In this document: positions 1 to 64,000 of the stretch, in pieces
How the letters are laid out: every line of letters starts with the position of its first letter
How positions within the stretch are numbered: the first letter of the stretch is position 1
Notes under the pieces: model-generated
Seen by the model: the letters and a program-made list of their open reading frames with translations, nothing else
Databases searched by the model: none
What the model was told of the DNA's origin: nothing
Made by a program: the position numbers and the translations under genes
Origin: Maricaulis sp.
Lineage (GTDB): Bacteria > Pseudomonadota > Alphaproteobacteria > Caulobacterales > Maricaulaceae
Assembly (NCBI RefSeq): GCF_015665295.1
Contig: NZ_JADFAJ010000025.1
Location: 1 to 64,000, forward strand
Length of the DNA stretch: 64,000 nt
Direction of reading: 5' to 3'

Positions 1-533
1 TCCGGCGTGACGCCCTGTTCCTCGGCGGCCACGATATAGAGCGCCATGATCGGCAGGACGGCGCCATTCATCGTCATCGAGACCGACATTTCATCGAGCG
101 GAATGCCGTCAAACAGGGTGCGTGTGTCGTAGATCGAGTCGATCGCCACGCCGGCCATGCCGACATCGCCAGCAACGCGCGGATGGTCACTGTCATAGCC
201 GCGGTGGGTGGCCAGGTCGAAGGCGACCGAGAGGCCTTTCTGACCGGCTGCGAGATTGCGGCGGTAGAAGGCGTTGGAGTCCTCTGCGGTCGAGAAACCG
301 GCATATTGCCGGATCGTCCAGGGGCGCTGGCCATACATGGTCGGATAGGGGCCGCGCACGAAGGGTGCGGCGCCCGGGACGGAGCCAAGGAAGTCGATAC
401 CGGCACTGTCCTCGGCGCGGTATTGCGAGCGGATGGCGAGGCCTTCGGCGGTGTCCCAGGGTTCGCGCGTCCCGCCGCCCGGGCTGCGGGTCTCACCGAG
501 ATCGATCTGCGTGAAGTCGGGGTGCTGGCTCAT
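1..533 (-). CDS. mutB: Methylmalonyl-CoA mutase, large (catalytic) subunit, N-terminal part
   Basis: Catalyses the B12-dependent interconversion of methylmalonyl-CoA and succinyl-CoA in propionate metabolism. The minus-strand frame is open from ATG at 533 to the window edge, so the gene is partial: about 177 codons are visible and the cobalamin domain lies outside. The translated part carries the family's [15 protein letters not shown] segment, then [19 protein letters not shown] and a GMAGVAIDS segment, all typical of the TIM-barrel substrate domain. Its ATG overlaps the TGA of the small-subunit gene (531-533 against 530-532), which implies translational coupling and a 1:1 heterodimer. Identification is confident from these conserved segments. 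Confidence 0.93.
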
Positions 534-1972
534 TGGGCGGCCTCCAGCGCGGTCTCATGCAGCGCGGCAAAACGTACGGCATTGAGGGCCGTGTCGGGCA
601 GGTCGGTCTCTGGCCAGACCCCGTCGGTTTCCACCGGTCTGGGATCCGGGTCGCGATACTGGGTGACACCGAGGATCGGCGCCTTGCCTTCGGCGATGCG
701 GGCAAGGTGCGCGGTACGTGACTTGGCGATTTCGCCCTGCAGCCAACCCGTGGCGAAGGCTTCAACGAGGCCACCACGCCGCTCGATCTCCTGGAATTCT
801 TCCCAGGCAGACTGTGCGAGGCTGTCGGCGAGGGTTTCGTGCAGGAAGGCGCCGGCGGCCGGGTCGGTGACCTTGCCGAGATGGCTTTCCTCGGCCAGCA
901 GGATGTGGAGATTGCGGGCGACACGGCGGGCAAAGCCGGTCGGCCGCCCGATCGCCTCCGTCATCGGGCGCACGGTGATCGCATCCGCGCCCCCGGCGGC
1001 CGCCGCAAAGCCGGCACAGGCATTGCGGATGAGATTGGTCCAGGCATCGCTGGCTGACAGCATGCGCCGGGCCGTGGTGACGTGCAGGGTCAGGCGCCTG
1101 GCTTCGCCGGTGGCGCCAAAACTCTCGGCGATGCGGGCAAAGATGCGTCGGGCCGCGCGCAGCTTGGCGATGGTCAGGTGAATGTCGGCATCGGCGGCAA
1201 GGCGCGCCTCGATGGCGCGGGCGGCGCTGTTGGCGTCGAGACCGGTCTCCATCATCAGCCGCATATAGGTTGCAGCGGAGGCGGCCATGATGGCCAGTTC
1301 CTGGGTCTCGCTGGCGCCGGCCTCGAACATGTGGGCCGCCTCGCAGCGGAAGATTTTGAGATTGGGGAAGGCCGCCTGGGCCAGCTGGGTCAGCTCGATC
1401 GCCTTGGGGAAGCATTGCTCGTCCAGCGCGATGCCCTGGCGTGCCGCCCGTTCCACCGGGTGCAGGCCGAGCCCGCCCTCGACGGTCTCGCCATCAATCC
1501 GGCGGCGGGCAAACAGGGTCAGGAGAAGATGGGCGTGATGGCCCTGGCCGCCGAGGCAATCGAGATGGATCGGTGCGAGCGTCAGGTCGACACCGGTGAG
1601 GGCCGCATCCAGCGTTTCGATCTCATTGGCTTTGAGACCAAATGCGCCGGTCGGATCAAGGCGTAGCTCAAGCTCGGAAACGCCGCCCATCAGATCGTCC
1701 AGCGCGGCCGCATTGGCCGCTTGAGGACTCGCCTCGACCAGGGTCTGGCGCATGCCCCAGGGCAGGTGAAGATCCCGCGGGGTGGCGTCGACGGCATGGC
1801 ATCCGTCGGGTCGCGTGAAGAAAACCGGTCCGCGCGTGATTCCATCGATTGTGGTGCGCCCGAGCGTGTCGCCGAGATCGGCACCCCGTAGCGCTTTTTC
1901 GGCCAGGACCGTCCACATCTCAGGGGTTTGCGGCGGGAAATCCCCGGCGAGCGCGCGGATAGTGTCAGTCAT
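530..1972 (-). CDS. mutA: Methylmalonyl-CoA mutase, small subunit
   Basis: Non-catalytic partner of the large subunit immediately downstream. The 480-residue product opens with the family-like [19 protein letters not shown] region and contains the barrel segments [28 protein letters not shown] and [20 protein letters not shown]-type motifs. It ends soon after the TIM-barrel region, and I see no GxDxHxxG cobalamin motif. Full-length small subunits such as the Propionibacterium protein exceed 600 residues because they keep a degenerate C-terminal B12-like domain. The frame is intact and couples directly to the next gene, so this looks like a short subunit type, not a broken gene. The start is ATG at 1972. 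Confidence 0.9.
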
Positions 1973-2129
1973 GCCCGGTTTTCCTCGATCTTCGTATCGT
2001 TGTTCTGCCGCGGAGAAAAAGCGCGCACGGGCTGTGCGTCAAGTGCGCGGCTGAGACGAGGACAGTGCGTCTGCCTGTCCCCGCTTCGACATTCTGCCAC
2101 AGACTGGCGGGCCAGCGAGGAGAAACCCC

Positions 2130-2864
2130 ATGTCACAGACCAGTCCGACACTCGATCTGCCGCTCGTCATGCCAGCCCAGGCACAAAAACACGTCACGGT
2201 GAATGAGGCCCTCCTGCGCCTCGACGCGCTGGTCCAGCCTGTCGTGGAGAGCCGAACCGTCAGCGAGCAGCCCGCGGACCCGGCCGAAGGCGCGGGCTGG
2301 ATTATCCCATCAGGCGCCAGTGGTCCGGATTGGGCAAACTATCCCGTTGGTACACTTGCGATATTCCGCGACGGGTGCTGGTCGGCCCTTCAACCGCGCG
2401 ATGGTTGGCGAGTTCATGTTCGCGATCTCGAGGTCCAGCTTCACTGGAGCGAGGCGTCCGGCATCTGGCGCGCGGCGTCGACCATCACGACATTGGCGGC
2501 TGGTGCCGGCGGCGCGGCGAGTCGGGCAGTGATCATCGAGGAAACATTGTCCGGCCTGGCGGGCAGCAGCGTGGAAACGTCTGTGGCCATCCCTGCCAGA
2601 TCGGTCGTTTTCTGCGTCTCGGTCCGGACGCGGGAGGCTGTCAGTGGTGCGCTGTCCTTTGATTGCGGGATTGCCGGCGAAACGTCGAAATTCGGAGGAT
2701 CGCTGGGCGTCGGTGCCGGTGCCGCCAATCTGGGTGTTGTTGGCCCGACGGCATTCTACAGCGATACACCGCTTGTCCTGACCGCAAATGGTGGCGACTT
2801 CAGCGGCGGAGAAGTCGCACTGGCCATTCATGCCTGGCTGCCGGTTGCCCCGGCCATCGATTGA
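2130..2864 (+). CDS. DUF2793 domain protein, possible phage or gene-transfer-agent tail protein
   Basis: A 244-residue protein. Residues 1-115 match the DUF2793 pattern: LPLVMPAQAQKHVTVNEAL, then a GWIIPSGASG segment and a DGWRVHVRDL segment. Gly/Ala/Ser-rich beta-type sequence fills the rest. DUF2793 proteins are known from alphaproteobacterial prophages and from tail-fibre genes associated with gene transfer agents. Here the gene stands alone, with a good Shine-Dalgarno (GAGGAG) before ATG 2130 and no other phage genes nearby. Its stop abuts the stop of the convergent peptidase gene with no gap. A virion or receptor-binding role is inference from the family. Confidence 0.75.
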   Translation: MSQTSPTLDLPLVMPAQAQKHVTVNEALLRLDALVQPVVESRTVSEQPADPAEGAGWIIPSGASGPDWANYPVGTLAIFRDGCWSALQPRDGWRVHVRDLEVQLHWSEASGIWRAASTITTLAAGAGGAASRAVIIEETLSGLAGSSVETSVAIPARSVVFCVSVRTREAVSGALSFDCGIAGETSKFGGSLGVGAGAANLGVVGPTAFYSDTPLVLTANGGDFSGGEVALAIHAWLPVAPAID

Positions 2865-3884
2865 TCAGCCAATCCTGGCTGTGACCGTCGCCATGAGATC
2901 GTTCAGCTCAAGCTGGGTGGCCTCGGTCATGCCGTGACCGTTGACGGCAACCAGCCGGAAGTCGGCGTGCGGGCAGGCCGCGGCCAGATCGAAGGCGCTG
3001 CGAGCAGGGCATACCATGTCATAGCGTGAATGCAGGATTCCCATCGGAATCTCGGCCAGCCGGTTGAGTCTCGCGTGAATTTCGTTGTCGCCCAGGAAAC
3101 ACGCCTGGCTGAAATAATGGGCTTCGATCAGGGAGTGGGCTGCCATGAAATCGCGCCCCCGCGGGATCAGTGCGGCCCGCACGGCCTCAGGCGGATTGTC
3201 GAGATAGGACAGGCGGTCCTCGTATTCCGTCCAGCGATAGACGGCAGACTGGCGCAAGGCGTCCAGCGGCACAGCGGGGTCTGCCAGGGCCCTCAGCGCT
3301 GGCAGGCCCTCCGCGATTTCCCCGAGCATGGCGTCAAGATACCAGTTCGCGATCGCCGTGTGATCGCCATGCAAATGCGTGGGAACCGGCGCGATGAAGT
3401 CTGCAAAGGCGTCCGGGAAGAAGCGGCGGGCGCCGTCCGGCCCGTGCCACCAGGCCAGCTCGTCCGGTCGTGCCGTGAACACCGCTTCCACAACAAGCGC
3501 GCTGACGACCCCGGGATGTGCCTGGGCGTAGACAAGGGCGAGGGTGGAGCCCCAGGACGGCCCGAACACCATCCATTTTTCGATACCCAGATGGGCTCGC
3601 AGGGCCTCGATGTCGGCGACCAGGTGTTGGGTCGTATTGCCGGTCAGGGAAAGGTGCGGCGTTGAACGCCCGGTGCCGCGCTGGTCGAACAGGATCAGAT
3701 TGTGGATTTCCGGATCGAACATGCGGCGGAATTTGGCGGAGATGCCGGATCCCGGGCCGCCATGCAGGAATACCAGTGGCTGGCCGTCCGGATTGCCGCA
3801 GCACTCCCAATGCAGCTCATGCCCGTCGCTGACCGGGAGGCGCCCTGTCTCGCGGATGTCGGGGTCGGGAAAAAAGGCCGTCAT
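2865..3884 (-). CDS. pip: Proline iminopeptidase (alpha/beta hydrolase)
   Basis: Cytoplasmic peptidase that removes N-terminal proline from peptides. The product is 339 residues with the family's oxyanion motif HGGPGSG at 41-47, DQRGTGRS at 67-74 and the nucleophile motif GPSWGS at 108-113 (Ser110). A C-terminal NGHGM supplies the likely catalytic His. The usual nucleophile elbow is GGSWGS, so Pro at the second position is a small oddity. Start chosen at ATG 3884 because it overlaps the upstream TGA in an ATGA junction and begins the conserved region. The longer open frame to 4019 runs through the upstream gene in another frame and is not needed. Confidence 0.92.
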   Translation of the reverse strand: MTAFFPDPDIRETGRLPVSDGHELHWECCGNPDGQPLVFLHGGPGSGISAKFRRMFDPEIHNLILFDQRGTGRSTPHLSLTGNTTQHLVADIEALRAHLGIEKWMVFGPSWGSTLALVYAQAHPGVVSALVVEAVFTARPDELAWWHGPDGARRFFPDAFADFIAPVPTHLHGDHTAIANWYLDAMLGEIAEGLPALRALADPAVPLDALRQSAVYRWTEYEDRLSYLDNPPEAVRAALIPRGRDFMAAHSLIEAHYFSQACFLGDNEIHARLNRLAEIPMGILHSRYDMVCPARSAFDLAAACPHADFRLVAVNGHGMTEATQLELNDLMATVTARIG

Positions 3885-4393
3885 CGCGCCGGTGCAGCGA
3901 TGAGCGGATGAGGCTCGGCCACGATGGTATCGAGGCGGGTGGGCGTGTGCGTCGGATGGGTCAGCGATTCGCGCGTTCTCGACTGGCCCTGAAAGCTCAC
4001 CCGGACGGTCCAGGCGCAAGCCGGGGCGGCTGCGCCGAGCGGTGTCGTAACGGTTGCAGCGATCTCGTGGAGCAGGACCTCCGGACCCTCCGCCAGCGGG
4101 CTGAATTCCAGCCTGTGGCCGTGGGCCGCATAACCCGCTTCGATGGTCTCTCGCGCGTCGCGCAGGTCCAGCGGACAGGCCTGCCGGTCGGCCATGCGTT
4201 CGGTCATGTTGAGGATACTGTAGACGACGGGCGGTTGCGCAGGGCGCGCGCCGGCATCAGCCTGGGACGCCAGGATATGGATCGCGCCGCCAAGCGTGAC
4301 CGCAAGGGCGCTCAGCGCACGCAGCCAATCCGATTGAAAAAAAGCCAAATCCTGCCCCATCATCCCCGGACGCATCGGCATCACGCCGCTCAT
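3881..4393 (-). CDS. Hypothetical protein with one N-terminal hydrophobic segment
   Basis: A 170-residue product that I cannot assign to a family. A hydrophobic stretch near residues 20-45 (SDWLRALSALAVTLGGAIHI) could anchor it in the membrane. The remainder looks like a soluble extracytoplasmic domain. The frame stays open upstream into the tRNA-Thr gene, so the start must be downstream of that. ATG 4393 (MSGV) is preferred and ATG 4378 is possible. The gene is coupled to the peptidase gene by a 4-bp ATGA overlap, which supports its being translated. Confidence 0.6.
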   Translation of the reverse strand: MSGVMPMRPGMMGQDLAFFQSDWLRALSALAVTLGGAIHILASQADAGARPAQPPVVYSILNMTERMADRQACPLDLRDARETIEAGYAAHGHRLEFSPLAEGPEVLLHEIAATVTTPLGAAAPACAWTVRVSFQGQSRTRESLTHPTHTPTRLDTIVAEPHPLIAAPAR

Positions 4394-4474
4394 CCTGTCA
4401 ATATCAGGCAATAGCCAGACGGCTGCTATGCGGCAAGCCCGCAGGCGGGCCAAAGCTGCAGTCGTGTGGGGTAA

Positions 4475-4549
4475 TGGTGCCGCTAGAGTGAATTGAACAC
4501 TCGACCTCTCCCTTACCAAGGGAACGCTCTACCCCTGAGCTATAGCGGC
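4475..4549 (-). tRNA. tRNA-Thr (anticodon GGT)
   Basis: Read on the minus strand, the 75-nt gene has acceptor arms GCCGCTA and TAGCGGC with discriminator A and an encoded CCA. The D-arm is AGCTCAGGGGTAGAGC. The anticodon stem encloses loop TTGGTAA, giving anticodon GGT. The T-arm contains GTTCAATTC. All arms pair without mismatches that matter. Confidence 0.96.
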
Positions 4550-4653
4550 GCCGGGTCGCCTTTCGGCGAGCGAGAGCCGGGCATATAACGCAAGCCCGCC
4601 GCCGCGCCAAGAGAGTCTTGACGTGATCTGCTGCGTTCGACATGACCTTTTGC

Positions 4654-4863
4654 ATGAACAAACCCGTTGATCCTCCCGCCACGCCGCCGCGCGGCAAGCG
4701 CGCGCAAGCCGATCCGAACTCCCGGGAGGCTCGCCTGGCCGAGGCGTTGCGGGCCAATCTGCGCCGCCGCAAGGCTGCCACAAGAACGCCCGTGGATGAG
4801 CCGGCGGAAAATGACAGCGACGCTGCACAAACTGCCTCAGAAAAGTCCCCCGACCCGTCATAA
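4654..4863 (+). CDS. Short basic conserved protein upstream of murA
   Basis: A 69-residue product from ATG 4654; ATG 4642 would add four residues. It has a proline-rich N-terminus, a basic helix centred on [19 protein letters not shown], and an acidic Ser/Asp/Glu tail. Small proteins with an [13 protein letters not shown]-like helix are common beside murA in alphaproteobacteria, but no function is known to me. The charge pattern would suit nucleic-acid or ribosome contact, which is only a guess. Confidence 0.6.
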
Positions 4864-4925
4864 TGCCGCCTGGTTCGGGCACTGGGATGGCGCCCATTCA
4901 TTGCCTCCCGACTGCGGGCATCATT

Positions 4926-4990
4926 CACAAGCCGCTCAGGGCACAAGCCGCTCAGGGCACAAGCCTCTCAGGGGCACAAGCGTCTCAGGA
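4926..4990 (+). repeat. Four-unit tandem repeat in the murA leader
   Basis: Four consecutive 16-17 bp copies of CACAAGCCGCTCAGGG lie at 4926-4941, 4942-4957, 4958-4974 and 4975-4990. The first two are identical, the third is CACAAGCCTCTCAGGGG and the fourth CACAAGCGTCTCAGGA. The last unit ends 6 bp before the murA ATG, so its CAGGAG supplies the Shine-Dalgarno sequence. Confidence 0.9.
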
Positions 4991-4996
4991 GTTCAC

Positions 4997-6268
4997 ATGG
5001 ACCGGATTGTCATCCAGGGCGGCGCGCGCCTTGAAGGCCGTATCGAAATCAGCGGAGCCAAGAATTCCGCGTTGAAGCTGATGGCCGCCGCGCTGCTTAC
5101 CGATGAGCCGGTCATTCTCACGCGCATGCCGCGCCTGGCGGACAGCCGCTTTCTCGGTCACCTGCTCGAAAAGCTGGGTGTCACGGTCAGCGATGGCGAG
5201 GATGCACAATTGACGCTGCACGCCGAGACCATCGCCGACACGTTTGCGCCCTATGATCTGGTGCGAAAAATGCGGGCGAGTTTCAATGTGCTGGGTCCGC
5301 TGTTGGCGCGTGAAGGTCATGCCCGGGTCTCGCTGCCCGGCGGTTGTGCGATCGGTGCGCGCCCCGTCGATCTGCACCTCAAGGCGCTCAAGGCGCTGGG
5401 AGCCGAGATCGAGATTTCCGAAGGCTATGTATCGGCCAGGGCACCGTCCGGCGGTCTGGTCGGCGCCGAGATCGATTTGCCCTTCGCCTCGGTCGGCGCC
5501 ACCGAGCACGCCATGCTGGCAGCCGCCCTGGCACGTGGCGAGACCGTCATCGAGAACGCGGCCCGCGAACCGGAGATCAAGGACCTGGCGGATTGCCTGA
5601 CGGCGATGGGTGCGACCATTGAAGGCGCAGGCTCCTCAACCATCCACATCCAGGGACAGCCGCGCCTGTCCGGCGTAACCCACAAGGTTGTCGCCGACCG
5701 GATCGAGACGGCGACCTATGCTCTCGCGGTGGCGGCCGCCGGTGGTGATGCCGTACTCGAAGGGGCTGTGCTGCAGCATAACAAGGCGCTGTGGTCGGCC
5801 ATGCACGAGGCTGGCGTGACCGTCGAGCCTGTCTCGGACGGCATCCGGGTTGCCCGCAATGGCAGCCGCCTCAACAGCGTCGACATCGAGACCCAGCCCT
5901 TTCCGGGCTTTCCAACGGACGCCCAAGCCCAATTCATGGCCCTGATGTCGCTGGCGACCGGGTCCTCGGTCATCCGCGAGACGATTTTCGAGAACCGGTT
6001 CATGCACGCGCCGGAGCTGGCGCGGCTTGGCGCCGACATCACCGTGCACGGCAATGAGGCGGTGGTTCGAGGCGTCGAACGGCTGAAGGGCGCCCCGGTC
6101 ATGGCAACCGATCTGCGAGCCTCGGTCAGTCTTGTCATCGCCGGTCTTGCGGCGGAAGGGGAAACCGTGGTCAACCGGGTCTATCATCTCGATCGCGGTT
6201 TCGAGCGGCTGGAGGCCAAACTGTCCGGCTGCGGTGCCCGTATCGAACGCCTCCCTGACGGGGCATAG
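4997..6268 (+). CDS. murA: UDP-N-acetylglucosamine 1-carboxyvinyltransferase
   Basis: First committed step of peptidoglycan synthesis: transfers enolpyruvate from PEP to UDP-GlcNAc in the cytoplasm. The 423-residue length is typical. Lys22 in GAKNSALK and Cys117 in [11 protein letters not shown] are the expected substrate-binding and PEP-binding residues, so the enzyme should be fosfomycin-sensitive by family rule. The start at ATG 4997 begins the conserved MDRIVIQGG; the open frame continues upstream only by chance through the repeat region. It heads a run of same-strand genes. Confidence 0.97.
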
Positions 6269-6286
6269 ACGACAGGACAATGCGCG

Positions 6287-6748
6287 ATGACGAAAGCCTT
6301 GCGGCTCGCTGCCCTTGATGAACAGGACCTGGAAGCGGTCTCGGCGGCGCTCCAGGACGCCGTCGCCCTGCTGGGTGATTTCGAGCATTCGCAACGTCTG
6401 AAAAGCTTCACCATGGCCTTCAACCGCTTTTGCTGGGAGGCAGGGCGCAAGAACCGGCGGGTTCGTTGCGGAGTCCAGGTCGGCCATGTCACCGCGGCCC
6501 GCTCGCGCAATATCCGCCAGGGCGCCGAGGATGCGGTGGTCAATCTGCTCAATATCCGCTTCGAACCCGGTCAATTGCCGTCCGGACAGGTGATTTGCAC
6601 ATTTTCCGGTGGCGGAGAGCTGCAGCTTGATGTCGAATGCCTGGACGTGGTCCTGGCCGATCTCAGCCGCTCCTGGCGAGCGATAGCCCGGCCTGGTCAC
6701 GACGACGCCACATCCGGCGAGCCGGACGGAGACACGCACACACGATGA
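6287..6748 (+). CDS. DUF2948 family protein
   Basis: A 153-residue alphaproteobacterial protein of unknown role. The diagnostic parts are LRLAALDEQDLEAVSAALQD at the N-terminus, RFCWE near residue 50, and AEDAVVNLLNIRFEPG in the middle. It lies 18 bp after murA and overlaps the next gene by ATGA, so it is probably co-transcribed. In many relatives hisD follows this gene; here UPF0262 does. Confidence 0.88.
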   Translation: MTKALRLAALDEQDLEAVSAALQDAVALLGDFEHSQRLKSFTMAFNRFCWEAGRKNRRVRCGVQVGHVTAARSRNIRQGAEDAVVNLLNIRFEPGQLPSGQVICTFSGGGELQLDVECLDVVLADLSRSWRAIARPGHDDATSGEPDGDTHTR

Positions 6749-7227
6749 GCCAGTCCGGAGACAGGATTGTCAGTATTGACCTGGATGGCGCCAGCATGGG
6801 GCCGGGTGACGTCAATGCGGATCACGAACGCCGCGTCGCAATTGCCGACCTGCTGGAGGGCAATCGCTTCCGTCCCGACGGTGAAGCCGACGGCCCGTTC
6901 GCGCTGCGTCTGGCGATCGAGCATGACCGGCTGGTCTTCGATGTCCGGCAGGAGGATCAGACGCCGGTGCGGGGATTTGTCTTTGCGCTGGGGCCGCTGC
7001 GCCGCATCATCAAGGATTATTTTCTGATCTGCGAGAGCTATTACGAGGCCGTGCGCGATGCTCCGCTGGAGCGGATCGAGGCCATCGACATGGCGCGGCG
7101 CGGTGTCCACAATGAGGGGTCGACCTTGTTGCGCGAGCGCCTGACCGGCAAGATCGAGGTCGATTTCGATACGGCGCGGCGCCTCTTCACGCTGATCTGC
7201 GCCCTGCACAGGCGGGCCGCGTCATGA
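6745..7227 (+). CDS. UPF0262 family protein
   Basis: A 160-residue protein of unknown function, conserved in alphaproteobacteria. The stretch GPLRRIIKDYFLICESYYEA followed by IEAIDMARRGVHNEG is diagnostic of the family. Start at ATG 6745 from the ATGA overlap with DUF2948; its own TGA overlaps the ATG of the following phosphatase gene. The tight coupling implies one operon. Confidence 0.9.
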   Translation: MSQSGDRIVSIDLDGASMGPGDVNADHERRVAIADLLEGNRFRPDGEADGPFALRLAIEHDRLVFDVRQEDQTPVRGFVFALGPLRRIIKDYFLICESYYEAVRDAPLERIEAIDMARRGVHNEGSTLLRERLTGKIEVDFDTARRLFTLICALHRRAAS

Positions 7228-7658
7228 GCCTGCCCTCGGTGCTCTTCGTCTGCGGCCGCAACGCAATCCGATCACCGATGGGCGAGGCGCTCTGGCGGCT
7301 GCGCTTTGGCGACACCGCCACGGCGCGCTCCTGCGGGGTCATTCCGGCCGCTTTCGTGGACCCCTTCATGGTCTCGGTCATGCTGGAAAAGAAGGTCGAT
7401 CTCGAGGACTTCTCGCCGATCGCCCTGAATGGTGTCGGTGAACCGCCGGCCGACCTCATTGTCTCGCTCTCGACAGCGGCCGATCGCATGGCAAAGGAGT
7501 ATGCCGCGCGCACCGGGGCAGAGTTCCAGGCCTGGCCAATCCCCGATCCCAGCGAGACCGGCGGCAATCGTGACATGAAGATCGCGGCCTATCGCGAAAC
7601 CCGTGACGCCATCGCGACCCGTATCGCCCAGTGGCAGCCCACGTCAAAAAGCGCCTGA
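7224..7658 (+). CDS. Low-molecular-weight phosphotyrosine phosphatase family protein
   Basis: A 144-residue protein with the active-site loop C10-GRNAI-R16 followed by SPM (C-x5-R), and a PDPSE motif near residue 112 holding the general-acid Asp. Members act either as protein-tyrosine phosphatases or, in some lineages, as arsenate reductases. No arsenic genes are nearby, so phosphatase is more likely. Coupled by ATGA overlap to UPF0262. Confidence 0.85.
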   Translation: MSLPSVLFVCGRNAIRSPMGEALWRLRFGDTATARSCGVIPAAFVDPFMVSVMLEKKVDLEDFSPIALNGVGEPPADLIVSLSTAADRMAKEYAARTGAEFQAWPIPDPSETGGNRDMKIAAYRETRDAIATRIAQWQPTSKSA

Positions 7659-7778
7659 ACACTCGACTTTTGCCCGCAAGGGGGAGTATACAGCGCGCTC
7701 CGGGGCGCCGGCCGCTCGGCGAGTCGGCCCACACACCCCAAATTCTATGCCCCCACAGGGTCAGAAACGAGGAGCCGC

Positions 7779-7997
7779 ATGGCGAAAGAAGAGCTGTTGG
7801 AGTTTCCGGGCGAAGTCACGGAACTGCTTCCGAATGCGACCTTCCGGGTCAAACTCGAGAATGAACACGAAATCATTGCCCATACTGCGGGCAAGATGCG
7901 CAAGAACCGTATCCGCGTGCTCGCCGGCGACAAGGTCCTGGTCGAGATGACGCCCTATGATCTGACCAAGGGCCGGATCACCTATCGCTTCAAGTAA
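7779..7997 (+). CDS. infA: Translation initiation factor IF-1
   Basis: A 72-residue single OB-fold protein that binds the ribosomal A site during initiation. It begins [20 protein letters not shown] and ends [12 protein letters not shown], which are near-invariant IF-1 features. A strong Shine-Dalgarno (GAGGAG) precedes ATG 7779. The 120-bp gap upstream, with a TATAC-like element around 7688, may contain its own promoter. Confidence 0.97.
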
Positions 7998-8020
7998 GCT
8001 CTTTCAGGCGTGGTGACGCG

Positions 8021-8647
8021 ATGACGCTTGCCGACCCGGCAAATCCCCGCCCGCGCCTGATCCTGGCCAGTGCCTCGCCCCGTCGCTTTGACCTGCTGAG
8101 CGGGGCGGGACTGACGCCGGACGCGGTCGAACCAACCCATATCGACGAGCACGAGATCCCCGGCGAGCTGCCCGGGCCGCTCGCCCTGCGCCTGGCGCAG
8201 GAAAAGGCGATGGCCCATCCCGGCGCCGAGGATGCCTTTGTGCTGGCGGCCGACACGGTGGTCGGCGTTGGCCGGCGAATCCTGCCCAAGACGGAAACCG
8301 AGGATGAGGCGCGGCACTGCCTGGCGCTTCTGTCGGGGCGCAATCATCGCGTTTTCACCGGTATTGCCGCGCGCGGGCCTGAAGCCCGGTTTGCGGCGCG
8401 TCTGGTCGAGACCCGGGTCAAGTTCAAGCGTCTGTCCAAGCCCGAGATCGACGCCTACATTGCCACGGGCGAATGGCGTGGCAAGGCGGGCGGTTATGCC
8501 ATCCAGGGCCGGGCAGGGTGTTTTGTGATCAATCTGATCGGCTCCTTCACCGGCGTTGTCGGCCTGCCGCTCTATGAAACCGCCAATCTGCTGAACGGGC
8601 TGGGTTATCCGGTGACGGCGCGGATGGGTGAGGGAGGTTCGGCATGA
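8021..8647 (+). CDS. maf: Maf-like nucleoside triphosphate pyrophosphatase
   Basis: House-cleaning enzyme that hydrolyses non-canonical dTTP/UTP-like nucleotides. The 208-residue protein has the Maf signature LILASASPRR at 13-22, the AADTVV motif around residue 75, and GYAIQG near 160. Located 23 bp after infA and overlapping the next gene by ATGA. Confidence 0.93.
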   Translation: MTLADPANPRPRLILASASPRRFDLLSGAGLTPDAVEPTHIDEHEIPGELPGPLALRLAQEKAMAHPGAEDAFVLAADTVVGVGRRILPKTETEDEARHCLALLSGRNHRVFTGIAARGPEARFAARLVETRVKFKRLSKPEIDAYIATGEWRGKAGGYAIQGRAGCFVINLIGSFTGVVGLPLYETANLLNGLGYPVTARMGEGGSA

Positions 8648-9717
8648 ACCGGCAGATCCTGATCGAGGAGAATATCGGCGAGACCCGGGCCGCTGTGGCC
8701 GAGAATGGCCGCATCGTCGAGCTGCATCTCGATCGCTGGTCGGAAGCCGGACAGCGCGCTGTCGAGGGCGAGATTTATCGCGGTCGCATTCGCCGCGTCG
8801 AACCGGCCCTGAATGCGGCCTTTGTCGATCTGGGCGTTGGCGAGGAAGGTTTTCTGCCCTTTGGCAAGACCGGCCGTCCCAAGGGGCTGCACGAGGGCGC
8901 CGCCCTGGGGGTGCGGGTCGCCCGCGAGGCCTATGCCGAAAAGGGCCCGAACCTGTCCATTGTCGAGGTCGAGGCCGGCGAGGCCCCCGATTGTCTCGAA
9001 CCAGCCGATATTCTCGCCCAGCGCCTGGTGCGCGCCTTCAGCGATGCCGAGCCCGTCTGGGCCGACGAGACCGACCATGATCTCGAGGCCGCCTTTGACG
9101 AGGCGCTTCAAACACGTGTCGCCATTCCCGGCGGCGGCTCGCTCTATATCGAGGCGACGCGGGCGATGACCACGGTCGATATCGACGCCGATGGCCGCAA
9201 GGGCCAGGGCAATGCGGCCCAGCTCGCCGTTCAGCTCAATAATTCGGCGGCCAAGGAAGCCGCGCGTCAGGCCCGCATGCGCGGTATTGGCGGCATGATC
9301 GCGATCGATTTCGTGCACATGCGCGGGCAGCCTGATCGCAAGGCAGTCGAGCAGACCCTGCGCGGCGCCTTCCGGCGTGACCGCGCCAAGGTTGATGTGG
9401 CACCGCTTTCGCAATTCTGCATCGGTGAAGTCGCGCGCCAGCGTCGCGGCCGCACCCTGTCCGAGATCATGCTGGCCGCCGATGGCCGCCCGACCGTCGA
9501 GACCGCAGCCCTGGCCGCTTTGCGGCGGCTCGAGGGCGAGGCGCGGTCCGACCGGTCGCGCAAGCTGCGCCTGACGGTCGGGGCCGAGGTCTTCGCCTGG
9601 CTTGATGGCGATACCATCGCCTGGCGCGCCGCGCTCGCCGACCGGATCGGTCAGCGCTTCGAACTTGCCGAGAGCATTGAGCTCGATCGCGAAACCTGTC
9701 GTGTGGCGCGCGCCTGA
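8644..9717 (+). CDS. Ribonuclease E/G family protein, short form
   Basis: A 357-residue endoribonuclease-like protein. An S1-type segment (EGEIYRGRIRRVEPALNAAF) lies near residues 40-60. TTVDIDADGRKGQGN and IAIDFVHM hold the two expected metal-binding aspartates. It is shorter than E. coli RNase G (489 residues), and I find no CPxC zinc-link where it is expected after RRGRTLSEIM. It probably assembles differently from canonical RNase E/G. This form is a usual neighbour of maf and yacG in alphaproteobacteria, and a larger RNase E is likely elsewhere in the genome. Confidence 0.85.
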   Translation: MNRQILIEENIGETRAAVAENGRIVELHLDRWSEAGQRAVEGEIYRGRIRRVEPALNAAFVDLGVGEEGFLPFGKTGRPKGLHEGAALGVRVAREAYAEKGPNLSIVEVEAGEAPDCLEPADILAQRLVRAFSDAEPVWADETDHDLEAAFDEALQTRVAIPGGGSLYIEATRAMTTVDIDADGRKGQGNAAQLAVQLNNSAAKEAARQARMRGIGGMIAIDFVHMRGQPDRKAVEQTLRGAFRRDRAKVDVAPLSQFCIGEVARQRRGRTLSEIMLAADGRPTVETAALAALRRLEGEARSDRSRKLRLTVGAEVFAWLDGDTIAWRAALADRIGQRFELAESIELDRETCRVARA

Positions 9718-9759
9718 GCGTGTCTGCCTCAACCGCCTCCCCACAAAGGAGCCTAGATC

Positions 9760-9927
9760 ATGAAATGTCCGATCTGCCGCCAGCCGGCCGAACCCGATTT
9801 CAAACCCTTCTGTTCCAAGCGCTGCGCTGATGTCGATCTGGGCAAATGGGTCAGTGGATCCTATGCCATCCCCGGTGAGCCCGCCGATGTGGCCGAAGAC
9901 AATCCCGCGACGGAAGAAGATCAATAG
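9760..9927 (+). CDS. yacG: DNA gyrase inhibitor YacG (zinc-ribbon protein)
   Basis: A 55-residue protein with four zinc-binding cysteines at 3, 6, 18 and 22 (CPIC and FCSKRC), then an acidic tail. The family binds GyrB and inhibits gyrase. ATG 9760 follows AAGGAG at a short distance. Its position after the RNase E/G gene matches related genomes. Confidence 0.93.
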   Translation: MKCPICRQPAEPDFKPFCSKRCADVDLGKWVSGSYAIPGEPADVAEDNPATEEDQ

Positions 9928-10064
9928 CCACAGGTGCGGGCATGGCCAAATGGCCGCGACTGCCACCGGTTGTGATTTCGCTGAAAAGGGCCATGGACAC
10001 GCATCCATGCCCGACCTATAAACCGCGCTCTCGATTGGCTGCCATGGCAGTTGGTCGACACGGT

Positions 10065-10139
10065 GCCCGGGTAGCTCAGGGGTAGAGCAGCGGATTGAAA
10101 ATCCGCGTGTCGGTGGTTCGATTCCGCCCCCGGGCACCA
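10065..10139 (+). tRNA. tRNA-Phe (anticodon GAA)
   Basis: 75 nt with acceptor GCCCGGG/CCCGGGC, discriminator A and encoded CCA. The D-arm is AGCTCAGGGGTAGAGC and the anticodon stem CGGAT/ATCCG encloses loop TGAAA with anticodon GAA. The T-arm GGTTCGATTCC is regular. Long shadow frames on the opposite strand over this gene are artefacts. Confidence 0.97.
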
Positions 10140-10358
10140 TTTTTCCTTCAAAACTCGCACCTCTGACATGACCGTTTCACGAATGGTTTTCCGATGGCTT
10201 AGTCGGTAGGCCCGGTGGTAGGCGGTCAGTATCTGCTCCGAATTCGGGATTCTGTCTTGTGATGGAACAAGCGCCTCGCGGCCCGCTTGATGGATTGCAC
10301 CTTGACGTAGCAACGCGCCACCTCCAAAACTGCGGGACATGACTAGTTAGGGGACAAC

Positions 10359-10682
10359 ATGTCGTTCAAATCAGTAGTTTTTCTTGCGGCTGGTGCGTTG
10401 GCGCTCGCCGGGTGCACCACGTCGCAAGTCTTGACGGTGCAGCAGCCGGGCGACAGGGCCATGTCCTGCAGTGAACTTCAGCGGGAGTTCAGCGAGATCG
10501 AGCGCGTGATGGATGACGCGCAAGGTGATCGAGGTGTGAACACGGCGAATGTTACCGCGGTTCTTCTGTTCTGGCCCGCTGCTGTTGGCAATTACCTATC
10601 TGCGGACCAAGCTCTGGAGGCCGCCCAAGATCGTCAGACTTGGCTGTATGAGCTTTACGAGGAAAAAAGCTGCGATTCTTGA
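10359..10682 (+). CDS. Small predicted lipoprotein
   Basis: A 107-residue protein with a clear type II signal peptide: charged start, hydrophobic core, lipobox LAGC with Cys19. The mature part has SCSELQREFSEIERVM, a short hydrophobic VLLFWPAAVGNYL stretch, and ALEAAQDRQTWLYELYE. It belongs to a class of small lipoproteins seen in phage-rich and host genomes, but I cannot name a function. Base composition is visibly less GC-rich than its neighbours, and it lies just downstream of a tRNA gene, so recent acquisition is possible. It is followed by a strong terminator. Confidence 0.75.
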   Translation: MSFKSVVFLAAGALALAGCTTSQVLTVQQPGDRAMSCSELQREFSEIERVMDDAQGDRGVNTANVTAVLLFWPAAVGNYLSADQALEAAQDRQTWLYELYEEKSCDS

Positions 10683-10740
10683 TCTGAACGCGTTCAGCTC
10701 GAACACTTGATTCGATTAGGCGCGAAGGCCTTGGATTGCA

Positions 10741-10774
10741 AAAACGCCCGGTTGTTCAGCCGGGCGTTTTTTTT
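10741..10774 (+). terminator. Rho-independent terminator after the lipoprotein gene
   Basis: An inverted repeat AAAACGCCCGG / CCGGGCGTTTT around loop TTGTTCAG is followed by eight T. The A-rich 5' side lets it work in the other direction too, for the convergent OYE gene ending at 10795. Confidence 0.9.
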
Positions 10775-10794
10775 GGCTGACCGCCTTTTTCAGG

Positions 10795-11895
10795 TCAGAC
10801 CAGCTCTTTCAGCTTCTCCGCGCTGAAGTCCTCCAGCTCGTCAAACCGGCCGTCGCGGACCTTGGCGGCCCATTCCGGGTCGGAGATGAGGGCGCGGCCG
10901 ACGGCGACCAGGTCGAATTCGTCGCGCTCCAGGCGTTCAATCAGCCCGTCGAGTGAGGAGGCCGGGGAGTTCTCGCCCATGAAGGCGCCAATGAAGTCGG
11001 AGTTCAGGCCGACCGAGCCGACGGTTATGGCCGGCTTGCCGGTGAGTTTCTGGGTCCAGCCGGCGAGATTGAGGTCGGAACCTTCGAATTCCGGAATCCA
11101 GAAACGGCGGGTCGAGGCGTGGAAGATGTCGACGCCGGCATCCGAAAGCGGGCCGAGGAATTCGCCCAGCGCCTCGGGCGCATCGGCGAGGCGGGCATTG
11201 TAATCCTGCTGTTTCCACTGCGAATAACGCAGGATGAGGGGCAGGTCGGCGGGAATTTCCGCGCGCACCGCCTTGACGATTTCCTGAACGATCGTGGTGC
11301 GTTCGACGAGCCCGCCACCGAAACGGTCATCGCGCTGGTTCATGCCCTCCCAGAAGAACTGGTCGAGAAGATAGCCGTGTGCGCCATGCAGTTCGATGGC
11401 GTCAAAACCGATTTCGGCGGCGGCCCGGGCTGCCTTGGCGAAGGCGGCGATGGTGTCGGCAATATCCTCGGCGCTCATCGGTTCGCCGACCTGCTTGCCG
11501 CCCGGGACAATGCCGGACGGGCTGTCGGACTTGGCCTCGGGATGTGGTCCGGTGCCGGGCTTGCGGGCGAGCCCGACATGCCAGAGCTGCGGCGCGATCT
11601 TGCCGCCAGCGGCATGGACCGCATCGACAACCGCCTTCCACCCGGCCAGCGAGGCCGGTTCATGAAAATTCGGTATGGCCGGGTCGAAGCTGGCGCCCGG
11701 GCGGTCGACAGTCGTGCCCTCGGTGATGATCAGTCCGACCGCATTTTCGGCGCGGCGACGATAATAGTCGACGACCGGCTGGCCCGGCACGCCGCCCGGG
11801 CTCTTCGAGCGTGTCATCGGGGCCATCACGATGCGGTTGGGCAGGGTCAGCGAGCCCAGCGAGAAGGGGCGGAACAGGGCGTCGGTCGAGGTCAT
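10795..11895 (-). CDS. Old Yellow Enzyme family NADH:flavin oxidoreductase (alkene reductase)
   Basis: A 366-residue FMN enzyme that reduces activated C=C bonds or nitro groups with NAD(P)H. Recognisable parts are LFRPFSLGSLTLPNRIVMAP at the N-terminus, WHVGLARKP, and ELHGAHGYLLDQF with the substrate-binding His pair position. It resembles NemA-type N-ethylmaleimide reductases. It is a single gene with a 180-bp divergent spacer to the ATP-grasp gene, which should hold both promoters. The physiological substrate cannot be read from the sequence. Confidence 0.92.
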   Translation of the reverse strand: MTSTDALFRPFSLGSLTLPNRIVMAPMTRSKSPGGVPGQPVVDYYRRRAENAVGLIITEGTTVDRPGASFDPAIPNFHEPASLAGWKAVVDAVHAAGGKIAPQLWHVGLARKPGTGPHPEAKSDSPSGIVPGGKQVGEPMSAEDIADTIAAFAKAARAAAEIGFDAIELHGAHGYLLDQFFWEGMNQRDDRFGGGLVERTTIVQEIVKAVRAEIPADLPLILRYSQWKQQDYNARLADAPEALGEFLGPLSDAGVDIFHASTRRFWIPEFEGSDLNLAGWTQKLTGKPAITVGSVGLNSDFIGAFMGENSPASSLDGLIERLERDEFDLVAVGRALISDPEWAAKVRDGRFDELEDFSAEKLKELV

Positions 11896-12076
11896 GCGGT
11901 GATCCTTGAGAATTGAACTCGCTCAAGATGTAATGGGCTTTGTGGCAAAATCGACCCTTCGGTATGTATTTGACCCATGCATTTTGCGGCGGCGCAGCGA
12001 AATCCTTGCGGCCGTGCGGCGCGGCGCGTGCGGGGCGGGGATAGGCGGACCCGCAGCAGACTTGTAGAAGAATCCG

Positions 12077-13081
12077 ATGCCGGAAACCGTTTCGCCCGAT
12101 CCACAGCCTTTCAATGCCCGCTTCGTGCGCCGCGTTTGCGCGCGCCAGGGCTGGAACATGGTCGATCTGGATGGGGGAGGCGGCTATCTGTTTGCCGTCG
12201 AGGCTGGCGGTCGGCGTGTCCTGACGGGGGCGGGTGCGATCTGTGCCTATCCGACCAACCCGGCAACGGCTTACACGATTGCGCGCGACAAGGCGTTCAC
12301 GGCGGCTGCGCTCGCCGGTGAAGGCCTCGCGCATGTGCCGACCTCGCTCTGGTTCATCGGAACCGCGCGCCGGCATCTGCGACCCCCGGGCCGCGAGCGG
12401 GCTGACCTCGAGGCGCAGGCCGGTTCGCTGACCTATCCGCTGTTTGCCAAGCCCAATCGCGGCGCTCATGGTGACTTCGCTGAACGGATCGAAACGTCTG
12501 CTGCCCTGCTGGACTATCTTGCCCGTGTCGCCCGGGCGCATGACCAGATTGTGATCCAGCCGCTCGTCGAGGCGGCGGAGTACCGCGTTTTCGTGGTCGG
12601 CGGGCGGGCGCGCTTCCAGTATGGCAAGGCCGAGGGCGGACTTGGCGGTGACGGGGTATCGACCTGGACCGACCTGTTCGAAAGCCTCAATGCCCGATTG
12701 GCCGCCGATGCGCTCAGCCTGGTTCCGGCGAGTGCTTTCTCGACCGGCCTCGCCGCGATATCGGCCTCACCATCCGATATCGCCAGAACCGGACAGCGCC
12801 TGCCACTTGGCGGGCGTCGCAATCTGGCGACCGGCGGCTATCCGGTAGGGTTCCGAACGGATGTCGATCCGGCGCTCGGCGCCCTCGCCATTGCTGCCAC
12901 GTCCGCCTTGGGTCTCGATGTGGCGGGCGTTGATCTGTTTGCGCCGGACGCGGGTGAGCCGCTCGTTCTGGAGGTCAATGGCAATCCCAGCTTTGCCTCG
13001 TTGGAGGGACTCGGTGAGGAGAAGCTGGCAGAGGCGATCTGGGCGGATGTCCTGCGCCGCGCGCTGGAGGTGGCGCCATGA
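12077..13081 (+). CDS. ATP-grasp ligase (RimK/cyanophycin-synthetase-like)
   Basis: A 334-residue protein with ATP-grasp landmarks in order: a DKAFTAAALAGEG hinge helix near 75, the phosphate-loop region PLFAKPNRGAHG near 118-130 with the adenine-site Lys, QPLVEAAEYRVFVVGGR near 155-175, and the metal-binding LEVNGNPSF near 300. Such enzymes join a carboxylate to an amine via an acyl phosphate. It lacks any obvious transporter or secretion signal. The 4-bp ATGA overlap with the following FolC-like ligase argues that the two work on the same product. The substrate is unknown. Confidence 0.8.
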   Translation: MPETVSPDPQPFNARFVRRVCARQGWNMVDLDGGGGYLFAVEAGGRRVLTGAGAICAYPTNPATAYTIARDKAFTAAALAGEGLAHVPTSLWFIGTARRHLRPPGRERADLEAQAGSLTYPLFAKPNRGAHGDFAERIETSAALLDYLARVARAHDQIVIQPLVEAAEYRVFVVGGRARFQYGKAEGGLGGDGVSTWTDLFESLNARLAADALSLVPASAFSTGLAAISASPSDIARTGQRLPLGGRRNLATGGYPVGFRTDVDPALGALAIAATSALGLDVAGVDLFAPDAGEPLVLEVNGNPSFASLEGLGEEKLAEAIWADVLRRALEVAP

Positions 13082-14385
13082 AGATGAGCACGCTCGACCT
13101 GCCGCGCTTCGGTGCCGGTATCGGACTGGCACGGACGTCTGCCATCGCCAGGCGCCTCGGCCTCGACCTGGCCGCGATCGGGCGCCGCGCGATGGTGATC
13201 ACCGGCAGCAATGGCAAGGGCAGCGTCTCGCGCATGCTGGCCAGCCTGTTCACGGCTGCGGGCGAGCGGACCGGGCTGTTCACCTCGCCACACCTGCACG
13301 CCTTCAACGAGCGTTTCGTGCTGCGCGGCGAGATGATCGATGATGGTTCGCTCACGGTGCTGGAAGCGCGGGTCGGTGAGGCGATCGAGGCGCACATTCA
13401 CCAGCAGGGCTGGGATCAGCCCGGAGCCTTCGAGGCCGGTTTCCTGACCGCGCTCCTCTGGTTCCAGGAGGCCGGCGCTGAGCGCCTGGTGATCGAGGCC
13501 GGCATTGGCGGGCGCTATGACCCGACCCGGCTGCTCATGGCGCCGCATGCAGCCCTGGTCAGCCTCGACTTCGAACACATGCCGCTTCTCGGTTCCAGCC
13601 TGCGGGAAGTGGCGCTGGACAAGCTCGACATCGCGCCACCCGGCGGGCGGATCATTCTTGGTCGCAGCCTGGCCAGCGAGCGCCCGGCCATCGAGACCGT
13701 CGCCGGCCTCAAGCAAGTCGCGCTGGGCTGGGTGGCTGATCAGTATCGCCCATCTCGATCGAGCGACGCGCTCTCGGGCCATGTGGTGAGGCTGGACCAT
13801 GCCGTGCGCGGGCCGCTCGATCTAACAATGGCGATGCATGGACGCTTCCAGCTCGACAATCTGGAAGTGGCGCTGGAAGCCTTCGCCGACGCGCGCCCTG
13901 ATCTGTTCCCGGGCGCTTGGCCGGATCTCATTGCTCCGGCACTGGCTGGGTGCAGCAATCCCGCCCGGATGGAGTATCTGCCCGGTGAGCCGGGCCTGTT
14001 GGTCGATGCCGGTCATACGCCCGCGGGGATTGCGGCGGCGGTAGCCGGGGTCGAGACGCTGCTGAACCGCCGCAAGGCCGTGCTGCTGCTCGGCATGTCA
14101 GCGGACAAGCCGGTCGCGGCCATGCTCGATGTGCTCGCGCCGGCCTTCGAGCGGGTGATTGTGTCTACTTTGCCTGGCGGTGTGCCGGCGGCGGATCTGG
14201 CGGCTGCCTACAAGGCCCGGAATGCGACCGCTCATGTGTTGATCGCGAACAAGGCAAGTGCAGCCGTGGCGCTTGCTCTGGCCATGCCCGAGCGGCGTGA
14301 GGTCGTCGCGCTGGGCGGTCTGTTCTGGGCTGCGGCGGTACGTGAAGCCTGGCTCGGCGCAACACCGGCCCCTTGCGCCGAGTAG
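13078..14385 (+). CDS. Mur ligase superfamily protein, FolC-like
   Basis: A 435-residue ligase with P-loop TGSNGKGS at 42-49, a TSPHLHAFNERF segment typical of folylpolyglutamate synthases, EAGIGGRYDPTRL (family EVGLGGRLDATN), and a C-terminal VDAGHTPAG matching the FolC VDGAHNP region. By family it ligates an amino acid, classically glutamate, to a carboxylate. The usual alphaproteobacterial folC sits beside accD. Pairing here with an ATP-grasp enzyme, and the divergent motifs, suggest a paralogue with another substrate. I leave the symbol blank for that reason. Confidence 0.82.
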   Translation: MKMSTLDLPRFGAGIGLARTSAIARRLGLDLAAIGRRAMVITGSNGKGSVSRMLASLFTAAGERTGLFTSPHLHAFNERFVLRGEMIDDGSLTVLEARVGEAIEAHIHQQGWDQPGAFEAGFLTALLWFQEAGAERLVIEAGIGGRYDPTRLLMAPHAALVSLDFEHMPLLGSSLREVALDKLDIAPPGGRIILGRSLASERPAIETVAGLKQVALGWVADQYRPSRSSDALSGHVVRLDHAVRGPLDLTMAMHGRFQLDNLEVALEAFADARPDLFPGAWPDLIAPALAGCSNPARMEYLPGEPGLLVDAGHTPAGIAAAVAGVETLLNRRKAVLLLGMSADKPVAAMLDVLAPAFERVIVSTLPGGVPAADLAAAYKARNATAHVLIANKASAAVALALAMPERREVVALGGLFWAAAVREAWLGATPAPCAE

Positions 14386-14437
14386 AAAACGGTGTTCACT
14401 TTTCGACTGACGCCGAAGATGCGGTACGGGAGGAAAG

Positions 14438-15931
14438 ATGTCCGCGACTGATTTTGATGTCCTGATCGTCGGCGCCGGTCTGTCCGGCATTGGTGCCGCT
14501 TATCACCTGCAGACGCGTTGTCCGGAGCGCAGTTATGCCATCCTCGAGGCGCGCGATGCGATCGGCGGGACGTGGGACCTTTTTCGCTATCCCGGTATCC
14601 GCTCGGACAGTGACATGTACACGTTCGGCTACGCCTTCCGGCCCTGGACCGGCGGCAAGGCCTTCGCCGACGGACCGTCCATCCGGCAATATGTCCGCGA
14701 CACCGCAAGCGAGAACGGGATCGACCGGCATATCCGCTTTGGCCACAAGGTCCTGGCTGCCAATTGGGACAGCAACGCGGCACGCTGGCAGGTTCGCTCC
14801 ACGGACGGGCAGGGTGGCGAGACCGTGCTGACGGCCCGTTTCCTCATGCTGTGCTCGGGCTATTACCGCTATGACGAGGGCTATCTGCCCGCATTTGCAG
14901 GCTATGAGGACTTCAAGGGCGCCATCGCGCATCCGCAGCACTGGGACAGTGAGCTCGACTATGCCGGCAAGAAGGTCGTGGTCATCGGTTCCGGCGCAAC
15001 CGCGGTGACCCTGGTACCGGCCATGGCAGAGACGGCAGCGCATGTCACGATGCTGCAGCGCTCACCGACCTATATCGCAGCCCGACCCTCGCGCGATGTC
15101 ATTGCCGAGACCCTGCGCAAGGCCCTGCCGGCAAAGCTCGCCTACCTCGTTTCCAGGATCAAGAATATCGGCTTGGCCATCTATATTTATCAGATATCCA
15201 AACGCTGGCCGGCCTTCGTCAAGAAGGCGGTCATCAAGGCGGTGAAGGACCAGCTGGGTGAGGGGTTCGATGTCGAGACGCATTTCACGCCGAGCTATAA
15301 TCCCTGGGACCAGCGCTTCTGTCTTGCTCCCGATGGCGACTTCTTCGAGGCGCTGAAATCGGGCAGGGCGGACATTGTCACCGACCATATCGAGCGCTTC
15401 ACCGCGACCGGGATCCAGCTGAAATCCGGGGCGCAAATTGAGGCCGATATCATCGTGCCGGCGACCGGTCTCGAGATGCAGCTGGCCGGGGCCGCGCAAA
15501 TCTCGCTCGATGGAGAGGTTGTCGATCCGGCCGACCTTTACACCTATCGCGGCATGATGCTGGGTGATGTGCCCAACCTGGCGCTGGCGTTTGGCTATAC
15601 CAATGCCTCCTGGACGCTCAAGGTTGACCTGACCTGCGAACGGGTCTGTCGCATGCTGAACCACATGAAGAAGACCGGTACCGATATCGCGGTCCCGAAA
15701 GTGCCGGACGACATCAGGCCGGAACCGCTGCTCGATTTCTCGTCGGGCTATGTCCAGCGGGCGATAGCCCACCTTCCCAGGCAGGGTGATCGTGCACCCT
15801 GGAAGACCTATCAGAACTATGTCCAGGACATGCTGACCATCCGCTTCGGCAAGCTCGAGGACGGATATATGACCTTTGCCAAGGCACCGGGTCCTGTCGT
15901 CGGCAGCCAGGCCCGGGAGGCTGCGGAATGA
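14438..15931 (+). CDS. Flavin-containing monooxygenase, Baeyer-Villiger type
   Basis: A 497-residue FAD/NADPH enzyme. The FAD Rossmann motif GAGLSG is at 12-17, the BVMO fingerprint FKGAIAHPQHWD at 159-170, and the NADPH motif GSGATA at 184-189. An RYPGIRSDSDMYTFGY segment near 50-65 is typical of the group. Enzymes of this kind insert oxygen next to a ketone or oxidise aldehydes or heteroatoms. It leads a three-gene run with a dehydrogenase and an esterase-like hydrolase, which fits the sequence alcohol to ketone to ester to acid plus alcohol. A good Shine-Dalgarno (GGGAGG) precedes ATG 14438. Confidence 0.92.
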   Translation: MSATDFDVLIVGAGLSGIGAAYHLQTRCPERSYAILEARDAIGGTWDLFRYPGIRSDSDMYTFGYAFRPWTGGKAFADGPSIRQYVRDTASENGIDRHIRFGHKVLAANWDSNAARWQVRSTDGQGGETVLTARFLMLCSGYYRYDEGYLPAFAGYEDFKGAIAHPQHWDSELDYAGKKVVVIGSGATAVTLVPAMAETAAHVTMLQRSPTYIAARPSRDVIAETLRKALPAKLAYLVSRIKNIGLAIYIYQISKRWPAFVKKAVIKAVKDQLGEGFDVETHFTPSYNPWDQRFCLAPDGDFFEALKSGRADIVTDHIERFTATGIQLKSGAQIEADIIVPATGLEMQLAGAAQISLDGEVVDPADLYTYRGMMLGDVPNLALAFGYTNASWTLKVDLTCERVCRMLNHMKKTGTDIAVPKVPDDIRPEPLLDFSSGYVQRAIAHLPRQGDRAPWKTYQNYVQDMLTIRFGKLEDGYMTFAKAPGPVVGSQAREAAE

Positions 15932-16776
15932 CGGACCGTTTTGATTTTGCAGGGCGAACGGCGCTGATCACCGGGGCCGCCAGCGGCATTGGCGCGGCCC
16001 TGGCCGCCGACCTCGCGGGACGCGGGGCGCATCTGATCCTCGTCGATATCAATGCCGACGGGCTGGAGGCGGTCGCGGCGCCGCTGCGTGCCGACGGGCG
16101 CACGGTCGCGACCTTTGTGGTCGACATGGCCGATGCCGATGCGATCGAACAGCTGGCCAAGGATGTCACTGACGCGGGGGAGCCCGTCCATCTGCTGATC
16201 AACAATGCCGGAATCGCCCTGGGAGGTCTGTTCGAGGAAGTCGACATGGCCGATTTCGAACGGCTTCTGGCCATCAATCTCTACGGCGTTATCCGCATGA
16301 CCCGCGCTTTCCTGCCCAGACTTCGCGCGGTCGAAGAGGCACATATTGTCAATATATCCAGCATCTTCGGTATCGTCGCTCCGGCTGGACAGGCAGCATA
16401 CGCGACCGCCAAGTTCGGCGTGAAGGGGTTTTCCAACGCCCTGCGGCATGAGCTCGCCGGATCATCGATCGGTGTGACAACCGTCCATCCCGGCGGCGTG
16501 GCGACCAATATTGCCGCCAGCGCCAAAGCGCCGCCAAGCGCCAGCGCGGCCGAGATCGCCGCGGCGAAACGGCAGACCCAGCGCCTGCTGGTCATGCCGC
16601 CGCCGGAGGCTGCCCGCCTCATTCTCAATGGTGTGGCGCGCCGGAAACCCCGTATCTTCGTGGGACGGGACGCCCACACCATGATGTGGCTCGAGCGCCT
16701 GTTTCCGACCCGCTACTGGTCCCTCATGCAATCCATGGTCGGCGCGCGCCGGTCCGGTTCCAAGGCCTCGTCCTAG
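15928..16776 (+). CDS. Short-chain dehydrogenase/reductase
   Basis: A 282-residue classical SDR. The cofactor motif TGAASGIG is at 15-22, the NNAG motif near 93, Ser in NISS near 143, and the catalytic YATAK near 157. The Asp after the second beta strand (LVDIN) favours NAD(H). A C-terminal extension with a PTRYWSLMQS stretch is common in monooxygenase-linked members. It overlaps the monooxygenase gene by ATGA, supporting a shared catabolic role. Confidence 0.92.
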   Translation: MTDRFDFAGRTALITGAASGIGAALAADLAGRGAHLILVDINADGLEAVAAPLRADGRTVATFVVDMADADAIEQLAKDVTDAGEPVHLLINNAGIALGGLFEEVDMADFERLLAINLYGVIRMTRAFLPRLRAVEEAHIVNISSIFGIVAPAGQAAYATAKFGVKGFSNALRHELAGSSIGVTTVHPGGVATNIAASAKAPPSASAAEIAAAKRQTQRLLVMPPPEAARLILNGVARRKPRIFVGRDAHTMMWLERLFPTRYWSLMQSMVGARRSGSKASS

Positions 16777-16785
16777 GGGGAGTTC

Positions 16786-17748
16786 ATGCTCACCATCATC
16801 CTGTCCATCATTGGCGGCATTGGCCTGCTTCTTCTGGTCGGTCTTCTTGTGGCCTGGCGTTTCTCGCACGCGGTATCGGCCAAGGCGTCTGCCGCGATCC
16901 CGCCGAAAGGCCATTTCACCGAGGTCGCTGGCGGACGGCTGCATTGGATCGAAAAGGGCGAGGGGCGTCCGGTCGTCATGATCCACGGTCTCGCCGGCAA
17001 TCTGCACAATTTCACCTATGCGATGGTCGACCGGCTGGCGGCGGCCGGTTATCGCGCCATCGCCATCGACCGGCCCGGTTGCGGCTGGTCCGAGCGTGAC
17101 ACGGACGAGCAGGCGCGCATTCCCGAGCAGGCCCGCATGATCGCCGAAATGCTCGCCAAGGAGGGGATTGAGCGGCCGCTCCTGGTCGGTCACTCGCTGG
17201 GCGGGGCGGTCTCGCTGGCCCTGGCCCTGAACCATGCCGACCAGGTCGGTGGCCTCGCCCTGGTCTCGGCCCTGATCAAGGCACCGGAAACCCCGTCGGA
17301 GGCCTTTTCCGGCATCAATGTTGCCAATCCAGGCATGCGCCGCTTTGTCTCCGAGACGCTGGCCATCCCGATGTCGATCCGCAATGGCGCCAAGACGCTG
17401 GCCATTGTCTTCGGACCGGATGCGGCGCCGGAGGATTTCCGCTTCAGGGGCGGCGGCCTGCTGTCCCTGCGCCCGAAGGCCTTCTACGCCGCCGCCACCG
17501 ACATGCATGCGGTCGGTCTCGACATGGATGCCATCACCGCGCGCCTGTCGGAAATCTCCGTGCCGGTGGGGCTCTTCTACGGGCTGGAGGACCGCATCCT
17601 GTCGGCACCGGAACAGATTGCGGCCCTGACCGAAGCTCTGCCAGAGGCTGATGTCGAAACGATGGAGGAACGCGGCCACATGCCGCCGGTCATCGAGCCG
17701 GACCGCCTGCAGATCTTCATCGAGCGCATGGCGGGCAAGCTGGGGTAG
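16786..17748 (+). CDS. Alpha/beta hydrolase with N-terminal membrane anchor
   Basis: A 320-residue protein. Residues 1-25 form a strongly hydrophobic segment (a transmembrane anchor or uncleaved signal). Then come MIHGLAGN (oxyanion), DRPGCGWSE, the nucleophile elbow GHSLGG near 135-140, an acid region GLEDRILSAPE, and the final His in ERGHMPP. Third gene of the monooxygenase operon, 9 bp after the SDR. Ester hydrolysis downstream of a Baeyer-Villiger step is the likely job; the substrate is unknown. Confidence 0.88.
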   Translation: MLTIILSIIGGIGLLLLVGLLVAWRFSHAVSAKASAAIPPKGHFTEVAGGRLHWIEKGEGRPVVMIHGLAGNLHNFTYAMVDRLAAAGYRAIAIDRPGCGWSERDTDEQARIPEQARMIAEMLAKEGIERPLLVGHSLGGAVSLALALNHADQVGGLALVSALIKAPETPSEAFSGINVANPGMRRFVSETLAIPMSIRNGAKTLAIVFGPDAAPEDFRFRGGGLLSLRPKAFYAAATDMHAVGLDMDAITARLSEISVPVGLFYGLEDRILSAPEQIAALTEALPEADVETMEERGHMPPVIEPDRLQIFIERMAGKLG

Positions 17749-17773
17749 GGGCGCTTTTCTGGCCCCATACATT

Positions 17774-17903
17774 GTCATCCCGGCCGGATGACCCGCATAG
17801 GCGGGTCGCAGAGCCGGGACCTATATGCGCCGATATCGGCCGCACTGGGCTGATGGGTCCCGGATCTTCGCCCTGATCAAGTCAGGGCTACGTCCGGGAT
17901 GAC
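17774..17903. repeat. Structured palindromic intergenic repeat, type A
   Basis: About 130 bp bounded by perfect 10-bp inverted ends GTCATCCCGG and CCGGGATGAC. Inside, CCGGGACC and GGTCCCGG form a second nested pair. Local hairpins ACCCGC-ATAG-GCGGGT and GCCCTGA-TCAAG-TCAGGGC stand as side arms. It sits between two convergent genes and codes for nothing. The layout is that of a dispersed, non-autonomous palindromic repeat. Confidence 0.8.
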
Positions 17904-17931
17904 AACGGGGTGGCGAGTGACGTGATGTCTT

Positions 17932-18048
17932 TCCCTCTCCCCCGGGAGAGGGTGGCCGAAGGCCGGGTGAGGGGGGACTCCCGGTGAAGGGGTGCTGATC
18001 CCCCTCATCCGTCGCTTCGCGACACCTTCTCCCACGGGAGAAGGGCGC
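17932..18048. repeat. Structured palindromic intergenic repeat, type B
   Basis: A second hairpin-rich unit next to type A. CCTCTCC-CCCG-GGAGAGG opens it, followed by GGCCGAAGGCC. It closes with CCTTCTCC-CACG-GGAGAAGG preceded by TCGCTTCGCGA. GGTGAGGGGG and CCCCCTCATCC pair across the centre. It fills the rest of the 311-bp gap before the pyc stop codon and may help end transcription of both convergent genes. Confidence 0.7.
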
Positions 18049-18059
18049 CCGTACGCGCC

Positions 18060-21000
18060 TCACTCCACCACAGCCAGCAGATCCTTGGCGTCAACCTGCG
18101 TGCCCGCGCTGACGGGCAGGCGTTTGACCGTGCCGGCCTGGGGTGCGGTGATCGAGGTTTCCATCTTCATCGCTTCCAGGGTCATGAGGAGTTCGCCGGC
18201 CTTGACGGTTTCGCCCTCTTTCGCGGCGACGGTAGCGATCAGGCCGGGCATGGGGGCGGGGATATGCGCCGTATTGGCCATGTCGGCCTTCTCATTGGCG
18301 ATCACGGTTGAGGCGACCGACTTGTCATCGACCCGGACCACGCGCGGCTGGCCATTGAGTTCGAAGAAGACTTCCCGCTCGCCATGGTCATTCGGTTCGC
18401 CGATGGCCATGAAGCGGATATTGAGCGCCTTGCCCGGATCGATATCGACCGAGATCTCATCGCCAGGCTCCATGCCATAGAAGAAGACCGGCGTCGGCAG
18501 TCGGTCGACCCGTCCGAATTCGCGGCGGTGGTCTTCATAATCGGCGAAGACTCGTGGGTACATGATGGCCGAACACAGGTCATTGTCGTTCACCGCGCGC
18601 TCGCCATGGCCCTTGATGGTCTTGCGAACGGCGTCGAAATCGACCGGGTCGAGATGCTGGCCCGGCCGGTCGGTGCGGGGTTTTTCACCCTTGAGGGCCT
18701 TGGCCTGCAGGGCTGGCGGCCAGCCGCCGGGCGGTTGGCCGAGATCGCCGCGCAGCAGGCCGATCACGCTTTCCGGGAAATTGATCTCGGTGTCCGGGTC
18801 GAGCACGTCTTGCGGCGTCAGGCCGGAGGAGACCATGTAGAGCGCCATGTCGCCGACGACCTTGGAGGAGGGCGTCACCTTGACGATATCGCCGAACATC
18901 ATGTTGACCGCGGCATACATCTTGGCGACCTCATGCCAGCGCTCGGCCAGACCCATCGAGCGGGCCTGTTCCTTGAGATTGGTGAACTGGCCGCCCGGCA
19001 TTTCGTGCAGATAGACCTCGGATGCGCCGGCCCGCAGGTCCGGCTCGAAAGCGGCATACTGGGTGCGCACATCCTCCCAGTAATCCGAGAAGCGGCGAAT
19101 CACGGCCGGGTCCAGTCCGCTGGCGCGCGGCGTGTCGCCCAGGGCGGTGACGATCGAGCCCAGATTGGGCTGCGAGGTGAGGCCGGAAAAACTGTCCATG
19201 GCGGCATCCACCGCATCGGCGCCGGCCTCGCAGGCGGCCAGCACGGTCGCGGCGGCAATGCCGGACGTGTCGTGGGTGTGATAGTGGATCGGCAGGCCGG
19301 TCTCGTCCTTCAGGGCCTTCACCAGGGTGCGGATCTGGGCCGGACGGCACAGGCCGGCCATGTCCTTGATGCCGATGATATGGGCGCCGGCGGATTTCAG
19401 CTCCCGGGCCAGGCCGAGATAATAGTCGAGCTGGTATTTCGGCCGGTCGGGATGACCGAGATCGCCGGTATAGCAGATCGCCGCCTCGCACAGCCGGTCG
19501 GTCTTGAGCACCGACTCCATGGCGACTTTCATGTTCTCGGCCCAGTTGAGACTGTCGAAGACGCGAAAGACATCGATCCCGGTCTCGGCCGCCTGGCGGA
19601 CGAAGAGATCGACCGCATTGTCGGGATAATTCGTGTAGCCGACCGCATTGGAGGCCCGCAGCAGCATTTGCAGCATGATATTGGGCATGCGCTGGCGCAG
19701 GTCGGCGAGCCGGTCCCAGCTGTCTTCCTTCAAAAAGCGCAGGGCAACGTCAAAGGTCGCGCCGCCCCAGCACTCGACCGAGAAAAGCTGGGAGAGATGC
19801 TCGGCATAGGCCTCCGATACGGTGACCATGTCGTGCGAGCGCATGCGGGTGGCCAGCAGGGATTGGTGACCATCGCGCATCGTTGTGTCGGTGATCAGCA
19901 CGCGCTCCTGGGCCAGCATCCAGTCGCGGAAGCCTTCCGGACCCAGCCGGTCGAGCAATTGTTTGGTCCCGTCGGGCGCCTGGCCGGTGCTCGTCGGGGG
20001 CACGGGGATGACAGCGTGCGAGGGCGGCACGGGGCGACCGGCGACTTCCGGATTTCCGTTGACCGAGACGTCGGCGATGAAGCCCAGGAGCCGGGTCGCG
20101 CGGTCGCGGCGCTTGGGAAAATCGAACAGGGAAGGCGTGGTGTCGATGAAGCGGGTGGTGATGTTGCCCGAGACGAAATCGGGGTGATTGATGACGTTTT
20201 CCAGGAAGGCGATATTGGTCGAGACGCCGCGGATGCGGAACTCCCGCAGGGCGCGGTCCATGCGACGCACGGCCTCCTCTGGCGTGGCGGCCCAGGCGGT
20301 GACCTTTTCCAGCAGGCTGTCGAAATAGCGGGTGATCACGGCGCCGGAATAGGCGGTACCGCCATCGAGCCGGATGCCGAAGCCGGTGGCGCCGCGATAG
20401 GCGGTGATGCGGCCATAATCCGGGGTGAAATTATTCTGCGGATCTTCCGTGGTAACCCGGCATTGCAGGGCATGGCCGTGCAGGGTGATCCTTGATTGTT
20501 CGGGAATGCCGGTTTCGCTCTCCACCCCGATATGACCGCCGCGGGCGATCTGGATCTGGGCCCGCACAATGTCGATCCCGGTGACTTCCTCGGTCACGGT
20601 ATGCTCGACCTGGACGCGCGGATTGACCTCGATGAAGTAGAATTTCCCGGTCTCGGCATCGAGCAGGAATTCCACCGTGCCGGCGCCGCAATAACCGGCA
20701 TGGCGCACCAGCCGCAGGGCGGCTTCGCAGATGGCGGTACGGGTTTCCTCGGCCATGTCCGGCGCCGGCGCGCGCTCGACGACTTTCTGGTTGCGGCGCT
20801 GGACGGTGCAGTCGCGCTCGAAGAGATGGACCAGATTGCCATGGCTGTCGCCGAGGATCTGGACCTCGATATGGCGCGCCTTGCGGATCAGCTTTTCCAG
20901 ATAGACCTCGCCATTGCCGAAGGCCGCTTCGGCCTCGCGGCGGCCGGCCCTGGCCTGGTCGTGCAGCTGGCTTTCATCCTCGATCACCCGCATGCCGCGC

Positions 21001-21500
21001 CCGCCGCCGCCCCAGCTGGCTTTCAGCATCAGCGGATAACCAACAGCGCTCGCCATCGCCGCCCAGTCATCCGACGCGTCGGGCAGGGGGCCTGTTGCGG
21101 GCACCACCGGGACATCGGCCTCGACTGCCATATTGCGGGCAGCGACCTTGTTGCCGAGCGACTTCATCACATCCGGCGAGGGGCCGATAAAGGTCAGGCC
21201 GGCAGCGGCGCAGGCTTCGGCGAAGTCTGGGTTCTCCGACAGGAAGCCATAGCCGGGATGGATGAGGGTGGCGCCGCACTTCCTGGCGATCGCGATGATG
21301 CCGTCGATATCGAGATAGGCCTTCACCGGACCGAGACCGGCACCCACCCGATAGCTTTCATCCGCCTTGAAGCGGTGGAGCGCCAGCTTGTCCTCCTCGG
21401 CATAGATCGCGACCGTGCGCAGGCCGAGTTCGGTGGCGGCCCGCATGATGCGGATGGCGATTTCACTGCGATTGGCGATGAGGAGTTTTTCGGTAGGCAA
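18060..21500 (-). CDS. pyc: Pyruvate carboxylase
   Basis: Biotin enzyme making oxaloacetate from pyruvate to refill the TCA cycle. The 1146-residue length is that of the single-chain form. The biotin carboxylase domain (1-450) has the ATP motif GGGGRGMR and ERDCTVQRRNQKVVE. The carboxyltransferase domain (about 530-850) has RDGHQSLLATRMRS and a THDTSG metal site. The C-terminal biotin domain carries EAMKMETS with biotinyl Lys1112. The homologous region begins at PTEKLLIANRSEIAIR, and the only fitting start there is TTG at 21500, with GGGAG eight bases upstream. In-frame codons further upstream would add over 80 non-conserved residues. Confidence 0.95.
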   Translation of the reverse strand: MPTEKLLIANRSEIAIRIMRAATELGLRTVAIYAEEDKLALHRFKADESYRVGAGLGPVKAYLDIDGIIAIARKCGATLIHPGYGFLSENPDFAEACAAAGLTFIGPSPDVMKSLGNKVAARNMAVEADVPVVPATGPLPDASDDWAAMASAVGYPLMLKASWGGGGRGMRVIEDESQLHDQARAGRREAEAAFGNGEVYLEKLIRKARHIEVQILGDSHGNLVHLFERDCTVQRRNQKVVERAPAPDMAEETRTAICEAALRLVRHAGYCGAGTVEFLLDAETGKFYFIEVNPRVQVEHTVTEEVTGIDIVRAQIQIARGGHIGVESETGIPEQSRITLHGHALQCRVTTEDPQNNFTPDYGRITAYRGATGFGIRLDGGTAYSGAVITRYFDSLLEKVTAWAATPEEAVRRMDRALREFRIRGVSTNIAFLENVINHPDFVSGNITTRFIDTTPSLFDFPKRRDRATRLLGFIADVSVNGNPEVAGRPVPPSHAVIPVPPTSTGQAPDGTKQLLDRLGPEGFRDWMLAQERVLITDTTMRDGHQSLLATRMRSHDMVTVSEAYAEHLSQLFSVECWGGATFDVALRFLKEDSWDRLADLRQRMPNIMLQMLLRASNAVGYTNYPDNAVDLFVRQAAETGIDVFRVFDSLNWAENMKVAMESVLKTDRLCEAAICYTGDLGHPDRPKYQLDYYLGLARELKSAGAHIIGIKDMAGLCRPAQIRTLVKALKDETGLPIHYHTHDTSGIAAATVLAACEAGADAVDAAMDSFSGLTSQPNLGSIVTALGDTPRASGLDPAVIRRFSDYWEDVRTQYAAFEPDLRAGASEVYLHEMPGGQFTNLKEQARSMGLAERWHEVAKMYAAVNMMFGDIVKVTPSSKVVGDMALYMVSSGLTPQDVLDPDTEINFPESVIGLLRGDLGQPPGGWPPALQAKALKGEKPRTDRPGQHLDPVDFDAVRKTIKGHGERAVNDNDLCSAIMYPRVFADYEDHRREFGRVDRLPTPVFFYGMEPGDEISVDIDPGKALNIRFMAIGEPNDHGEREVFFELNGQPRVVRVDDKSVASTVIANEKADMANTAHIPAPMPGLIATVAAKEGETVKAGELLMTLEAMKMETSITAPQAGTVKRLPVSAGTQVDAKDLLAVVE

Positions 21501-21807
21501 GTGGTGTCTCCCGATTGGGTCAGGGGTGGCGCGCGCCGGCCAGTGCGCTGGTACCGGTACCATGAAACCCGCTTCGGGGCGGGTATGGAAGCGAAATGTT
21601 GCGGTGCGAAAGGACAGGGTGACGGGTTTTGGGGGCGACTTCAACCGGCATGCTTTCGCTGGCGCCTGGTTCAGCCCGAGTTGATGTGGCGGGCTCGGCG
21701 GCGCCCGAGCAAGTCCTATTCGCGACGCCAAATAGGTAATCATGGCATGGGTCTAATGGCGAAATATTGCCAGGTTCATTGATATTGCTTGTCATCCAGG
21801 ATGCGAA

Positions 21808-21827
21808 ATGTAATAGATATATTACAT
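21808..21827. promoter_or_regulatory. Palindromic operator upstream of the ArsR-type regulator
   Basis: ATGTAAT-AGATAT-ATTACAT, a perfect 7-6-7 inverted repeat, ends 11 bp before the regulator's ATG. Its AT-rich dyad and position over the likely promoter or ribosome-loading region fit an autoregulatory ArsR-family operator. Confidence 0.7.
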
Positions 21828-21838
21828 GAGGTGATGAA

Positions 21839-22228
21839 ATGATGTCTCCGGACACGATGGATGCGGTGTTTCAGGCGCTTGCCAGCACAACGCGGCGCGA
21901 GATGCTCGACATCGTTCGCAATGAGCCGGGGTGTTCGGTCGGGGCGGTGGCCAGCCGTTTCGATGTCAGCCGGATCGCGGTGATGCGTCATCTGTCCGTG
22001 CTGGAGGCGGCGGGTCTCATCATCTCGGACAAGCGGGGCCGGACGCGGCATCTCTACATGAATGCGGTGCCGATCCAGATGATCCATGACCGGTGGGCGA
22101 GCGAGTATTCCGCGCTCTGGTCCGGTCGCATGCTGGACATCAAATACCTCGCCGAACAGCGCCGCGCCCGCGAGGGCAGTGGCCCGGAGACCGCCGATAT
22201 TGCTCACAAGAAGGGGGAGCCAGGATGA
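21839..22228 (+). CDS. ArsR/SmtB-family transcriptional regulator
   Basis: A 129-residue winged-helix protein. The helix-turn-helix spans roughly residues 30-65 (SVGAVASRFDVSRIAVMRHLSVLEAAGLI) followed by the wing SDKRGRTRHLY. I see no ELCVCDL-type metal-binding cysteines, so it is not a classic metal sensor. ArsR proteins paired with an SRPBCC gene are a recurring two-gene unit. It overlaps the SRPBCC gene by ATGA. It probably represses its own operon through the palindrome at 21808-21827. A second ATG three bases downstream of 21839 could also serve. Confidence 0.9.
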   Translation: MMSPDTMDAVFQALASTTRREMLDIVRNEPGCSVGAVASRFDVSRIAVMRHLSVLEAAGLIISDKRGRTRHLYMNAVPIQMIHDRWASEYSALWSGRMLDIKYLAEQRRAREGSGPETADIAHKKGEPG

Positions 22229-22815
22229 GTGAACCACACGCCAAAACCCTGTCCGGAGAGATCCGGACCTCGATGTACCGGGTGGTGATCCGGGCGACGA
22301 TCGACCAGGTCTGGTCCGAGCTGATCCGTACCGACCGGCCGCTGCCCTTCTTCTTCAACGGGCAATACGACACGCCGGGCCTGGCCGAGGGGGCAGCCTT
22401 TGCCATGCGCACGCCGGATGGCCGCCACACACTGGTTATGGGCAAGGTCATCGAGTTCGAGCCGCCCCATCGCTACGCCCATACCTTCCGTTTCACGACG
22501 TCCGATGATCCGGTCTCGATCGTTCGCTATGTCCTCAAGGCGATCGAGGGCGGGGTCGAATTCACCCTGATCAACGAGCACGCCGCCAGCGATCCGGTTT
22601 CGAAGTCCGAAAAGCAGATGGCCCAGGGGGCGAAGTTCATCTGCGAGAACCTCAAGGCGCTGGTGGAGACCGGCAAGGCGACGACCGGCGGCCGCATGAT
22701 GCTGTTCATGTTCTCGCTGATGGCGCCAATCACGCCGAAGTCCGCCCTGACGGAAAACTGGCCGCTTGAGCGGGCGCCTGATCTTGCGGTGATCAAGACC
22801 GTCGAGGAGGCCTGA
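22225..22815 (+). CDS. SRPBCC (AHSA1-like) domain protein
   Basis: A 196-residue helix-grip protein with an internal hydrophobic pocket, likely binding a small apolar ligand. The family-like start is MYRVVIRATIDQVWSELI (residues 13-30). PFFFNGQYDTPGLAEGA, VIEFEPPHRYAHTF and VEFTLINEH follow. The C-terminal tail after about residue 150 is less typical. Co-translated with the ArsR regulator, so the ligand may be linked to the signal. Confidence 0.87.
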   Translation: MSEPHAKTLSGEIRTSMYRVVIRATIDQVWSELIRTDRPLPFFFNGQYDTPGLAEGAAFAMRTPDGRHTLVMGKVIEFEPPHRYAHTFRFTTSDDPVSIVRYVLKAIEGGVEFTLINEHAASDPVSKSEKQMAQGAKFICENLKALVETGKATTGGRMMLFMFSLMAPITPKSALTENWPLERAPDLAVIKTVEEA

Positions 22816-22817
22816 TC

Positions 22818-23387
22818 ATGGCAAATTCCCCCGAGGACATGGCCCAGGCCATGATCAACAACATGCCGGCCAAGACCGGAAAATCGCTCGATGAATGGGT
22901 CACGATCGTCAAGGCGAGCGGGCTGGAAAAGCATGGCGAGATGATCAAGCTGCTCAAGGGCGAGCACGGCATGACGCATGGTTTCGCCAATCTGGTGGCG
23001 CATGAGGCGAGAGGGCGGGTGGTCTCGGCTCCGGCGCCGGCGGAGGATCTCGTCGCCGCACAATATGCCGGCCCCAAGGCCGGGCTGAAGCCGATCCATG
23101 ACCGGCTGGTCAAGGCCGTGGAAGCGTTTGGCGAAGATGTCGAGCTGGCGCCCAAGAAGGCCTATGTCTCGCTGCGCCGGGCCAGGCAGTTCGGCCTGGT
23201 CCAGCCATCGACCAAGACGCGCCTCGATCTCGGCCTCAATCTCAAAGGGGTCGAGCCGTCCGGTCGGCTGGAAGCGTCTGGCGCCTTCAACGCGATGTGC
23301 ACGCACCGCGTCCGACTTGACACCGTTGATGCGATAGATGGCGAGGTGCTGGGCTGGTTGAGGCAGGCCTATGACGCTGCCGGTTAG
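22818..23387 (+). CDS. DUF4287 plus DUF5655 domain protein
   Basis: A 189-residue protein. The N-terminal DUF4287 part runs to about residue 65 (KTGKSLDEWVTIVKASGLEKH and HGMTHGFANLVAH). The DUF5655 part follows (LKPIHDRLVKAVEAFGEDVE, KKAYVSLRRARQFGLVQPST). Molecular role unknown. It follows the SRPBCC gene by 2 bp and is frequently found with ArsR/SRPBCC pairs, so it belongs to the same operon. Confidence 0.88.
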   Translation: MANSPEDMAQAMINNMPAKTGKSLDEWVTIVKASGLEKHGEMIKLLKGEHGMTHGFANLVAHEARGRVVSAPAPAEDLVAAQYAGPKAGLKPIHDRLVKAVEAFGEDVELAPKKAYVSLRRARQFGLVQPSTKTRLDLGLNLKGVEPSGRLEASGAFNAMCTHRVRLDTVDAIDGEVLGWLRQAYDAAG

Positions 23388-23518
23388 GTCGGTGCGGTTT
23401 ATCGCTGGACAGAGTTGCCGGGCTTCGGCATGGTTGTGGTGAAATCTTGTTGGAAGTTGATGTTATGCGCCAGTTGGTGGGTAAAATCTTGCAGGCGTGC
23501 CGGGGGATGGCCGTCGCC

Positions 23519-23605
23519 ATGTCCGATATGGCTGTGCGCCGTCTTCCGCTCAATTCGATTATTCCCGTCATAGCGCCAGTTGGAGCGACGACGATCACGA
23601 CCTGA
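23519..23605 (+). CDS. Putative ilvA leader peptide
   Basis: A 28-codon frame starting at ATG 23519, with GGGGGA about 10 bp upstream. The C-terminal half reads S-I-I-P-V-I-A-P-V-G-A-T-T-I-T-T before TGA 23605. It has four Ile codons (including ATA, unusual in this GC-rich DNA) and four Thr codons. It lies 28 nt before a strong terminator hairpin that precedes threonine dehydratase, the first enzyme of isoleucine synthesis. The frame can extend upstream to ATG 23465, but the shorter start has the better Shine-Dalgarno. Its role as an attenuation leader is inference from layout and codon content. Confidence 0.6.
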   Translation: MSDMAVRRLPLNSIIPVIAPVGATTITT

Positions 23606-23667
23606 CCCCTTAATTAGGTATCGTGCAGTTTGACCCCGCTCCTGGCACCCAGGAGCGGGGTTTTTTC
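23576..23667 (+). promoter_or_regulatory. Predicted transcription attenuator of ilvA
   Basis: Terminator: a 12-bp stem CCCCGCTCCTGG (23634-23645) with CCAGGAGCGGGG (23649-23660), loop CAC, then six T. Competing antiterminator: CCA (23576-23578) and GGAGCG (23582-23587), both inside the leader peptide, can pair with CGCTCCTGG (23637-23645) of the terminator's 5' arm. A ribosome held at the Ile codons 23558-23572 would leave GGAGCG free. One reaching the stop codon would cover it and let the terminator form. Confidence 0.6.
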
Positions 23668-23691
23668 TGTGCGGTCACCCGGAGCGACAGC

Positions 23692-24957
23692 ATGACCTTG
23701 CCCGAGACATCCCGCCAATTCATGGCGGCTCGAACGACCGACCATCGCCTCGCCGATGCATTTGTCCATGTCGACCGCCTGCGCGCGGACGGGTTTGGCG
23801 GCATTCTGCGCGCCCCGATGATTGCCTCGCCCGGTCTTGCAGCGGCGGCCGGCTGCGACCTGCACGTCAAGCTGGAGAACCTCCAGGTCACGGGGTCCTT
23901 CAAGGAGCGCGGCGCCTATGCCCGGATGGCGGCGCTCTCGCCGGCGGAAAGGGCGCGCGGTGTTGTCGCGGCCTCGGCGGGCAATCATGCCCAGGGCGTG
24001 GCACGCAGCGCCGCCGCGATGGGCATCAGGGCGCGCATCTTCATGCCGGACGGTACGCCCATGGTGAAGATCCATGCAACGCGCGGCTTCGGGGCCGAGG
24101 TCGAGATCGCCGGCGAGGATTTCGACGCCGCCAAGGCGCTGGCACTGGCCGAGGCGCAAGCGACCGGCGCCGTCTTCATCCACCCGTTCGACGACCCTGT
24201 GGTGCTGGCCGGGCAGGGAACACTGGCGATGGAGATGCTGGAGGATCAGCCCGATCTCGACGTGCTGGTCTTTCCGGTCGGCGGCGGCGGGCTGGCCGCA
24301 GGCGCCGGGCTGGCGGCGCGCCGCATCAAGCCGGATATCGAGCTCGTCGGCGTGCAGGCTGATCTCTTCCCGTCCTTCGCCAACCGCTTTCTCGGCGAGA
24401 ACCGGCCGGTTGGCGGCTTCACGCTGGCCGAAGGCATCGCGGTGCGGGAACCCGGCGGGCTGACCGGTGACATCCTGATGGACCTGCTCGACGATGTCCT
24501 GCTGGTCGACGAGCGCCAGATCGAACGTGCCCTCAACCTCTTCATCTCGCAGATGCGGGTCCTGCCGGAGGGGGCGGGTGCGGCCGGGCTCGCGGCCGTG
24601 CTGGCGCATCCCGACCGCTTTGCCGGCCGCAAGGTCGGGCTGGTCCTGTCCGGCGGCAATGTCGATACCCGGCTCCTGTCGTCGCTATTGCTGCGCGATC
24701 TCGCCCGCTCCAACCGGCTTGCGCGGTTCAGGATCGAGCTGGTCGATGTGCCGGGGCAGCTCTCGGCCGTGTCCGACGTGATCTCGCGGGCCGGCGGCAA
24801 TGTCACCGATGTCGCCTATCACAAGACCTTCTCCGACCTGCCGGCCAAGGTGACCTATATCGACATCTCGCTGGAGGCCCAGGACGCCAACCATATGGAC
24901 CGGATCCGCGCCGCCCTGCGGGGTGCCGGTTTCCGGGCCGAGCCGGCGGGGTACTGA
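23692..24957 (+). CDS. ilvA: Threonine dehydratase (threonine ammonia-lyase)
   Basis: PLP enzyme converting threonine to 2-oxobutanoate and ammonia, the entry to isoleucine synthesis. The 421-residue protein has the PLP lysine in TGSFKERGAY near 60, SAGNHAQG near 95, and the PLP phosphate loop VGGGGLAAG near 200. A C-terminal ACT-like regulatory segment begins at about 350 (FRIELVDVPGQLSAVSDVI), so feedback control is expected. ATG 23692 is chosen because it follows the hairpin and has GGAG upstream; the frame open further 5' runs through the terminator. Confidence 0.93.
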   Translation: MTLPETSRQFMAARTTDHRLADAFVHVDRLRADGFGGILRAPMIASPGLAAAAGCDLHVKLENLQVTGSFKERGAYARMAALSPAERARGVVAASAGNHAQGVARSAAAMGIRARIFMPDGTPMVKIHATRGFGAEVEIAGEDFDAAKALALAEAQATGAVFIHPFDDPVVLAGQGTLAMEMLEDQPDLDVLVFPVGGGGLAAGAGLAARRIKPDIELVGVQADLFPSFANRFLGENRPVGGFTLAEGIAVREPGGLTGDILMDLLDDVLLVDERQIERALNLFISQMRVLPEGAGAAGLAAVLAHPDRFAGRKVGLVLSGGNVDTRLLSSLLLRDLARSNRLARFRIELVDVPGQLSAVSDVISRAGGNVTDVAYHKTFSDLPAKVTYIDISLEAQDANHMDRIRAALRGAGFRAEPAGY

Positions 24958-25047
24958 GTTTTCCTGTTCGAGCCCGCTTGAATTGTCACACCGGGCCGTT
25001 ACCGGTAACCAAAGCGCCAAAGTCCGACCGCCTGCGAGGAGCCTGCC

Positions 25048-25701
25048 ATGAAATTCTTTGTCGACACCGCCGAAACGTCCGAGATCGCCGAGCTGGCCGA
25101 GGCCGGCCTGGTTGATGGCGTCACCACCAATCCCTCGCTGATTGCCAAGTCGGGCCGGGATTTCCTGGAAGTGGTCAAGGAAATCTGCGACCTCGTCGAT
25201 GGCCCGGTGAGCGCCGAAGTCACGGCACTCGAGGCGCCGGCGATGATCACCGAGGGCCGCAAGCTGGCCGAGCTGGCTGACAATGTCGTGGTCAAGCTGC
25301 CGCTGACCTTTGAAGGGCTCAAAGCCTGCCAGGCTCTGACCGCGGAAAACATCCAGACCAATGTCACGCTGTGCTTCTCGGCCAATCAGGGCCTGCTCGC
25401 GGCGAAGGCCGGCGCAACCTATGTCTCGCCCTTCATCGGCCGCCTTGATGATCTCGGCGTCGACGGCATGGAGCTGATCGCCAACCTGCGGACCATCTTC
25501 GACAATTACGCCTTCGACACCCAGATCCTCGCCGCCTCGATCCGCTCGGCCGATCATGTCCAGCAATGCGCGCTGATCGGGGCCGACGTCGCCACCGTGC
25601 CGCCGTCCGTGCTCAGGAATCTGGTCAAGCACCAGCTTACCGACAAGGGTCTGGAAGCCTTCATGAGCGACTGGAAGAAGACCGGCCAGAGCATTCTCTG
25701 A
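25048..25701 (+). CDS. tal: Transaldolase / fructose-6-phosphate aldolase family protein
   Basis: A 217-residue short-form transaldolase (TalC/FSA type) of the non-oxidative pentose phosphate pathway. The start [24 protein letters not shown] near 24-31, the Schiff-base Lys83 in [17 protein letters not shown] and [11 protein letters not shown] are all present. From sequence alone transaldolase and fructose-6-phosphate aldolase cannot be separated; the broader family assignment is sure. GAGGAG lies upstream of ATG 25048. Confidence 0.92.
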
Positions 25702-25725
25702 TCACCCAGAGCATTCTCTGATCAC
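25686..25725 (+). repeat. Perfect 20-bp tandem duplication over the tal stop codon
   Basis: CCAGAGCATTCTCTGATCAC occurs at 25686-25705 and again at 25706-25725 with no mismatch. The first copy includes the last codons and TGA of tal. The second lies just outside, so the protein is unaffected. Confidence 0.95.
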
Positions 25726-25845
25726 AGGGTGATGCATCCGTCGTGTTCGCGCGATGCCAGCGTGTCGTGAGGCATGGCTCAATCTAGGGGTGACGCCGTG
25801 CGGCTGTATCGCTAGACTGAACCCTTCCGGGTGAGGGAGGGGCGG

Positions 25846-27033
25846 ATGCAGTTTGCGGGACATTTCGACGCCGATCTGGCGACCCAACCGGTCAAACGGG
25901 CCGCCTATTCGGACCGGACGGCCTGGCTGATGTCGGTTATGTCGCTGTTCGCCTATCTGCCGTTCGAGAATCCGTTGGACCAGACCGCCTTGCGCCGGGT
26001 TGCCGAGGCGCTTGTCGGCAAGGCTGATATTGCCGCCATCATGGCCGAATTGTCGCGCCTGATCCGGCCCGGCGAGGGCGAGGCGGGGCGCGAGCAATTG
26101 CGCGGCCTGCTCGACGCGTTCGATTTCGAGCTGCTCTCGACGATCAGCCTGAGCGAGGGATTGCGACACGATACGCAATGCTTCCTCGCCCGGCTGAGCC
26201 GCCCGGTCCGGCCCGACCGTCCGCCGGAGGAAATGCTGGTGCTGTCCTTTCGCGGCACCGAGCCGACCCGGATGGCGGACCTGCGTACCGACCTTGATCT
26301 TGAACTGATGGAATTGCCGCACGGGCGAACGCTCGAGGGGGGCGTGGCCAAGGTCCACAAGGGCTTCTATCGCGCCTATCGCTCGGTCGAGGACCAGATC
26401 GCCGCCGTGCTGGAGCGCGAAGATTGCATGGACCTGCCTCTCTTCATCACCGGGCACAGCCTGGGCGGCGGGCTCGCTGTGGTGGCGACCCGTTTCGTGG
26501 CCAATGGATCGCGCGGCGCCTGTTATACATTCGGCGCGCCGCGGGTCTCCAACCAGGCCTTCACCAACCAGATATTCACACCGGTCTACCGGATCGTGAA
26601 TGCGGCCGACATCGTCACGGCCGTGCCGCTGAGCTCGACCGTGATCAATGTGGTACGCATGCTCGTCCGCTGGCTGCCGGTCGTCTCGAAGCTCTCGCCC
26701 TATCTCGAACGGGTTCGCGAATACCGCCATGGCGGCGATCTGCGCTATCTCGGACCGGCGACCGCGTCGGAGACCCCGGCCGGCAAGATCGACTTTCCAG
26801 GCATGGCGTTCATGAACAATCCCAGCCTGATCGAGCGCTGGTGGCAAAGCGGCCGGCGCCTGCTTGTCAGCTGGGGGGCGGCCGGTCTCGGTGACCACGC
26901 GATCGAGACCTATATCGACAAGCTCGCCTATTATGCCCGCCTGCGTCAGCTGATGCGGGCCAGCCTCAACCAGCCGCAATCGACCGGTCCTGAAATACCA
27001 AGCCCGCCGGTGACCGGCGATGCCGAGGCCTGA
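25846..27033 (+). CDS. Class 3 lipase family protein
   Basis: A 395-residue alpha/beta hydrolase. Family features are VLSFRGTEPTRMADLRTDLD near 135-155, VHKGFYRAYRSVED, the nucleophile elbow ITGHSLGGGLAVV near 205, YTFGAPRVSN, and VYRIVNAADIVTAVP which holds the catalytic Asp. No clear signal peptide is seen, so it may be intracellular or membrane-associated. ATG 25846 is preferred over an in-frame GTG at 25831 because GGGAGGGG lies directly before it. Substrate unknown. Confidence 0.9.
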   Translation: MQFAGHFDADLATQPVKRAAYSDRTAWLMSVMSLFAYLPFENPLDQTALRRVAEALVGKADIAAIMAELSRLIRPGEGEAGREQLRGLLDAFDFELLSTISLSEGLRHDTQCFLARLSRPVRPDRPPEEMLVLSFRGTEPTRMADLRTDLDLELMELPHGRTLEGGVAKVHKGFYRAYRSVEDQIAAVLEREDCMDLPLFITGHSLGGGLAVVATRFVANGSRGACYTFGAPRVSNQAFTNQIFTPVYRIVNAADIVTAVPLSSTVINVVRMLVRWLPVVSKLSPYLERVREYRHGGDLRYLGPATASETPAGKIDFPGMAFMNNPSLIERWWQSGRRLLVSWGAAGLGDHAIETYIDKLAYYARLRQLMRASLNQPQSTGPEIPSPPVTGDAEA

Positions 27034-27055
27034 GGCGGCCAGGCTGTCGCGACGG

Positions 27056-28129
27056 TCAGGTGTTGATCGTCACGCCGTCGCGGGGTTTGGCCTTGCCATC
27101 AAGGAGCGCCTGATAGGTTGCCAGTGCGCCCTCTGCCCCGTCCGCTGACCGGAAGTCGAAATAGCCTGGCGCGGCGTCGGCAAAGGTCCGCCAGGCCGCC
27201 TTGTAGCGCTGGTCGAACACCTCCGGACCCCACTGTTTGATCAGGGTCCGTGCCGCGTCCGGCGCGAAGAAGAATTGCGGGCGTGGCGGCGGCAGGTCGC
27301 GCGGCGGGGCGGATTGCTCCCAATGGGCGCCACCGACCCGGACATTGCCGGCCAGCCGTCCGGCAAGGTGGGTATGCAGGACCCGGTTTAGACCGGCATC
27401 GCCGGCGAAGTCGACAATCACGGCCGGGTGCTGCGGATCCAGCGTATCGACCGCATCATAGGTGATCACCGTGTCGTACAGGTCGAGGCCGGCAACAAAC
27501 TCCGCATTGCGTGACGAGGTGAGGCCGATCGCCTCGCGGCCGCCACCGGCCTTGAGCGCGAAGGCGAGGGCGATCGCGGTCTTGCTCGACGCACTGGTCA
27601 GAAGGACCGGCGCATCGGTGAAACCGTTTGCCGGATCACGCAGAAAGAAGTCGAGCAGCCAGGCGGTGATGAAGAGCGGTTGCAGCACCATCTGGGCCGG
27701 CTCGCCGGCCGAAGTCCAGCCGGGATCAACGCTGCAGCGGACATAATTGTTATAGGCCGGCGGCAGGTCGGCCCGATGTGGTGCCGAGTCGATGAAGGCG
27801 CCCGGCGAGATTTTTCCGGGTGTGACGATCAGCTCGCTCGCCGCCGGAAAATACCCGTAGATTCGCTCACCGGCCTGCAGCCCGTCAGCGCGCGTTTCCG
27901 AAACTTCGGCAAAACCCCAGACGGGCAGGCGGCAGCGACCGTCCGAACCGGGAAAGAAGTCCCAATAACGCATGGCGTCACCGAAGGCGGCATAGGTGAT
28001 ATTGTTGGCGGTCAGCGCGAAGCTGTCGATTGCCAGGCGTGCCTCGCCGGCATCCAGCGGGCGCGGCGTTTCCTCGATGATGGCCACATCGGTGATGGTC
28101 TTGCGGTCAATGGACAAGGCCCAGTTCAT
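27056..28129 (-). CDS. DUF2855 family protein
   Basis: A 357-residue protein with an MDR-like fold pattern: TANNITYAAFGDAMRYWDFF near 45-65 and GFAEVSETRADGLQAGERIYG resemble zinc-free alcohol-dehydrogenase-like domains. LLTSASSKTAIALAF sits where a cofactor-binding loop would be. No biochemical role is established to my knowledge. Start at ATG 28129 preceded by GGAGAGAG; the open frame further upstream is non-conserved. Convergent with the lipase gene, 22 bp apart. Confidence 0.85.
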   Translation of the reverse strand: MNWALSIDRKTITDVAIIEETPRPLDAGEARLAIDSFALTANNITYAAFGDAMRYWDFFPGSDGRCRLPVWGFAEVSETRADGLQAGERIYGYFPAASELIVTPGKISPGAFIDSAPHRADLPPAYNNYVRCSVDPGWTSAGEPAQMVLQPLFITAWLLDFFLRDPANGFTDAPVLLTSASSKTAIALAFALKAGGGREAIGLTSSRNAEFVAGLDLYDTVITYDAVDTLDPQHPAVIVDFAGDAGLNRVLHTHLAGRLAGNVRVGGAHWEQSAPPRDLPPPRPQFFFAPDAARTLIKQWGPEVFDQRYKAAWRTFADAAPGYFDFRSADGAEGALATYQALLDGKAKPRDGVTINT

Positions 28130-28301
28130 GATCTCTCTCCCGTTGATCGACCGTCTCGGCGGTCTGTTGCGGGCAGAGTTGACGGGTTCCCGGTTTCGAT
28201 CAAGCTGCCGGGCCGGGGATGACAGTCCACAGCCGTCCGCCTGCTTTGGCAGGGCGGGTTCGCGTGCTAGCGTCGCGTCAAGGATGTCGCGCAGGCCAGC
28301 T

Positions 28302-28317
28302 TTGTCGCACGTGACAA
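28302..28317. promoter_or_regulatory. Inverted repeat upstream of ccoN, CRP/FNR-like geometry
   Basis: TTGTC-GCACGT-GACAA is a perfect 5-6-5 dyad 70 bp before the ccoN start, in the only spacer preceding the cbb3 operon. The 16-bp CRP-type spacing and TTG...CAA ends suggest a CRP/FNR-superfamily site, but it does not match the FNR/FixK consensus TTGAT-N4-ATCAA. Confidence 0.4.
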
Positions 28318-28386
28318 ATTGCCATAGATATTTTGTGGGAAACTGCGCTACACCCGGACCATGAAAGCCAATCTCCGGGGGCGCAC

Positions 28387-30039
28387 ATGATATCCGCACA
28401 CGGGCTGAAACGAGCCGGGTCCGACCCGTCCACAGCCATCGTTCTCCTCATTACCGTATTGGGTGCCCTGTGGGCACTTTTCGCGGCGGCCTATGCGCCG
28501 GATGCCGCCATGCGCGGCCAGTCCTGGCTCATTCTTGGCGGATTCCTGACCGGGATTATCCTGCTGGTCGGCGCGATCGCAGGGGGCGGGGTCGTCACCG
28601 ACGAGCGCGAGTATAACGAAAGCCTTATCAAGGCTGGGGTTATCGCCTCGCTATTCTGGGGTGTGGCCGGCCTTCTGGTTGGCGTTGTCATCGCCTTCCA
28701 GCTCGCCTTTCCGGTCCTCAACCTGGAAGCTTTCGGCTTCACGAGTTTCGGCCGTCTGCGTCCGCTGCACACATCTGCGGTGATCTTTGCCTTCGGCGGC
28801 AATGTTCTGATTGCGACCTCCTTCTATGTCGTCCAGCGGACCTGCCGGACCCGGATTGCCGGCGGAATCTGGCCTTGGTTCGTGTTCTGGGGCTATCAGT
28901 TCTTCATCCTGATTGCCGCTTCGGGCTATCTCATCGGGATCACCCAGGGCAAGGAGTACGCCGAGCCGGAATGGTATGCCGATATCTGGCTGACCCTGGT
29001 CTGGGTCGTCTATCTCCTGGTCTTCCTCGGCACGCTCTGGAAGCGCAAGGAACCGCATATCTATGTGGCGAACTGGTTCTACCTGGCCTTCATCGTCACG
29101 ATTGCCGTCCTGCATGTGATCAATAACCTGGCCATGCCGGTTTCCTGGCTTGGCTCGCGCTCCTACTCGGCCTTTGCCGGGGTCCAAGATGCCCTGACCC
29201 AGTGGTGGTACGGCCATAACGCGGTCGGCTTCTTCCTGACCGCCGGCTTCCTCGGGATCATGTATTACTTCATCCCCAAGCGGGTGAACCGGCCGGTCTA
29301 TTCCTACCGCCTGTCGATCATCCACTTCTGGTCTCTGATCTTCATCTATATCTGGGCCGGTCCGCACCACCTGCACTATACGGCGCTGCCGGAATGGGCG
29401 CAGACGCTGGGCATGACCTTCTCGATCATGCTGTGGATGCCGTCCTGGGGCGGGATGATCAACGGGCTGATGACGCTCTCGGGCGCCTGGGACAAGCTGC
29501 GTACCGACCCGGTGGTTCGCATGCTGGTCATGTCGGTTGCCTTCTATGGCATGTCGACCTTTGAGGGGCCGGTGATGTCGATCCGCGCCGTGAATGCGCT
29601 GTCACACTATACCGACTGGACCATTGGCCATGTGCACTCCGGTGCGCTCGGCTGGGTCGGCTTCGTCTCCTTCGGCGCGCTCTATTGCCTGGTTCCCTGG
29701 CTGTGGAAGCGCAAGGGCATGTATTCCAAGGCGCTGGTCGACTGGCATTTCTGGATCGCGACCATCGGCATCCTGCTCTACATCACCTCGATGTGGACGG
29801 CCGGCATCCTCCAGGGCCTGTGGTGGCGGACCTATAATGCGCTCGGCTTCCTGGAATACTCCTTCGTCGAGACCGTCGAGGCCATGTACATCCCCTATAT
29901 CATCCGGGCCGTTGGTGGCGTGCTCTACCTCGCGGGTGCCCTGATCATGGTCTACAATGTGTACCGTACCGTGCGCGGTGATGCGGTTGAGGTTGACGAG
30001 AACGTCATCGATCAGCCCGCACTCGAAGCGGCGAAATAG
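28387..30039 (+). CDS. ccoN: cbb3-type cytochrome c oxidase subunit I
   Basis: Catalytic subunit of the high-affinity terminal oxidase; an integral membrane protein of 550 residues with about 14 helices. It binds a low-spin heme b and the heme b3-CuB centre. Haem and copper ligand regions are visible: [44 protein letters not shown] and [12 protein letters not shown]. The start at ATG 28387 gives a sensible N-terminal helix; a TTG at 28333 is in frame but poor. First gene of ccoNOQP. Confidence 0.96.
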
Positions 30040-30048
30040 GAGGTCGTC

Positions 30049-30807
30049 ATGTCAGGGAAAAAATCTCTCTGGAGCGATCTGCACAAATCGCTCTTCGAAA
30101 AGAACTCGCTCATCCTCACCGTCGGTGTGCTGGTGACCGTGTCCATTGGCGGGATCGTCGAAATCGCCCCGCTCTTCTATCTCGATTCAACCATCGAGGA
30201 GGTCGATGGCGTGCGGCCCTACACGCCGCTCGAACAGCTCGGCCGGGACATCTACATCCGCGAGGGGTGCTATAACTGCCACTCGCAGATGATCCGCCCG
30301 CTGCGTGACGAAGTGGAACGTTACGGCCATTACTCGCTGGCGGCCGAGAGCATGTACGACCACCCCTTCCAGTGGGGCTCGAAACGGACAGGGCCGGACC
30401 TCGCCCGCGTCGGCGGCCGCTATTCCGACGAATGGCACCGCGATCACATGCGCCTGCCCCAGGCCGTGGTGCCGGAATCGGTGATGCCGGCCTACCCCTT
30501 CCTCGAGACGTCCGAACTGGCCTTCGACAATGTCGAAGCCAATCTGCGGGCCCTCCGCACGGTTGGTGTGCCCTATAGCGACGACATGCTGGGGGCGGCC
30601 GTCTCGGACATCGAAACCCAGCTCGACCCGTTCGCCGAGGACTATGACGGCTTCCAGGAACGCTATCCCGGAGCGGTGATGCGCGATTTCGATGGCAATC
30701 CGGATCTGGTGACCGAGCTCGATGCGCTCATCGCCTATCTGCAGGTGCTCGGCACCATGGTGGACTTCTCCACCTATGAAGCCGAAGCCGACGAGAATCT
30801 GAGGTAG
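30049..30807 (+). CDS. ccoO: cbb3-type cytochrome c oxidase subunit II
   Basis: A membrane-anchored mono-haem cytochrome c of 252 residues. One N-terminal transmembrane segment spans about 20-45. The haem motif CYNCHSQ follows REG at about residue 77. [19 protein letters not shown] and PESVMPAYP (distal Met ligand) complete the fold. Passes electrons from CcoP to CcoN. It follows ccoN by 9 bp. Confidence 0.96.
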
Positions 30808-30811
30808 CGTC

Positions 30812-31009
30812 ATGTATGAGATCCTCTCCACCTTCGCACAGACTTGGGGCCTCCTGATCTTCGTGGCGCTGTTCGGCGCGGCGCTGGTCTATGCCCTTTG
30901 GCCGCGCAACCAGGCCCGTTTCGACGCGGCAGCCAGTGCGCCCCTGACTGAAAACGACACGCCGGCGATGGCCGGTGAGACCGAGGACGAGACCCATGTC
31001 CGAGCATGA
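30812..31009 (+). CDS. ccoQ: cbb3-type oxidase small subunit CcoQ
   Basis: A 65-residue protein with one transmembrane helix (TWGLLIFVALFGAALVYALWP, residues 11-31 region) and a short polar tail. CcoQ stabilises the assembled oxidase. Called by size, topology and position between ccoO and ccoP; its end overlaps the ccoP start by 14 bp in another frame. Confidence 0.9.
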   Translation: MYEILSTFAQTWGLLIFVALFGAALVYALWPRNQARFDAAASAPLTENDTPAMAGETEDETHVRA

Positions 31010-31919
31010 CAGCAAGCGCGAAACCGATGCCCACAGCGGTACCGAGACGACCGGTCACGAATGGGATGGCATCAAGGAACTCGACACGCCACTGCCGCGT
31101 TGGTGGTTGTATATCTTCTACGGCTGCATCGTCTGGGCCGTGATCTACTGGGTCTTCATGCCTGCCTGGCCGGCCTTGCCGGGCCTCGCAGGCGAGACCG
31201 ACCACACCCGTGGTCTTCGCAATCACTCCGAGCGGGCCAATGTCGCGGCGGCGCTGGACGCGCTCGATGCAGAGCGGGCTGGCGGCTTCGCGGCGCTTGA
31301 GGGGGCTTCCATAGCGGAGATCGAAAACGATCCGCAGCTGCTCGGCTTTGTCCTGGCCGCGGGGGATGCGGTGTTCGGTGATAATTGTGCGACCTGTCAC
31401 GGTGTCGGCGCGCAGGGCTTTGTCGGCTATCCCAATCTCAATGATGATGTCTGGCTGTGGGGCGGAAGTTATGAGGATATCCGCACCACCCTGACAGTCG
31501 GCATCCGCTCCGAGCATCCCGACACGCGCTTTTCCCAGATGCCGGCCTTCGGTCGTGACGAGCTGCTCAGCCGGTCCCAGATCGGCGATGTGACCGACTA
31601 TGTCCTGTCCCTGTCCGGCACCAGTGCCGATGTCGGCGCCATCCAGCGCGGCGAGGCCATTTTCGAGGCCCAGTGTGCCAGCTGCCACATGGCGGACGGT
31701 CGCGGAGACCGCCTGCAGGGCGCCCCGAACCTGACCGATCAGGACTGGCTCTATGGTGGTACGCGCGAGCAGGTCATGGCGATCATTCACCGCGGCCCCT
31801 ACGGTGTGATGCCGGCCTGGGAGGACCGTCTTGACGAGGCCACGATTGACGCCCTGGCGGCCTATGTCTTCCTGCTGGGCGGTGGCGAGGATGCGACAGC
31901 TCGTCCCACGGGGCGCTAG
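30996..31919 (+). CDS. ccoP: cbb3-type cytochrome c oxidase subunit III (di-haem)
   Basis: A 307-residue di-haem cytochrome c subunit. The N-terminal part has the conserved WDGIKELDTPLPRWWLYIF entry to a transmembrane helix. Two haem c motifs, CATCHG and CASCHM, lie in tandem class I cytochrome domains, with SQMPAFG and GVMPAWEDRL giving the methionine ligands. Start ATG 30996; it is the last structural gene of the operon. Confidence 0.96.
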   Translation: MSEHDSKRETDAHSGTETTGHEWDGIKELDTPLPRWWLYIFYGCIVWAVIYWVFMPAWPALPGLAGETDHTRGLRNHSERANVAAALDALDAERAGGFAALEGASIAEIENDPQLLGFVLAAGDAVFGDNCATCHGVGAQGFVGYPNLNDDVWLWGGSYEDIRTTLTVGIRSEHPDTRFSQMPAFGRDELLSRSQIGDVTDYVLSLSGTSADVGAIQRGEAIFEAQCASCHMADGRGDRLQGAPNLTDQDWLYGGTREQVMAIIHRGPYGVMPAWEDRLDEATIDALAAYVFLLGGGEDATARPTGR

Positions 31920-31960
31920 GTCGCATGGCGCACGCGTGATGGATCGGGTTCAAAGCAGTC

Positions 31961-33442
31961 ATGTCTGACACCGCCGAACAGGGCATGGCCGCGCCCGGTA
32001 TCACGCAATCCCGGGCCGAGGCCGTCAATGCCGCCGAGACCCGGGAGCTCTACAAGAAGCGCGAGCCGATTTATCCCAAGCTCGCGCATGGCAAGTTCCG
32101 CTTTGCCAAATGGGTGATCATGGCCCTGGCGCTGGGGGTGTATTATCTCATCCCCTTCCTGCGCTGGGACCGCGGTCCGGACGCGCCCGACCAGGCCGTC
32201 CTGGTCGATTTCGCCCACGGTCGCTTCTACTTCTTCTTCATCGAGGTCTGGCCGCAGGAAATCTACTACATCACCGGCTTGCTGATCATGGCCGCGCTCG
32301 GACTCTTCCTCGCCAGCGCACTGTTTGGCCGGGTCTGGTGCGGCTATGCCTGTCCGCAGACGGTCTGGACCGATCTCTTCATCATGGTCGAACGCCTGTT
32401 CGAGGGCGACCGCAATGCCCGTATCAAGCTGGACCGGGCGCCGTGGTCGTTCGACAAGGCCTGGCGCAAGATCGGCAAGCACGCGATCTGGCTGGTCATC
32501 GCCTTTGCCACCGGCGGGGCCTGGATCCTGTATTTCCACGATGCCTGGGACACGCTGGCCAATTTCTTCTCCGGGACGGCAGCGCCGTCATCCTATGTGT
32601 TCGCCGGGGTCCTGACCTTCACCACCTATACGCTGGCCGGCACCATGCGCGAGCAGGTCTGCACATATATGTGCCCCTGGCCGCGTATCCAGGCGGCGAT
32701 GACCGATCGCGATGCGCTCAATGTCACCTACCGGATCGACCGGGGTGAGCCTCGGGGTGCCCACAAGAAATCGGATAGCTGGGACGATCGCGGCGACTGC
32801 GTCGACTGCAAGCAATGCGTCGCCGTCTGCCCGATGGGGATCGATATCCGCGACGGCTCGCAACTGGAATGCATCCAGTGCGCCCTGTGCATTGATGCCT
32901 GTGACGACATCATGGAAAAGGTCGGCCGCCCGACCGGGCTCATCACCTACGAGACCGACGACAATATTGATCGCTACGTGGCTGGCGAGAAACCGATCTA
33001 CCGCTTCGTGCGGCCGCGGACCATGGTCTATGCGGTCGCGCTGGTGATCGTCTCGGCGCTCATGCTGGGCGCCCTGCTGACGCGCACCGAGCTTGAGCTG
33101 AATTCGCAGCGGGACCGCAATCCCAATTATGTGCGCCTGTCAGACGGATCGGTGCGAAACGGCTATACGGTCAATGTCATCAACAAGGCCAATTCCGGGC
33201 GTGTGATGCGTCTCGAGGTCGAGGGCGGCGCAGCGATCCGCCCGCGTATTCTCGGTGCCAGCGATGAACAGCCAGACCAGATCCTGATCGGGCCGGACCG
33301 GTCGCAGGATTATGTTGTCTATCTGACCCTGCCGGCGGATGCGATTGACGGCCCGCGCGAGGAAATCCGGTTCCGTGTCGTCGATCTGGAAACCGGCGAG
33401 GTCGCAACCACACGCTCGGTGCTGATCACGGGAGCCCCCTGA
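31961..33442 (+). CDS. ccoG: Cytochrome c oxidase accessory protein CcoG (FixG/RdxA)
   Basis: A 493-residue membrane iron-sulfur protein needed for copper delivery to the cbb3 oxidase. It has several transmembrane segments, FGRVWCGYACPQTVW, and two [4Fe-4S] clusters in CVDCKQCVAVCPMGI and CIQCALCIDACDD. The periplasmic C-terminal domain from about residue 370 is immunoglobulin-like. It heads the ccoGHIS assembly run, 41 bp after ccoP. Confidence 0.96.
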   Translation: MSDTAEQGMAAPGITQSRAEAVNAAETRELYKKREPIYPKLAHGKFRFAKWVIMALALGVYYLIPFLRWDRGPDAPDQAVLVDFAHGRFYFFFIEVWPQEIYYITGLLIMAALGLFLASALFGRVWCGYACPQTVWTDLFIMVERLFEGDRNARIKLDRAPWSFDKAWRKIGKHAIWLVIAFATGGAWILYFHDAWDTLANFFSGTAAPSSYVFAGVLTFTTYTLAGTMREQVCTYMCPWPRIQAAMTDRDALNVTYRIDRGEPRGAHKKSDSWDDRGDCVDCKQCVAVCPMGIDIRDGSQLECIQCALCIDACDDIMEKVGRPTGLITYETDDNIDRYVAGEKPIYRFVRPRTMVYAVALVIVSALMLGALLTRTELELNSQRDRNPNYVRLSDGSVRNGYTVNVINKANSGRVMRLEVEGGAAIRPRILGASDEQPDQILIGPDRSQDYVVYLTLPADAIDGPREEIRFRVVDLETGEVATTRSVLITGAP

Positions 33443-33912
33443 TGCGCAATCCGCTCAATCCGCTGCGCGGCTGGCATGTGCTGATCATGATCCTCGCCTT
33501 CTTTGGCGTCACGATCGGCGTCAACGCCACCTTCATCACGCTGGCCCTGCAAACCCATCCCGGCGAGGACGTGCCGCGCTCCTATGTTCAGGGGCTGAAT
33601 TACAACGACACGCTGGATCGCCGTGAGGCCCAGGCGGCGCTGGGCTGGCAGGCCCGGGTCAATCTGGTCGAGCAGGACTTGCTGGTGGCCATTTCCGATG
33701 CCGACGGCGCGCCGGTGACCGGTCTGGCTCTGGTCGGTACGCTGATCCACCGGGCCGATACCGGACGCGACTGCCCGCTTGATTTTGCCGAAGCGCGGCC
33801 CGGGGTCTACCGTGTGGCACTGCCCTGCGGCGGGACCGGTGACTGGCGGCTGCAGGTGCACACACTTGGCGATGCTCCGTTTGAAATGGTCAGTGAACTA
33901 TGGCTGCCCTAG
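33442..33912 (+). CDS. ccoH: cbb3 oxidase assembly protein CcoH (FixH)
   Basis: A 156-residue membrane-anchored periplasmic protein. The N-terminal GWHVLIMILAFFGVTIGVNA is typical of FixH, followed by SYVQGLNYNDTLDRREAQ and a beta-rich domain. It assists oxidase assembly. It shares one base with the ccoG stop and overlaps ccoI by 13 bp. Confidence 0.92.
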   Translation: MRNPLNPLRGWHVLIMILAFFGVTIGVNATFITLALQTHPGEDVPRSYVQGLNYNDTLDRREAQAALGWQARVNLVEQDLLVAISDADGAPVTGLALVGTLIHRADTGRDCPLDFAEARPGVYRVALPCGGTGDWRLQVHTLGDAPFEMVSELWLP

Positions 33913-36095
33913 ACATTCATTCCGGCGATGCCCGCCCGCAAGGCGGCGCTGACCCGCGGGCTTTCGTGCGCCGGCAGGATGGCGTGTCCCATCTCGACCT
34001 TCTGGTTCGCGGCGCCACCTGTGCCGGATGCATCGCCCGTATCGAGAGCGGATTGAAGGCCGATGACCGGGTCGAGACCGCGCGTCTGAACCTGTCGACT
34101 GGCCGGCTGGCCCTGAGCTGGCACGGCGACGAGGCCCTGGCCTCCGGCTATGTCCGCCAGCTCGGCCAGCTCGGCTACCCGGCGACGCCGTATGAACCGG
34201 AAAGCGATGCCGACCCGCAGCGTGAGGAAGAAAAACGCCTGCTGCGCGCGATGGCGGTGGCCGGTTTCGCGATGATGAATGTCATGCTGTTGTCGATCTC
34301 GGTCTGGTCCGGCGGGCTGGAGATGACCGAGACGATGCAGGCCTTGATGCACCGGATCTCGGCGCTCATCGTGCTGCCGGCCGCCGCCTTTGCCGGTCAG
34401 CCCTTCTTCCGCTCGGCCCTTGCGGCCCTGAAGTCCGGTCATGTCAATATGGACGTGCCGATCTCGCTGGCCGTGCTGCTGGCGTGCGGCCTGTCGGTCT
34501 GGGAGACATTCATCGGTCACGGCCAGACCTATTACGACGCCGCCGTGATGCTGCTCTTCTTCCTGCTGATCGGACGCTTTCTCGACATGCGCCTGCGCGC
34601 GCGTGCCGGCGAGGCGGCCCGCGGTCTTGCCGCGATGCAGGCGGCCACGGCCAACCGGCTCGAGGCTGATGGCAGTATCCGGGCCATACCGGCGCGCGAT
34701 GTCCGGGCCGGCGATCACCTGGTCCTCGCTGCCGGTGACCGGGTGCCCGTGGATGCGCGCATCCTGGAAGGCGAGGGCGCGCTGGACGGCTCTCTGGTGA
34801 CCGGCGAGACGGCACCGGTGACGGCGACGCCGGGGCTGGATGTCTGGTCCGGCATGCTCAATCTGGACGGCAAGCTGGTGCTGGAAGCGCGCGCTGACCG
34901 TGACAATTCCCTGCTCGCCGAGGTCACGCGCCTGGTGGAGGCCGGTGAACAGGCCCGCTCGCGCTATGTGCGCCTGGCCGACCATGCGGCGCGGCTCTAC
35001 GTGCCGGTCGTGCACGGTCTCGCCGCGCTGACCCTGGTCGGCTGGTTGCTGATTGGTGGCGAGGTGCGGCCGGCCATCATCAATGCGATCGCCGTGCTGA
35101 TCATCACCTGTCCCTGTGCGCTGGGACTGGCCGTGCCGGCCGTCCAGGTGGTGGCGTCCGGTCGGCTTTATCGCGAGGGCGTGCTGGTCAAGTCCGGCGA
35201 TGCGCTGGAACGCTTTGCCGGCGTCGACACCGTCGTGTTTGACAAGACCGGCACTCTGACCGAGGGCCGTCCGCGCCTCGTCGCGCCTGAAAGCCTGCCC
35301 GAAGGGGCGCTCGATCAGGCCGCCAGGCTCGCCCGCACCAGCCGCCACCCCCTGTCACGTGCCATCGCCGATGCGGCGGGCATGGGCGAGGCTGCGGCCA
35401 ATGTCCGTGAAGTGCCCGGCGGCGGGCTGGAAGCCGAGGTCGACGGCACGACGATCCGCTTTGGCGCGGCGCGCTGGCTTGGCATCACCGCGAAGAGTGA
35501 TCCGCATACCGAGGCCTGGCTGAAGCTCGGCGAGGGCGAGCCGGTGCGCTTCCGGTTTGAAGACCGTGTGCGCAGTGATGCGGCCGAAACCGTTGCCGGC
35601 CTCGTGGCCCGCGGCTGCCGGGTCGAGCTGCTTTCCGGTGACCGCGAGGGACCTGTCGCGGCCGTGGCGGCATCACTGGGCATTGCCGACTGGCAGGCCG
35701 AATTGCAGCCAAGAGACAAGATCACCCGGCTGGAAGCCATCAAGGCCGATGGCGGGAGCGTCGCGATGATCGGCGACGGTATCAATGACGCGCCGGCCCT
35801 CGCGGCTGCCAATGTCTCGGTCTCACTGGCCTCGGCGGCCGAGATATCCCAGGCAGCGGCTGATTTCGTGCTGCAGGGCGATCGCCTCGCCGCCTGCCTG
35901 GTGACGCTGGACGTGTCACGTGGCGCCAGGCGCCGGGTGCTTGAGAATTTTGCGCTTGCGGCGGGCTATAATGCGATCGCCGTACCGATGGCGGTTGCCG
36001 GTCTGGTGACGCCGCTGATTGCCGCCATCGCCATGTCTGCCTCCTCGGTTCTGGTGACACTCAACGCGCTGCGGCTGGCACGGAGCGGTCGCTGA
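33900..36095 (+). CDS. ccoI: Copper-exporting P1B-type ATPase CcoI (FixI)
   Basis: Pumps copper for insertion into the cbb3 active site. The 731-residue protein has an N-terminal heavy-metal domain with ATCAGC near 40. Eight transmembrane helices include the transport motif CPCALGLAVP. The phosphorylation motif DKTGTLTEG near 450 and the hinge GDGINDAP near 620 are present. Position inside ccoGHIS favours CcoI over general CopA efflux. Ends by sharing a base with ccoS. Confidence 0.95.
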   Translation: MAALDIHSGDARPQGGADPRAFVRRQDGVSHLDLLVRGATCAGCIARIESGLKADDRVETARLNLSTGRLALSWHGDEALASGYVRQLGQLGYPATPYEPESDADPQREEEKRLLRAMAVAGFAMMNVMLLSISVWSGGLEMTETMQALMHRISALIVLPAAAFAGQPFFRSALAALKSGHVNMDVPISLAVLLACGLSVWETFIGHGQTYYDAAVMLLFFLLIGRFLDMRLRARAGEAARGLAAMQAATANRLEADGSIRAIPARDVRAGDHLVLAAGDRVPVDARILEGEGALDGSLVTGETAPVTATPGLDVWSGMLNLDGKLVLEARADRDNSLLAEVTRLVEAGEQARSRYVRLADHAARLYVPVVHGLAALTLVGWLLIGGEVRPAIINAIAVLIITCPCALGLAVPAVQVVASGRLYREGVLVKSGDALERFAGVDTVVFDKTGTLTEGRPRLVAPESLPEGALDQAARLARTSRHPLSRAIADAAGMGEAAANVREVPGGGLEAEVDGTTIRFGAARWLGITAKSDPHTEAWLKLGEGEPVRFRFEDRVRSDAAETVAGLVARGCRVELLSGDREGPVAAVAASLGIADWQAELQPRDKITRLEAIKADGGSVAMIGDGINDAPALAAANVSVSLASAAEISQAAADFVLQGDRLAACLVTLDVSRGARRRVLENFALAAGYNAIAVPMAVAGLVTPLIAAIAMSASSVLVTLNALRLARSGR

Positions 36096-36361
36096 TGTCT
36101 GTCCTGATCTGGCTCATACCGGTTGCCCTGACCATGGGCGCGCTGGGCCTTGTGGGCTTCCTGTGGAGCCTGCGCAGTGGTCAGTTCGACGATATGGACG
36201 GGGCGGCCCAGCGGATCCTGATGGATGATGACGAACCCCTGCCAGGGCACGCCAAGCCAGGGCAGGCCAAGCCTGTGCAGGCCAAGCCAGGTCAGGCCGA
36301 GCCGGGGCAAGGCAAATCGGGCAACATCAAGCTTGGCCAGAGCAAGCCGGGCGAGGGCTGA
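36095..36361 (+). CDS. ccoS: cbb3 oxidase assembly protein CcoS with pentapeptide-repeat tail
   Basis: Residues 1-50 are standard CcoS: a single transmembrane helix, then GFLWSLRSGQFDDMDGAAQR ILMDDD. CcoS is needed for cofactor insertion into the oxidase. The rest, residues 53-87, is unusual: seven pentads AKPGQ, AKPVQ, AKPGQ, AEPGQ, GKSGN, IKLGQ, SKPGE. The usual protein ends near residue 50-60. The tail is basic, low in complexity and cytoplasmic by topology. Confidence 0.9.
   Translation: MSVLIWLIPVALTMGALGLVGFLWSLRSGQFDDMDGAAQRILMDDDEPLPGHAKPGQAKPVQAKPGQAEPGQGKSGNIKLGQSKPGEG
36251..36355 (+). repeat. 15-bp tandem repeat coding the CcoS tail
   Basis: Seven imperfect 15-bp units of the type GCCAAGCCAGGTCAG, in frame, decaying toward the 3' end. 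In-frame slippage would add or remove five residues at a time without disturbing the reading frame. Confidence 0.85.
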
Positions 36362-36366
36362 GCGGA

Positions 36367-37119
36367 TCAGGCCTCGTCCTTTGGCATGAAGTCGCGATAG
36401 GCATGCCAAGTGGCCAGCGCAATCCAGGGGAAGGCGACTGCCAGCCCGATCCCGAAAGCGGCGATCCCGGCTCCGATAATGAAGGCGATCAGCCAGGCCC
36501 AGGTGACCATCACGAAGGGCTGTTTCAAGACCGCATTGAAGCTGGTCGCGAGCGCGGTGATGGCATCGACATCGCGATCGACCAGCAGCGGAAAGGCGAT
36601 GACCGAAATGGCGAAGGACAGCGTGGCCAGCGCGCCGCCGAAGACGGTGCCGACGGCCAGCAGCGTAAGCCCGGCGCCATCCGTCAGCAGGAAGTTGAGG
36701 AAGGCGCCCGGTTCCAGCGGCGCGAACGGCGCGAGGACGACCAGCAGGATTTGCGCGACGCGCATCCAGATCATCAAGAGCAGGCCGAGCAGGATGCTCA
36801 GAAAGCCGATCTGCGCAATGCGCTGGGGAAAGCGGGAAATGATGACGCGAAACCGGGGTGTCTCGCCTTTTTCGAACGCCCGGCTGACCTGGTAGATGCC
36901 TACGGCGAGCGCCGGGCCGACCAGCGCAAACCCGCTGAGTGCGACCGGGATGGTCGAACTCATTCCCACCGCCACCAGGCCGAGAATGACCAGAGCGCCA
37001 AGCGCAACGAAAATGCCGCCATAGGCGAGGCAGACACCGGGCGCCCGGCGGAAATCATTCCAGCCGGCGCGCAACCATTGCCAAGGCGCATCGCGTCTAA
37101 CGGTCCGAAGTGGCATCAT
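36367..37119 (-). CDS. DUF2189 family membrane protein
   Basis: A 250-residue protein with about six hydrophobic segments (for example PGVCLAYGGIFVALGALVIL and ISVIAFPLLVDRD nearby). The DUF2189 signature includes the WQWLRAGWNDFRRAP start and FPLLVDRDVDAITALATSF. Function unknown. ATG 37119 follows GGGGGAAAGC; an in-frame ATG at 37134 is the alternative. It sits on the opposite strand between ccoS and the SafE-like gene, which are neighbours in many genomes. Confidence 0.83.
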   Translation of the reverse strand: MMPLRTVRRDAPWQWLRAGWNDFRRAPGVCLAYGGIFVALGALVILGLVAVGMSSTIPVALSGFALVGPALAVGIYQVSRAFEKGETPRFRVIISRFPQRIAQIGFLSILLGLLLMIWMRVAQILLVVLAPFAPLEPGAFLNFLLTDGAGLTLLAVGTVFGGALATLSFAISVIAFPLLVDRDVDAITALATSFNAVLKQPFVMVTWAWLIAFIIGAGIAAFGIGLAVAFPWIALATWHAYRDFMPKDEA

Positions 37120-37248
37120 CGTGCTTTCCCCCATGCATCTTGGCGTACCGATTGAAGTCGGCTTTGCGGCATTACGCCACACTTTTTTTGTGGCTTTCCA
37201 GCTTTCTTGACAGTGGCCCGGGCCCCAGCCTCGTGGCAAGGAGCGGTC

Positions 37249-37962
37249 ATGACGGACGCAACTCTCGTACAACTCAGCATCGTCGGCGGTTTTCTCGCCG
37301 GTTTCGCATCCAGCCTGCATTGCGTCGGGATGTGCGGCGGCATCGCGGCGAGCCTGACGATGACCCTGTCGCCATCGGCGGGCAAGGCGGACCGCATCCG
37401 CACGCTTCTGCTCGCGCAGCTGGGCCGTGTGGCGGCCTATATCGCGGCGGGAGCTGTGCTGGCGGCGCTGGGTTCGCAGGTCTATTTCGAGTTCGATCGC
37501 GCGGCGGCCCATCTCGTGCTGCGCTGGGCCGGGGCGCTGGTTCTGGTCTATATCGGCCTGTCGGTCGCAGGCTGGGCGCCATCGCTGGCCGGACTTGACC
37601 GGGCCGGTGCCGCTTTCCAGTCGTTCGTCTCAGCGCGGCTCGGCCACCGCCTGCATGCCGCCAGCCCGGTCCTCGCTGGCCTGGTCTGGGGGCTGCTTCC
37701 TTGCGGGATGGTCTATGCGACGCTGTTCTACGCGCTCTTGTCCGGGTCGGTAGTGTCCGGCGCCCTGATCATGCTGGGCTTTGGCCTTGGAACCCTGCCC
37801 GCCGTGACGGCTGCCGCGTTTGGCGTGACGCAATTCCTCGCGCTGGCGCGGACGCCGCGCCTGCGATGGGGCGTGGGGCTGGCCATCGTGGTTTTGGGCT
37901 TTGCCTCTGCCGCGGTGCCGTGGCGCACCATCGCGGCGCTGTGCGGCTTGCCGCTCGACTGA
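37249..37962 (+). CDS. Sulfite exporter TauE/SafE-like (UreH/DsbD-type) membrane protein
   Basis: A 237-residue protein with about six transmembrane helices. FASSLHCVGMCGG near 19-31 and the matching GLVWGLLPCGMVYATLFYA near 150 mark the family. Conserved Cys pairs and His are typical of members found beside ccoGHIS, where a copper or redox role in oxidase maturation is suspected. The assignment to that role is by context. ATG 37249 has AAGGAG before it. Confidence 0.85.
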   Translation: MTDATLVQLSIVGGFLAGFASSLHCVGMCGGIAASLTMTLSPSAGKADRIRTLLLAQLGRVAAYIAAGAVLAALGSQVYFEFDRAAAHLVLRWAGALVLVYIGLSVAGWAPSLAGLDRAGAAFQSFVSARLGHRLHAASPVLAGLVWGLLPCGMVYATLFYALLSGSVVSGALIMLGFGLGTLPAVTAAAFGVTQFLALARTPRLRWGVGLAIVVLGFASAAVPWRTIAALCGLPLD

Positions 37963-38089
37963 ACAGCCGCGAGCCGTTCTGCAGCCCATCGGGGCGAGCG
38001 CCAGAAAACCTAATGTTTCGTAAGCTTTGTGGATGCGCTCGGCGTCGCGTTGGCCTATGGTTGCGCCGCTGTGACAGGGAGAGACAGTA

Positions 38090-41000
38090 ATGGTGCAACG
38101 GTCCGCGATCTGGCTTGTCGGGATGCTCGCAATGGCTCTGGCCGCCTGTTCAGGGGGTTCGGACGAGGCCAGCAACGGGCCGACCTTCGAAACCCGCGAT
38201 GCCTCCGCGCCTCGGGCCACGGAGCCGACCCCCGGCCAGTTCGGATTCCTGCGCTATGCCATTGATGTCGACGGCGACGCGCCAACCCTGTGCCTCGGCT
38301 TCACCCATCCGCTCGATCCTGAAGCGGACTACACCTCTTATGTATCGGTCACACCGGCGCGTCCCATCGCTCTCGATGCGGATGGCCAGACCCTGTGCGT
38401 CGGTGGTCTGGGCTTTGGAGAGGGACAATCGCTGACCCTGCGCGCCGGCCTGCCCGCCGCCAATGGCGATGGCCTGCTCGCAGACGAAACTGTCGATGTC
38501 GATTTCGGTGACCGGCCTGCTTATGTCGGGATTGCCGGCGACGGCGTGATCCTGCCGCGTCTCGATGCCGATGGCCTGGCGATCGAGACGGTCAATGTCG
38601 ACAGTGTTGCGGTTACTCTTCACCGCATCAATGATCGCGCGCTCGCCTTTCGCTCGATCACGTCCGGCGCCAATGTCGCGGCCGGCGATTATTACTGGAC
38701 CGGTCAGGAGGAGGATCCTGACGGGGTTGGGGAGACCATCTGGCGCGGCGAGATGGATACTGCCGGCCTGCTCAATACGCCGGTCAGTACGGTGTTCCCG
38801 ATTGCCGAAGCAATCGGCACGCTGGAGCCGGGCGCCTATCACATCACCGTTGTCGATGCGGCCGAGGCCGAGGACGACTACCGTACGCCTGCCCGGGCGA
38901 CCCGCTGGCTGGTGATCACCGATCTGGCCCTGACGGCCTATCGCGGCACTGACGGTGTCGACTTCATGGTCCGCTCGCTGCAGACCGCCCGCCCGGTTGC
39001 CGGGGTCCGGGTCGAACTGGTGGCGCGATCGAACGAGGTCCTCGCCAGTGCCACCACCGATTCCAGCGGGCGGGCCCGGTTTGACGGCCCGCTGACCCGC
39101 GGCGAGGGTGCCATGGCTCCGCGCATGCTGACGGCCTACGGGCCGGACAATGACTTCGCGATTCTCGATTTCCAGCGCAATCCGGTCGACCTGTCCGGCC
39201 TTGACACTTCCGGGCGTCAGCGTCCGGACGGGGCAGACGGGTTCGTCTATCTCGACCGCGGCATTTATCGGCCCGGCGAGGCCGTTCAGGTCAGCGCCCT
39301 GATGCGCGATGCCGAAGCGCGCGCGATCAGCGATCGCCCGGTTGACCTGACTGTTTTCGGACCCAACGGGATCGAGGCTGCCAATATCCGCTTCCCCGCT
39401 GCCGAACAGGCCGGCGGCGTTTCCTGGACCTGGGATATCCCGCGCAATGCCGCCCGCGGCGAATGGCGCATTCTTGCCGAGATGGACGGATATGGCCGTG
39501 TCGGACAGGTCAGCTTCTCGGTCGAGGACTTTGTGCCGCAACGCGTGGCGCTGACGCTCGATGCCGACGACGCGACGCCTGTCCGTGCCGGCGAAGCGCG
39601 CGATGTCGAGGCCAATGTCCGCTTCCTCTATGGCGCCCCGGGCGCTGGACTCGTTGTTGAGGGGCGGGTGCGCGTCGAGGTCGATCCCAGCCCGTTCGAC
39701 GAGCGCGCCGATTTCCGGTTCGGTCGCAGCGACGAGCCCTTCCGCGAATTCACGCAGGACCTGCCTGACACGGTGGCCGACGGGGCGGGCCGCGCCGTGC
39801 AGACGATCGATCTGGGCGAATCCGGCCGTGATGCGACGCAGCCGCTGCGTCTGCGCGCCGTGATCGCGGCCATCGAGCCGGGCGGTCGTCCGGTTGCTGA
39901 TGATGTGCGCATTCCCTATCGCCCGGCCGATCTCTATCTCGGCCTGCGTCCCCAATTCGACGGTCGCGCCGAACGCAATCGCGAAACCGCGATCGACGTC
40001 ATTGCCCTCGATCCGGCAGGCGAAGCACTGGCCGTGCCACTCGACTGGCAGCTGGTCCGGATCGACTGGCAGTATGACTGGTACCGGGTCGATGGTGGTC
40101 GCTGGCAATGGCGTCGCACGCGCGAGATCATTCCGATCGAACAAGGCGTGGTCACGACGCCGGCAGACGGGCCGGCCTCGATCGATATCCGTGCCCTGGA
40201 CTGGGGCAGCTACCGCCTCGTCGTGACCGATGCGGCGAGCGGGCAGACCGCGTCAACCGATTTCTGGGTCGGCTGGGGTTCGACTGCCGAGTCCGGCAGC
40301 GAAGCGCCCGACCGGGTCGCGCTGTCGACGCCTGACACGCCGACCGCGGTGGGCGACCAGGTCACGCTCAGCCTCCTGCCGCCTTATGCCGGCGAGGCCG
40401 AGATTGTGATCGCCAGCGACCATGTGATCGAGACCCGCTCGATCACCATCCCGCCGGAAGGCGCCGAGCTGAGCTTCCGCGTCACCGAAGAATGGGGGGC
40501 CGGGGCCTATGCGATGGTCTCGCTGTTCACCCCGCGTCACCCGGTGGACCAGCCGGCGCCGCGCCGCGCCGTGGGCGTTGCCTATCTGCCCGTCGATATG
40601 GGCGGTCGGACCTTCGAACTCGCATTCGACGTGCCCGAGCGCATCCATCCCCGCCAGACGCTGGACCTGGGTCTGACGCTCGACGGTCCCGTGCGCGAAG
40701 GCGCCTTTGTGACGGTGGCGGCTATCGATGAGGGCATTCTCGCCCTGACCCGTTTTGCCTCGCCCGATCCGGTCAGCTGGTTCTTTGGCCAGGCCGCCCT
40801 CGATGTGGCGCTGTACGACGATTATGGCCGCCTGCTCGATCCCAACCAGGGCGCAGCGGCGGCCGTGCGCTCCGGGGGCGACCAGATTGGGGGGGCCGGT
40901 CTGACCGTGGTGCCGACGCGCACCGTGGCGCTGTTCTCCGGCCCGGTCTCTGTCGATCGCAATGGCCGCACGACGGTCAGCCTGGACATCCCCGATTTCA

Positions 41001-42952
41001 ATGGTGAATTGCGACTGATGGCCGTCGCCTGGAGCCCATCGGCAGTTGGCGGGCTCTCGCAGCCCCTGACCGTCAGGGACGATGTTCCGGCCGAACTCGT
41101 CCTGCCGCGTTTCCTGGCTCCCGGCGACGTGTCCACCGCGACCTTGACCATCGACAATGTCGATGGCGTCGCTGGCGAGTATCTGACCACCGTCTCGGCC
41201 ACCGGCGCCGTGTCGGCTTCGGCTGATGACAGCCTGCGCCTGGAACAGGGCGAACGGGCCGATCGCCGCTACCCGCTGACCGGCGAAGATGCCGGCATCG
41301 GGTCGGTCGGGCTGGACGTGGCCGGTCCCGACAGCTTCGCGGTTTCGCGCGGCTATCCCATCGAAGTGCGCTCGGCCTGGCTGCCCTCGTCCACGGTGAC
41401 GCGCGGCCGCCTTCTGCCCGGAGAGCGCTGGACCCTGGGTTCCGAAGCGCTGGCTGCGTATCTGCCGGGCAATTCAGCCGTCACGCTGAGCTTTTCGCCG
41501 ACCCCGCTCGACGAGGCCGCCCTGTTGCGCTCGCTGTCGCGCTACCCCTATGGCTGTACCGAGCAGATCACCAGCCGGGCGATGCCGCTCCTGATGGCCG
41601 CACCGCTGTCGGGCGCCGCCGGGCTGGATGATATCGATGGCAGCCGGGCGATTATCCAGGAAGCCGTTGCGACCTTGCTCAACCGCCAGGCCAATGATGG
41701 TTCCATCGGGCTCTGGCAGATCGGCGACCGTCAGAGCCGTCCCTGGATCGGCGCCTATGCCGTCGATTTCCTGGCGCGCGCCAAAGAGGCCGGTTTCACC
41801 GTCCCGGATACCGCGCTCGATCGCGCCTATGCGGTCCTTGAACATGTTGCGGCGCAGGAGAACTGGCGCGCCAGCGGCTACAATACGAGCATCTATTCCT
41901 GGCGTGGCCAGACCGACACCGCGGAGCGCCTGTCGGATCGCAGCGCGGCCTATGCGCTTTACGTGCTGGCCCGCGGCGGACGTGTCGATCGCTCGCGCCT
42001 GCGTTACATGCATGATGAAAGGCTCGACCGGATCGACAGCCCGCTGGCCCTGGCCCAGCTCGGCGCCGCCTTGCACCTGATCGGTGACCGGGCGCGATCC
42101 CGCAGTGCCCTTGATGCCGCCGAGGCCGCGCTTGGATACGAAAACCCGGGCGACTGGTACCAGAGTGCCCGCCGCGATCTCGCCGGTGTGGTCGCCTATG
42201 CCGCCGAAACCGGTGACGCCGAGCGGATTGCCCGCCTGGCAGAACGTGTTGTCGCCGAGCTGCCCGAACCGTCGCGCCTGACGACGCAGGAGAAGGCTTT
42301 CTTGCTGTTTGCCGCGCAGGGCTTGTCCGGCGGCGCGGACGCGGTCGTGATCGAGGGGCCGGTCGAGGCCGATGATCCAGCCCGCCCGGTCTTCCGGCTG
42401 ACGCCTGACATGATCGGGACGCCGCTTGAGTTCTCGGCGGCCGGTGCGGGGCCGGTCTGGGTCACCCAGCTGGCCCATGGTGAAAGCCGCGCAGCCCCCG
42501 GCGCAGCCGCCGAAGGGATTTCGGTCCAAAAGCGCGTGCTTGCGCTCGACGGCTCGGCCGTGGACCTGGAACGCCTGGTCCAGGGCGACCGCCTGATGAT
42601 TGACATCACGGTCTCGCCGCATGAACAGCGTCTGATCCCCGCGATCCTTGTCGATCTCCTGCCGCCGGGTTTTGAAATCGAGACGGAACTCAATCCGTCC
42701 GATGCCGGCGCCCGGGGACCCTATCGCTGGCTGGGCGAGATTTATTCACCCGCGATGAGCGAGACGCGGGATGACCGCTACGCAGCGGCAATGGATCTTA
42801 CCAACCGGCGCCCGCGCCGCCTGGCCTATATCGTCCGGGCCGTGACGCCGGGTGAGTACACCCTGCCCGGCGCCGTGGTCGAGGACATGTATCGCAGCGA
42901 TGTCTATGCCCGGTCGGAGACGCGTCGCATCGTGATTGTGCCGCGCGACTGA
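38090..42952 (+). CDS. Bacterial alpha-2-macroglobulin family lipoprotein
   Basis: A 1620-residue periplasmic lipoprotein (lipobox LAAC with Cys20). It contains MG-like beta domains, a bait-type region and the thioester motif CTEQ with Cys1156 in YPYGCTEQI, then the thioester helical domain (about 1150-1420) with RPWIGAYAVDFLARAKEAGF. Such proteins trap proteases that enter through a damaged outer membrane. The next gene is penicillin-binding protein 1C, 2 bp away, the classic defence-and-repair pair. Confidence 0.95.
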   Translation: MVQRSAIWLVGMLAMALAACSGGSDEASNGPTFETRDASAPRATEPTPGQFGFLRYAIDVDGDAPTLCLGFTHPLDPEADYTSYVSVTPARPIALDADGQTLCVGGLGFGEGQSLTLRAGLPAANGDGLLADETVDVDFGDRPAYVGIAGDGVILPRLDADGLAIETVNVDSVAVTLHRINDRALAFRSITSGANVAAGDYYWTGQEEDPDGVGETIWRGEMDTAGLLNTPVSTVFPIAEAIGTLEPGAYHITVVDAAEAEDDYRTPARATRWLVITDLALTAYRGTDGVDFMVRSLQTARPVAGVRVELVARSNEVLASATTDSSGRARFDGPLTRGEGAMAPRMLTAYGPDNDFAILDFQRNPVDLSGLDTSGRQRPDGADGFVYLDRGIYRPGEAVQVSALMRDAEARAISDRPVDLTVFGPNGIEAANIRFPAAEQAGGVSWTWDIPRNAARGEWRILAEMDGYGRVGQVSFSVEDFVPQRVALTLDADDATPVRAGEARDVEANVRFLYGAPGAGLVVEGRVRVEVDPSPFDERADFRFGRSDEPFREFTQDLPDTVADGAGRAVQTIDLGESGRDATQPLRLRAVIAAIEPGGRPVADDVRIPYRPADLYLGLRPQFDGRAERNRETAIDVIALDPAGEALAVPLDWQLVRIDWQYDWYRVDGGRWQWRRTREIIPIEQGVVTTPADGPASIDIRALDWGSYRLVVTDAASGQTASTDFWVGWGSTAESGSEAPDRVALSTPDTPTAVGDQVTLSLLPPYAGEAEIVIASDHVIETRSITIPPEGAELSFRVTEEWGAGAYAMVSLFTPRHPVDQPAPRRAVGVAYLPVDMGGRTFELAFDVPERIHPRQTLDLGLTLDGPVREGAFVTVAAIDEGILALTRFASPDPVSWFFGQAALDVALYDDYGRLLDPNQGAAAAVRSGGDQIGGAGLTVVPTRTVALFSGPVSVDRNGRTTVSLDIPDFNGELRLMAVAWSPSAVGGLSQPLTVRDDVPAELVLPRFLAPGDVSTATLTIDNVDGVAGEYLTTVSATGAVSASADDSLRLEQGERADRRYPLTGEDAGIGSVGLDVAGPDSFAVSRGYPIEVRSAWLPSSTVTRGRLLPGERWTLGSEALAAYLPGNSAVTLSFSPTPLDEAALLRSLSRYPYGCTEQITSRAMPLLMAAPLSGAAGLDDIDGSRAIIQEAVATLLNRQANDGSIGLWQIGDRQSRPWIGAYAVDFLARAKEAGFTVPDTALDRAYAVLEHVAAQENWRASGYNTSIYSWRGQTDTAERLSDRSAAYALYVLARGGRVDRSRLRYMHDERLDRIDSPLALAQLGAALHLIGDRARSRSALDAAEAALGYENPGDWYQSARRDLAGVVAYAAETGDAERIARLAERVVAELPEPSRLTTQEKAFLLFAAQGLSGGADAVVIEGPVEADDPARPVFRLTPDMIGTPLEFSAAGAGPVWVTQLAHGESRAAPGAAAEGISVQKRVLALDGSAVDLERLVQGDRLMIDITVSPHEQRLIPAILVDLLPPGFEIETELNPSDAGARGPYRWLGEIYSPAMSETRDDRYAAAMDLTNRRPRRLAYIVRAVTPGEYTLPGAVVEDMYRSDVYARSETRRIVIVPRD

Positions 42953-42954
42953 CC

Positions 42955-45021
42955 ATGTTCGGACTGGGGCGGGCATACTGGATCATCCTGGCACCGCTGG
43001 TCGCCCTGGTCGGCCTGCTGGCGCTGGACCGTGCCCTGCCGCCGCCCCTGCCGGAACCGGGTGAGGTGTCGGCCGTCGTCCGCGATCGCAATGGCGAGGT
43101 CCTGCGTGCCTTCCCGGTTGATGGAGGGCGCTGGCGGCTGGCCGCCGATCTCGATCAGCTCGATCCGGATTTCATCACCGCCCTGTTGGCCTATGAGGAT
43201 GAGCGCTTCTTTGATCATTGGGGGGTCGACCTTCCCGCCCTGGTCCGCGCCAGTCGCGACAGCCTGGCGGCGGGCCGGATCGTGTCCGGCGGGTCGACCA
43301 TCACCATGCAGCTGGCCCGTCTCATCGAGCCGCGCGAGCGGACGTTCGGCGCCAAGCTGATCCAGATGGCTCGTGCGGTGCAGCTGGAATTGCGGCTCAG
43401 CAAGGCCGAGATTCTCGAGCTCTATCTCACCCTGGCGCCCTATGGCGGCAATCTGGAAGGGGTGAGGGCGGCCAGCTGGGCCTATTTCGGTCGTGAGCCG
43501 AATGATCTGACGATCGACCAGATCGCGATGCTGATTGCACTGCCGCAATCGCCTGAAGCGCGTCGGCCCGACCGTCGGCCGGCGGCAGCCATTCTGGCCC
43601 GCGGCCGGGTGCTGGACCGCCTCGCTTCGGTCGGCCTGGCCCGGGTGGGTGCGTCAATCGACGCCGCTGGTGATCCGGCGCCATCCCGTCGCGCCTTTCC
43701 CGCCGACGCCTGGCATGCAGCCGATGCGCTGCGGACAGCCCGTCCGGATGCTGTCGACCAGGTGTCGACGATCGAGCGTCCGCTCCAGCTCATGCTGCAG
43801 GACCGTCTCGCTGCGGAACTGCCGGGGACGGGCGAGGACGTCCAGTTCGCCGCCATCATCATCGAGACCGAAAGCCGGGCCGTGCGCGCCCTGGCCGGAT
43901 CTGCGAGCCGGACCCGGCCCGGTGGCTGGATCGATCTCACCGACCGGCCGCGCTCGCCGGGATCGACCCTGAAACCCTTCATCTATGGCATGGCGTTTGA
44001 CGACGGAATTGCCGCGCCCGGCACGCGCATCGAAGATCTGCCGCGCCGTTTCTCCGGCTACCAGCCCGATAATTTCGACCGGCGCTTTCGCGGCGATGTC
44101 ACGATTGCCGAGGCCCTGCAACATTCGCTCAATATTCCTGCGGTGACGACGCTGGACGGCGTCGGCGCCCGCCGCTTCAACGCCGCGCTCGGCTTTGCCG
44201 GTGCCTCTCCCTTGCGGCCACGCCAGGCAGGACAGGACAGCGGGCTGGCCGTTGCCCTGGGCGGGGCCGGGCTGACCGTCCGGCAGGTCGCGACGCTGTA
44301 TGCCGCCCTCGGCGATGGCGGGGAGGCGCGACCGCTGGTCTGGCTCGAGGATGACATGGCGGGCCCGGACCAGCCGCGCGGCAGCTTCCGGATCCTGTCG
44401 GCGGAGTCTGCCGGTGAAATCCTGGACGTGCTGCGCCGGGCGCCGCATCCGGGCGGCCGCATGCCGGCCCTTCTGGCCCGGGGTGCGCCGGATATCGCCT
44501 TCAAGACCGGCACGTCCTACGGCTTCCGCGATGCCTGGGCTGCCGGTGTGGCCGGGCGCTACACGATTGTGGTCTGGTCGGGCCGGGCCGATGGAGCGCC
44601 GCGCGACGGCGTGACCGGTCGGGAGGCAGCCTTGCCGGTCCTGTTCCGGATCGCCGACGGCGTCAGTCAGCTGCGTCCGGATGCGCATATGGGCGTCGAG
44701 GACGAGGCCGGAGCACTGCCCGAGTCCTTGCCGGCCACCCTTGCGGATTTTCGTGCGGACACCGCGCCGCACATCCTTTTTCCCCCGGATGGTGCCGAAG
44801 TGTGGTCCGATCGGACCGGTCGCGGATTCATCCTAGCGGCCCAGGCGCCGGGACCTGTTCGATGGTATGCGGACGGCCGTGCCGTCGATCTCAATGCCCT
44901 GGGAGAACCGGTTTGGGTTCCGCCCGGGCCGGGCTTTTATTCGGTCAGCGCCGTCGACGAATTCGGCCGCGCAAGCCGGGTCAGCGTCCGGGTCCGTGGT
45001 GGCGCCGGACAGGCCCGGTGA
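42955..45021 (+). CDS. pbpC: Penicillin-binding protein 1C
   Basis: A 688-residue bifunctional peptidoglycan synthase. One N-terminal transmembrane helix (8-25) is followed by the glycosyltransferase domain with ALLAYEDERFFDHWGVD and SGGSTITMQLAR. The transpeptidase domain has the active Ser in SPGSTLKPF near 340, SLN in LQHSLNIPA, and FKTGTSYGF. The C-terminal 90 residues form the PBP1C tail domain. Linked to the macroglobulin gene, likely repairing wall at breach sites. Confidence 0.95.
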   Translation: MFGLGRAYWIILAPLVALVGLLALDRALPPPLPEPGEVSAVVRDRNGEVLRAFPVDGGRWRLAADLDQLDPDFITALLAYEDERFFDHWGVDLPALVRASRDSLAAGRIVSGGSTITMQLARLIEPRERTFGAKLIQMARAVQLELRLSKAEILELYLTLAPYGGNLEGVRAASWAYFGREPNDLTIDQIAMLIALPQSPEARRPDRRPAAAILARGRVLDRLASVGLARVGASIDAAGDPAPSRRAFPADAWHAADALRTARPDAVDQVSTIERPLQLMLQDRLAAELPGTGEDVQFAAIIIETESRAVRALAGSASRTRPGGWIDLTDRPRSPGSTLKPFIYGMAFDDGIAAPGTRIEDLPRRFSGYQPDNFDRRFRGDVTIAEALQHSLNIPAVTTLDGVGARRFNAALGFAGASPLRPRQAGQDSGLAVALGGAGLTVRQVATLYAALGDGGEARPLVWLEDDMAGPDQPRGSFRILSAESAGEILDVLRRAPHPGGRMPALLARGAPDIAFKTGTSYGFRDAWAAGVAGRYTIVVWSGRADGAPRDGVTGREAALPVLFRIADGVSQLRPDAHMGVEDEAGALPESLPATLADFRADTAPHILFPPDGAEVWSDRTGRGFILAAQAPGPVRWYADGRAVDLNALGEPVWVPPGPGFYSVSAVDEFGRASRVSVRVRGGAGQAR

Positions 45022-45113
45022 GGGCGTGATCGTGCACGCGCTTGTGATTGATGTGTGTCCGGACAATCCTTGGTGCATCGCCTAGTCTGGCCGGATCAGG
45101 AGGCCGAACCCGC

Positions 45114-45635
45114 ATGCTGACATCGTTGATCGTTTCCCTGGTCCTCAGTCTCGGCCTCATGGGTGAGGGCGAAGAGATGGTGGTCGGGCAAATCACCGAT
45201 CATGACGCGAGCCTGATCGGCCCGCCCGGTCACGATTTCTACGGTGTGAAGATCGCGGTGCGGCGCCATCACCCTTGCCAGGTGCGTGCCTTCTTTCATG
45301 GTGCCCCGCCGCGGGCCGCGCAGTTCTGCGCCGGGCGGGTCACAAGCCGGCACATTGCCGAGGCAGCGACAGGCGTGCTCGATCCAGGTGACCGCGTGAA
45401 CGGTGTCTCCGCCTGCTTTACCGAAGACGAACAGGTGGGCGCGATCCGTCTCTACAGGTTTTCAGGCGAGGCCGTGACAGCGCGCGCCGGCGCGTGTGTG
45501 ACGGAATACCGGACGGTTTGGTGTCAGCGCGGTTGGACCGTACAGGGGCTGCAGCTCTATTTTGACGGCCCCTCGGGCGGGCGAAGCCATGCCAGTCTTG
45601 TCGGCATGCGCCCGCTGTGTGTCGATTCCACCTGA
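45114..45635 (+). CDS. Hypothetical secreted protein
   Basis: A 173-residue product starting at ATG 45114 after CAGGAGG. The N-terminus is a probable signal peptide (LTSLIVSLVLSLGLMGEG). About eight cysteines are spread over the mature part, which suits disulfide bonding in the periplasm. I recognise no domain. An in-frame start at 45048 would add 22 unlikely residues. Confidence 0.65.
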   Translation: MLTSLIVSLVLSLGLMGEGEEMVVGQITDHDASLIGPPGHDFYGVKIAVRRHHPCQVRAFFHGAPPRAAQFCAGRVTSRHIAEAATGVLDPGDRVNGVSACFTEDEQVGAIRLYRFSGEAVTARAGACVTEYRTVWCQRGWTVQGLQLYFDGPSGGRSHASLVGMRPLCVDST

Positions 45636-45702
45636 AGCCCTCTCTTGCCTAAGCCGGTCGCACACGTGAAGCTCTGCCCCGTACATGGGGAGAGACTTGA
45701 TC

Positions 45703-46773
45703 ATGCTGCGTTTCCTGATTCCGGTTTTCCTGGCGGTGGGAGCCGCCTGTTTCGCGTCGCCGGCCATGGCTCAATCCGATGGCGGCTCACGCTGGGCCAT
45801 CGTCGTTCATGGCGGCGCCGGTGTGATTGAACGCGGCGCCATGACGCCGGAACGCGAGGCGGAATATCGCGGCGCGATGGCCGCCGCGCTGGCCCGTGGC
45901 GAGGCCGTCCTCGACAGCGATGGCAGTGCACTGGATGCGATCGAGGCCGTCATTCACGGGCTGGAAGACGATCCGATGTTCAATTCCGGTCGGGGCGCCG
46001 TGTTCACGGCGGCCGGGCGCAATGAACTGGATGCCTCCATCATGGACGGGGCGACGCTCAATGCCGGCGCTGTCGCCGGCGTGACCCAGGTCCGCCATCC
46101 GATTTCGCTCGCCCGCGCTGTGATGGACAATTCGCGCCACGTGATGCTGCAGGGTGAGGGGGCGGAGACCTTCGCCCGCGAGCAGGGGCTGGAAATCGTG
46201 CCGGCAGCCTGGTTCTTCACGGAACGTCGCTGGGCCGCCATGGAAAGATCGCTAGGTGCAATGGGTCTTGCAATCCCGCCGCGCCCGGACGGCGTGCCCG
46301 CTCCGGCCGAGGTGGATCATGGCGAGCTTGAACGCGATGCCCGCGAACACCGTTTCGGGACCGTCGGCGTGGTGGCGCTCGACCGGGCCGGCAATATCGC
46401 GGCGGGGACCTCAACCGGCGGGACAACGGCCAAACGTTGGGGCCGGGTCGGCGACAGCCCGATCATCGGCGCCGGCACTTATGCCAACAATGCCAGCTGC
46501 GGCGTTTCCGCGACCGGGACCGGTGAGTATTTCATCCGGTTGACGGTCGCCAGCCGTATTTGTGCACTGGTTGAACTGCAGGGATTGAGCCTGCAGGCGG
46601 CAGCGGACCAGGTCATCCAGGACGAGCTGACGGCGATGGAAGGCGATGGCGGGATTGTCGCGCTGACCCCGGGCGGCGAAATCGCCTGGAGCTTCAACAC
46701 GCCCGGCATGTATCGCGCCCGCCAGAACGAGGGCGGCGACGCCGTGGTCGCGATCTATGGCGACGAGGATTAA
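45703..46773 (+). CDS. iaaA: Isoaspartyl peptidase / plant-type L-asparaginase, secreted
   Basis: N-terminal-nucleophile hydrolase that autocleaves to expose a catalytic Thr. It hydrolyses isoaspartyl dipeptides and asparagine. The 356-residue precursor has a signal peptide (cleavage after MAQ-type site near 24), WAIVVHGGAGVIERG, NSGRGAVFT, and the cleavage site HRFG-TVGVVALDRAGNIAAGTSTGG with Thr as nucleophile. GTGEYFIR completes the site. ATG 45703 is preferred because GGGGAGAG falls before it. Confidence 0.92.
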   Translation: MLRFLIPVFLAVGAACFASPAMAQSDGGSRWAIVVHGGAGVIERGAMTPEREAEYRGAMAAALARGEAVLDSDGSALDAIEAVIHGLEDDPMFNSGRGAVFTAAGRNELDASIMDGATLNAGAVAGVTQVRHPISLARAVMDNSRHVMLQGEGAETFAREQGLEIVPAAWFFTERRWAAMERSLGAMGLAIPPRPDGVPAPAEVDHGELERDAREHRFGTVGVVALDRAGNIAAGTSTGGTTAKRWGRVGDSPIIGAGTYANNASCGVSATGTGEYFIRLTVASRICALVELQGLSLQAAADQVIQDELTAMEGDGGIVALTPGGEIAWSFNTPGMYRARQNEGGDAVVAIYGDED

Positions 46774-46798
46774 AGCCTCGTCTGCCGCTGCAGGACGG

Positions 46799-46817
46799 GC
46801 CGACCCCGCAGGTCGGC
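46799..46817. terminator. Possible bidirectional hairpin between convergent genes
   Basis: GCCGACC-CCGCA-GGTCGGC, a 7-bp stem in the 64-bp gap between convergent genes. There is no T-tract, so termination is only suggested. Confidence 0.3.
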
Positions 46818-46837
46818 GACATTCGGGGCCATGGCGA

Positions 46838-47746
46838 CTAGAGAATGGAGGGTTCGCCGCGGCTGAAATAGGCCGCGTCGGCCTTCATTTGTGAAATGAT
46901 GTGGTCGAAGGCGGCCCGGACCCGGGCGCTCTTGCGGACGGTTTCGTGCGCGACAACCCAAAGATCCAGCGAACTCTCGAAATCAGGCAGGATGCGTTCC
47001 AGCACCTCGCTGCTGCGGGCGAGGCGGTGAGAGGTCACACCGACCCCGAAACCCGCCTCCAGCCCTTTGACATGGCTGGCCGGGCTGTTCGACTTGAAGG
47101 AGACATGTCGTGGCAGGACCGGCGCGCCGGCTGCAGTCGCGGGCCAGCCGAAATAGTCACCGATCGACCAGCCGACACCGGCGTGATCGGCGAGGTCTTC
47201 CACGGTTTCCGGACGCCCATGCGTGTCGAGATAGGTGCGTGAGGCATACAGGCCGGCACCCACCGTGGCGCCGCGGCGACCGACCAGGCTCTGTTGCGTG
47301 CCCGGCCCGTTCCAGCGAAGCGCGATATCGGCCTCGCGATCCGCAAGATTGGCCGAGTTGTTCTTGATGGCAATGTCGATTCCGATACCCGGATTGGCGA
47401 CCTGGAAACTAACCAGGGCGCGCGGCAGCCAGTCGGCGCCCAGACCCTCCGACGCGGAGACCACGACAAGACCGGCCAGTGACTGGTCCTGCGCCATCGC
47501 CGCACGCTCAATCGCCGAGGCCTCATCGCGCATGCGAGCCGCATGGGCTGTCACCTTCTGACCCAGCGGGGTCAGCCGGGTCTGTCCCTGTTCGCGCTCG
47601 AACAGGGGTTCACCGAAGCGGGATTCCAGCGCCTGAAGTCGGCGCGTTACCGTGGGTTGACTGACCCCGAGCTCATGCGCTGCGGCGGTCAGGCTGCCGG
47701 CCTCGGATACAGCGAGGCAGACGAGATAATCAGACCAGTCATCCAT
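46838..47746 (-). CDS. LysR-family transcriptional regulator
   Basis: A 302-residue regulator. The N-terminal winged helix-turn-helix occupies 1-60 (SEAGSLTAAAHELGVSQPTVTRRLQALE), followed by the linker helix and a periplasmic-binding-like effector domain. The divergent neighbour is a small TPR protein 99 bp away, across an AT-rich spacer, so the regulator may act there. Effector unknown. Confidence 0.92.
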   Translation of the reverse strand: MDDWSDYLVCLAVSEAGSLTAAAHELGVSQPTVTRRLQALESRFGEPLFEREQGQTRLTPLGQKVTAHAARMRDEASAIERAAMAQDQSLAGLVVVSASEGLGADWLPRALVSFQVANPGIGIDIAIKNNSANLADREADIALRWNGPGTQQSLVGRRGATVGAGLYASRTYLDTHGRPETVEDLADHAGVGWSIGDYFGWPATAAGAPVLPRHVSFKSNSPASHVKGLEAGFGVGVTSHRLARSSEVLERILPDFESSLDLWVVAHETVRKSARVRAAFDHIISQMKADAAYFSRGEPSIL

Positions 47747-47845
47747 ACGATTATGTATTCCGATGATGATGATATCGTCAATTCCATTCGCGGAACTTCG
47801 TTCTAAATATAAACAGTGTTCACCGCATCGCTCGTATCGGAGGCA

Positions 47846-48319
47846 ATGATCGTGCGTTCAATCCTGCTCGCTGCAACCCTCGCTGTTGCAGTTTCTCCCA
47901 TGTCATTTGCGCAATCCTGCGAAGCCGCACCGGAACTCGCCGGTCACCGGACCGCGAATGGCGCGGTTCGGGCCCAGTACAACGCGGTCGAGCGCGGTGA
48001 ATGGGCTGATGCCGTGCATATTGGCGAAGGTGTCGTCGAAACCGGCCTTTCGTCGCGCAACAAGATCGCGGCCTATTCGAACCTGTGCGCCGGTTATGCC
48101 GGCTCCGGTGAATTCGAAGCGGCCGTCTCGGCCTGCAATTCGGCGCTCGCGTTGAATGACGCTGCCTGGCGCGCGCTCAACAATCGCGGGGCAGCACATT
48201 GGCTGGCCGGCAATCATGACTCTGCGGCCGCGGATTTCCGGGCTGCCGAAGCGGCCTCGCCCGGCGAGGACGAAGTGATGGCGAATCTCGCACTTGTCAC
48301 GTGCATGACAGCAAGCTGA
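47846..48319 (+). CDS. Secreted protein with tetratricopeptide-like repeats
   Basis: A 157-residue product with a signal peptide (about 1-23, ending SFAQ). It has a helical repeat region: AQYNAVERGEWADAVHIGE, NLCAGYAGSGEFEAAVSACN, and NNRGAAHWLAGNHDSAAADF match two to three TPR units. ATG 47846 follows CGGAGG closely. Probably periplasmic; partner unknown. Followed by a terminator. Confidence 0.75.
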   Translation: MIVRSILLAATLAVAVSPMSFAQSCEAAPELAGHRTANGAVRAQYNAVERGEWADAVHIGEGVVETGLSSRNKIAAYSNLCAGYAGSGEFEAAVSACNSALALNDAAWRALNNRGAAHWLAGNHDSAAADFRAAEAASPGEDEVMANLALVTCMTAS

Positions 48320-48353
48320 TCCTCCCAGACTGGTTTGTAAGCTGCACAGACTG

Positions 48354-48389
48354 GCGGCCGGGGCGTGTTGTGCTCCGGCCGCTTTTTTA
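48354..48389 (+). terminator. Rho-independent terminator after the TPR gene
   Basis: GCGGCCGG and CCGGCCGC pair around loop GGCGTGTTGTGCT, followed by six T. Confidence 0.85.
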
Positions 48390-48511
48390 GGCGCGGAGGT
48401 GCGGGCCAGCGCGGCTGCTGTCGCAGGCTTCTAAATGGTTTCGCTTGCAACTAGAACGGCGGTATCGATGTGAGTATCGGGGTCTGGCCCGGTCGACGCA
48501 GGGGACACGCC

Positions 48512-49141
48512 ATGACGATCCTCCCGCCCAAACCATTGCTGGACGGCTATCGTGATTTTCGCCGCGAGGCGTACAAGACGCAGCGCAGCCACTATGCCGA
48601 GCTCGCCAAGGGCCAGAACCCGCACACGCTGATCATTGCCTGCTCGGACAGTCGTGTGGATCCGGCGGTCGTCTTCAGTGCCCGCCCTGGCGACCTCTTC
48701 GTGGTCCGCAATGTCGCCAATCTGGTGCCGCCGCGCGATGATGACGGTGGGCGCCACGGTGTCTCCGCCGCAATCGAGTTTGCGGTCAGCGCGTTGGGTG
48801 TCGAGCATATCGTGGTGATGGGGCACGGGCAGTGCGGCGGCGTGGCCGCCAGCGTCGCCGGCCTCGACACACTGTCCTTCAAGTATTTGGGACCCTGGCT
48901 CGAACCGCTCGAGCCGGCCCGCGCCGAAGTCCATGCGGTCCATGCCGACGCCGATACCGAACAATTGTGCGATGCGCTCGAACTCAATTCCATTCGCCAC
49001 TCGATCGAGCGGCTGCATCAATTCCCCTTCGTCGAGCAGGCCATCGCCACGCGCGGGCTGCAATTGCACGGCGCGCGCTTCTCGATTCATGACGGGATAC
49101 TGGAATGGATGGGGGCAGACGGCGAATTCCATCCGGTTTAG
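48512..49141 (+). CDS. Beta-class carbonic anhydrase
   Basis: A 209-residue zinc enzyme interconverting CO2 and bicarbonate. Zinc ligands are Cys44 with Asp46-Arg48 dyad in CSDSR, and His105/Cys108 in GHGQCGG. RPGDLFVVRNVAN and GVSAAIEFAV are conserved. Cytoplasmic; it could supply bicarbonate for pyruvate carboxylase, a general point not shown by context. Start ATG 48512; in-frame codons before it lack conservation. Confidence 0.95.
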   Translation: MTILPPKPLLDGYRDFRREAYKTQRSHYAELAKGQNPHTLIIACSDSRVDPAVVFSARPGDLFVVRNVANLVPPRDDDGGRHGVSAAIEFAVSALGVEHIVVMGHGQCGGVAASVAGLDTLSFKYLGPWLEPLEPARAEVHAVHADADTEQLCDALELNSIRHSIERLHQFPFVEQAIATRGLQLHGARFSIHDGILEWMGADGEFHPV

Positions 49142-49238
49142 CCTGAACCGGTCGGAACAGTCGTCAGGCTCGCCATAACGCGCTGATCAACCGGTCGGGA
49201 ACGGACCGGAACCACTTACAAGCAACAGGGAAAACCGG

Positions 49239-50246
49239 ATGAAACTCGCAACACTCAAATCAGATAGCCGCGATGGACGCCTCGTCGTGGTGTCCCGGGA
49301 CCTCGCCTGGTGTGCCGACGCGCATCAGGTTGCCCCGACCTTGCAGGCGGCGCTCGATGACTGGGAGCGCTGCGAGCCAGCCTTGCGTTCGCTGTCCGAC
49401 GAGCTTGAGCGCGAGACCATCCCGCGCGAGCGCTTCCACGAGCGCGAAGCCCTGTCACCGCTGCCGCGTGCCTATCAGTGGGCGGACGGATCGGCCTACG
49501 TCAATCACGTCGAACTGGTCCGCAAGGCCCGCAATGCCGAGATGCCGGCCACCTTCTGGACCGATCCACTGATGTATCAGGGCGGGTCCGATGCCTTCCT
49601 CGCGCCGCGCGCGGACATCCCGCTGGGCGATACGGCCTGGGGCTGTGACATGGAAGGCGAGATTGCCGTCATCACCGGCGACGCGCCGGCCGGCTGTTCG
49701 GTCGATGACGCTGCGAAAACGATCCGGCTGGTCATGCTGGTCAATGACGTGTCCTTGCGCGGGCTGATTCCCGGTGAGCTTGCCAAGGGATTCGGTTTCT
49801 TCCAGTCCAAGCCGCCGACCGCCTTCTCACCGGTCGCCGTGACGCCGGACGAGCTGGGCGAGGCCTGGGACGGCAGGAAGCTGCACCTGCCACTGCTGGT
49901 GAAATATAATGGCGAGCTCTTCGGCAAGGCCGAGTGCGGCATCGACATGACCTTCGATTTCGGCCAGCTGATCGCCCACCTCGCCAAGACACGTCCGGTC
50001 ACCGCCGGCACGATCGTCGGCTCGGGCACAGTGTCCAACAAGCTCGATGACGGTCCGGGCAAGCCGATCGGCGAGGGCGGTGTCGGCTATTCCTGCATCG
50101 CGGAAATCCGCATGATCGAAACCATCAATGACGGCGCGCCCAAGACGCCCTTCATGCAGTATGGCGATACGGTGCGCATCGAGATGAGGGACAAGGACAA
50201 CAAGTCGATCTTCGGCGCGATCGAACAGGAAGTGGTCAAGGCCTGA
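49239..50246 (+). CDS. Fumarylacetoacetate hydrolase family protein
   Basis: A 335-residue protein. The C-terminal FAH domain has the metal-binding CDMEGEIAVITGDAP segment, LVNDVSLRGLIP, FFQSKPPTAFSPVAV, and a GSGTVSNKL segment. The sequence resembles bacterial fumarylacetoacetases of tyrosine breakdown, but no hmgA or maiA lies nearby, so the exact reaction is open. Standalone gene with a spacer on both sides. Confidence 0.87.
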   Translation: MKLATLKSDSRDGRLVVVSRDLAWCADAHQVAPTLQAALDDWERCEPALRSLSDELERETIPRERFHEREALSPLPRAYQWADGSAYVNHVELVRKARNAEMPATFWTDPLMYQGGSDAFLAPRADIPLGDTAWGCDMEGEIAVITGDAPAGCSVDDAAKTIRLVMLVNDVSLRGLIPGELAKGFGFFQSKPPTAFSPVAVTPDELGEAWDGRKLHLPLLVKYNGELFGKAECGIDMTFDFGQLIAHLAKTRPVTAGTIVGSGTVSNKLDDGPGKPIGEGGVGYSCIAEIRMIETINDGAPKTPFMQYGDTVRIEMRDKDNKSIFGAIEQEVVKA

Positions 50247-50359
50247 CCGTCAGGCTGAATGAACGGCTTCCATACCGCATCGACGATCACTAGTCTTCCA
50301 GACGCATAATGAGGGGCGGGGTGGCATACCTCGCCCCCGATTTTGTCGGGGAGTGCGTC

Positions 50360-51910
50360 ATGTCCACCATTCAGGCCTATGTGAAACAGGCATTCGGGAC
50401 CTTCTCCGACCTGGTGGCCATGCAGGCCGCAGCGCTCCCTGACCGGAACGCGCTTCGCTGCGGTGATGACCGGCTCGATTATCGCGGCTTCGACGCCCGC
50501 GCCAACGCCATCACGGCCCGGCTCCAGGCCGACGGCGTGCAACCCGGCGGCGTGGTCGCGGTCTGCGCCGCCAGTTGTATCGATTACATGTGCCTGTTTC
50601 TCGGCACGCTGCGCGCCGGCGCGGCGATCTCACCGCTCTCGCCCTCCGCGACGCCGGCCCAGCTGGCGGCGATGATCCGGGATTGTGATGCCAGCCATGT
50701 CGGCCTTGATGCCGCCGTCTCGGCCCATCTTGCGGCCGAGATCGGCGAGCTGCAGGCCCGCATCCTGGCGCTGGAACCCGGCGCAGCCGGGGAGGCGCTG
50801 GATGACTGGCTGGGTGAGGGCGATGCGACGCCCGAGCCGGTCACCATCACGCCGGACATGGCCTTCAACATCATCTATTCGTCCGGCACGACGGGCACAC
50901 CCAAGGGCATCGTCCAGTCGCACCGCATGCGCTGGCCACATCACAGCCTCACCGATCCGGTCGGCTTCGGTCCGGACGCGGTGACGCTGTGTTCGACGCC
51001 GCTCTATTCCAACACGACCCTGGTCAGCGTCCTGCCGACCCTGGCGGGCGGTGGCACGCTGGTCCTGATGCCGAAATTCAACGCGCGCGGCTTTCTGGAG
51101 CTGGCACAGCAGCACCGGGCGACGCATTCCATGCTGGTTCCCGTGCAGTATCAGCGCATCCTCGCCGACCCGGAGTTCGATCGTTTCGACCTGTCGGCCT
51201 ACCGGCTCAAATTCTGTACCTCGGCGCCCTTCCCGGCCGGGCTGAAGGCGGACGTCCTCAAGCGCTGGCCCGGCGGTCTGGTCGAATATTACGGCATGAC
51301 GGAAGGCGGCGGCACCTGTGTTCTGGTCGCCCACGAGCATCCCGACAAGCTGCACACGGTCGGCAAGGCGATGCCGGGACACGATATCCGCGTCATCAAT
51401 GCCGGCGGGCAAGAATGCGCGCCCGGCGAGATCGGGGAAGTCGTCGGCCGGTCCGGTGCGATGATGACCGGCTATCACGGTCAGCCGGAAAAGACCCGCG
51501 AGGCGGAATGGTACAGCCCGGACGGCGAGCGCTTCATCCGCACCGGCGACCTGGCCTCACGCGACGAGGACGGCTTCTTCACCCTTGTCGGCCGGGCCAA
51601 GGACATGATCATTTCCGGCGGCATGAATATCTACCCCGCCGACCTGGAAGCGATCCTGCGCGCGCATGGCGATGTTGCCGATGTCGCGGTGATCGGCGTG
51701 CCCTCGGTCGATTGGGGCGAGACGCCCGTCGCCTGTGTTGTTCCGGTGGCGGGCAGTTCAGTGACGCCCGAGGCGCTCAAGGCTTACGCGAATGCGCAAT
51801 TGGGCAAGATGCAGCGGATCAGTGCGGTCCGCCTGATGGCCGAACTGCCCCGCAGCGCCATTGGCAAGGTGTTGAAGCGCGAGCTGCAAGACCGCTGGGC
51901 GCGGGCCTAA
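50360..51910 (+). CDS. AMP-dependent acyl-CoA synthetase/ligase
   Basis: A 516-residue adenylating enzyme. Motif A5 region IIYSSGTTGTPKGIVQSHR near 180, YYGMTEGGG near 305, the hinge and RTGDLASRDEDGFFTLVGRAKDM IISGG near 400, and the catalytic Lys in AIGKVLKREL near the C-terminus. It probably activates a fatty or aromatic carboxylate to its CoA ester. Start ATG 50360, preceded by GGGGAG. Substrate not deducible. Confidence 0.92.
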   Translation: MSTIQAYVKQAFGTFSDLVAMQAAALPDRNALRCGDDRLDYRGFDARANAITARLQADGVQPGGVVAVCAASCIDYMCLFLGTLRAGAAISPLSPSATPAQLAAMIRDCDASHVGLDAAVSAHLAAEIGELQARILALEPGAAGEALDDWLGEGDATPEPVTITPDMAFNIIYSSGTTGTPKGIVQSHRMRWPHHSLTDPVGFGPDAVTLCSTPLYSNTTLVSVLPTLAGGGTLVLMPKFNARGFLELAQQHRATHSMLVPVQYQRILADPEFDRFDLSAYRLKFCTSAPFPAGLKADVLKRWPGGLVEYYGMTEGGGTCVLVAHEHPDKLHTVGKAMPGHDIRVINAGGQECAPGEIGEVVGRSGAMMTGYHGQPEKTREAEWYSPDGERFIRTGDLASRDEDGFFTLVGRAKDMIISGGMNIYPADLEAILRAHGDVADVAVIGVPSVDWGETPVACVVPVAGSSVTPEALKAYANAQLGKMQRISAVRLMAELPRSAIGKVLKRELQDRWARA

Positions 51911-51917
51911 ACGGACC

Positions 51918-52253
51918 CTAGTGCGCCTGGTCCGGCGTCATCTTGAGCTGATAGCGGGTCCCGTCAAAGCCCTCGAAGGCCTCGGCGATCTGGGGATGCT
52001 CGACCGGCCCGTTCTCGGCGTCGGGCAGGAGATTGCCCTCTGACACATAGGCGCCGTAATAGCTGTCCTCGTTCTCGGCCAGCAGGTGGTAGAAGGGCTG
52101 GTCCTTGGACGGGCGGACGTTTTCCGGGATGGATTCATACCATTCCTCGGTATTGGCGAACTCCGGATCGACATCGACCACCACCCCGCGGAAGGGGAAG
52201 AGACGGTGGCGTACCACATCGCCGAGTCCGAATTTGGCGTTGCGAACGATCAT
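51918..52253 (-). CDS. hspQ: Heat shock protein HspQ (YccV-like)
   Basis: A 111-residue beta-barrel protein. Diagnostic stretches are KFGLGDVVRHRLFPFRGVV, and QPFYHLLAENEDSYYGAYVSEGNL. In enterobacteria HspQ binds hemimethylated oriC DNA and acts as a Lon substrate and specificity enhancer. ATG 52253 starts the conserved core; a GTG three codons upstream is in frame but unnecessary. Convergent with the ligase gene, 7 bp apart. Confidence 0.93.
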   Translation of the reverse strand: MIVRNAKFGLGDVVRHRLFPFRGVVVDVDPEFANTEEWYESIPENVRPSKDQPFYHLLAENEDSYYGAYVSEGNLLPDAENGPVEHPQIAEAFEGFDGTRYQLKMTPDQAH

Positions 52254-52474
52254 GCTCAACACTCTGACACAAACTTGCCGGCGTGGACCATCCTCGCACG
52301 GCAGCCCCTATTTAGGGCGTTTGGAGCAATAAGCTACGGCCTGTGCTGCCATAGGTCACCCATCCTTGCAGGTCGGGCGCTTCCTTGTATCCTGCAACCA
52401 ACAACGAGATCAGTCCGATTCGAGCCGCGCCCCGCGAACCCGCAAGCGGCGCGCCGGTCGGCAAGAGGTATATC

Positions 52475-53602
52475 ATGGCGGAGCCATCGCCCCGGGGCTC
52501 TCCGGGCACGGACACCGCCGCACGCAAGCGGAGAGGTCGCAATCGCGCGCCATCTCCCGTGTACGGCGCGATCGATCTGGGAACCAATAATTGCCGCATG
52601 CTCCTGGCGCAGCGCTCGGGCGCGAGCTTTCATGTGGTCGACGCCTTCTCACGCGTTGTGCGGCTGGGCGAGGGGATTACCGGCTCCGGGGCCTTGTCAC
52701 AGGACGCCATGGACCGTGCCGTTGAAGCGCTGAAGGTCTGCGCCGACAAGATCCGTCGCCAGAATGTCGTCAAGCATCGTTCGATCGCGACCCAGGCCTG
52801 CCGCATGGCGGCCAATGGCCAGGAGTTTCTCGACCGCGTCGAGCGCGAGACCGGGCTCATTTTCGATCTCATTTCCGCCGAGGAAGAGGCCCGCCTTGCC
52901 GTGCACGGCTGTGTCGACCTGCTCGACGAGGACAGGGATGCCGCCCTGGTTATCGATATCGGCGGTGGCTCGACCGAACTGTCATGGGTTGATCTGTCAG
53001 AGTGGCGTCGGCGCGGCGGTCGCGACAGTGGCGGTCGCCCGCCGATGAAGTCCTGGACCTCGACGCCCGTCGGTGTTGTGACGCTGTCCGAACGTTTCCC
53101 CGAGCGCGAGGATCGCGCCGAGTGGTACCAGGAGATGAAGACCTATGCGCGCGATCTGATGAAGACGCCGCGTGGCGCCAAGACGATGCGGCCGCTGTTC
53201 CGCGATGGTCGCGCCCATCTCGTGGGAACATCGGGCACCGTCACCTCGATGGCCGGTGTGCATCTTCGTCTGCCGCGCTATGACCGCTCTAAGGTCGATG
53301 GTCTGTGGATGACCGGCGAGGAGGCGCTGGATGCTTGCAAGCGCTTGCGCGAGCTGGACTTTCACGGCCGCTCCCAGGAGCCCACGATCGGTGCCGACCG
53401 GGCCGAGCTGGTGCTCGCCGGCTGTGCCATTTACGAGGCCGTCGCCGAGCTCTGGCCCGCCGACCGGCTGCGGGTCGGTGACCGGGGCTTGCGCGAAGGC
53501 ATGTTGCTCAATCTGATGCGAAAGTCCAAGAAGCGCAGGCGCCGTCGCCGCAAGGGCGAGACAGCTGGCCCGGCGACGCAGACCACGGGACCGGACGAAT
53601 GA
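52475..53602 (+). CDS. Ppx/GppA family phosphatase (exopolyphosphatase-like)
   Basis: A 375-residue protein of the ASKHA fold. Phosphate-1 motif YGAIDLGTNNCRMLLA near 29-44, VVDAFSRVVRLGEG, and the phosphate-2 region VIDIGGGSTELSWV near 150-163 are clear. LVGTSGTVTSMAGV and VGDRGLREGML follow. The C-terminus is a basic run (KSKKRRRRRRKG), which may bind RNA or polyphosphate. Acts on polyphosphate and/or pppGpp by family; which one is unknown. ATGA overlap with rlmE. Confidence 0.9.
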   Translation: MAEPSPRGSPGTDTAARKRRGRNRAPSPVYGAIDLGTNNCRMLLAQRSGASFHVVDAFSRVVRLGEGITGSGALSQDAMDRAVEALKVCADKIRRQNVVKHRSIATQACRMAANGQEFLDRVERETGLIFDLISAEEEARLAVHGCVDLLDEDRDAALVIDIGGGSTELSWVDLSEWRRRGGRDSGGRPPMKSWTSTPVGVVTLSERFPEREDRAEWYQEMKTYARDLMKTPRGAKTMRPLFRDGRAHLVGTSGTVTSMAGVHLRLPRYDRSKVDGLWMTGEEALDACKRLRELDFHGRSQEPTIGADRAELVLAGCAIYEAVAELWPADRLRVGDRGLREGMLLNLMRKSKKRRRRRRKGETAGPATQTTGPDE

Positions 53603-54411
53603 GCGACGACGACAAGACACCGCCGGACGATCAGACCCCCAATGGCGAGCCGTCGGGTGAGGGCGCTGGCGGCGATGGTGATGGCGAAATCCCCGGTTGG
53701 GGCAGCAGCGACAAGCGTCGCCGCCGTGTCTCCGGCCCGATGAAGAAGGGCGGTGACGCGCGCGCCGCCAAGCAGATGTTCGAACGGGTCAAGACGGCCC
53801 GCGGCCGCAAGACCTCGTCCACGCGCTGGCTGCAGCGGCAGCTCAATGATCCCTATGTGAAGAAAGCCCAGATGGAGGGCTATCGCTCGCGCGCGGCCTA
53901 CAAGCTGCTGCAGCTGGATGAGCGTTTCAAACTCCTCAGGCCGGGCATGCGCGTGGTCGATCTCGGCTCGGCGCCGGGCGGCTGGGTGCAGGTGGCGCTG
54001 AAGGCCGGCGCCTCGGAAGTGGTCGGTATCGACCTGCTGGAAATCGAGGCCATCGCCGGCGCGACCCTGCTGCAAAAGGATTTCACCGAGGAAGACGCGC
54101 CCGCCCTGGTAAAAGCCGAAATGGGCGGCGCTGCCGACGCGGTCATCTCCGATCTTGCCCCGTGGACGACCGGCCACAAGAGCACGGACCATTTGCGCAT
54201 CGTTGCCCTGGCTGAAATGGCGGCCCATTTTGCGGTCGAGACCTTGAAGCCCGGCGGCTTCTTCATCGCCAAGGTCTTCCAGGGCGGCTCTGATGGCGAG
54301 CTCTTGAACCTGCTCAAGGCCAATTTCGAGAAGGTCCGCCACTTCAAGCCGGACGCCAGCCGCTCGGAAAGCGCCGAGACCTTTGTGGTCGCGATGGGGT
54401 TCAAGGGGTAG
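53599..54411 (+). CDS. rlmE: 23S rRNA (uridine-2'-O-)-methyltransferase
   Basis: Methylates U2552 of 23S rRNA (E. coli numbering) during late 50S assembly. The 270-residue protein has a 60-residue acidic then basic N-terminal extension, the RSRAAYKLLQLDE catalytic Lys helix, SAM motif VDLGSAPGGWVQ, ISDLAPWTTG with the catalytic Asp, IAKVFQGG with the second Lys, and SAETFVVA with Glu: the full K-D-K-E tetrad. Coupled to the Ppx/GppA gene, a common alphaproteobacterial arrangement. Confidence 0.95.
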   Translation: MSDDDKTPPDDQTPNGEPSGEGAGGDGDGEIPGWGSSDKRRRRVSGPMKKGGDARAAKQMFERVKTARGRKTSSTRWLQRQLNDPYVKKAQMEGYRSRAAYKLLQLDERFKLLRPGMRVVDLGSAPGGWVQVALKAGASEVVGIDLLEIEAIAGATLLQKDFTEEDAPALVKAEMGGAADAVISDLAPWTTGHKSTDHLRIVALAEMAAHFAVETLKPGGFFIAKVFQGGSDGELLNLLKANFEKVRHFKPDASRSESAETFVVAMGFKG

Positions 54412-54570
54412 GGTCTCAGCCCGCCCTGTCCTCCGTCCGCTGGATCGACATCGGGACGCCATGGGCGCCCATTGCGACGGGAAGGTCATTTGCAGGCGCA
54501 AATGCGGCGAGAGGCTGGCGCGTGTTCGCCCCGCCTTGCCCGCAGCTCGCGCGGTGCCTAGCGTGATCTC

Positions 54571-55284
54571 ATGGACACCCGCCCGGACAGTTCGGCGCTG
54601 CAACGCCTTTCAGACGGTATCTGGACCGCGTCCGGTGATGTCGTCACGGGTGTCGCCGGGTTCCACTACCCCACAAGGATGGTCGTCATCCGTCTTGATG
54701 ATGACAGTCTGTGGGTCTGGTCACCGGTAGCGCTGAATGAAGCCTGCAAGCGCGAGATCGATGCGCTCGGACGGGTCGCCCATATCGTGGCACCCAACAG
54801 CCTGCACCATCTCGCCCTGGCCGACTGGCAGTCTGCCTATCCGGCTGCGTGCCTGCACGGCGCGCCGGGGATGGCCGCCCGGCTCCCCGATCTTGAATTC
54901 GACCGCGTGCTGACCGACACCGCCGATCCGGCCTGGGCCGGCCAGATCGATCAGCTCGTCGTGCCCGGTAACCGCATCACCACTGAAGTCGTCTTCTTCC
55001 ACCGGGCCAGCGGCACGGTGATCTTTACCGACCTGATCCAGCACTTGCCGGATAACTGGTATTCCGGCTGGCGTCGCTGGGTCGCCCGCTGGGACCGGAT
55101 GACCGGGGAGGAGCCGGCCGTCCCCGGCAAGTTCCGTCTCGCCTTCCGTGATCGACGGGCAGCGCGAGTCGTCATCGACCGTGTCCTCGCCTGGCCGGCC
55201 AGAACCGTCCTGTTCGCCCATGGTGCGCCGGTGCGGGACGATGCACACGCTTTTCTCAAGCGGGCCTTTGCCTGGTTGCGGTGA
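54571..55284 (+). CDS. DUF4336 family protein
   Basis: A 237-residue protein with distant metallo-beta-lactamase character. Signature portions are DGIWTASGDVV, VVIRLDDDSLWVWSPVAL, VAHIVAPNSLHHLALADW, and TEVVFFHRASGTVIFTDLI. An incomplete HxHxDH set suggests it may not bind metals like true MBL enzymes. Function unknown. Separate gene with a 159-bp gap upstream in which I see no feature. Confidence 0.83.
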   Translation: MDTRPDSSALQRLSDGIWTASGDVVTGVAGFHYPTRMVVIRLDDDSLWVWSPVALNEACKREIDALGRVAHIVAPNSLHHLALADWQSAYPAACLHGAPGMAARLPDLEFDRVLTDTADPAWAGQIDQLVVPGNRITTEVVFFHRASGTVIFTDLIQHLPDNWYSGWRRWVARWDRMTGEEPAVPGKFRLAFRDRRAARVVIDRVLAWPARTVLFAHGAPVRDDAHAFLKRAFAWLR

Positions 55285-55338
55285 GGCTGGGGCGGGTGTC
55301 TTGATGTCAGGCGCCACAGCGCGCGGACTGCCCCATTG

Positions 55339-57007
<1,669 letters not shown>

Positions 57008-57139
57008 TCCCCAGGCGCGGGATCCGGCGGAGGGCAAGCACCATCACCGTATGGAGGCCATGCCCGGGCGGAGATTGCCGGTGTGCGGCGGGGTGGCTAC
57101 CCCGCCGTCATCCATTTTGCCCCCGGGGGAGACAACACG

Positions 57140-57556
57140 ATGACTGATGCCCTGATCTATCCGCTGCTGGTGCAGGTTGCTTTGACCTTTGCCCTGTTGT
57201 TCGCCAATGCGCTGATGCGCACCGGCGCCGTGGCCTCCGGCAAGGTGAAGCCGTCCGATATCGTGCTGGGCCAGCGGGCCTGGCCGAAACAGGTCCAGCA
57301 GGTCTCCAACGCCTTCCAGAACCAGATGGAAACGCCGACGCTCTTTTTCGTCGGTGTCATCCTGGCCATCATGCTGCAGCTGTCCGGTCCGGTCCTGCTG
57401 GCCCTGGCCTGGATCTGGGTCGCGCTGCGCCTCCTGCACGCTTTCATCCATTGCACCTCCAACAATCTGCGCCTTCGCTTCTACGCCTTTGCGGCTGGCG
57501 TCTTCGTGCTGTTGGGCTTCTGGGCCGTGCTGGCGATCGGAGTGTTCACGCGATGA
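57140..57556 (+). CDS. MAPEG family membrane protein
   Basis: A 138-residue protein with four hydrophobic helices. QNQMETPTLFFVGVILAI and WIWVALRLLHAFIHCTSN match the glutathione-binding helix 2 region of MAPEG enzymes (eicosanoid and glutathione metabolism family). Role in bacteria unclear. Start ATG 57140 after GGGGGAGA; overlaps the next gene by ATGA. Confidence 0.87.
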   Translation: MTDALIYPLLVQVALTFALLFANALMRTGAVASGKVKPSDIVLGQRAWPKQVQQVSNAFQNQMETPTLFFVGVILAIMLQLSGPVLLALAWIWVALRLLHAFIHCTSNNLRLRFYAFAAGVFVLLGFWAVLAIGVFTR

Positions 57557-57921
57557 TGGCTGAACAACCCGCGATCGAGACGGGGCAGGATGTCCTATTC
57601 CTGCTCACCGGTGCCTGGGATGATGCCGATGGCGGTCCCTGGCTGTGCGCCGATTGCTGCACCATCGAGGGCGCCCTCAAGGTCAATCCGCACTGGGTGG
57701 ATGCGGTGACGCTGGTGCGGGTGGAATATGCCCGCCCGCGCGCGCCGATTGTCGCCCTGCTGGACGCCGATCACCAGAACGCACCGACGCTGGTGCTCGC
57801 TGAGGACACGGTGGCCCATGTCGCGCCGGAAGCGGTCCTCAATGGACGCCGCCTCTATACCGACCCCAAGGCCATCTGCCGCCAGCTGGCGGCGTGCTAT
57901 ACCGGCGCCCAGCCGAAATAA
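57553..57921 (+). CDS. DUF3088 family protein
   Basis: A 122-residue thioredoxin-like small protein. DVLFLLTGAWDDADGG and WLCADCCTIEGAL, then VRVEYARPRAPIVALLDAD and PTLVLAED, match DUF3088. The CxxC pair (CADC) is in the place of a thioredoxin active site, so a redox role is possible but unproven. Coupled to the MAPEG gene by the ATGA overlap. Confidence 0.8.
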   Translation: MMAEQPAIETGQDVLFLLTGAWDDADGGPWLCADCCTIEGALKVNPHWVDAVTLVRVEYARPRAPIVALLDADHQNAPTLVLAEDTVAHVAPEAVLNGRRLYTDPKAICRQLAACYTGAQPK

Positions 57922-57960
57922 ACCGCGCCCGAGTGCGCCCTTACAAGACGGATATCCGAC

Positions 57961-59277
57961 ATGAGAGACGGCGCACGCATTGCCGCAGCCATCGAGATTC
58001 TCGACACGCTCCAGACCCAGCACCAGCCGGTGAAGGATGCGGTGCGCGACTGGGGCAAGGCGCACCGTTTTGCCGGATCCGGTGACCGCGCCTGGATCGG
58101 CGGGCTGGTGCTCGACGCGCTGCGTCACCAGGCCTCCACCGCCTACGCGATGGAAGAGGGCAATGCCCGGGCCCTGGCGATCGGCACGGTCGGCCGGGTC
58201 TGGGGCATCGAGGCGGATGCCATCGACGCCATGTTCGAGGGCGATGATCACGCTCCGGAAAAGCTCACCGATGGCGAGCGCGCGGGGCTCGTTCGCGATA
58301 TTTCCGACGCGCCGCTGCACATTCGCGGCGATGTGCCGGAATGGCTGGAAGAAAGCCTGATCCGGGCCTTCGGCGAGGCGGCGGCCGAGGAGGGTCGCAA
58401 GCTCTCATCACGGGCGCCGGTTGATCTCAGGGTGAATGAAGCGAAGGTCGATTTTGACCGTGCTTTCAAGGAGGTATCGTCGAAACTGAAAGCGGCCGAG
58501 AATAGCCCCTTGGTTCGCTCGGGTATTCGGATTCCGCAGCGCGACCCGCGCGGCAAGGCGGCCGCCGCCGAGAGCATTCCCGCCTATGGCAAGGGCTGGG
58601 TCGAGGTCCAGGATATCGGGTCCCAGCTGGCAGCGCTCGCCTCGGGCGCCCGGGCAGGCCAGCAAATACTGGATTATTGCGCCGGTGCCGGTGGCAAGAC
58701 GCTGGCCCTGTCGGCCCTCCTGCACAATACCGGACAGGTCCATGCCTGGGATATCGACTGGCGCCGCCTGCGCGCCATCTGGCCACGCCTCAAGCGCGCC
58801 GATGTGCGCAATGTCCAGGTCCATGACGATAGCGAAGACAAGGCCTTGGGCGATTTCGTTGAGAAAATGGATGTGGTTTTTTGCGACGCGCCCTGCACCG
58901 GAACCGGCACCTGGCGCCGTCGTCCGGACGCCAAATGGCGTCTCAAGCCGGTCTCCCTGCAAAAGCGCATGGCCGAACAGGACATCGTGCTGGAGCGCGG
59001 CCATCGCTATGTGAAGCCGGGCGGCCGCCTCGTCTACATCACCTGCTCCGTCCTGCCGGAGGAAAACGGTGACCGGGTCAACGCCTTCCTCGACAAGGTC
59101 GAGGGGTTCCGGCCGGTCCCCGTCATGGATGTCCTGATCCAGTCCGGCGGTCTGGGCGAGGGCGCGGAAGCCCTGCTCGAACCCTGCGTGACCGAACACG
59201 GCGCCCTCCAGCTCTCGCCGGGCCGGACCGATACGGACGGGTTCTATATCTGCGTGATGGAGCGAACGGAGGGCTGA
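57961..59277 (+). CDS. rsmB: RsmB/NOP family 16S rRNA m5C methyltransferase
   Basis: A 438-residue RNA cytosine-5 methyltransferase. An NusB-like N-terminal helical part (1-130) precedes a SAM-binding core with DYCAGAGGKTLALSALL near 240. VFCDAPCTGTGTWRR holds the release Cys and YITCSVLPEEN the nucleophile Cys. The target, C967 of 16S rRNA in E. coli, is assigned by family. Lies between guaB and guaA as in related genomes. Confidence 0.9.
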   Translation: MRDGARIAAAIEILDTLQTQHQPVKDAVRDWGKAHRFAGSGDRAWIGGLVLDALRHQASTAYAMEEGNARALAIGTVGRVWGIEADAIDAMFEGDDHAPEKLTDGERAGLVRDISDAPLHIRGDVPEWLEESLIRAFGEAAAEEGRKLSSRAPVDLRVNEAKVDFDRAFKEVSSKLKAAENSPLVRSGIRIPQRDPRGKAAAAESIPAYGKGWVEVQDIGSQLAALASGARAGQQILDYCAGAGGKTLALSALLHNTGQVHAWDIDWRRLRAIWPRLKRADVRNVQVHDDSEDKALGDFVEKMDVVFCDAPCTGTGTWRRRPDAKWRLKPVSLQKRMAEQDIVLERGHRYVKPGGRLVYITCSVLPEENGDRVNAFLDKVEGFRPVPVMDVLIQSGGLGEGAEALLEPCVTEHGALQLSPGRTDTDGFYICVMERTEG

Positions 59278-59301
59278 CGGCGGTCCGGGCCAGCCTGTGG
59301 C

Positions 59302-59450
59302 ACGCCCATTGTCTCGGTTTTCTTCGCGATCACGATCCGGATGTGGTTCGGCGATCATCCGCCGCCGCATAGTCATGCCGCTTGTCAGGAACAAGCGGCC
59401 CTGATCTCCATCGAGACCGGCCAAATACGAGGCGTCGGTCCGCCAGCGCG
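59302..59450 (+). pseudogene. Relic of a DUF4160 gene
   Basis: In the 210-bp gap after rsmB, one frame reads TPIVSVFFAITIRMWFGDHP, then PPHSHAACQEQAAL, then ISIETGQI. That closely follows the DUF4160 pattern (PTISRFFGIxIRMYFxDHxPPHFHA ... IDIETGEI). No ATG precedes it. After about 59436 the likely continuation (SALTAALVLALV, resembling RALxLVLEWA) is in a different frame. The gene has therefore lost its start and suffered at least one frameshift. DUF4160 genes usually pair with DUF2442 in toxin-antitoxin-like units; no partner is visible. Confidence 0.6.
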
Positions 59451-59487
59451 CTCACCGCGGCCCTGGTGCTGGCTCTGGTCTCGGTCT

Positions 59488-60546
59488 TCAACGGTCCGGT
59501 TTCTGGCGGGGGCTTACACGGGCGATCAGTGCCTTTCCCGCGACAAGCAGGGGCTGTTCGACCAGCCGGTGTGTCAAGGCGCCCAGGAGGATACTGGCGC
59601 CCAGTCCGGTCGCATAAAGCACCAGCAGGGCTGGCAGCGTGCCCGGGATGAGACCGGGCAGAAGCCGCGCCAGAACACCGATAACAAGCAGATGGCCAAG
59701 ATAGATGGCGTAGGACCAGTCGCCGATCGCCGCCAGCGCACGGGGCCAACGCGGCTGCCAGGCCAGCACGGCCCAGACGACGCCAATGGCCATTGGCGCG
59801 AAGATGATCGCTCGTGTGTCGGCATGGGAGAGTCCGTCAATGCCAGAGATCGAAGTCCAGCCGATTGCCAAAGCCAGGCCGAGCAGGGCAACGGCACTGG
59901 ATGCGCCGCGCAGACGCGGCAGCCGGTCACGGAACTCCGCCAGAATCACGCCGGCGAGGAATTGCAGATTGAAGCCGCTGAGCGCCAGGACTGCCCAGGG
60001 CTGGTCGGGGTGAATGACGTCGCCAACCGATAAGAGGGTAAGGGTCGCCCACAGGGCGGCCGCACCAATTCGCCAGCGGCGCGGCAGGAAGAGCGCAAGT
60101 CCATAGACGAGGTAGAAATAGAGCTCATGAGTGAGCGTCCAGCCAACCATTAGCAGCGGCGGGTGGCCGGTCGGCAGGAGGGTCAAGGTTGTCAGCCATT
60201 CGATTGACCGGTCGGCGGAACCCATCTGCTCGCTGATCACCAGGTATCCGGCAAAGGTTACGGCGGTGAAGATCCAGTAGAGCGGGAATATCCGGTTGAG
60301 CCGCTTCAGTGCGAAGGACAGTGAAGGTCCCTTGGCCTGCCGGTAGAGCGTGTGGATGATGAAGCCGGAGATGACGAAAAAGACGTCGACACCGGCAAAG
60401 CCGACGAAACCGGCCTGCCCGACCAGATCAGCGCCGACAAAGCGGGCCCCGGCCTGGTGCAGGTGCCCGCCCACAACCATCAGAACGGCAATCGCCCGCA
60501 GGTATTGCAGCTCGATGATTTCGGCATGGGGGCGAGGGATCGGCAT
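59488..60546 (-). CDS. Acyltransferase 3 family membrane protein
   Basis: A 352-residue protein with about ten transmembrane helices. The conserved start LQYLRAIAVLMVVGGHL and VDVFFVISGFIIH give the catalytic His region; RLNRIFPLYW follows. OafA/YrhL-type enzymes O-acetylate surface sugars. It breaks the guaB-guaA run on the opposite strand. The modified glycan cannot be predicted. Confidence 0.9.
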   Translation of the reverse strand: MPIPRPHAEIIELQYLRAIAVLMVVGGHLHQAGARFVGADLVGQAGFVGFAGVDVFFVISGFIIHTLYRQAKGPSLSFALKRLNRIFPLYWIFTAVTFAGYLVISEQMGSADRSIEWLTTLTLLPTGHPPLLMVGWTLTHELYFYLVYGLALFLPRRWRIGAAALWATLTLLSVGDVIHPDQPWAVLALSGFNLQFLAGVILAEFRDRLPRLRGASSAVALLGLALAIGWTSISGIDGLSHADTRAIIFAPMAIGVVWAVLAWQPRWPRALAAIGDWSYAIYLGHLLVIGVLARLLPGLIPGTLPALLVLYATGLGASILLGALTHRLVEQPLLVAGKALIARVSPRQKPDR

Positions 60547-60637
60547 CGAATCTCCGGTCAGGCGGGCCGATCATGGCGCGACCGGTGAAGTGCGCGCAAG
60601 GTTGGCCCGCGCTGACGGGTCTCGCCAAGCGGGATCG

Positions 60638-61225
60638 TCAGCCGCGTGTGAAGACAAGCGAGAAAGTGACTGGCGCGACCGGAGTGATCGAGGGCAGGTT
60701 TGCCAGCTCCTGCAGTGTCGCAAGCCCGTCAGCGAAGCCGAAATCATCCGTGTGAAGCAGGACCGGGCCGCGACTTTCAACCAGCACATTGCGGCCATCG
60801 ATATCGGTGACCATGACCTCGGCCTCCAGATTGACCGAGACGCCGTGCAGATCGAGCACGGCGTCCAGCGCCAGCGGGCGACGCTCGCCGACTTCGAGGT
60901 CTGCGAGGGCGGCGAGGTCGAGGGTGGTCGTCACGCGGGCCTGCGGGAAGTCCGCAGTCTGGAAGAAATGTTCGCGCATGCGTTCATTGCGGATCTCGAT
61001 CCCGGTTTCGACGGTGTCGAGATCGATGATGAGAACCGCCAGGCCGCCGGCCTCAACCGATCCGCTGAGACCGGTAAAACTGTGGCCTTCGGCGACATCG
61101 CCAGCCTTGATCGAGACGAAGTCGAGATGTGACGCCGCGGCATCGAGTTGCCAGTCTGCGCCGGTCACCGGCTGGGAACAGGCAGCGAGTGCGGCGGCGA
61201 GGACGGCAATGACGGGCAGGCGCAT
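60638..61225 (-). CDS. YceI family lipoprotein
   Basis: A 195-residue lipoprotein with lipobox LAAC (Cys16) and a lipocalin-like YceI domain that binds isoprenoid-type lipids: [44 protein letters not shown]. Periplasmic side of a membrane by prediction. Encoded upstream of the acyltransferase gene on the same strand, 91 bp away. Confidence 0.9.
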
Positions 61226-61425
61226 GACGGTATTCCTGGGCGGCGGCTCGCCCCTACCTGCGCGTCCTCGGCGCGCGGTTCAAGTCCGGCGCAAGAAATT
61301 CACGCAAAAACCGCCAAAGCGCAGGCGGGGGCGATGCCGGGGCTGGTCAAGCGGGCTGACTCGCGCTATCGGGCCGCATGCTGACAGATGTTTCTGCCAT
61401 CTCCCCACAATTCGACCCTTGGGAC

Positions 61426-61441
61426 ACCCGCGCGCGCGGGT
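61426..61441. promoter_or_regulatory. GC-only palindrome just before guaA
   Basis: ACCCGCGCGCGCGGGT is a perfect 16-bp palindrome ending 10 bp before the guaA ATG. No Shine-Dalgarno is evident in the gap. In mRNA it could hinder ribosome loading; in DNA it is a long CG alternation. Confidence 0.5.
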
Positions 61442-61451
61442 GCGATCGCGC

Positions 61452-63011
61452 ATGACCGACCAACACGACAAACTCCTCATCATCGATTTCGGCAGCCAGG
61501 TGACCCAGCTCATCGCCCGCCGCGTCCGCGAGAGCGGCGTGTTCTGCGAAATCCATCCCTATAACCGCGCCGACGCCGCCTTCATCGATGCCTATGATCC
61601 CAAGGCGATCATCCTGTCGGGCTCGCCGCACTCCACCCATTGGGACAATTCCCCGCGCGCCGACGCTTCGGTCTTTACCCGCGGCATTCCCGTTCTCGGG
61701 ATCTGCTATGGCGAGCAGACCATGTGCGCCCAGCTCGGCGGCCGGGTCGAGGCCTCGGAAGAGCGTGAATTCGGCCGGGCTGACATCACGATCACCGAAG
61801 ACAGTCCGCTGTTTGCCGGTTTCGGACCGATCGGTCATGAGGAACGCGTCTGGATGAGCCATGGCGATCGCGTCGCGGCGCTGCCGGAGGGTTTCAAGGT
61901 CATCGCCAAGTCGGGCAATGCGCCGTTTGCGGCCATCGCCGACGAGGATCGCAAATTCTACGGTGTGCAATTCCATCCGGAAGTCGTGCACACGCCGCGC
62001 GGTGCCGCCCTGCTGCACAACTTCACCCACCAGATCGCCGGTCTCAGCGGTGACTGGTCGATGGCCAATTTCAAGGATGAGGCGATCGCCAAGATCCGCG
62101 AACAGGTCGGCGACAAGCGGGTCCTGTGCGGTCTTTCGGGCGGTGTCGACAGCTCGGTCGCGGCCGTGCTGCTGCACGAGGCGATCGGTGACCAGCTGGT
62201 CTGCGTCTTCGTCGATACCGGCCTGATGCGCCAGGGCGAGGCCGACGAGGTCGTCACCCTGTTCCGCGAGCACTACAATATCCCGCTCGTCCATGCCGAA
62301 GCCGAGGATCTCTTCCTCACGGCGCTGGAAGGCGTGGATGACCCGGAGCAGAAGCGCAAGATCATCGGCAGCCTCTTCATCGATGTGTTTGACGAGAAGG
62401 CCAGGGAGGCCGGCGGCGCCGACTTCCTCGCCCAGGGCACGCTCTATCCGGACGTGATCGAAAGCGTCAGCTTTGATGGCGGACCCTCGGTCACCATCAA
62501 GTCGCACCACAATGTCGGCGGCCTGCCGGCGCGCATGAAGATGCAGCTGGTCGAGCCGTTGCGCGAGCTGTTCAAGGACGAGGTCCGCGCGCTTGGCCGT
62601 GAGCTCGGCCTGCCGGACGCCTTTGTCGGACGCCATCCCTTCCCGGGACCGGGCCTGGCCATCCGCATCCCCGGCGCCGTCTCCAAGGAAAAGGCCGACA
62701 TCCTGCGCAAGGCCGATGCGATCTATATCGAGGAAATCAAGAAAGCCGGCCTCTATGACAAGATCTGGCAGGCCTTCTCGGTCCTCTTGCCGGTGAACAC
62801 CGTGGGCGTGATGGGCGATGTACGCACCTATGACGCCGTCCTCGCCCTGCGCGCCGTGACCTCGGTCGACGGCATGACGGCCGACTATTATCCCTATGAT
62901 CACGACTTCCTCGGCCGGGTTGCGACACGCATCATCAATGAAGTCCGCGGCGTAAACCGGGTCGTCTATGATGTGACGTCCAAGCCGCCGGGGACGATTG
63001 AGTGGGAATAG
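61452..63011 (+). CDS. guaA: GMP synthase (glutamine-hydrolysing)
   Basis: Converts XMP to GMP with ATP and glutamine. The 519-residue enzyme has an N-terminal class I amidotransferase with Cys85 in GICYGEQ, and the FHPEV His region. The ATP pyrophosphatase P-loop is GLSGGVDSS near 225, and the C-terminal dimerisation domain ends KPPGTIEWE. Start ATG 61452 begins the conserved region; the frame open far upstream overlaps the YceI gene and is spurious. Confidence 0.97.
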
Positions 63012-63138
63012 GGAGTTCCTGCACATCGCAAACCGCGCCCCGCGCGGATACGGCGACCTCCCGGCAAGGAATATATGGCGGGGCGTGCGCCCGTGCGCCC
63101 ACTCTCGACGCAAGATGCCAGCCTTGCAATTACAAGAT

Positions 63139-63240
63139 CCATTTTTCCCGGGCGAAGACCCGGGACCGACCGATCCCGACTAGAAGCGCTGTGTTTCCGG
63201 TTGGTCCCGGATAGCGCTGACGCGCTTCCGGGAAAAATGG
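63139..63240. repeat. Structured palindromic intergenic repeat, type A-like
   Basis: A 102-bp unit with perfect 13-bp inverted ends CCATTTTTCCCGG and CCGGGAAAAATGG. Nested GGGACC/GGTCCC and side hairpins CCCGGG-CGAAGA-CCCGGG and AGCGC-TGAC-GCGCT repeat the layout of the element at 17774-17903 with different sequence. It lies in the 574-bp non-coding gap between guaA and the cold-shock gene. Confidence 0.75.
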
Positions 63241-63268
63241 TGTGGGGCGAAGGTCCACGCTTGGCGTC

Positions 63269-63380
63269 TTTCCTCACCACATCGCGGGGAGGGGTGACGC
63301 GCTTTGCGCGGCATCTCGGCCGGGCACACGCACTGTCCCACCTTCCTCCCGGGGCGTCACCCGCTCAAATGAGGGAAGGC
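63269..63380. repeat. Possible further imperfect palindromic unit
   Basis: TTTCCTCAC at the left and TGAGGGAAGG at the right are near-complementary, and GGGTGACG (63292) pairs with CGTCACCC (63355). This looks like a decayed relative of the neighbouring unit, but the match is weaker. Confidence 0.35.
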
Positions 63381-63406
63381 CGGACCCGCACTGGAAACGA
63401 TTTGCC

Positions 63407-63436
63407 TTGCCAAATTCCCCGACACCCGTCATATAG
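63407..63436 (+). promoter_or_regulatory. Candidate promoter of the cold-shock gene
   Basis: TTGCCA, 18-bp spacer, ATATAG. Transcription from here would give a 5' leader of about 140 nt, as is usual for cold-shock mRNAs. The remaining leader to 63585 shows no coding frame I trust. Confidence 0.4.
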
Positions 63437-63585
63437 AGCGCACTCGAACTTGATTGCCGAATCTTCCGGGCGCGACTTGTCGCCTTCCTGACGCTCTTCC
63501 CTTTCAAATTTCGACACTTCGGGCATCCGTCGACACGCGGTCGGCGGGGCCCACCCAAATGTGACTGATTGATAAGGATCTCGTC

Positions 63586-63795
63586 ATGGCTACTGGTACC
63601 GTTAAGTTCTTCAATACTTCCAAAGGTTTTGGCTTCATTCAGCCGGATGATGGCTCGACCGACGTGTTCGTGCACATCTCTGCTGTCGAGCGTTCGGGCC
63701 TGTCGACGATCAGCGAAGGTCAAAAGCTGACCTTTGAAGTCGTCCAGGACAAGCGCTCTGGCAAGAATGCTGCCGAGAATCTTCAGACCGTCTAA
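63586..63795 (+). CDS. Cold-shock protein, CspA family
   Basis: A 69-residue single-domain nucleic-acid-binding protein. RNP1 is KGFGFIQ (13-19) and RNP2 is DVFVHIS (26-32). It melts RNA structure, in cold or in normal growth depending on the paralogue. A good Shine-Dalgarno (AAGGA) precedes ATG 63586. Followed by a strong terminator. Confidence 0.95.
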
Positions 63796-63841
63796 GGCCT
63801 GAGATTCTTGCCGGCGCCCAGCGCGACCGGTGACGCAATTG

Positions 63842-63877
63842 AAGAGGCCGGGCGATCGCCCGGCCTCTTTGTTTTTC
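63842..63877 (+). terminator. Rho-independent terminator after the cold-shock gene
   Basis: AAGAGGCCGGGC and GCCCGGCCTCTT form a 12-bp perfect stem around GATC, followed by T-rich TTTGTTTTT. Confidence 0.92.
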
Positions 63878-63899
63878 GACCAACATCCGGAGACCGCCC

Positions 63900-64000
63900 A
63901 TGACCACGCCTTATGCTGACCTCTTGCGGACCACGCCGAAAACGGCCCAGTCCCGCGCCGAGATTACCGACAGCACCGTCCGGTCCCTGCTTGATGAAGA
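63900..64000 (+). CDS. Hypothetical protein, N-terminal part
   Basis: An open frame from ATG 63900 to the window edge, about 33 codons, with CGGAG ten bases upstream. It begins M-T-T-P-Y-A-D-L-L-R-T-T-P-K and continues polar and helical (SRAEITDSTVRSLLDE). Too little is present to name a family. Start and Shine-Dalgarno make it plausible. Confidence 0.55.
   Translation, partial: MTTPYADLLRTTPKTAQSRAEITDSTVRSLLDE

Follow-up and report, generated by a model that had tools for sequence, protein, structure and literature searches.

The leader region of ilvA

The window, the 64,000-nucleotide stretch of DNA analysed here, lies within a Maricaulis genome whose genus group comprises 19 genomes, and its ilvA is 89% identical to that of M. 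maris DSM 4734. From its ATG at 23692, ilvA scores above the curated cut-offs of NF005600 and TIGR01127. A small open reading frame (ORF) with a cluster of isoleucine codons and a hairpin followed by a T-run precede the gene, arranged as follows.

23450-23456, + strand: Shine-Dalgarno-like TTGGAAG of the leader ORF; a purine-rich stretch precedes the start in relatives, judged by eye
23465-23605, + strand: leader ORF, 46 codons plus TGA, MRQLVGKILQACRGMAVAMSDMAVRRLPLNSIIPVIAPVGATTITT; same length in the five closest relatives
23558-23563, + strand: Ile codons 32-33 (ATT ATT), the proposed main control codons
23567-23592, + strand: possible 1:2 hairpin, GTCATAGCGCC / GGAGCGACGAC; 96.3% of 54 cells paired in six sequences, with no covariation
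23570-23572, + strand: Ile codon 36 (ATA), the last codon whose stall is predicted to permit the antiterminator in ribosome-stepped folds (codon 37, 36 or 35 with 9, 12 or 14 nt masked)
23576-23587, + strand: segment 2, CCAGTTGGAGCG (codons Pro-Val-Gly-Ala), partner of the terminator 5' arm
23588-23602, + strand: T-T-I-T-T codons 42-46, of which codons 45-46 (ACG ACC) belong to the predicted inner antiterminator stem (5' arm)
23614-23625, + strand: TTAGGTATCGTG, the non-coding 3' arm of that inner stem; GGT.TCGTG is invariant in 6/6 sequences
23634-23660, + strand: terminator hairpin of 12 bp with a 3-nt loop, arms 23634-23645 and 23649-23660
23661-23666, + strand: T6 run of the terminator
23692-24957, + strand: ilvA, threonine ammonia-lyase, 421 aa, with PALP and C-terminal ACT domains by profile matches

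The leader peptide of the window reads SIIPVI, then GATTITT, then stop. An earlier note on this DNA had read a 28-codon frame from ATG 23519, an internal codon for which the five closest relatives have GCG, ACG, GTT, GCT and GCG. Conservation places the start at ATG 23465, 18 codons upstream, which gives 46 codons. The remaining parts named in that note are present as it described them: Ile codons followed in frame by T-T-I-T-T, a 12-bp hairpin (23634-23660) with T6 ahead of ATG 23692, and a CCA..GGAGCG segment (23576-23587) complementary to the terminator 5' arm. The hairpin has a predicted energy of -25.6 kcal/mol, or -26.2 kcal/mol with the U-run. A simple terminator scan returns one site, no more than the shuffle mean of 1.0, so the hairpin by itself says little, and conservation carries the case.

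No sigma-70-type promoter was found for the leader. Rfam places no family over threshold in the leader region 23400-23720, where four sub-threshold families appear (E up to 5), and its matches over the gathering score in the window are two tRNAs only. The plasmid search gave no match. The gene directly upstream of the leader (22818-23384) encodes a DUF4287 plus DUF5655 protein with no function assigned, and an ArsR-type regulator lies at 21839-22228. Downstream, a fructose-6-phosphate aldolase/transaldolase-like gene (25048-25701) begins 90 bases past the ilvA stop and, since the gap is this short, ilvA may be co-transcribed with it here; at L008 and L010 a different gene, identified by eye, follows ilvA.

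Conservation in Maricaulis and counterparts before ilvD and ilvC

This ilvA is found in 14 of the 19 Maricaulis genomes, and in all 14 it is preceded by the leader, the Ile cluster and the terminator. The frame, on whose conservation the earlier note had staked its reading, is kept at every one of these loci with a length of 41-49 codons. At least two adjacent Ile codons occur among the last 12 permissive codons of all 14 leaders, and in 13 of them exactly five codons separate GGAGCG (Gly-Ala) from the stop, the exception being L014. In the window's group, a set of six species (the window included) that is defined by ilvA identity of 84-100% and leader type, not by a tree, the terminator is paired in 94.4% of 72 cells. 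The alignment of relatives to which the earlier note had looked therefore bears it out for the Ile codons and the pairing, but not for the Thr tract, which is present in six of the 14 ilvA leaders and missing from eight.

Five Maricaulis genomes (G070, G071, G074, G075 and G079; loci L028-L032) have no match to this ilvA at 1e-60. They hold only a distant homologue, 32-35% identical, with best E values of 4.7e-40 to 5.3e-43, and no leader is visible by eye upstream of these five homologues. The window's genome has a similar distant homologue (L002), whose best NCBIfam match, hydroxyaspartate ammonia-lyase, is below the cut-off. Outside the genus, a filter requiring terminator plus leader detected the arrangement at 0 of 63 sampled ilvA upstream regions, eight from the same family and 55 chosen from other families among the matches listed; this is absence of detection, because in seven of these regions a terminator-like site occurred but no leader passed the filter, and the upstream sequence of L080 was only short.

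The exact pattern GGAGCG..CGCTCC..GGAGCGGGG occurs at 24 places in 23 of the 137 genomes of the family, and its backward control at none in the same 137. By position and translation, these places sit before ilvA (7), ilvD (10) and ilvC (7). NCBIfam was applied to the downstream gene at two of the 24 (L144 and L146) and additionally at L090 and L120, all other ilvD and ilvC names being assigned by eye; it gives ilvC for L090 and L144 and an ilvD-type dehydratase for L146 and L120, two partial genes that fall short of, or just at, the cut-offs.

Maricaulis carries the gene order ilvD-ilvC-ilvB in the 16 genomes examined (translations read by eye), and all 16 have a leader of the same layout upstream of ilvD, with a run of Leu, Val and Ile codons. 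The ilvD leader of the window's own genome (L120, C20:50200-52400) reads LGLLVLVLITSSITGAVSAPA. In other genera of the family the same layout precedes ilvC (L090, L091, L124 and L140-L145) and once ilvD (L146); with L108-L123, these loci make up the sister leader set. Among the last 12 permissive codons, Ile stands to Leu plus Val as 57:31 before ilvA and as 37:184 before ilvD and ilvC, a contrast whose p-value is no true probability because the sequences are related. This split fits the roles of the enzymes, with IlvA leading to isoleucine and IlvD and IlvC serving all three branched-chain amino acids.

Alignment of six ilvA leaders with six ilvC/ilvD leaders gives z values of up to 6.8 against plain shuffles, with the window leader at 1.8 or below. 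Against shuffles that keep the zones, the 36 values range from -1.3 to 4.4 and only two, 4.4 and 3.7, exceed 2.6. These values do not establish an origin of the ilvA leader as a duplicated copy of an ilvC or ilvD leader. The common layout of the two sets is clear, and a common origin is plausible.

Predicted switch and the threonine codons

We propose, with a probability of about 0.87, that the region is a ribosome-mediated transcription attenuator of ilvA of the trp/ilv type that senses charged tRNA-Ile, and that its Thr codons are stem sequence and not a second sensor. The leader would be transcribed and translated, and when Ile is short the leading ribosome would stall at Ile codons 32-36. 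Segment 2 (CCA..GGAGCG) would then be left free to pair with the terminator 5' arm, and the inner stem CACGACCTGA/TTAGG..TCGTG would complete the antiterminator, letting RNA polymerase read through into ilvA. With Ile plentiful, the ribosome would cover segment 2 and the terminator would usually form. In the six-species group, the Thr codons would encode part of the inner antiterminator stem.

Folding of the RNA downstream of a ribosome stepped codon by codon predicts an antiterminator in each of the 38 leaders scanned, the criterion being a mean arm pairing above 0.4. These leaders are drawn from 40 collected and comprise 14 ilvA, 15 of 17 ilvD and nine ilvC leaders; L110 and L111, which end in ITGVA, were left out, their segment 2 having been missed. 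In 38/38 leaders the main branched-chain cluster ends 0-5 codons before the last permissive codon, with cluster ends taken by eye. In the window, the RNA downstream of a ribosome at ATT ATT, folded alone, forms the antiterminator at -24.9 kcal/mol, with outer pairs GCCA/TGGC and GGAGCG/CGCTCC and the inner pairs given above. Of 137 antiterminator cells, 96.4% are paired, compared with 28-42% after sliding. Covariation of the ilvA structures is not above shuffles, most paired positions being invariant, and that of the ilvD structure is marginal (37 of 500 shuffles). The claim of the earlier note that an Ile stall leads to read-through thus agrees with the Ile cluster in 14/14 leaders, the fixed geometry and a downstream-only antiterminator that is predicted only for stalls no further on than a few codons past the Ile run. 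The blocking zone beyond the permissive codons is partly a matter of construction, because a downstream-only scan cannot see segment 2 once it lies behind the ribosome.

Folds of the whole leader are less uniform. In the window, pairing of 5' leader RNA across the stalled ribosome keeps the antiterminator at or below 0.03 throughout the last 26 codons; the L004 antiterminator reaches 0.01-0.10 at the Ile codons of that leader's run. The strong predicted pairing in the window joins 23465-23520 to 23620-23650, in the terminator region, and would be either an additional structure peculiar to this species or an artefact of folding. In ribosome-free folds, the antiterminator reaches at least 0.6 in 12 of the 14 ilvA leaders, so the possible 1:2 hairpin is not well supported as a protector. 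With the ribosome at the stop codon, the whole-leader antiterminator is over 0.25 in 6/14 (L005, L006, L007, L008, L011 and L013).

In the six-species group the tails read T-T-I-T-T, T-T-F-T-T, M-T-P-T-T and, three times, M-T-A-T-T. Ten of the 15 tail positions are antiterminator-paired and none of these varies, whereas four of the five unpaired positions do (Fisher p 0.004, with columns set by eye, the structure taken from the window's own sequence and six related sequences compared). Codon 43 is Thr throughout, with three variants of its third base, but its first two bases are paired. In codon 44 the first two bases are free; this codon encodes I, F, P, A, A and A and is Thr in 0/6, and codon 42 is Met in 4/6. 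Because the paired tail positions are invariant and most unpaired ones vary, RNA pairing accounts for the Thr codons that are kept. Tract-free leaders end in GALPTPV (five, with one Thr), GAEIASA or GAPLAPA, and L014 has nothing comparable. The ilvD leaders hold an inner stem at the matching place, CTGCC (Pro-Ala codons) against GGCAG, with 97.3% of cells paired in 15 sequences, and tail amino acids therefore seem to follow the stem.

The earlier note had assigned the tract an opposite role, in which an Ile stall gives read-through and a Thr stall at codons 42-46 shuts segment 2 and lowers ilvA when its substrate is scarce. As a conserved sensor or general design this brake is not supported, with the tract in 6/14 leaders only, the kept positions paired and the free codon 44 never Thr. 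Confined to the six-species group, it would work through basal expression: when Thr is short, a ribosome would be parked before a partly permissive stop, and basal read-through would fall. We regard this as unlikely. The downstream-only folds do put all tail Thr codons in the blocking zone, and this zone is richer in Thr in the six-species group (21/60 codons) than before ilvD (22/151) or ilvC (1/71). In the trp system, moreover, the basal level of read-through is ascribed chiefly to stop-codon release (PMC1183508). A Thr stall and normal completion have equal outcomes only in the downstream-only scan, by construction; when the RNA upstream of the ribosome is folded too, several of the six leaders form more antiterminator with the ribosome at the stop than at the Thr codons, in whole-leader folds at L005, L006 and L007, though not in the window.

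When only 60 nt of 5' RNA behind the ribosome may fold, the outcome depends on the footprint. With the footprint reaching 13, 16 and 19 nt back, the window stop gives 0.74, 0.66 and 0.18, and Thr codons 45-46 give 0.16-0.66, 0.11-0.17 and 0.00-0.06. At 16 nt, all window Thr codons fall at 0.00-0.17, and the L007 stop is at 0.51 versus 0.00-0.01 for its Thr codons. A Thr stall could thus lower basal read-through, since the stop allows some antiterminator and the Thr codons allow less. Against this, the gap is small at 19 nt, where any tail Thr stall in the six leaders gives 0.06 or less and the stop at most 0.19 in all six, and at L011 the stop exceeds non-Thr codons at the same place. The eight other leaders have no such tract, the free codon 44 lacks Thr and codon 42 is mostly Met, and the retained Thr positions coincide with RNA stems. 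Thr also occurs inside the Ile run of L003, L004, L006 and L007, four of the six tract leaders, where a stall would count as an Ile stall and so work in the opposite direction. Selection for trimming of basal expression by Thr stalls is not supported by the sequence comparison. Were the brake real, the leader would compute "Ile low, and Thr not low" and cut back a Thr-consuming enzyme.

The E. coli thr leader senses Ile and Thr jointly, both stalls acting in the same direction. A joint sensor of this kind, in which either stall in the control region leads to read-through, is more doubtful still for ilvA. Thr does occur among the last 12 permissive codons in 10/14 leaders (L003, L004, L006-L008, L010-L012, L014 and L033), but the window, L005, L009 and L013 have no permissive Thr. 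Permissive Thr is also equally common before the other genes (11/168 codons for ilvA, 11/180 for ilvD and 14/108 for ilvC), and for this reason it is probably filler one mutation away from Ile.

Least credible is the absence of any regulator, with an ordinary terminator of upstream transcription beside a chance small frame: the position between two same-strand genes and the chance-level terminator scan would suit it, but leader, Ile cluster and terminator are kept together in all 14 Maricaulis species with the gene, the spacing of segment 2 and stop in 13/14, and the same layout recurs before ilvD and ilvC.

The preferred reading, an attenuator that responds to Ile with Thr codons serving the stem, suggests that codons right before a leader stop can be dictated by the antiterminator stem. 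The RNA fold should therefore be checked before amino-acid runs are called sensors.

Relation to known attenuators

Attenuation is an established mode of control for ilv operons, among them one of the related Caulobacter, and what appears new here is the predicted Ile attenuator on Maricaulis ilvA. A search of the open-licence literature by title and abstract opening found no report of a Maricaulis ilvA attenuator or of an opposing-codon leader. Occurring in all 14 Maricaulis genomes found with the gene, the proposed attenuator extends a well-known class.

Amino-acid attenuators of proteobacteria were reportedly predicted by Vitreschak et al. in 2004. The ilvA case resembles them in combining a leader peptide with alternative terminator and antiterminator structures found by comparison. 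For an alphaproteobacterial ilvB leader peptide, a later article cites Vitreschak et al. 2004 (PMC1273637). The ilvBN attenuator of Caulobacter crescentus, as summarised in an article citing Tarleton et al. 1994 (PMC4117421), has tandem Ile and Val codons in its leader and a terminator before the first gene. It shares with the ilvA leader an alphaproteobacterial branched-chain operon, leader codons and a terminator, and differs in that it controls acetolactate synthase, whereas the Maricaulis leader would control ilvA and is dominated by Ile. Actinobacteria have candidate ilvB leader peptides, described as small ORFs in which Ile, Val and Leu codons form runs, with a terminator ahead of the ilv gene (PMC1262725). 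Those candidates differ from the Maricaulis case in lying before ilvB and in codon runs that overlap the terminator, and their mode of regulation is called unclear in that article (PMC1262725).

Within Maricaulis, the ilvA and ilvD leaders form a natural pair whose control codons may split regulation between the branch enzyme and the common enzymes. In E. coli, the leaders of ilvGMEDA, ilvBN, leuABCD and thrABC have codon compositions that match the products of their operons, and the Maricaulis leaders are like them in this match. The arrangement of the genes differs: E. coli ilvA lies inside ilvGMEDA, whereas in Maricaulis ilvA and ilvD each carry a leader of their own, of Ile type for ilvA and of Leu/Val/Ile type for ilvD.
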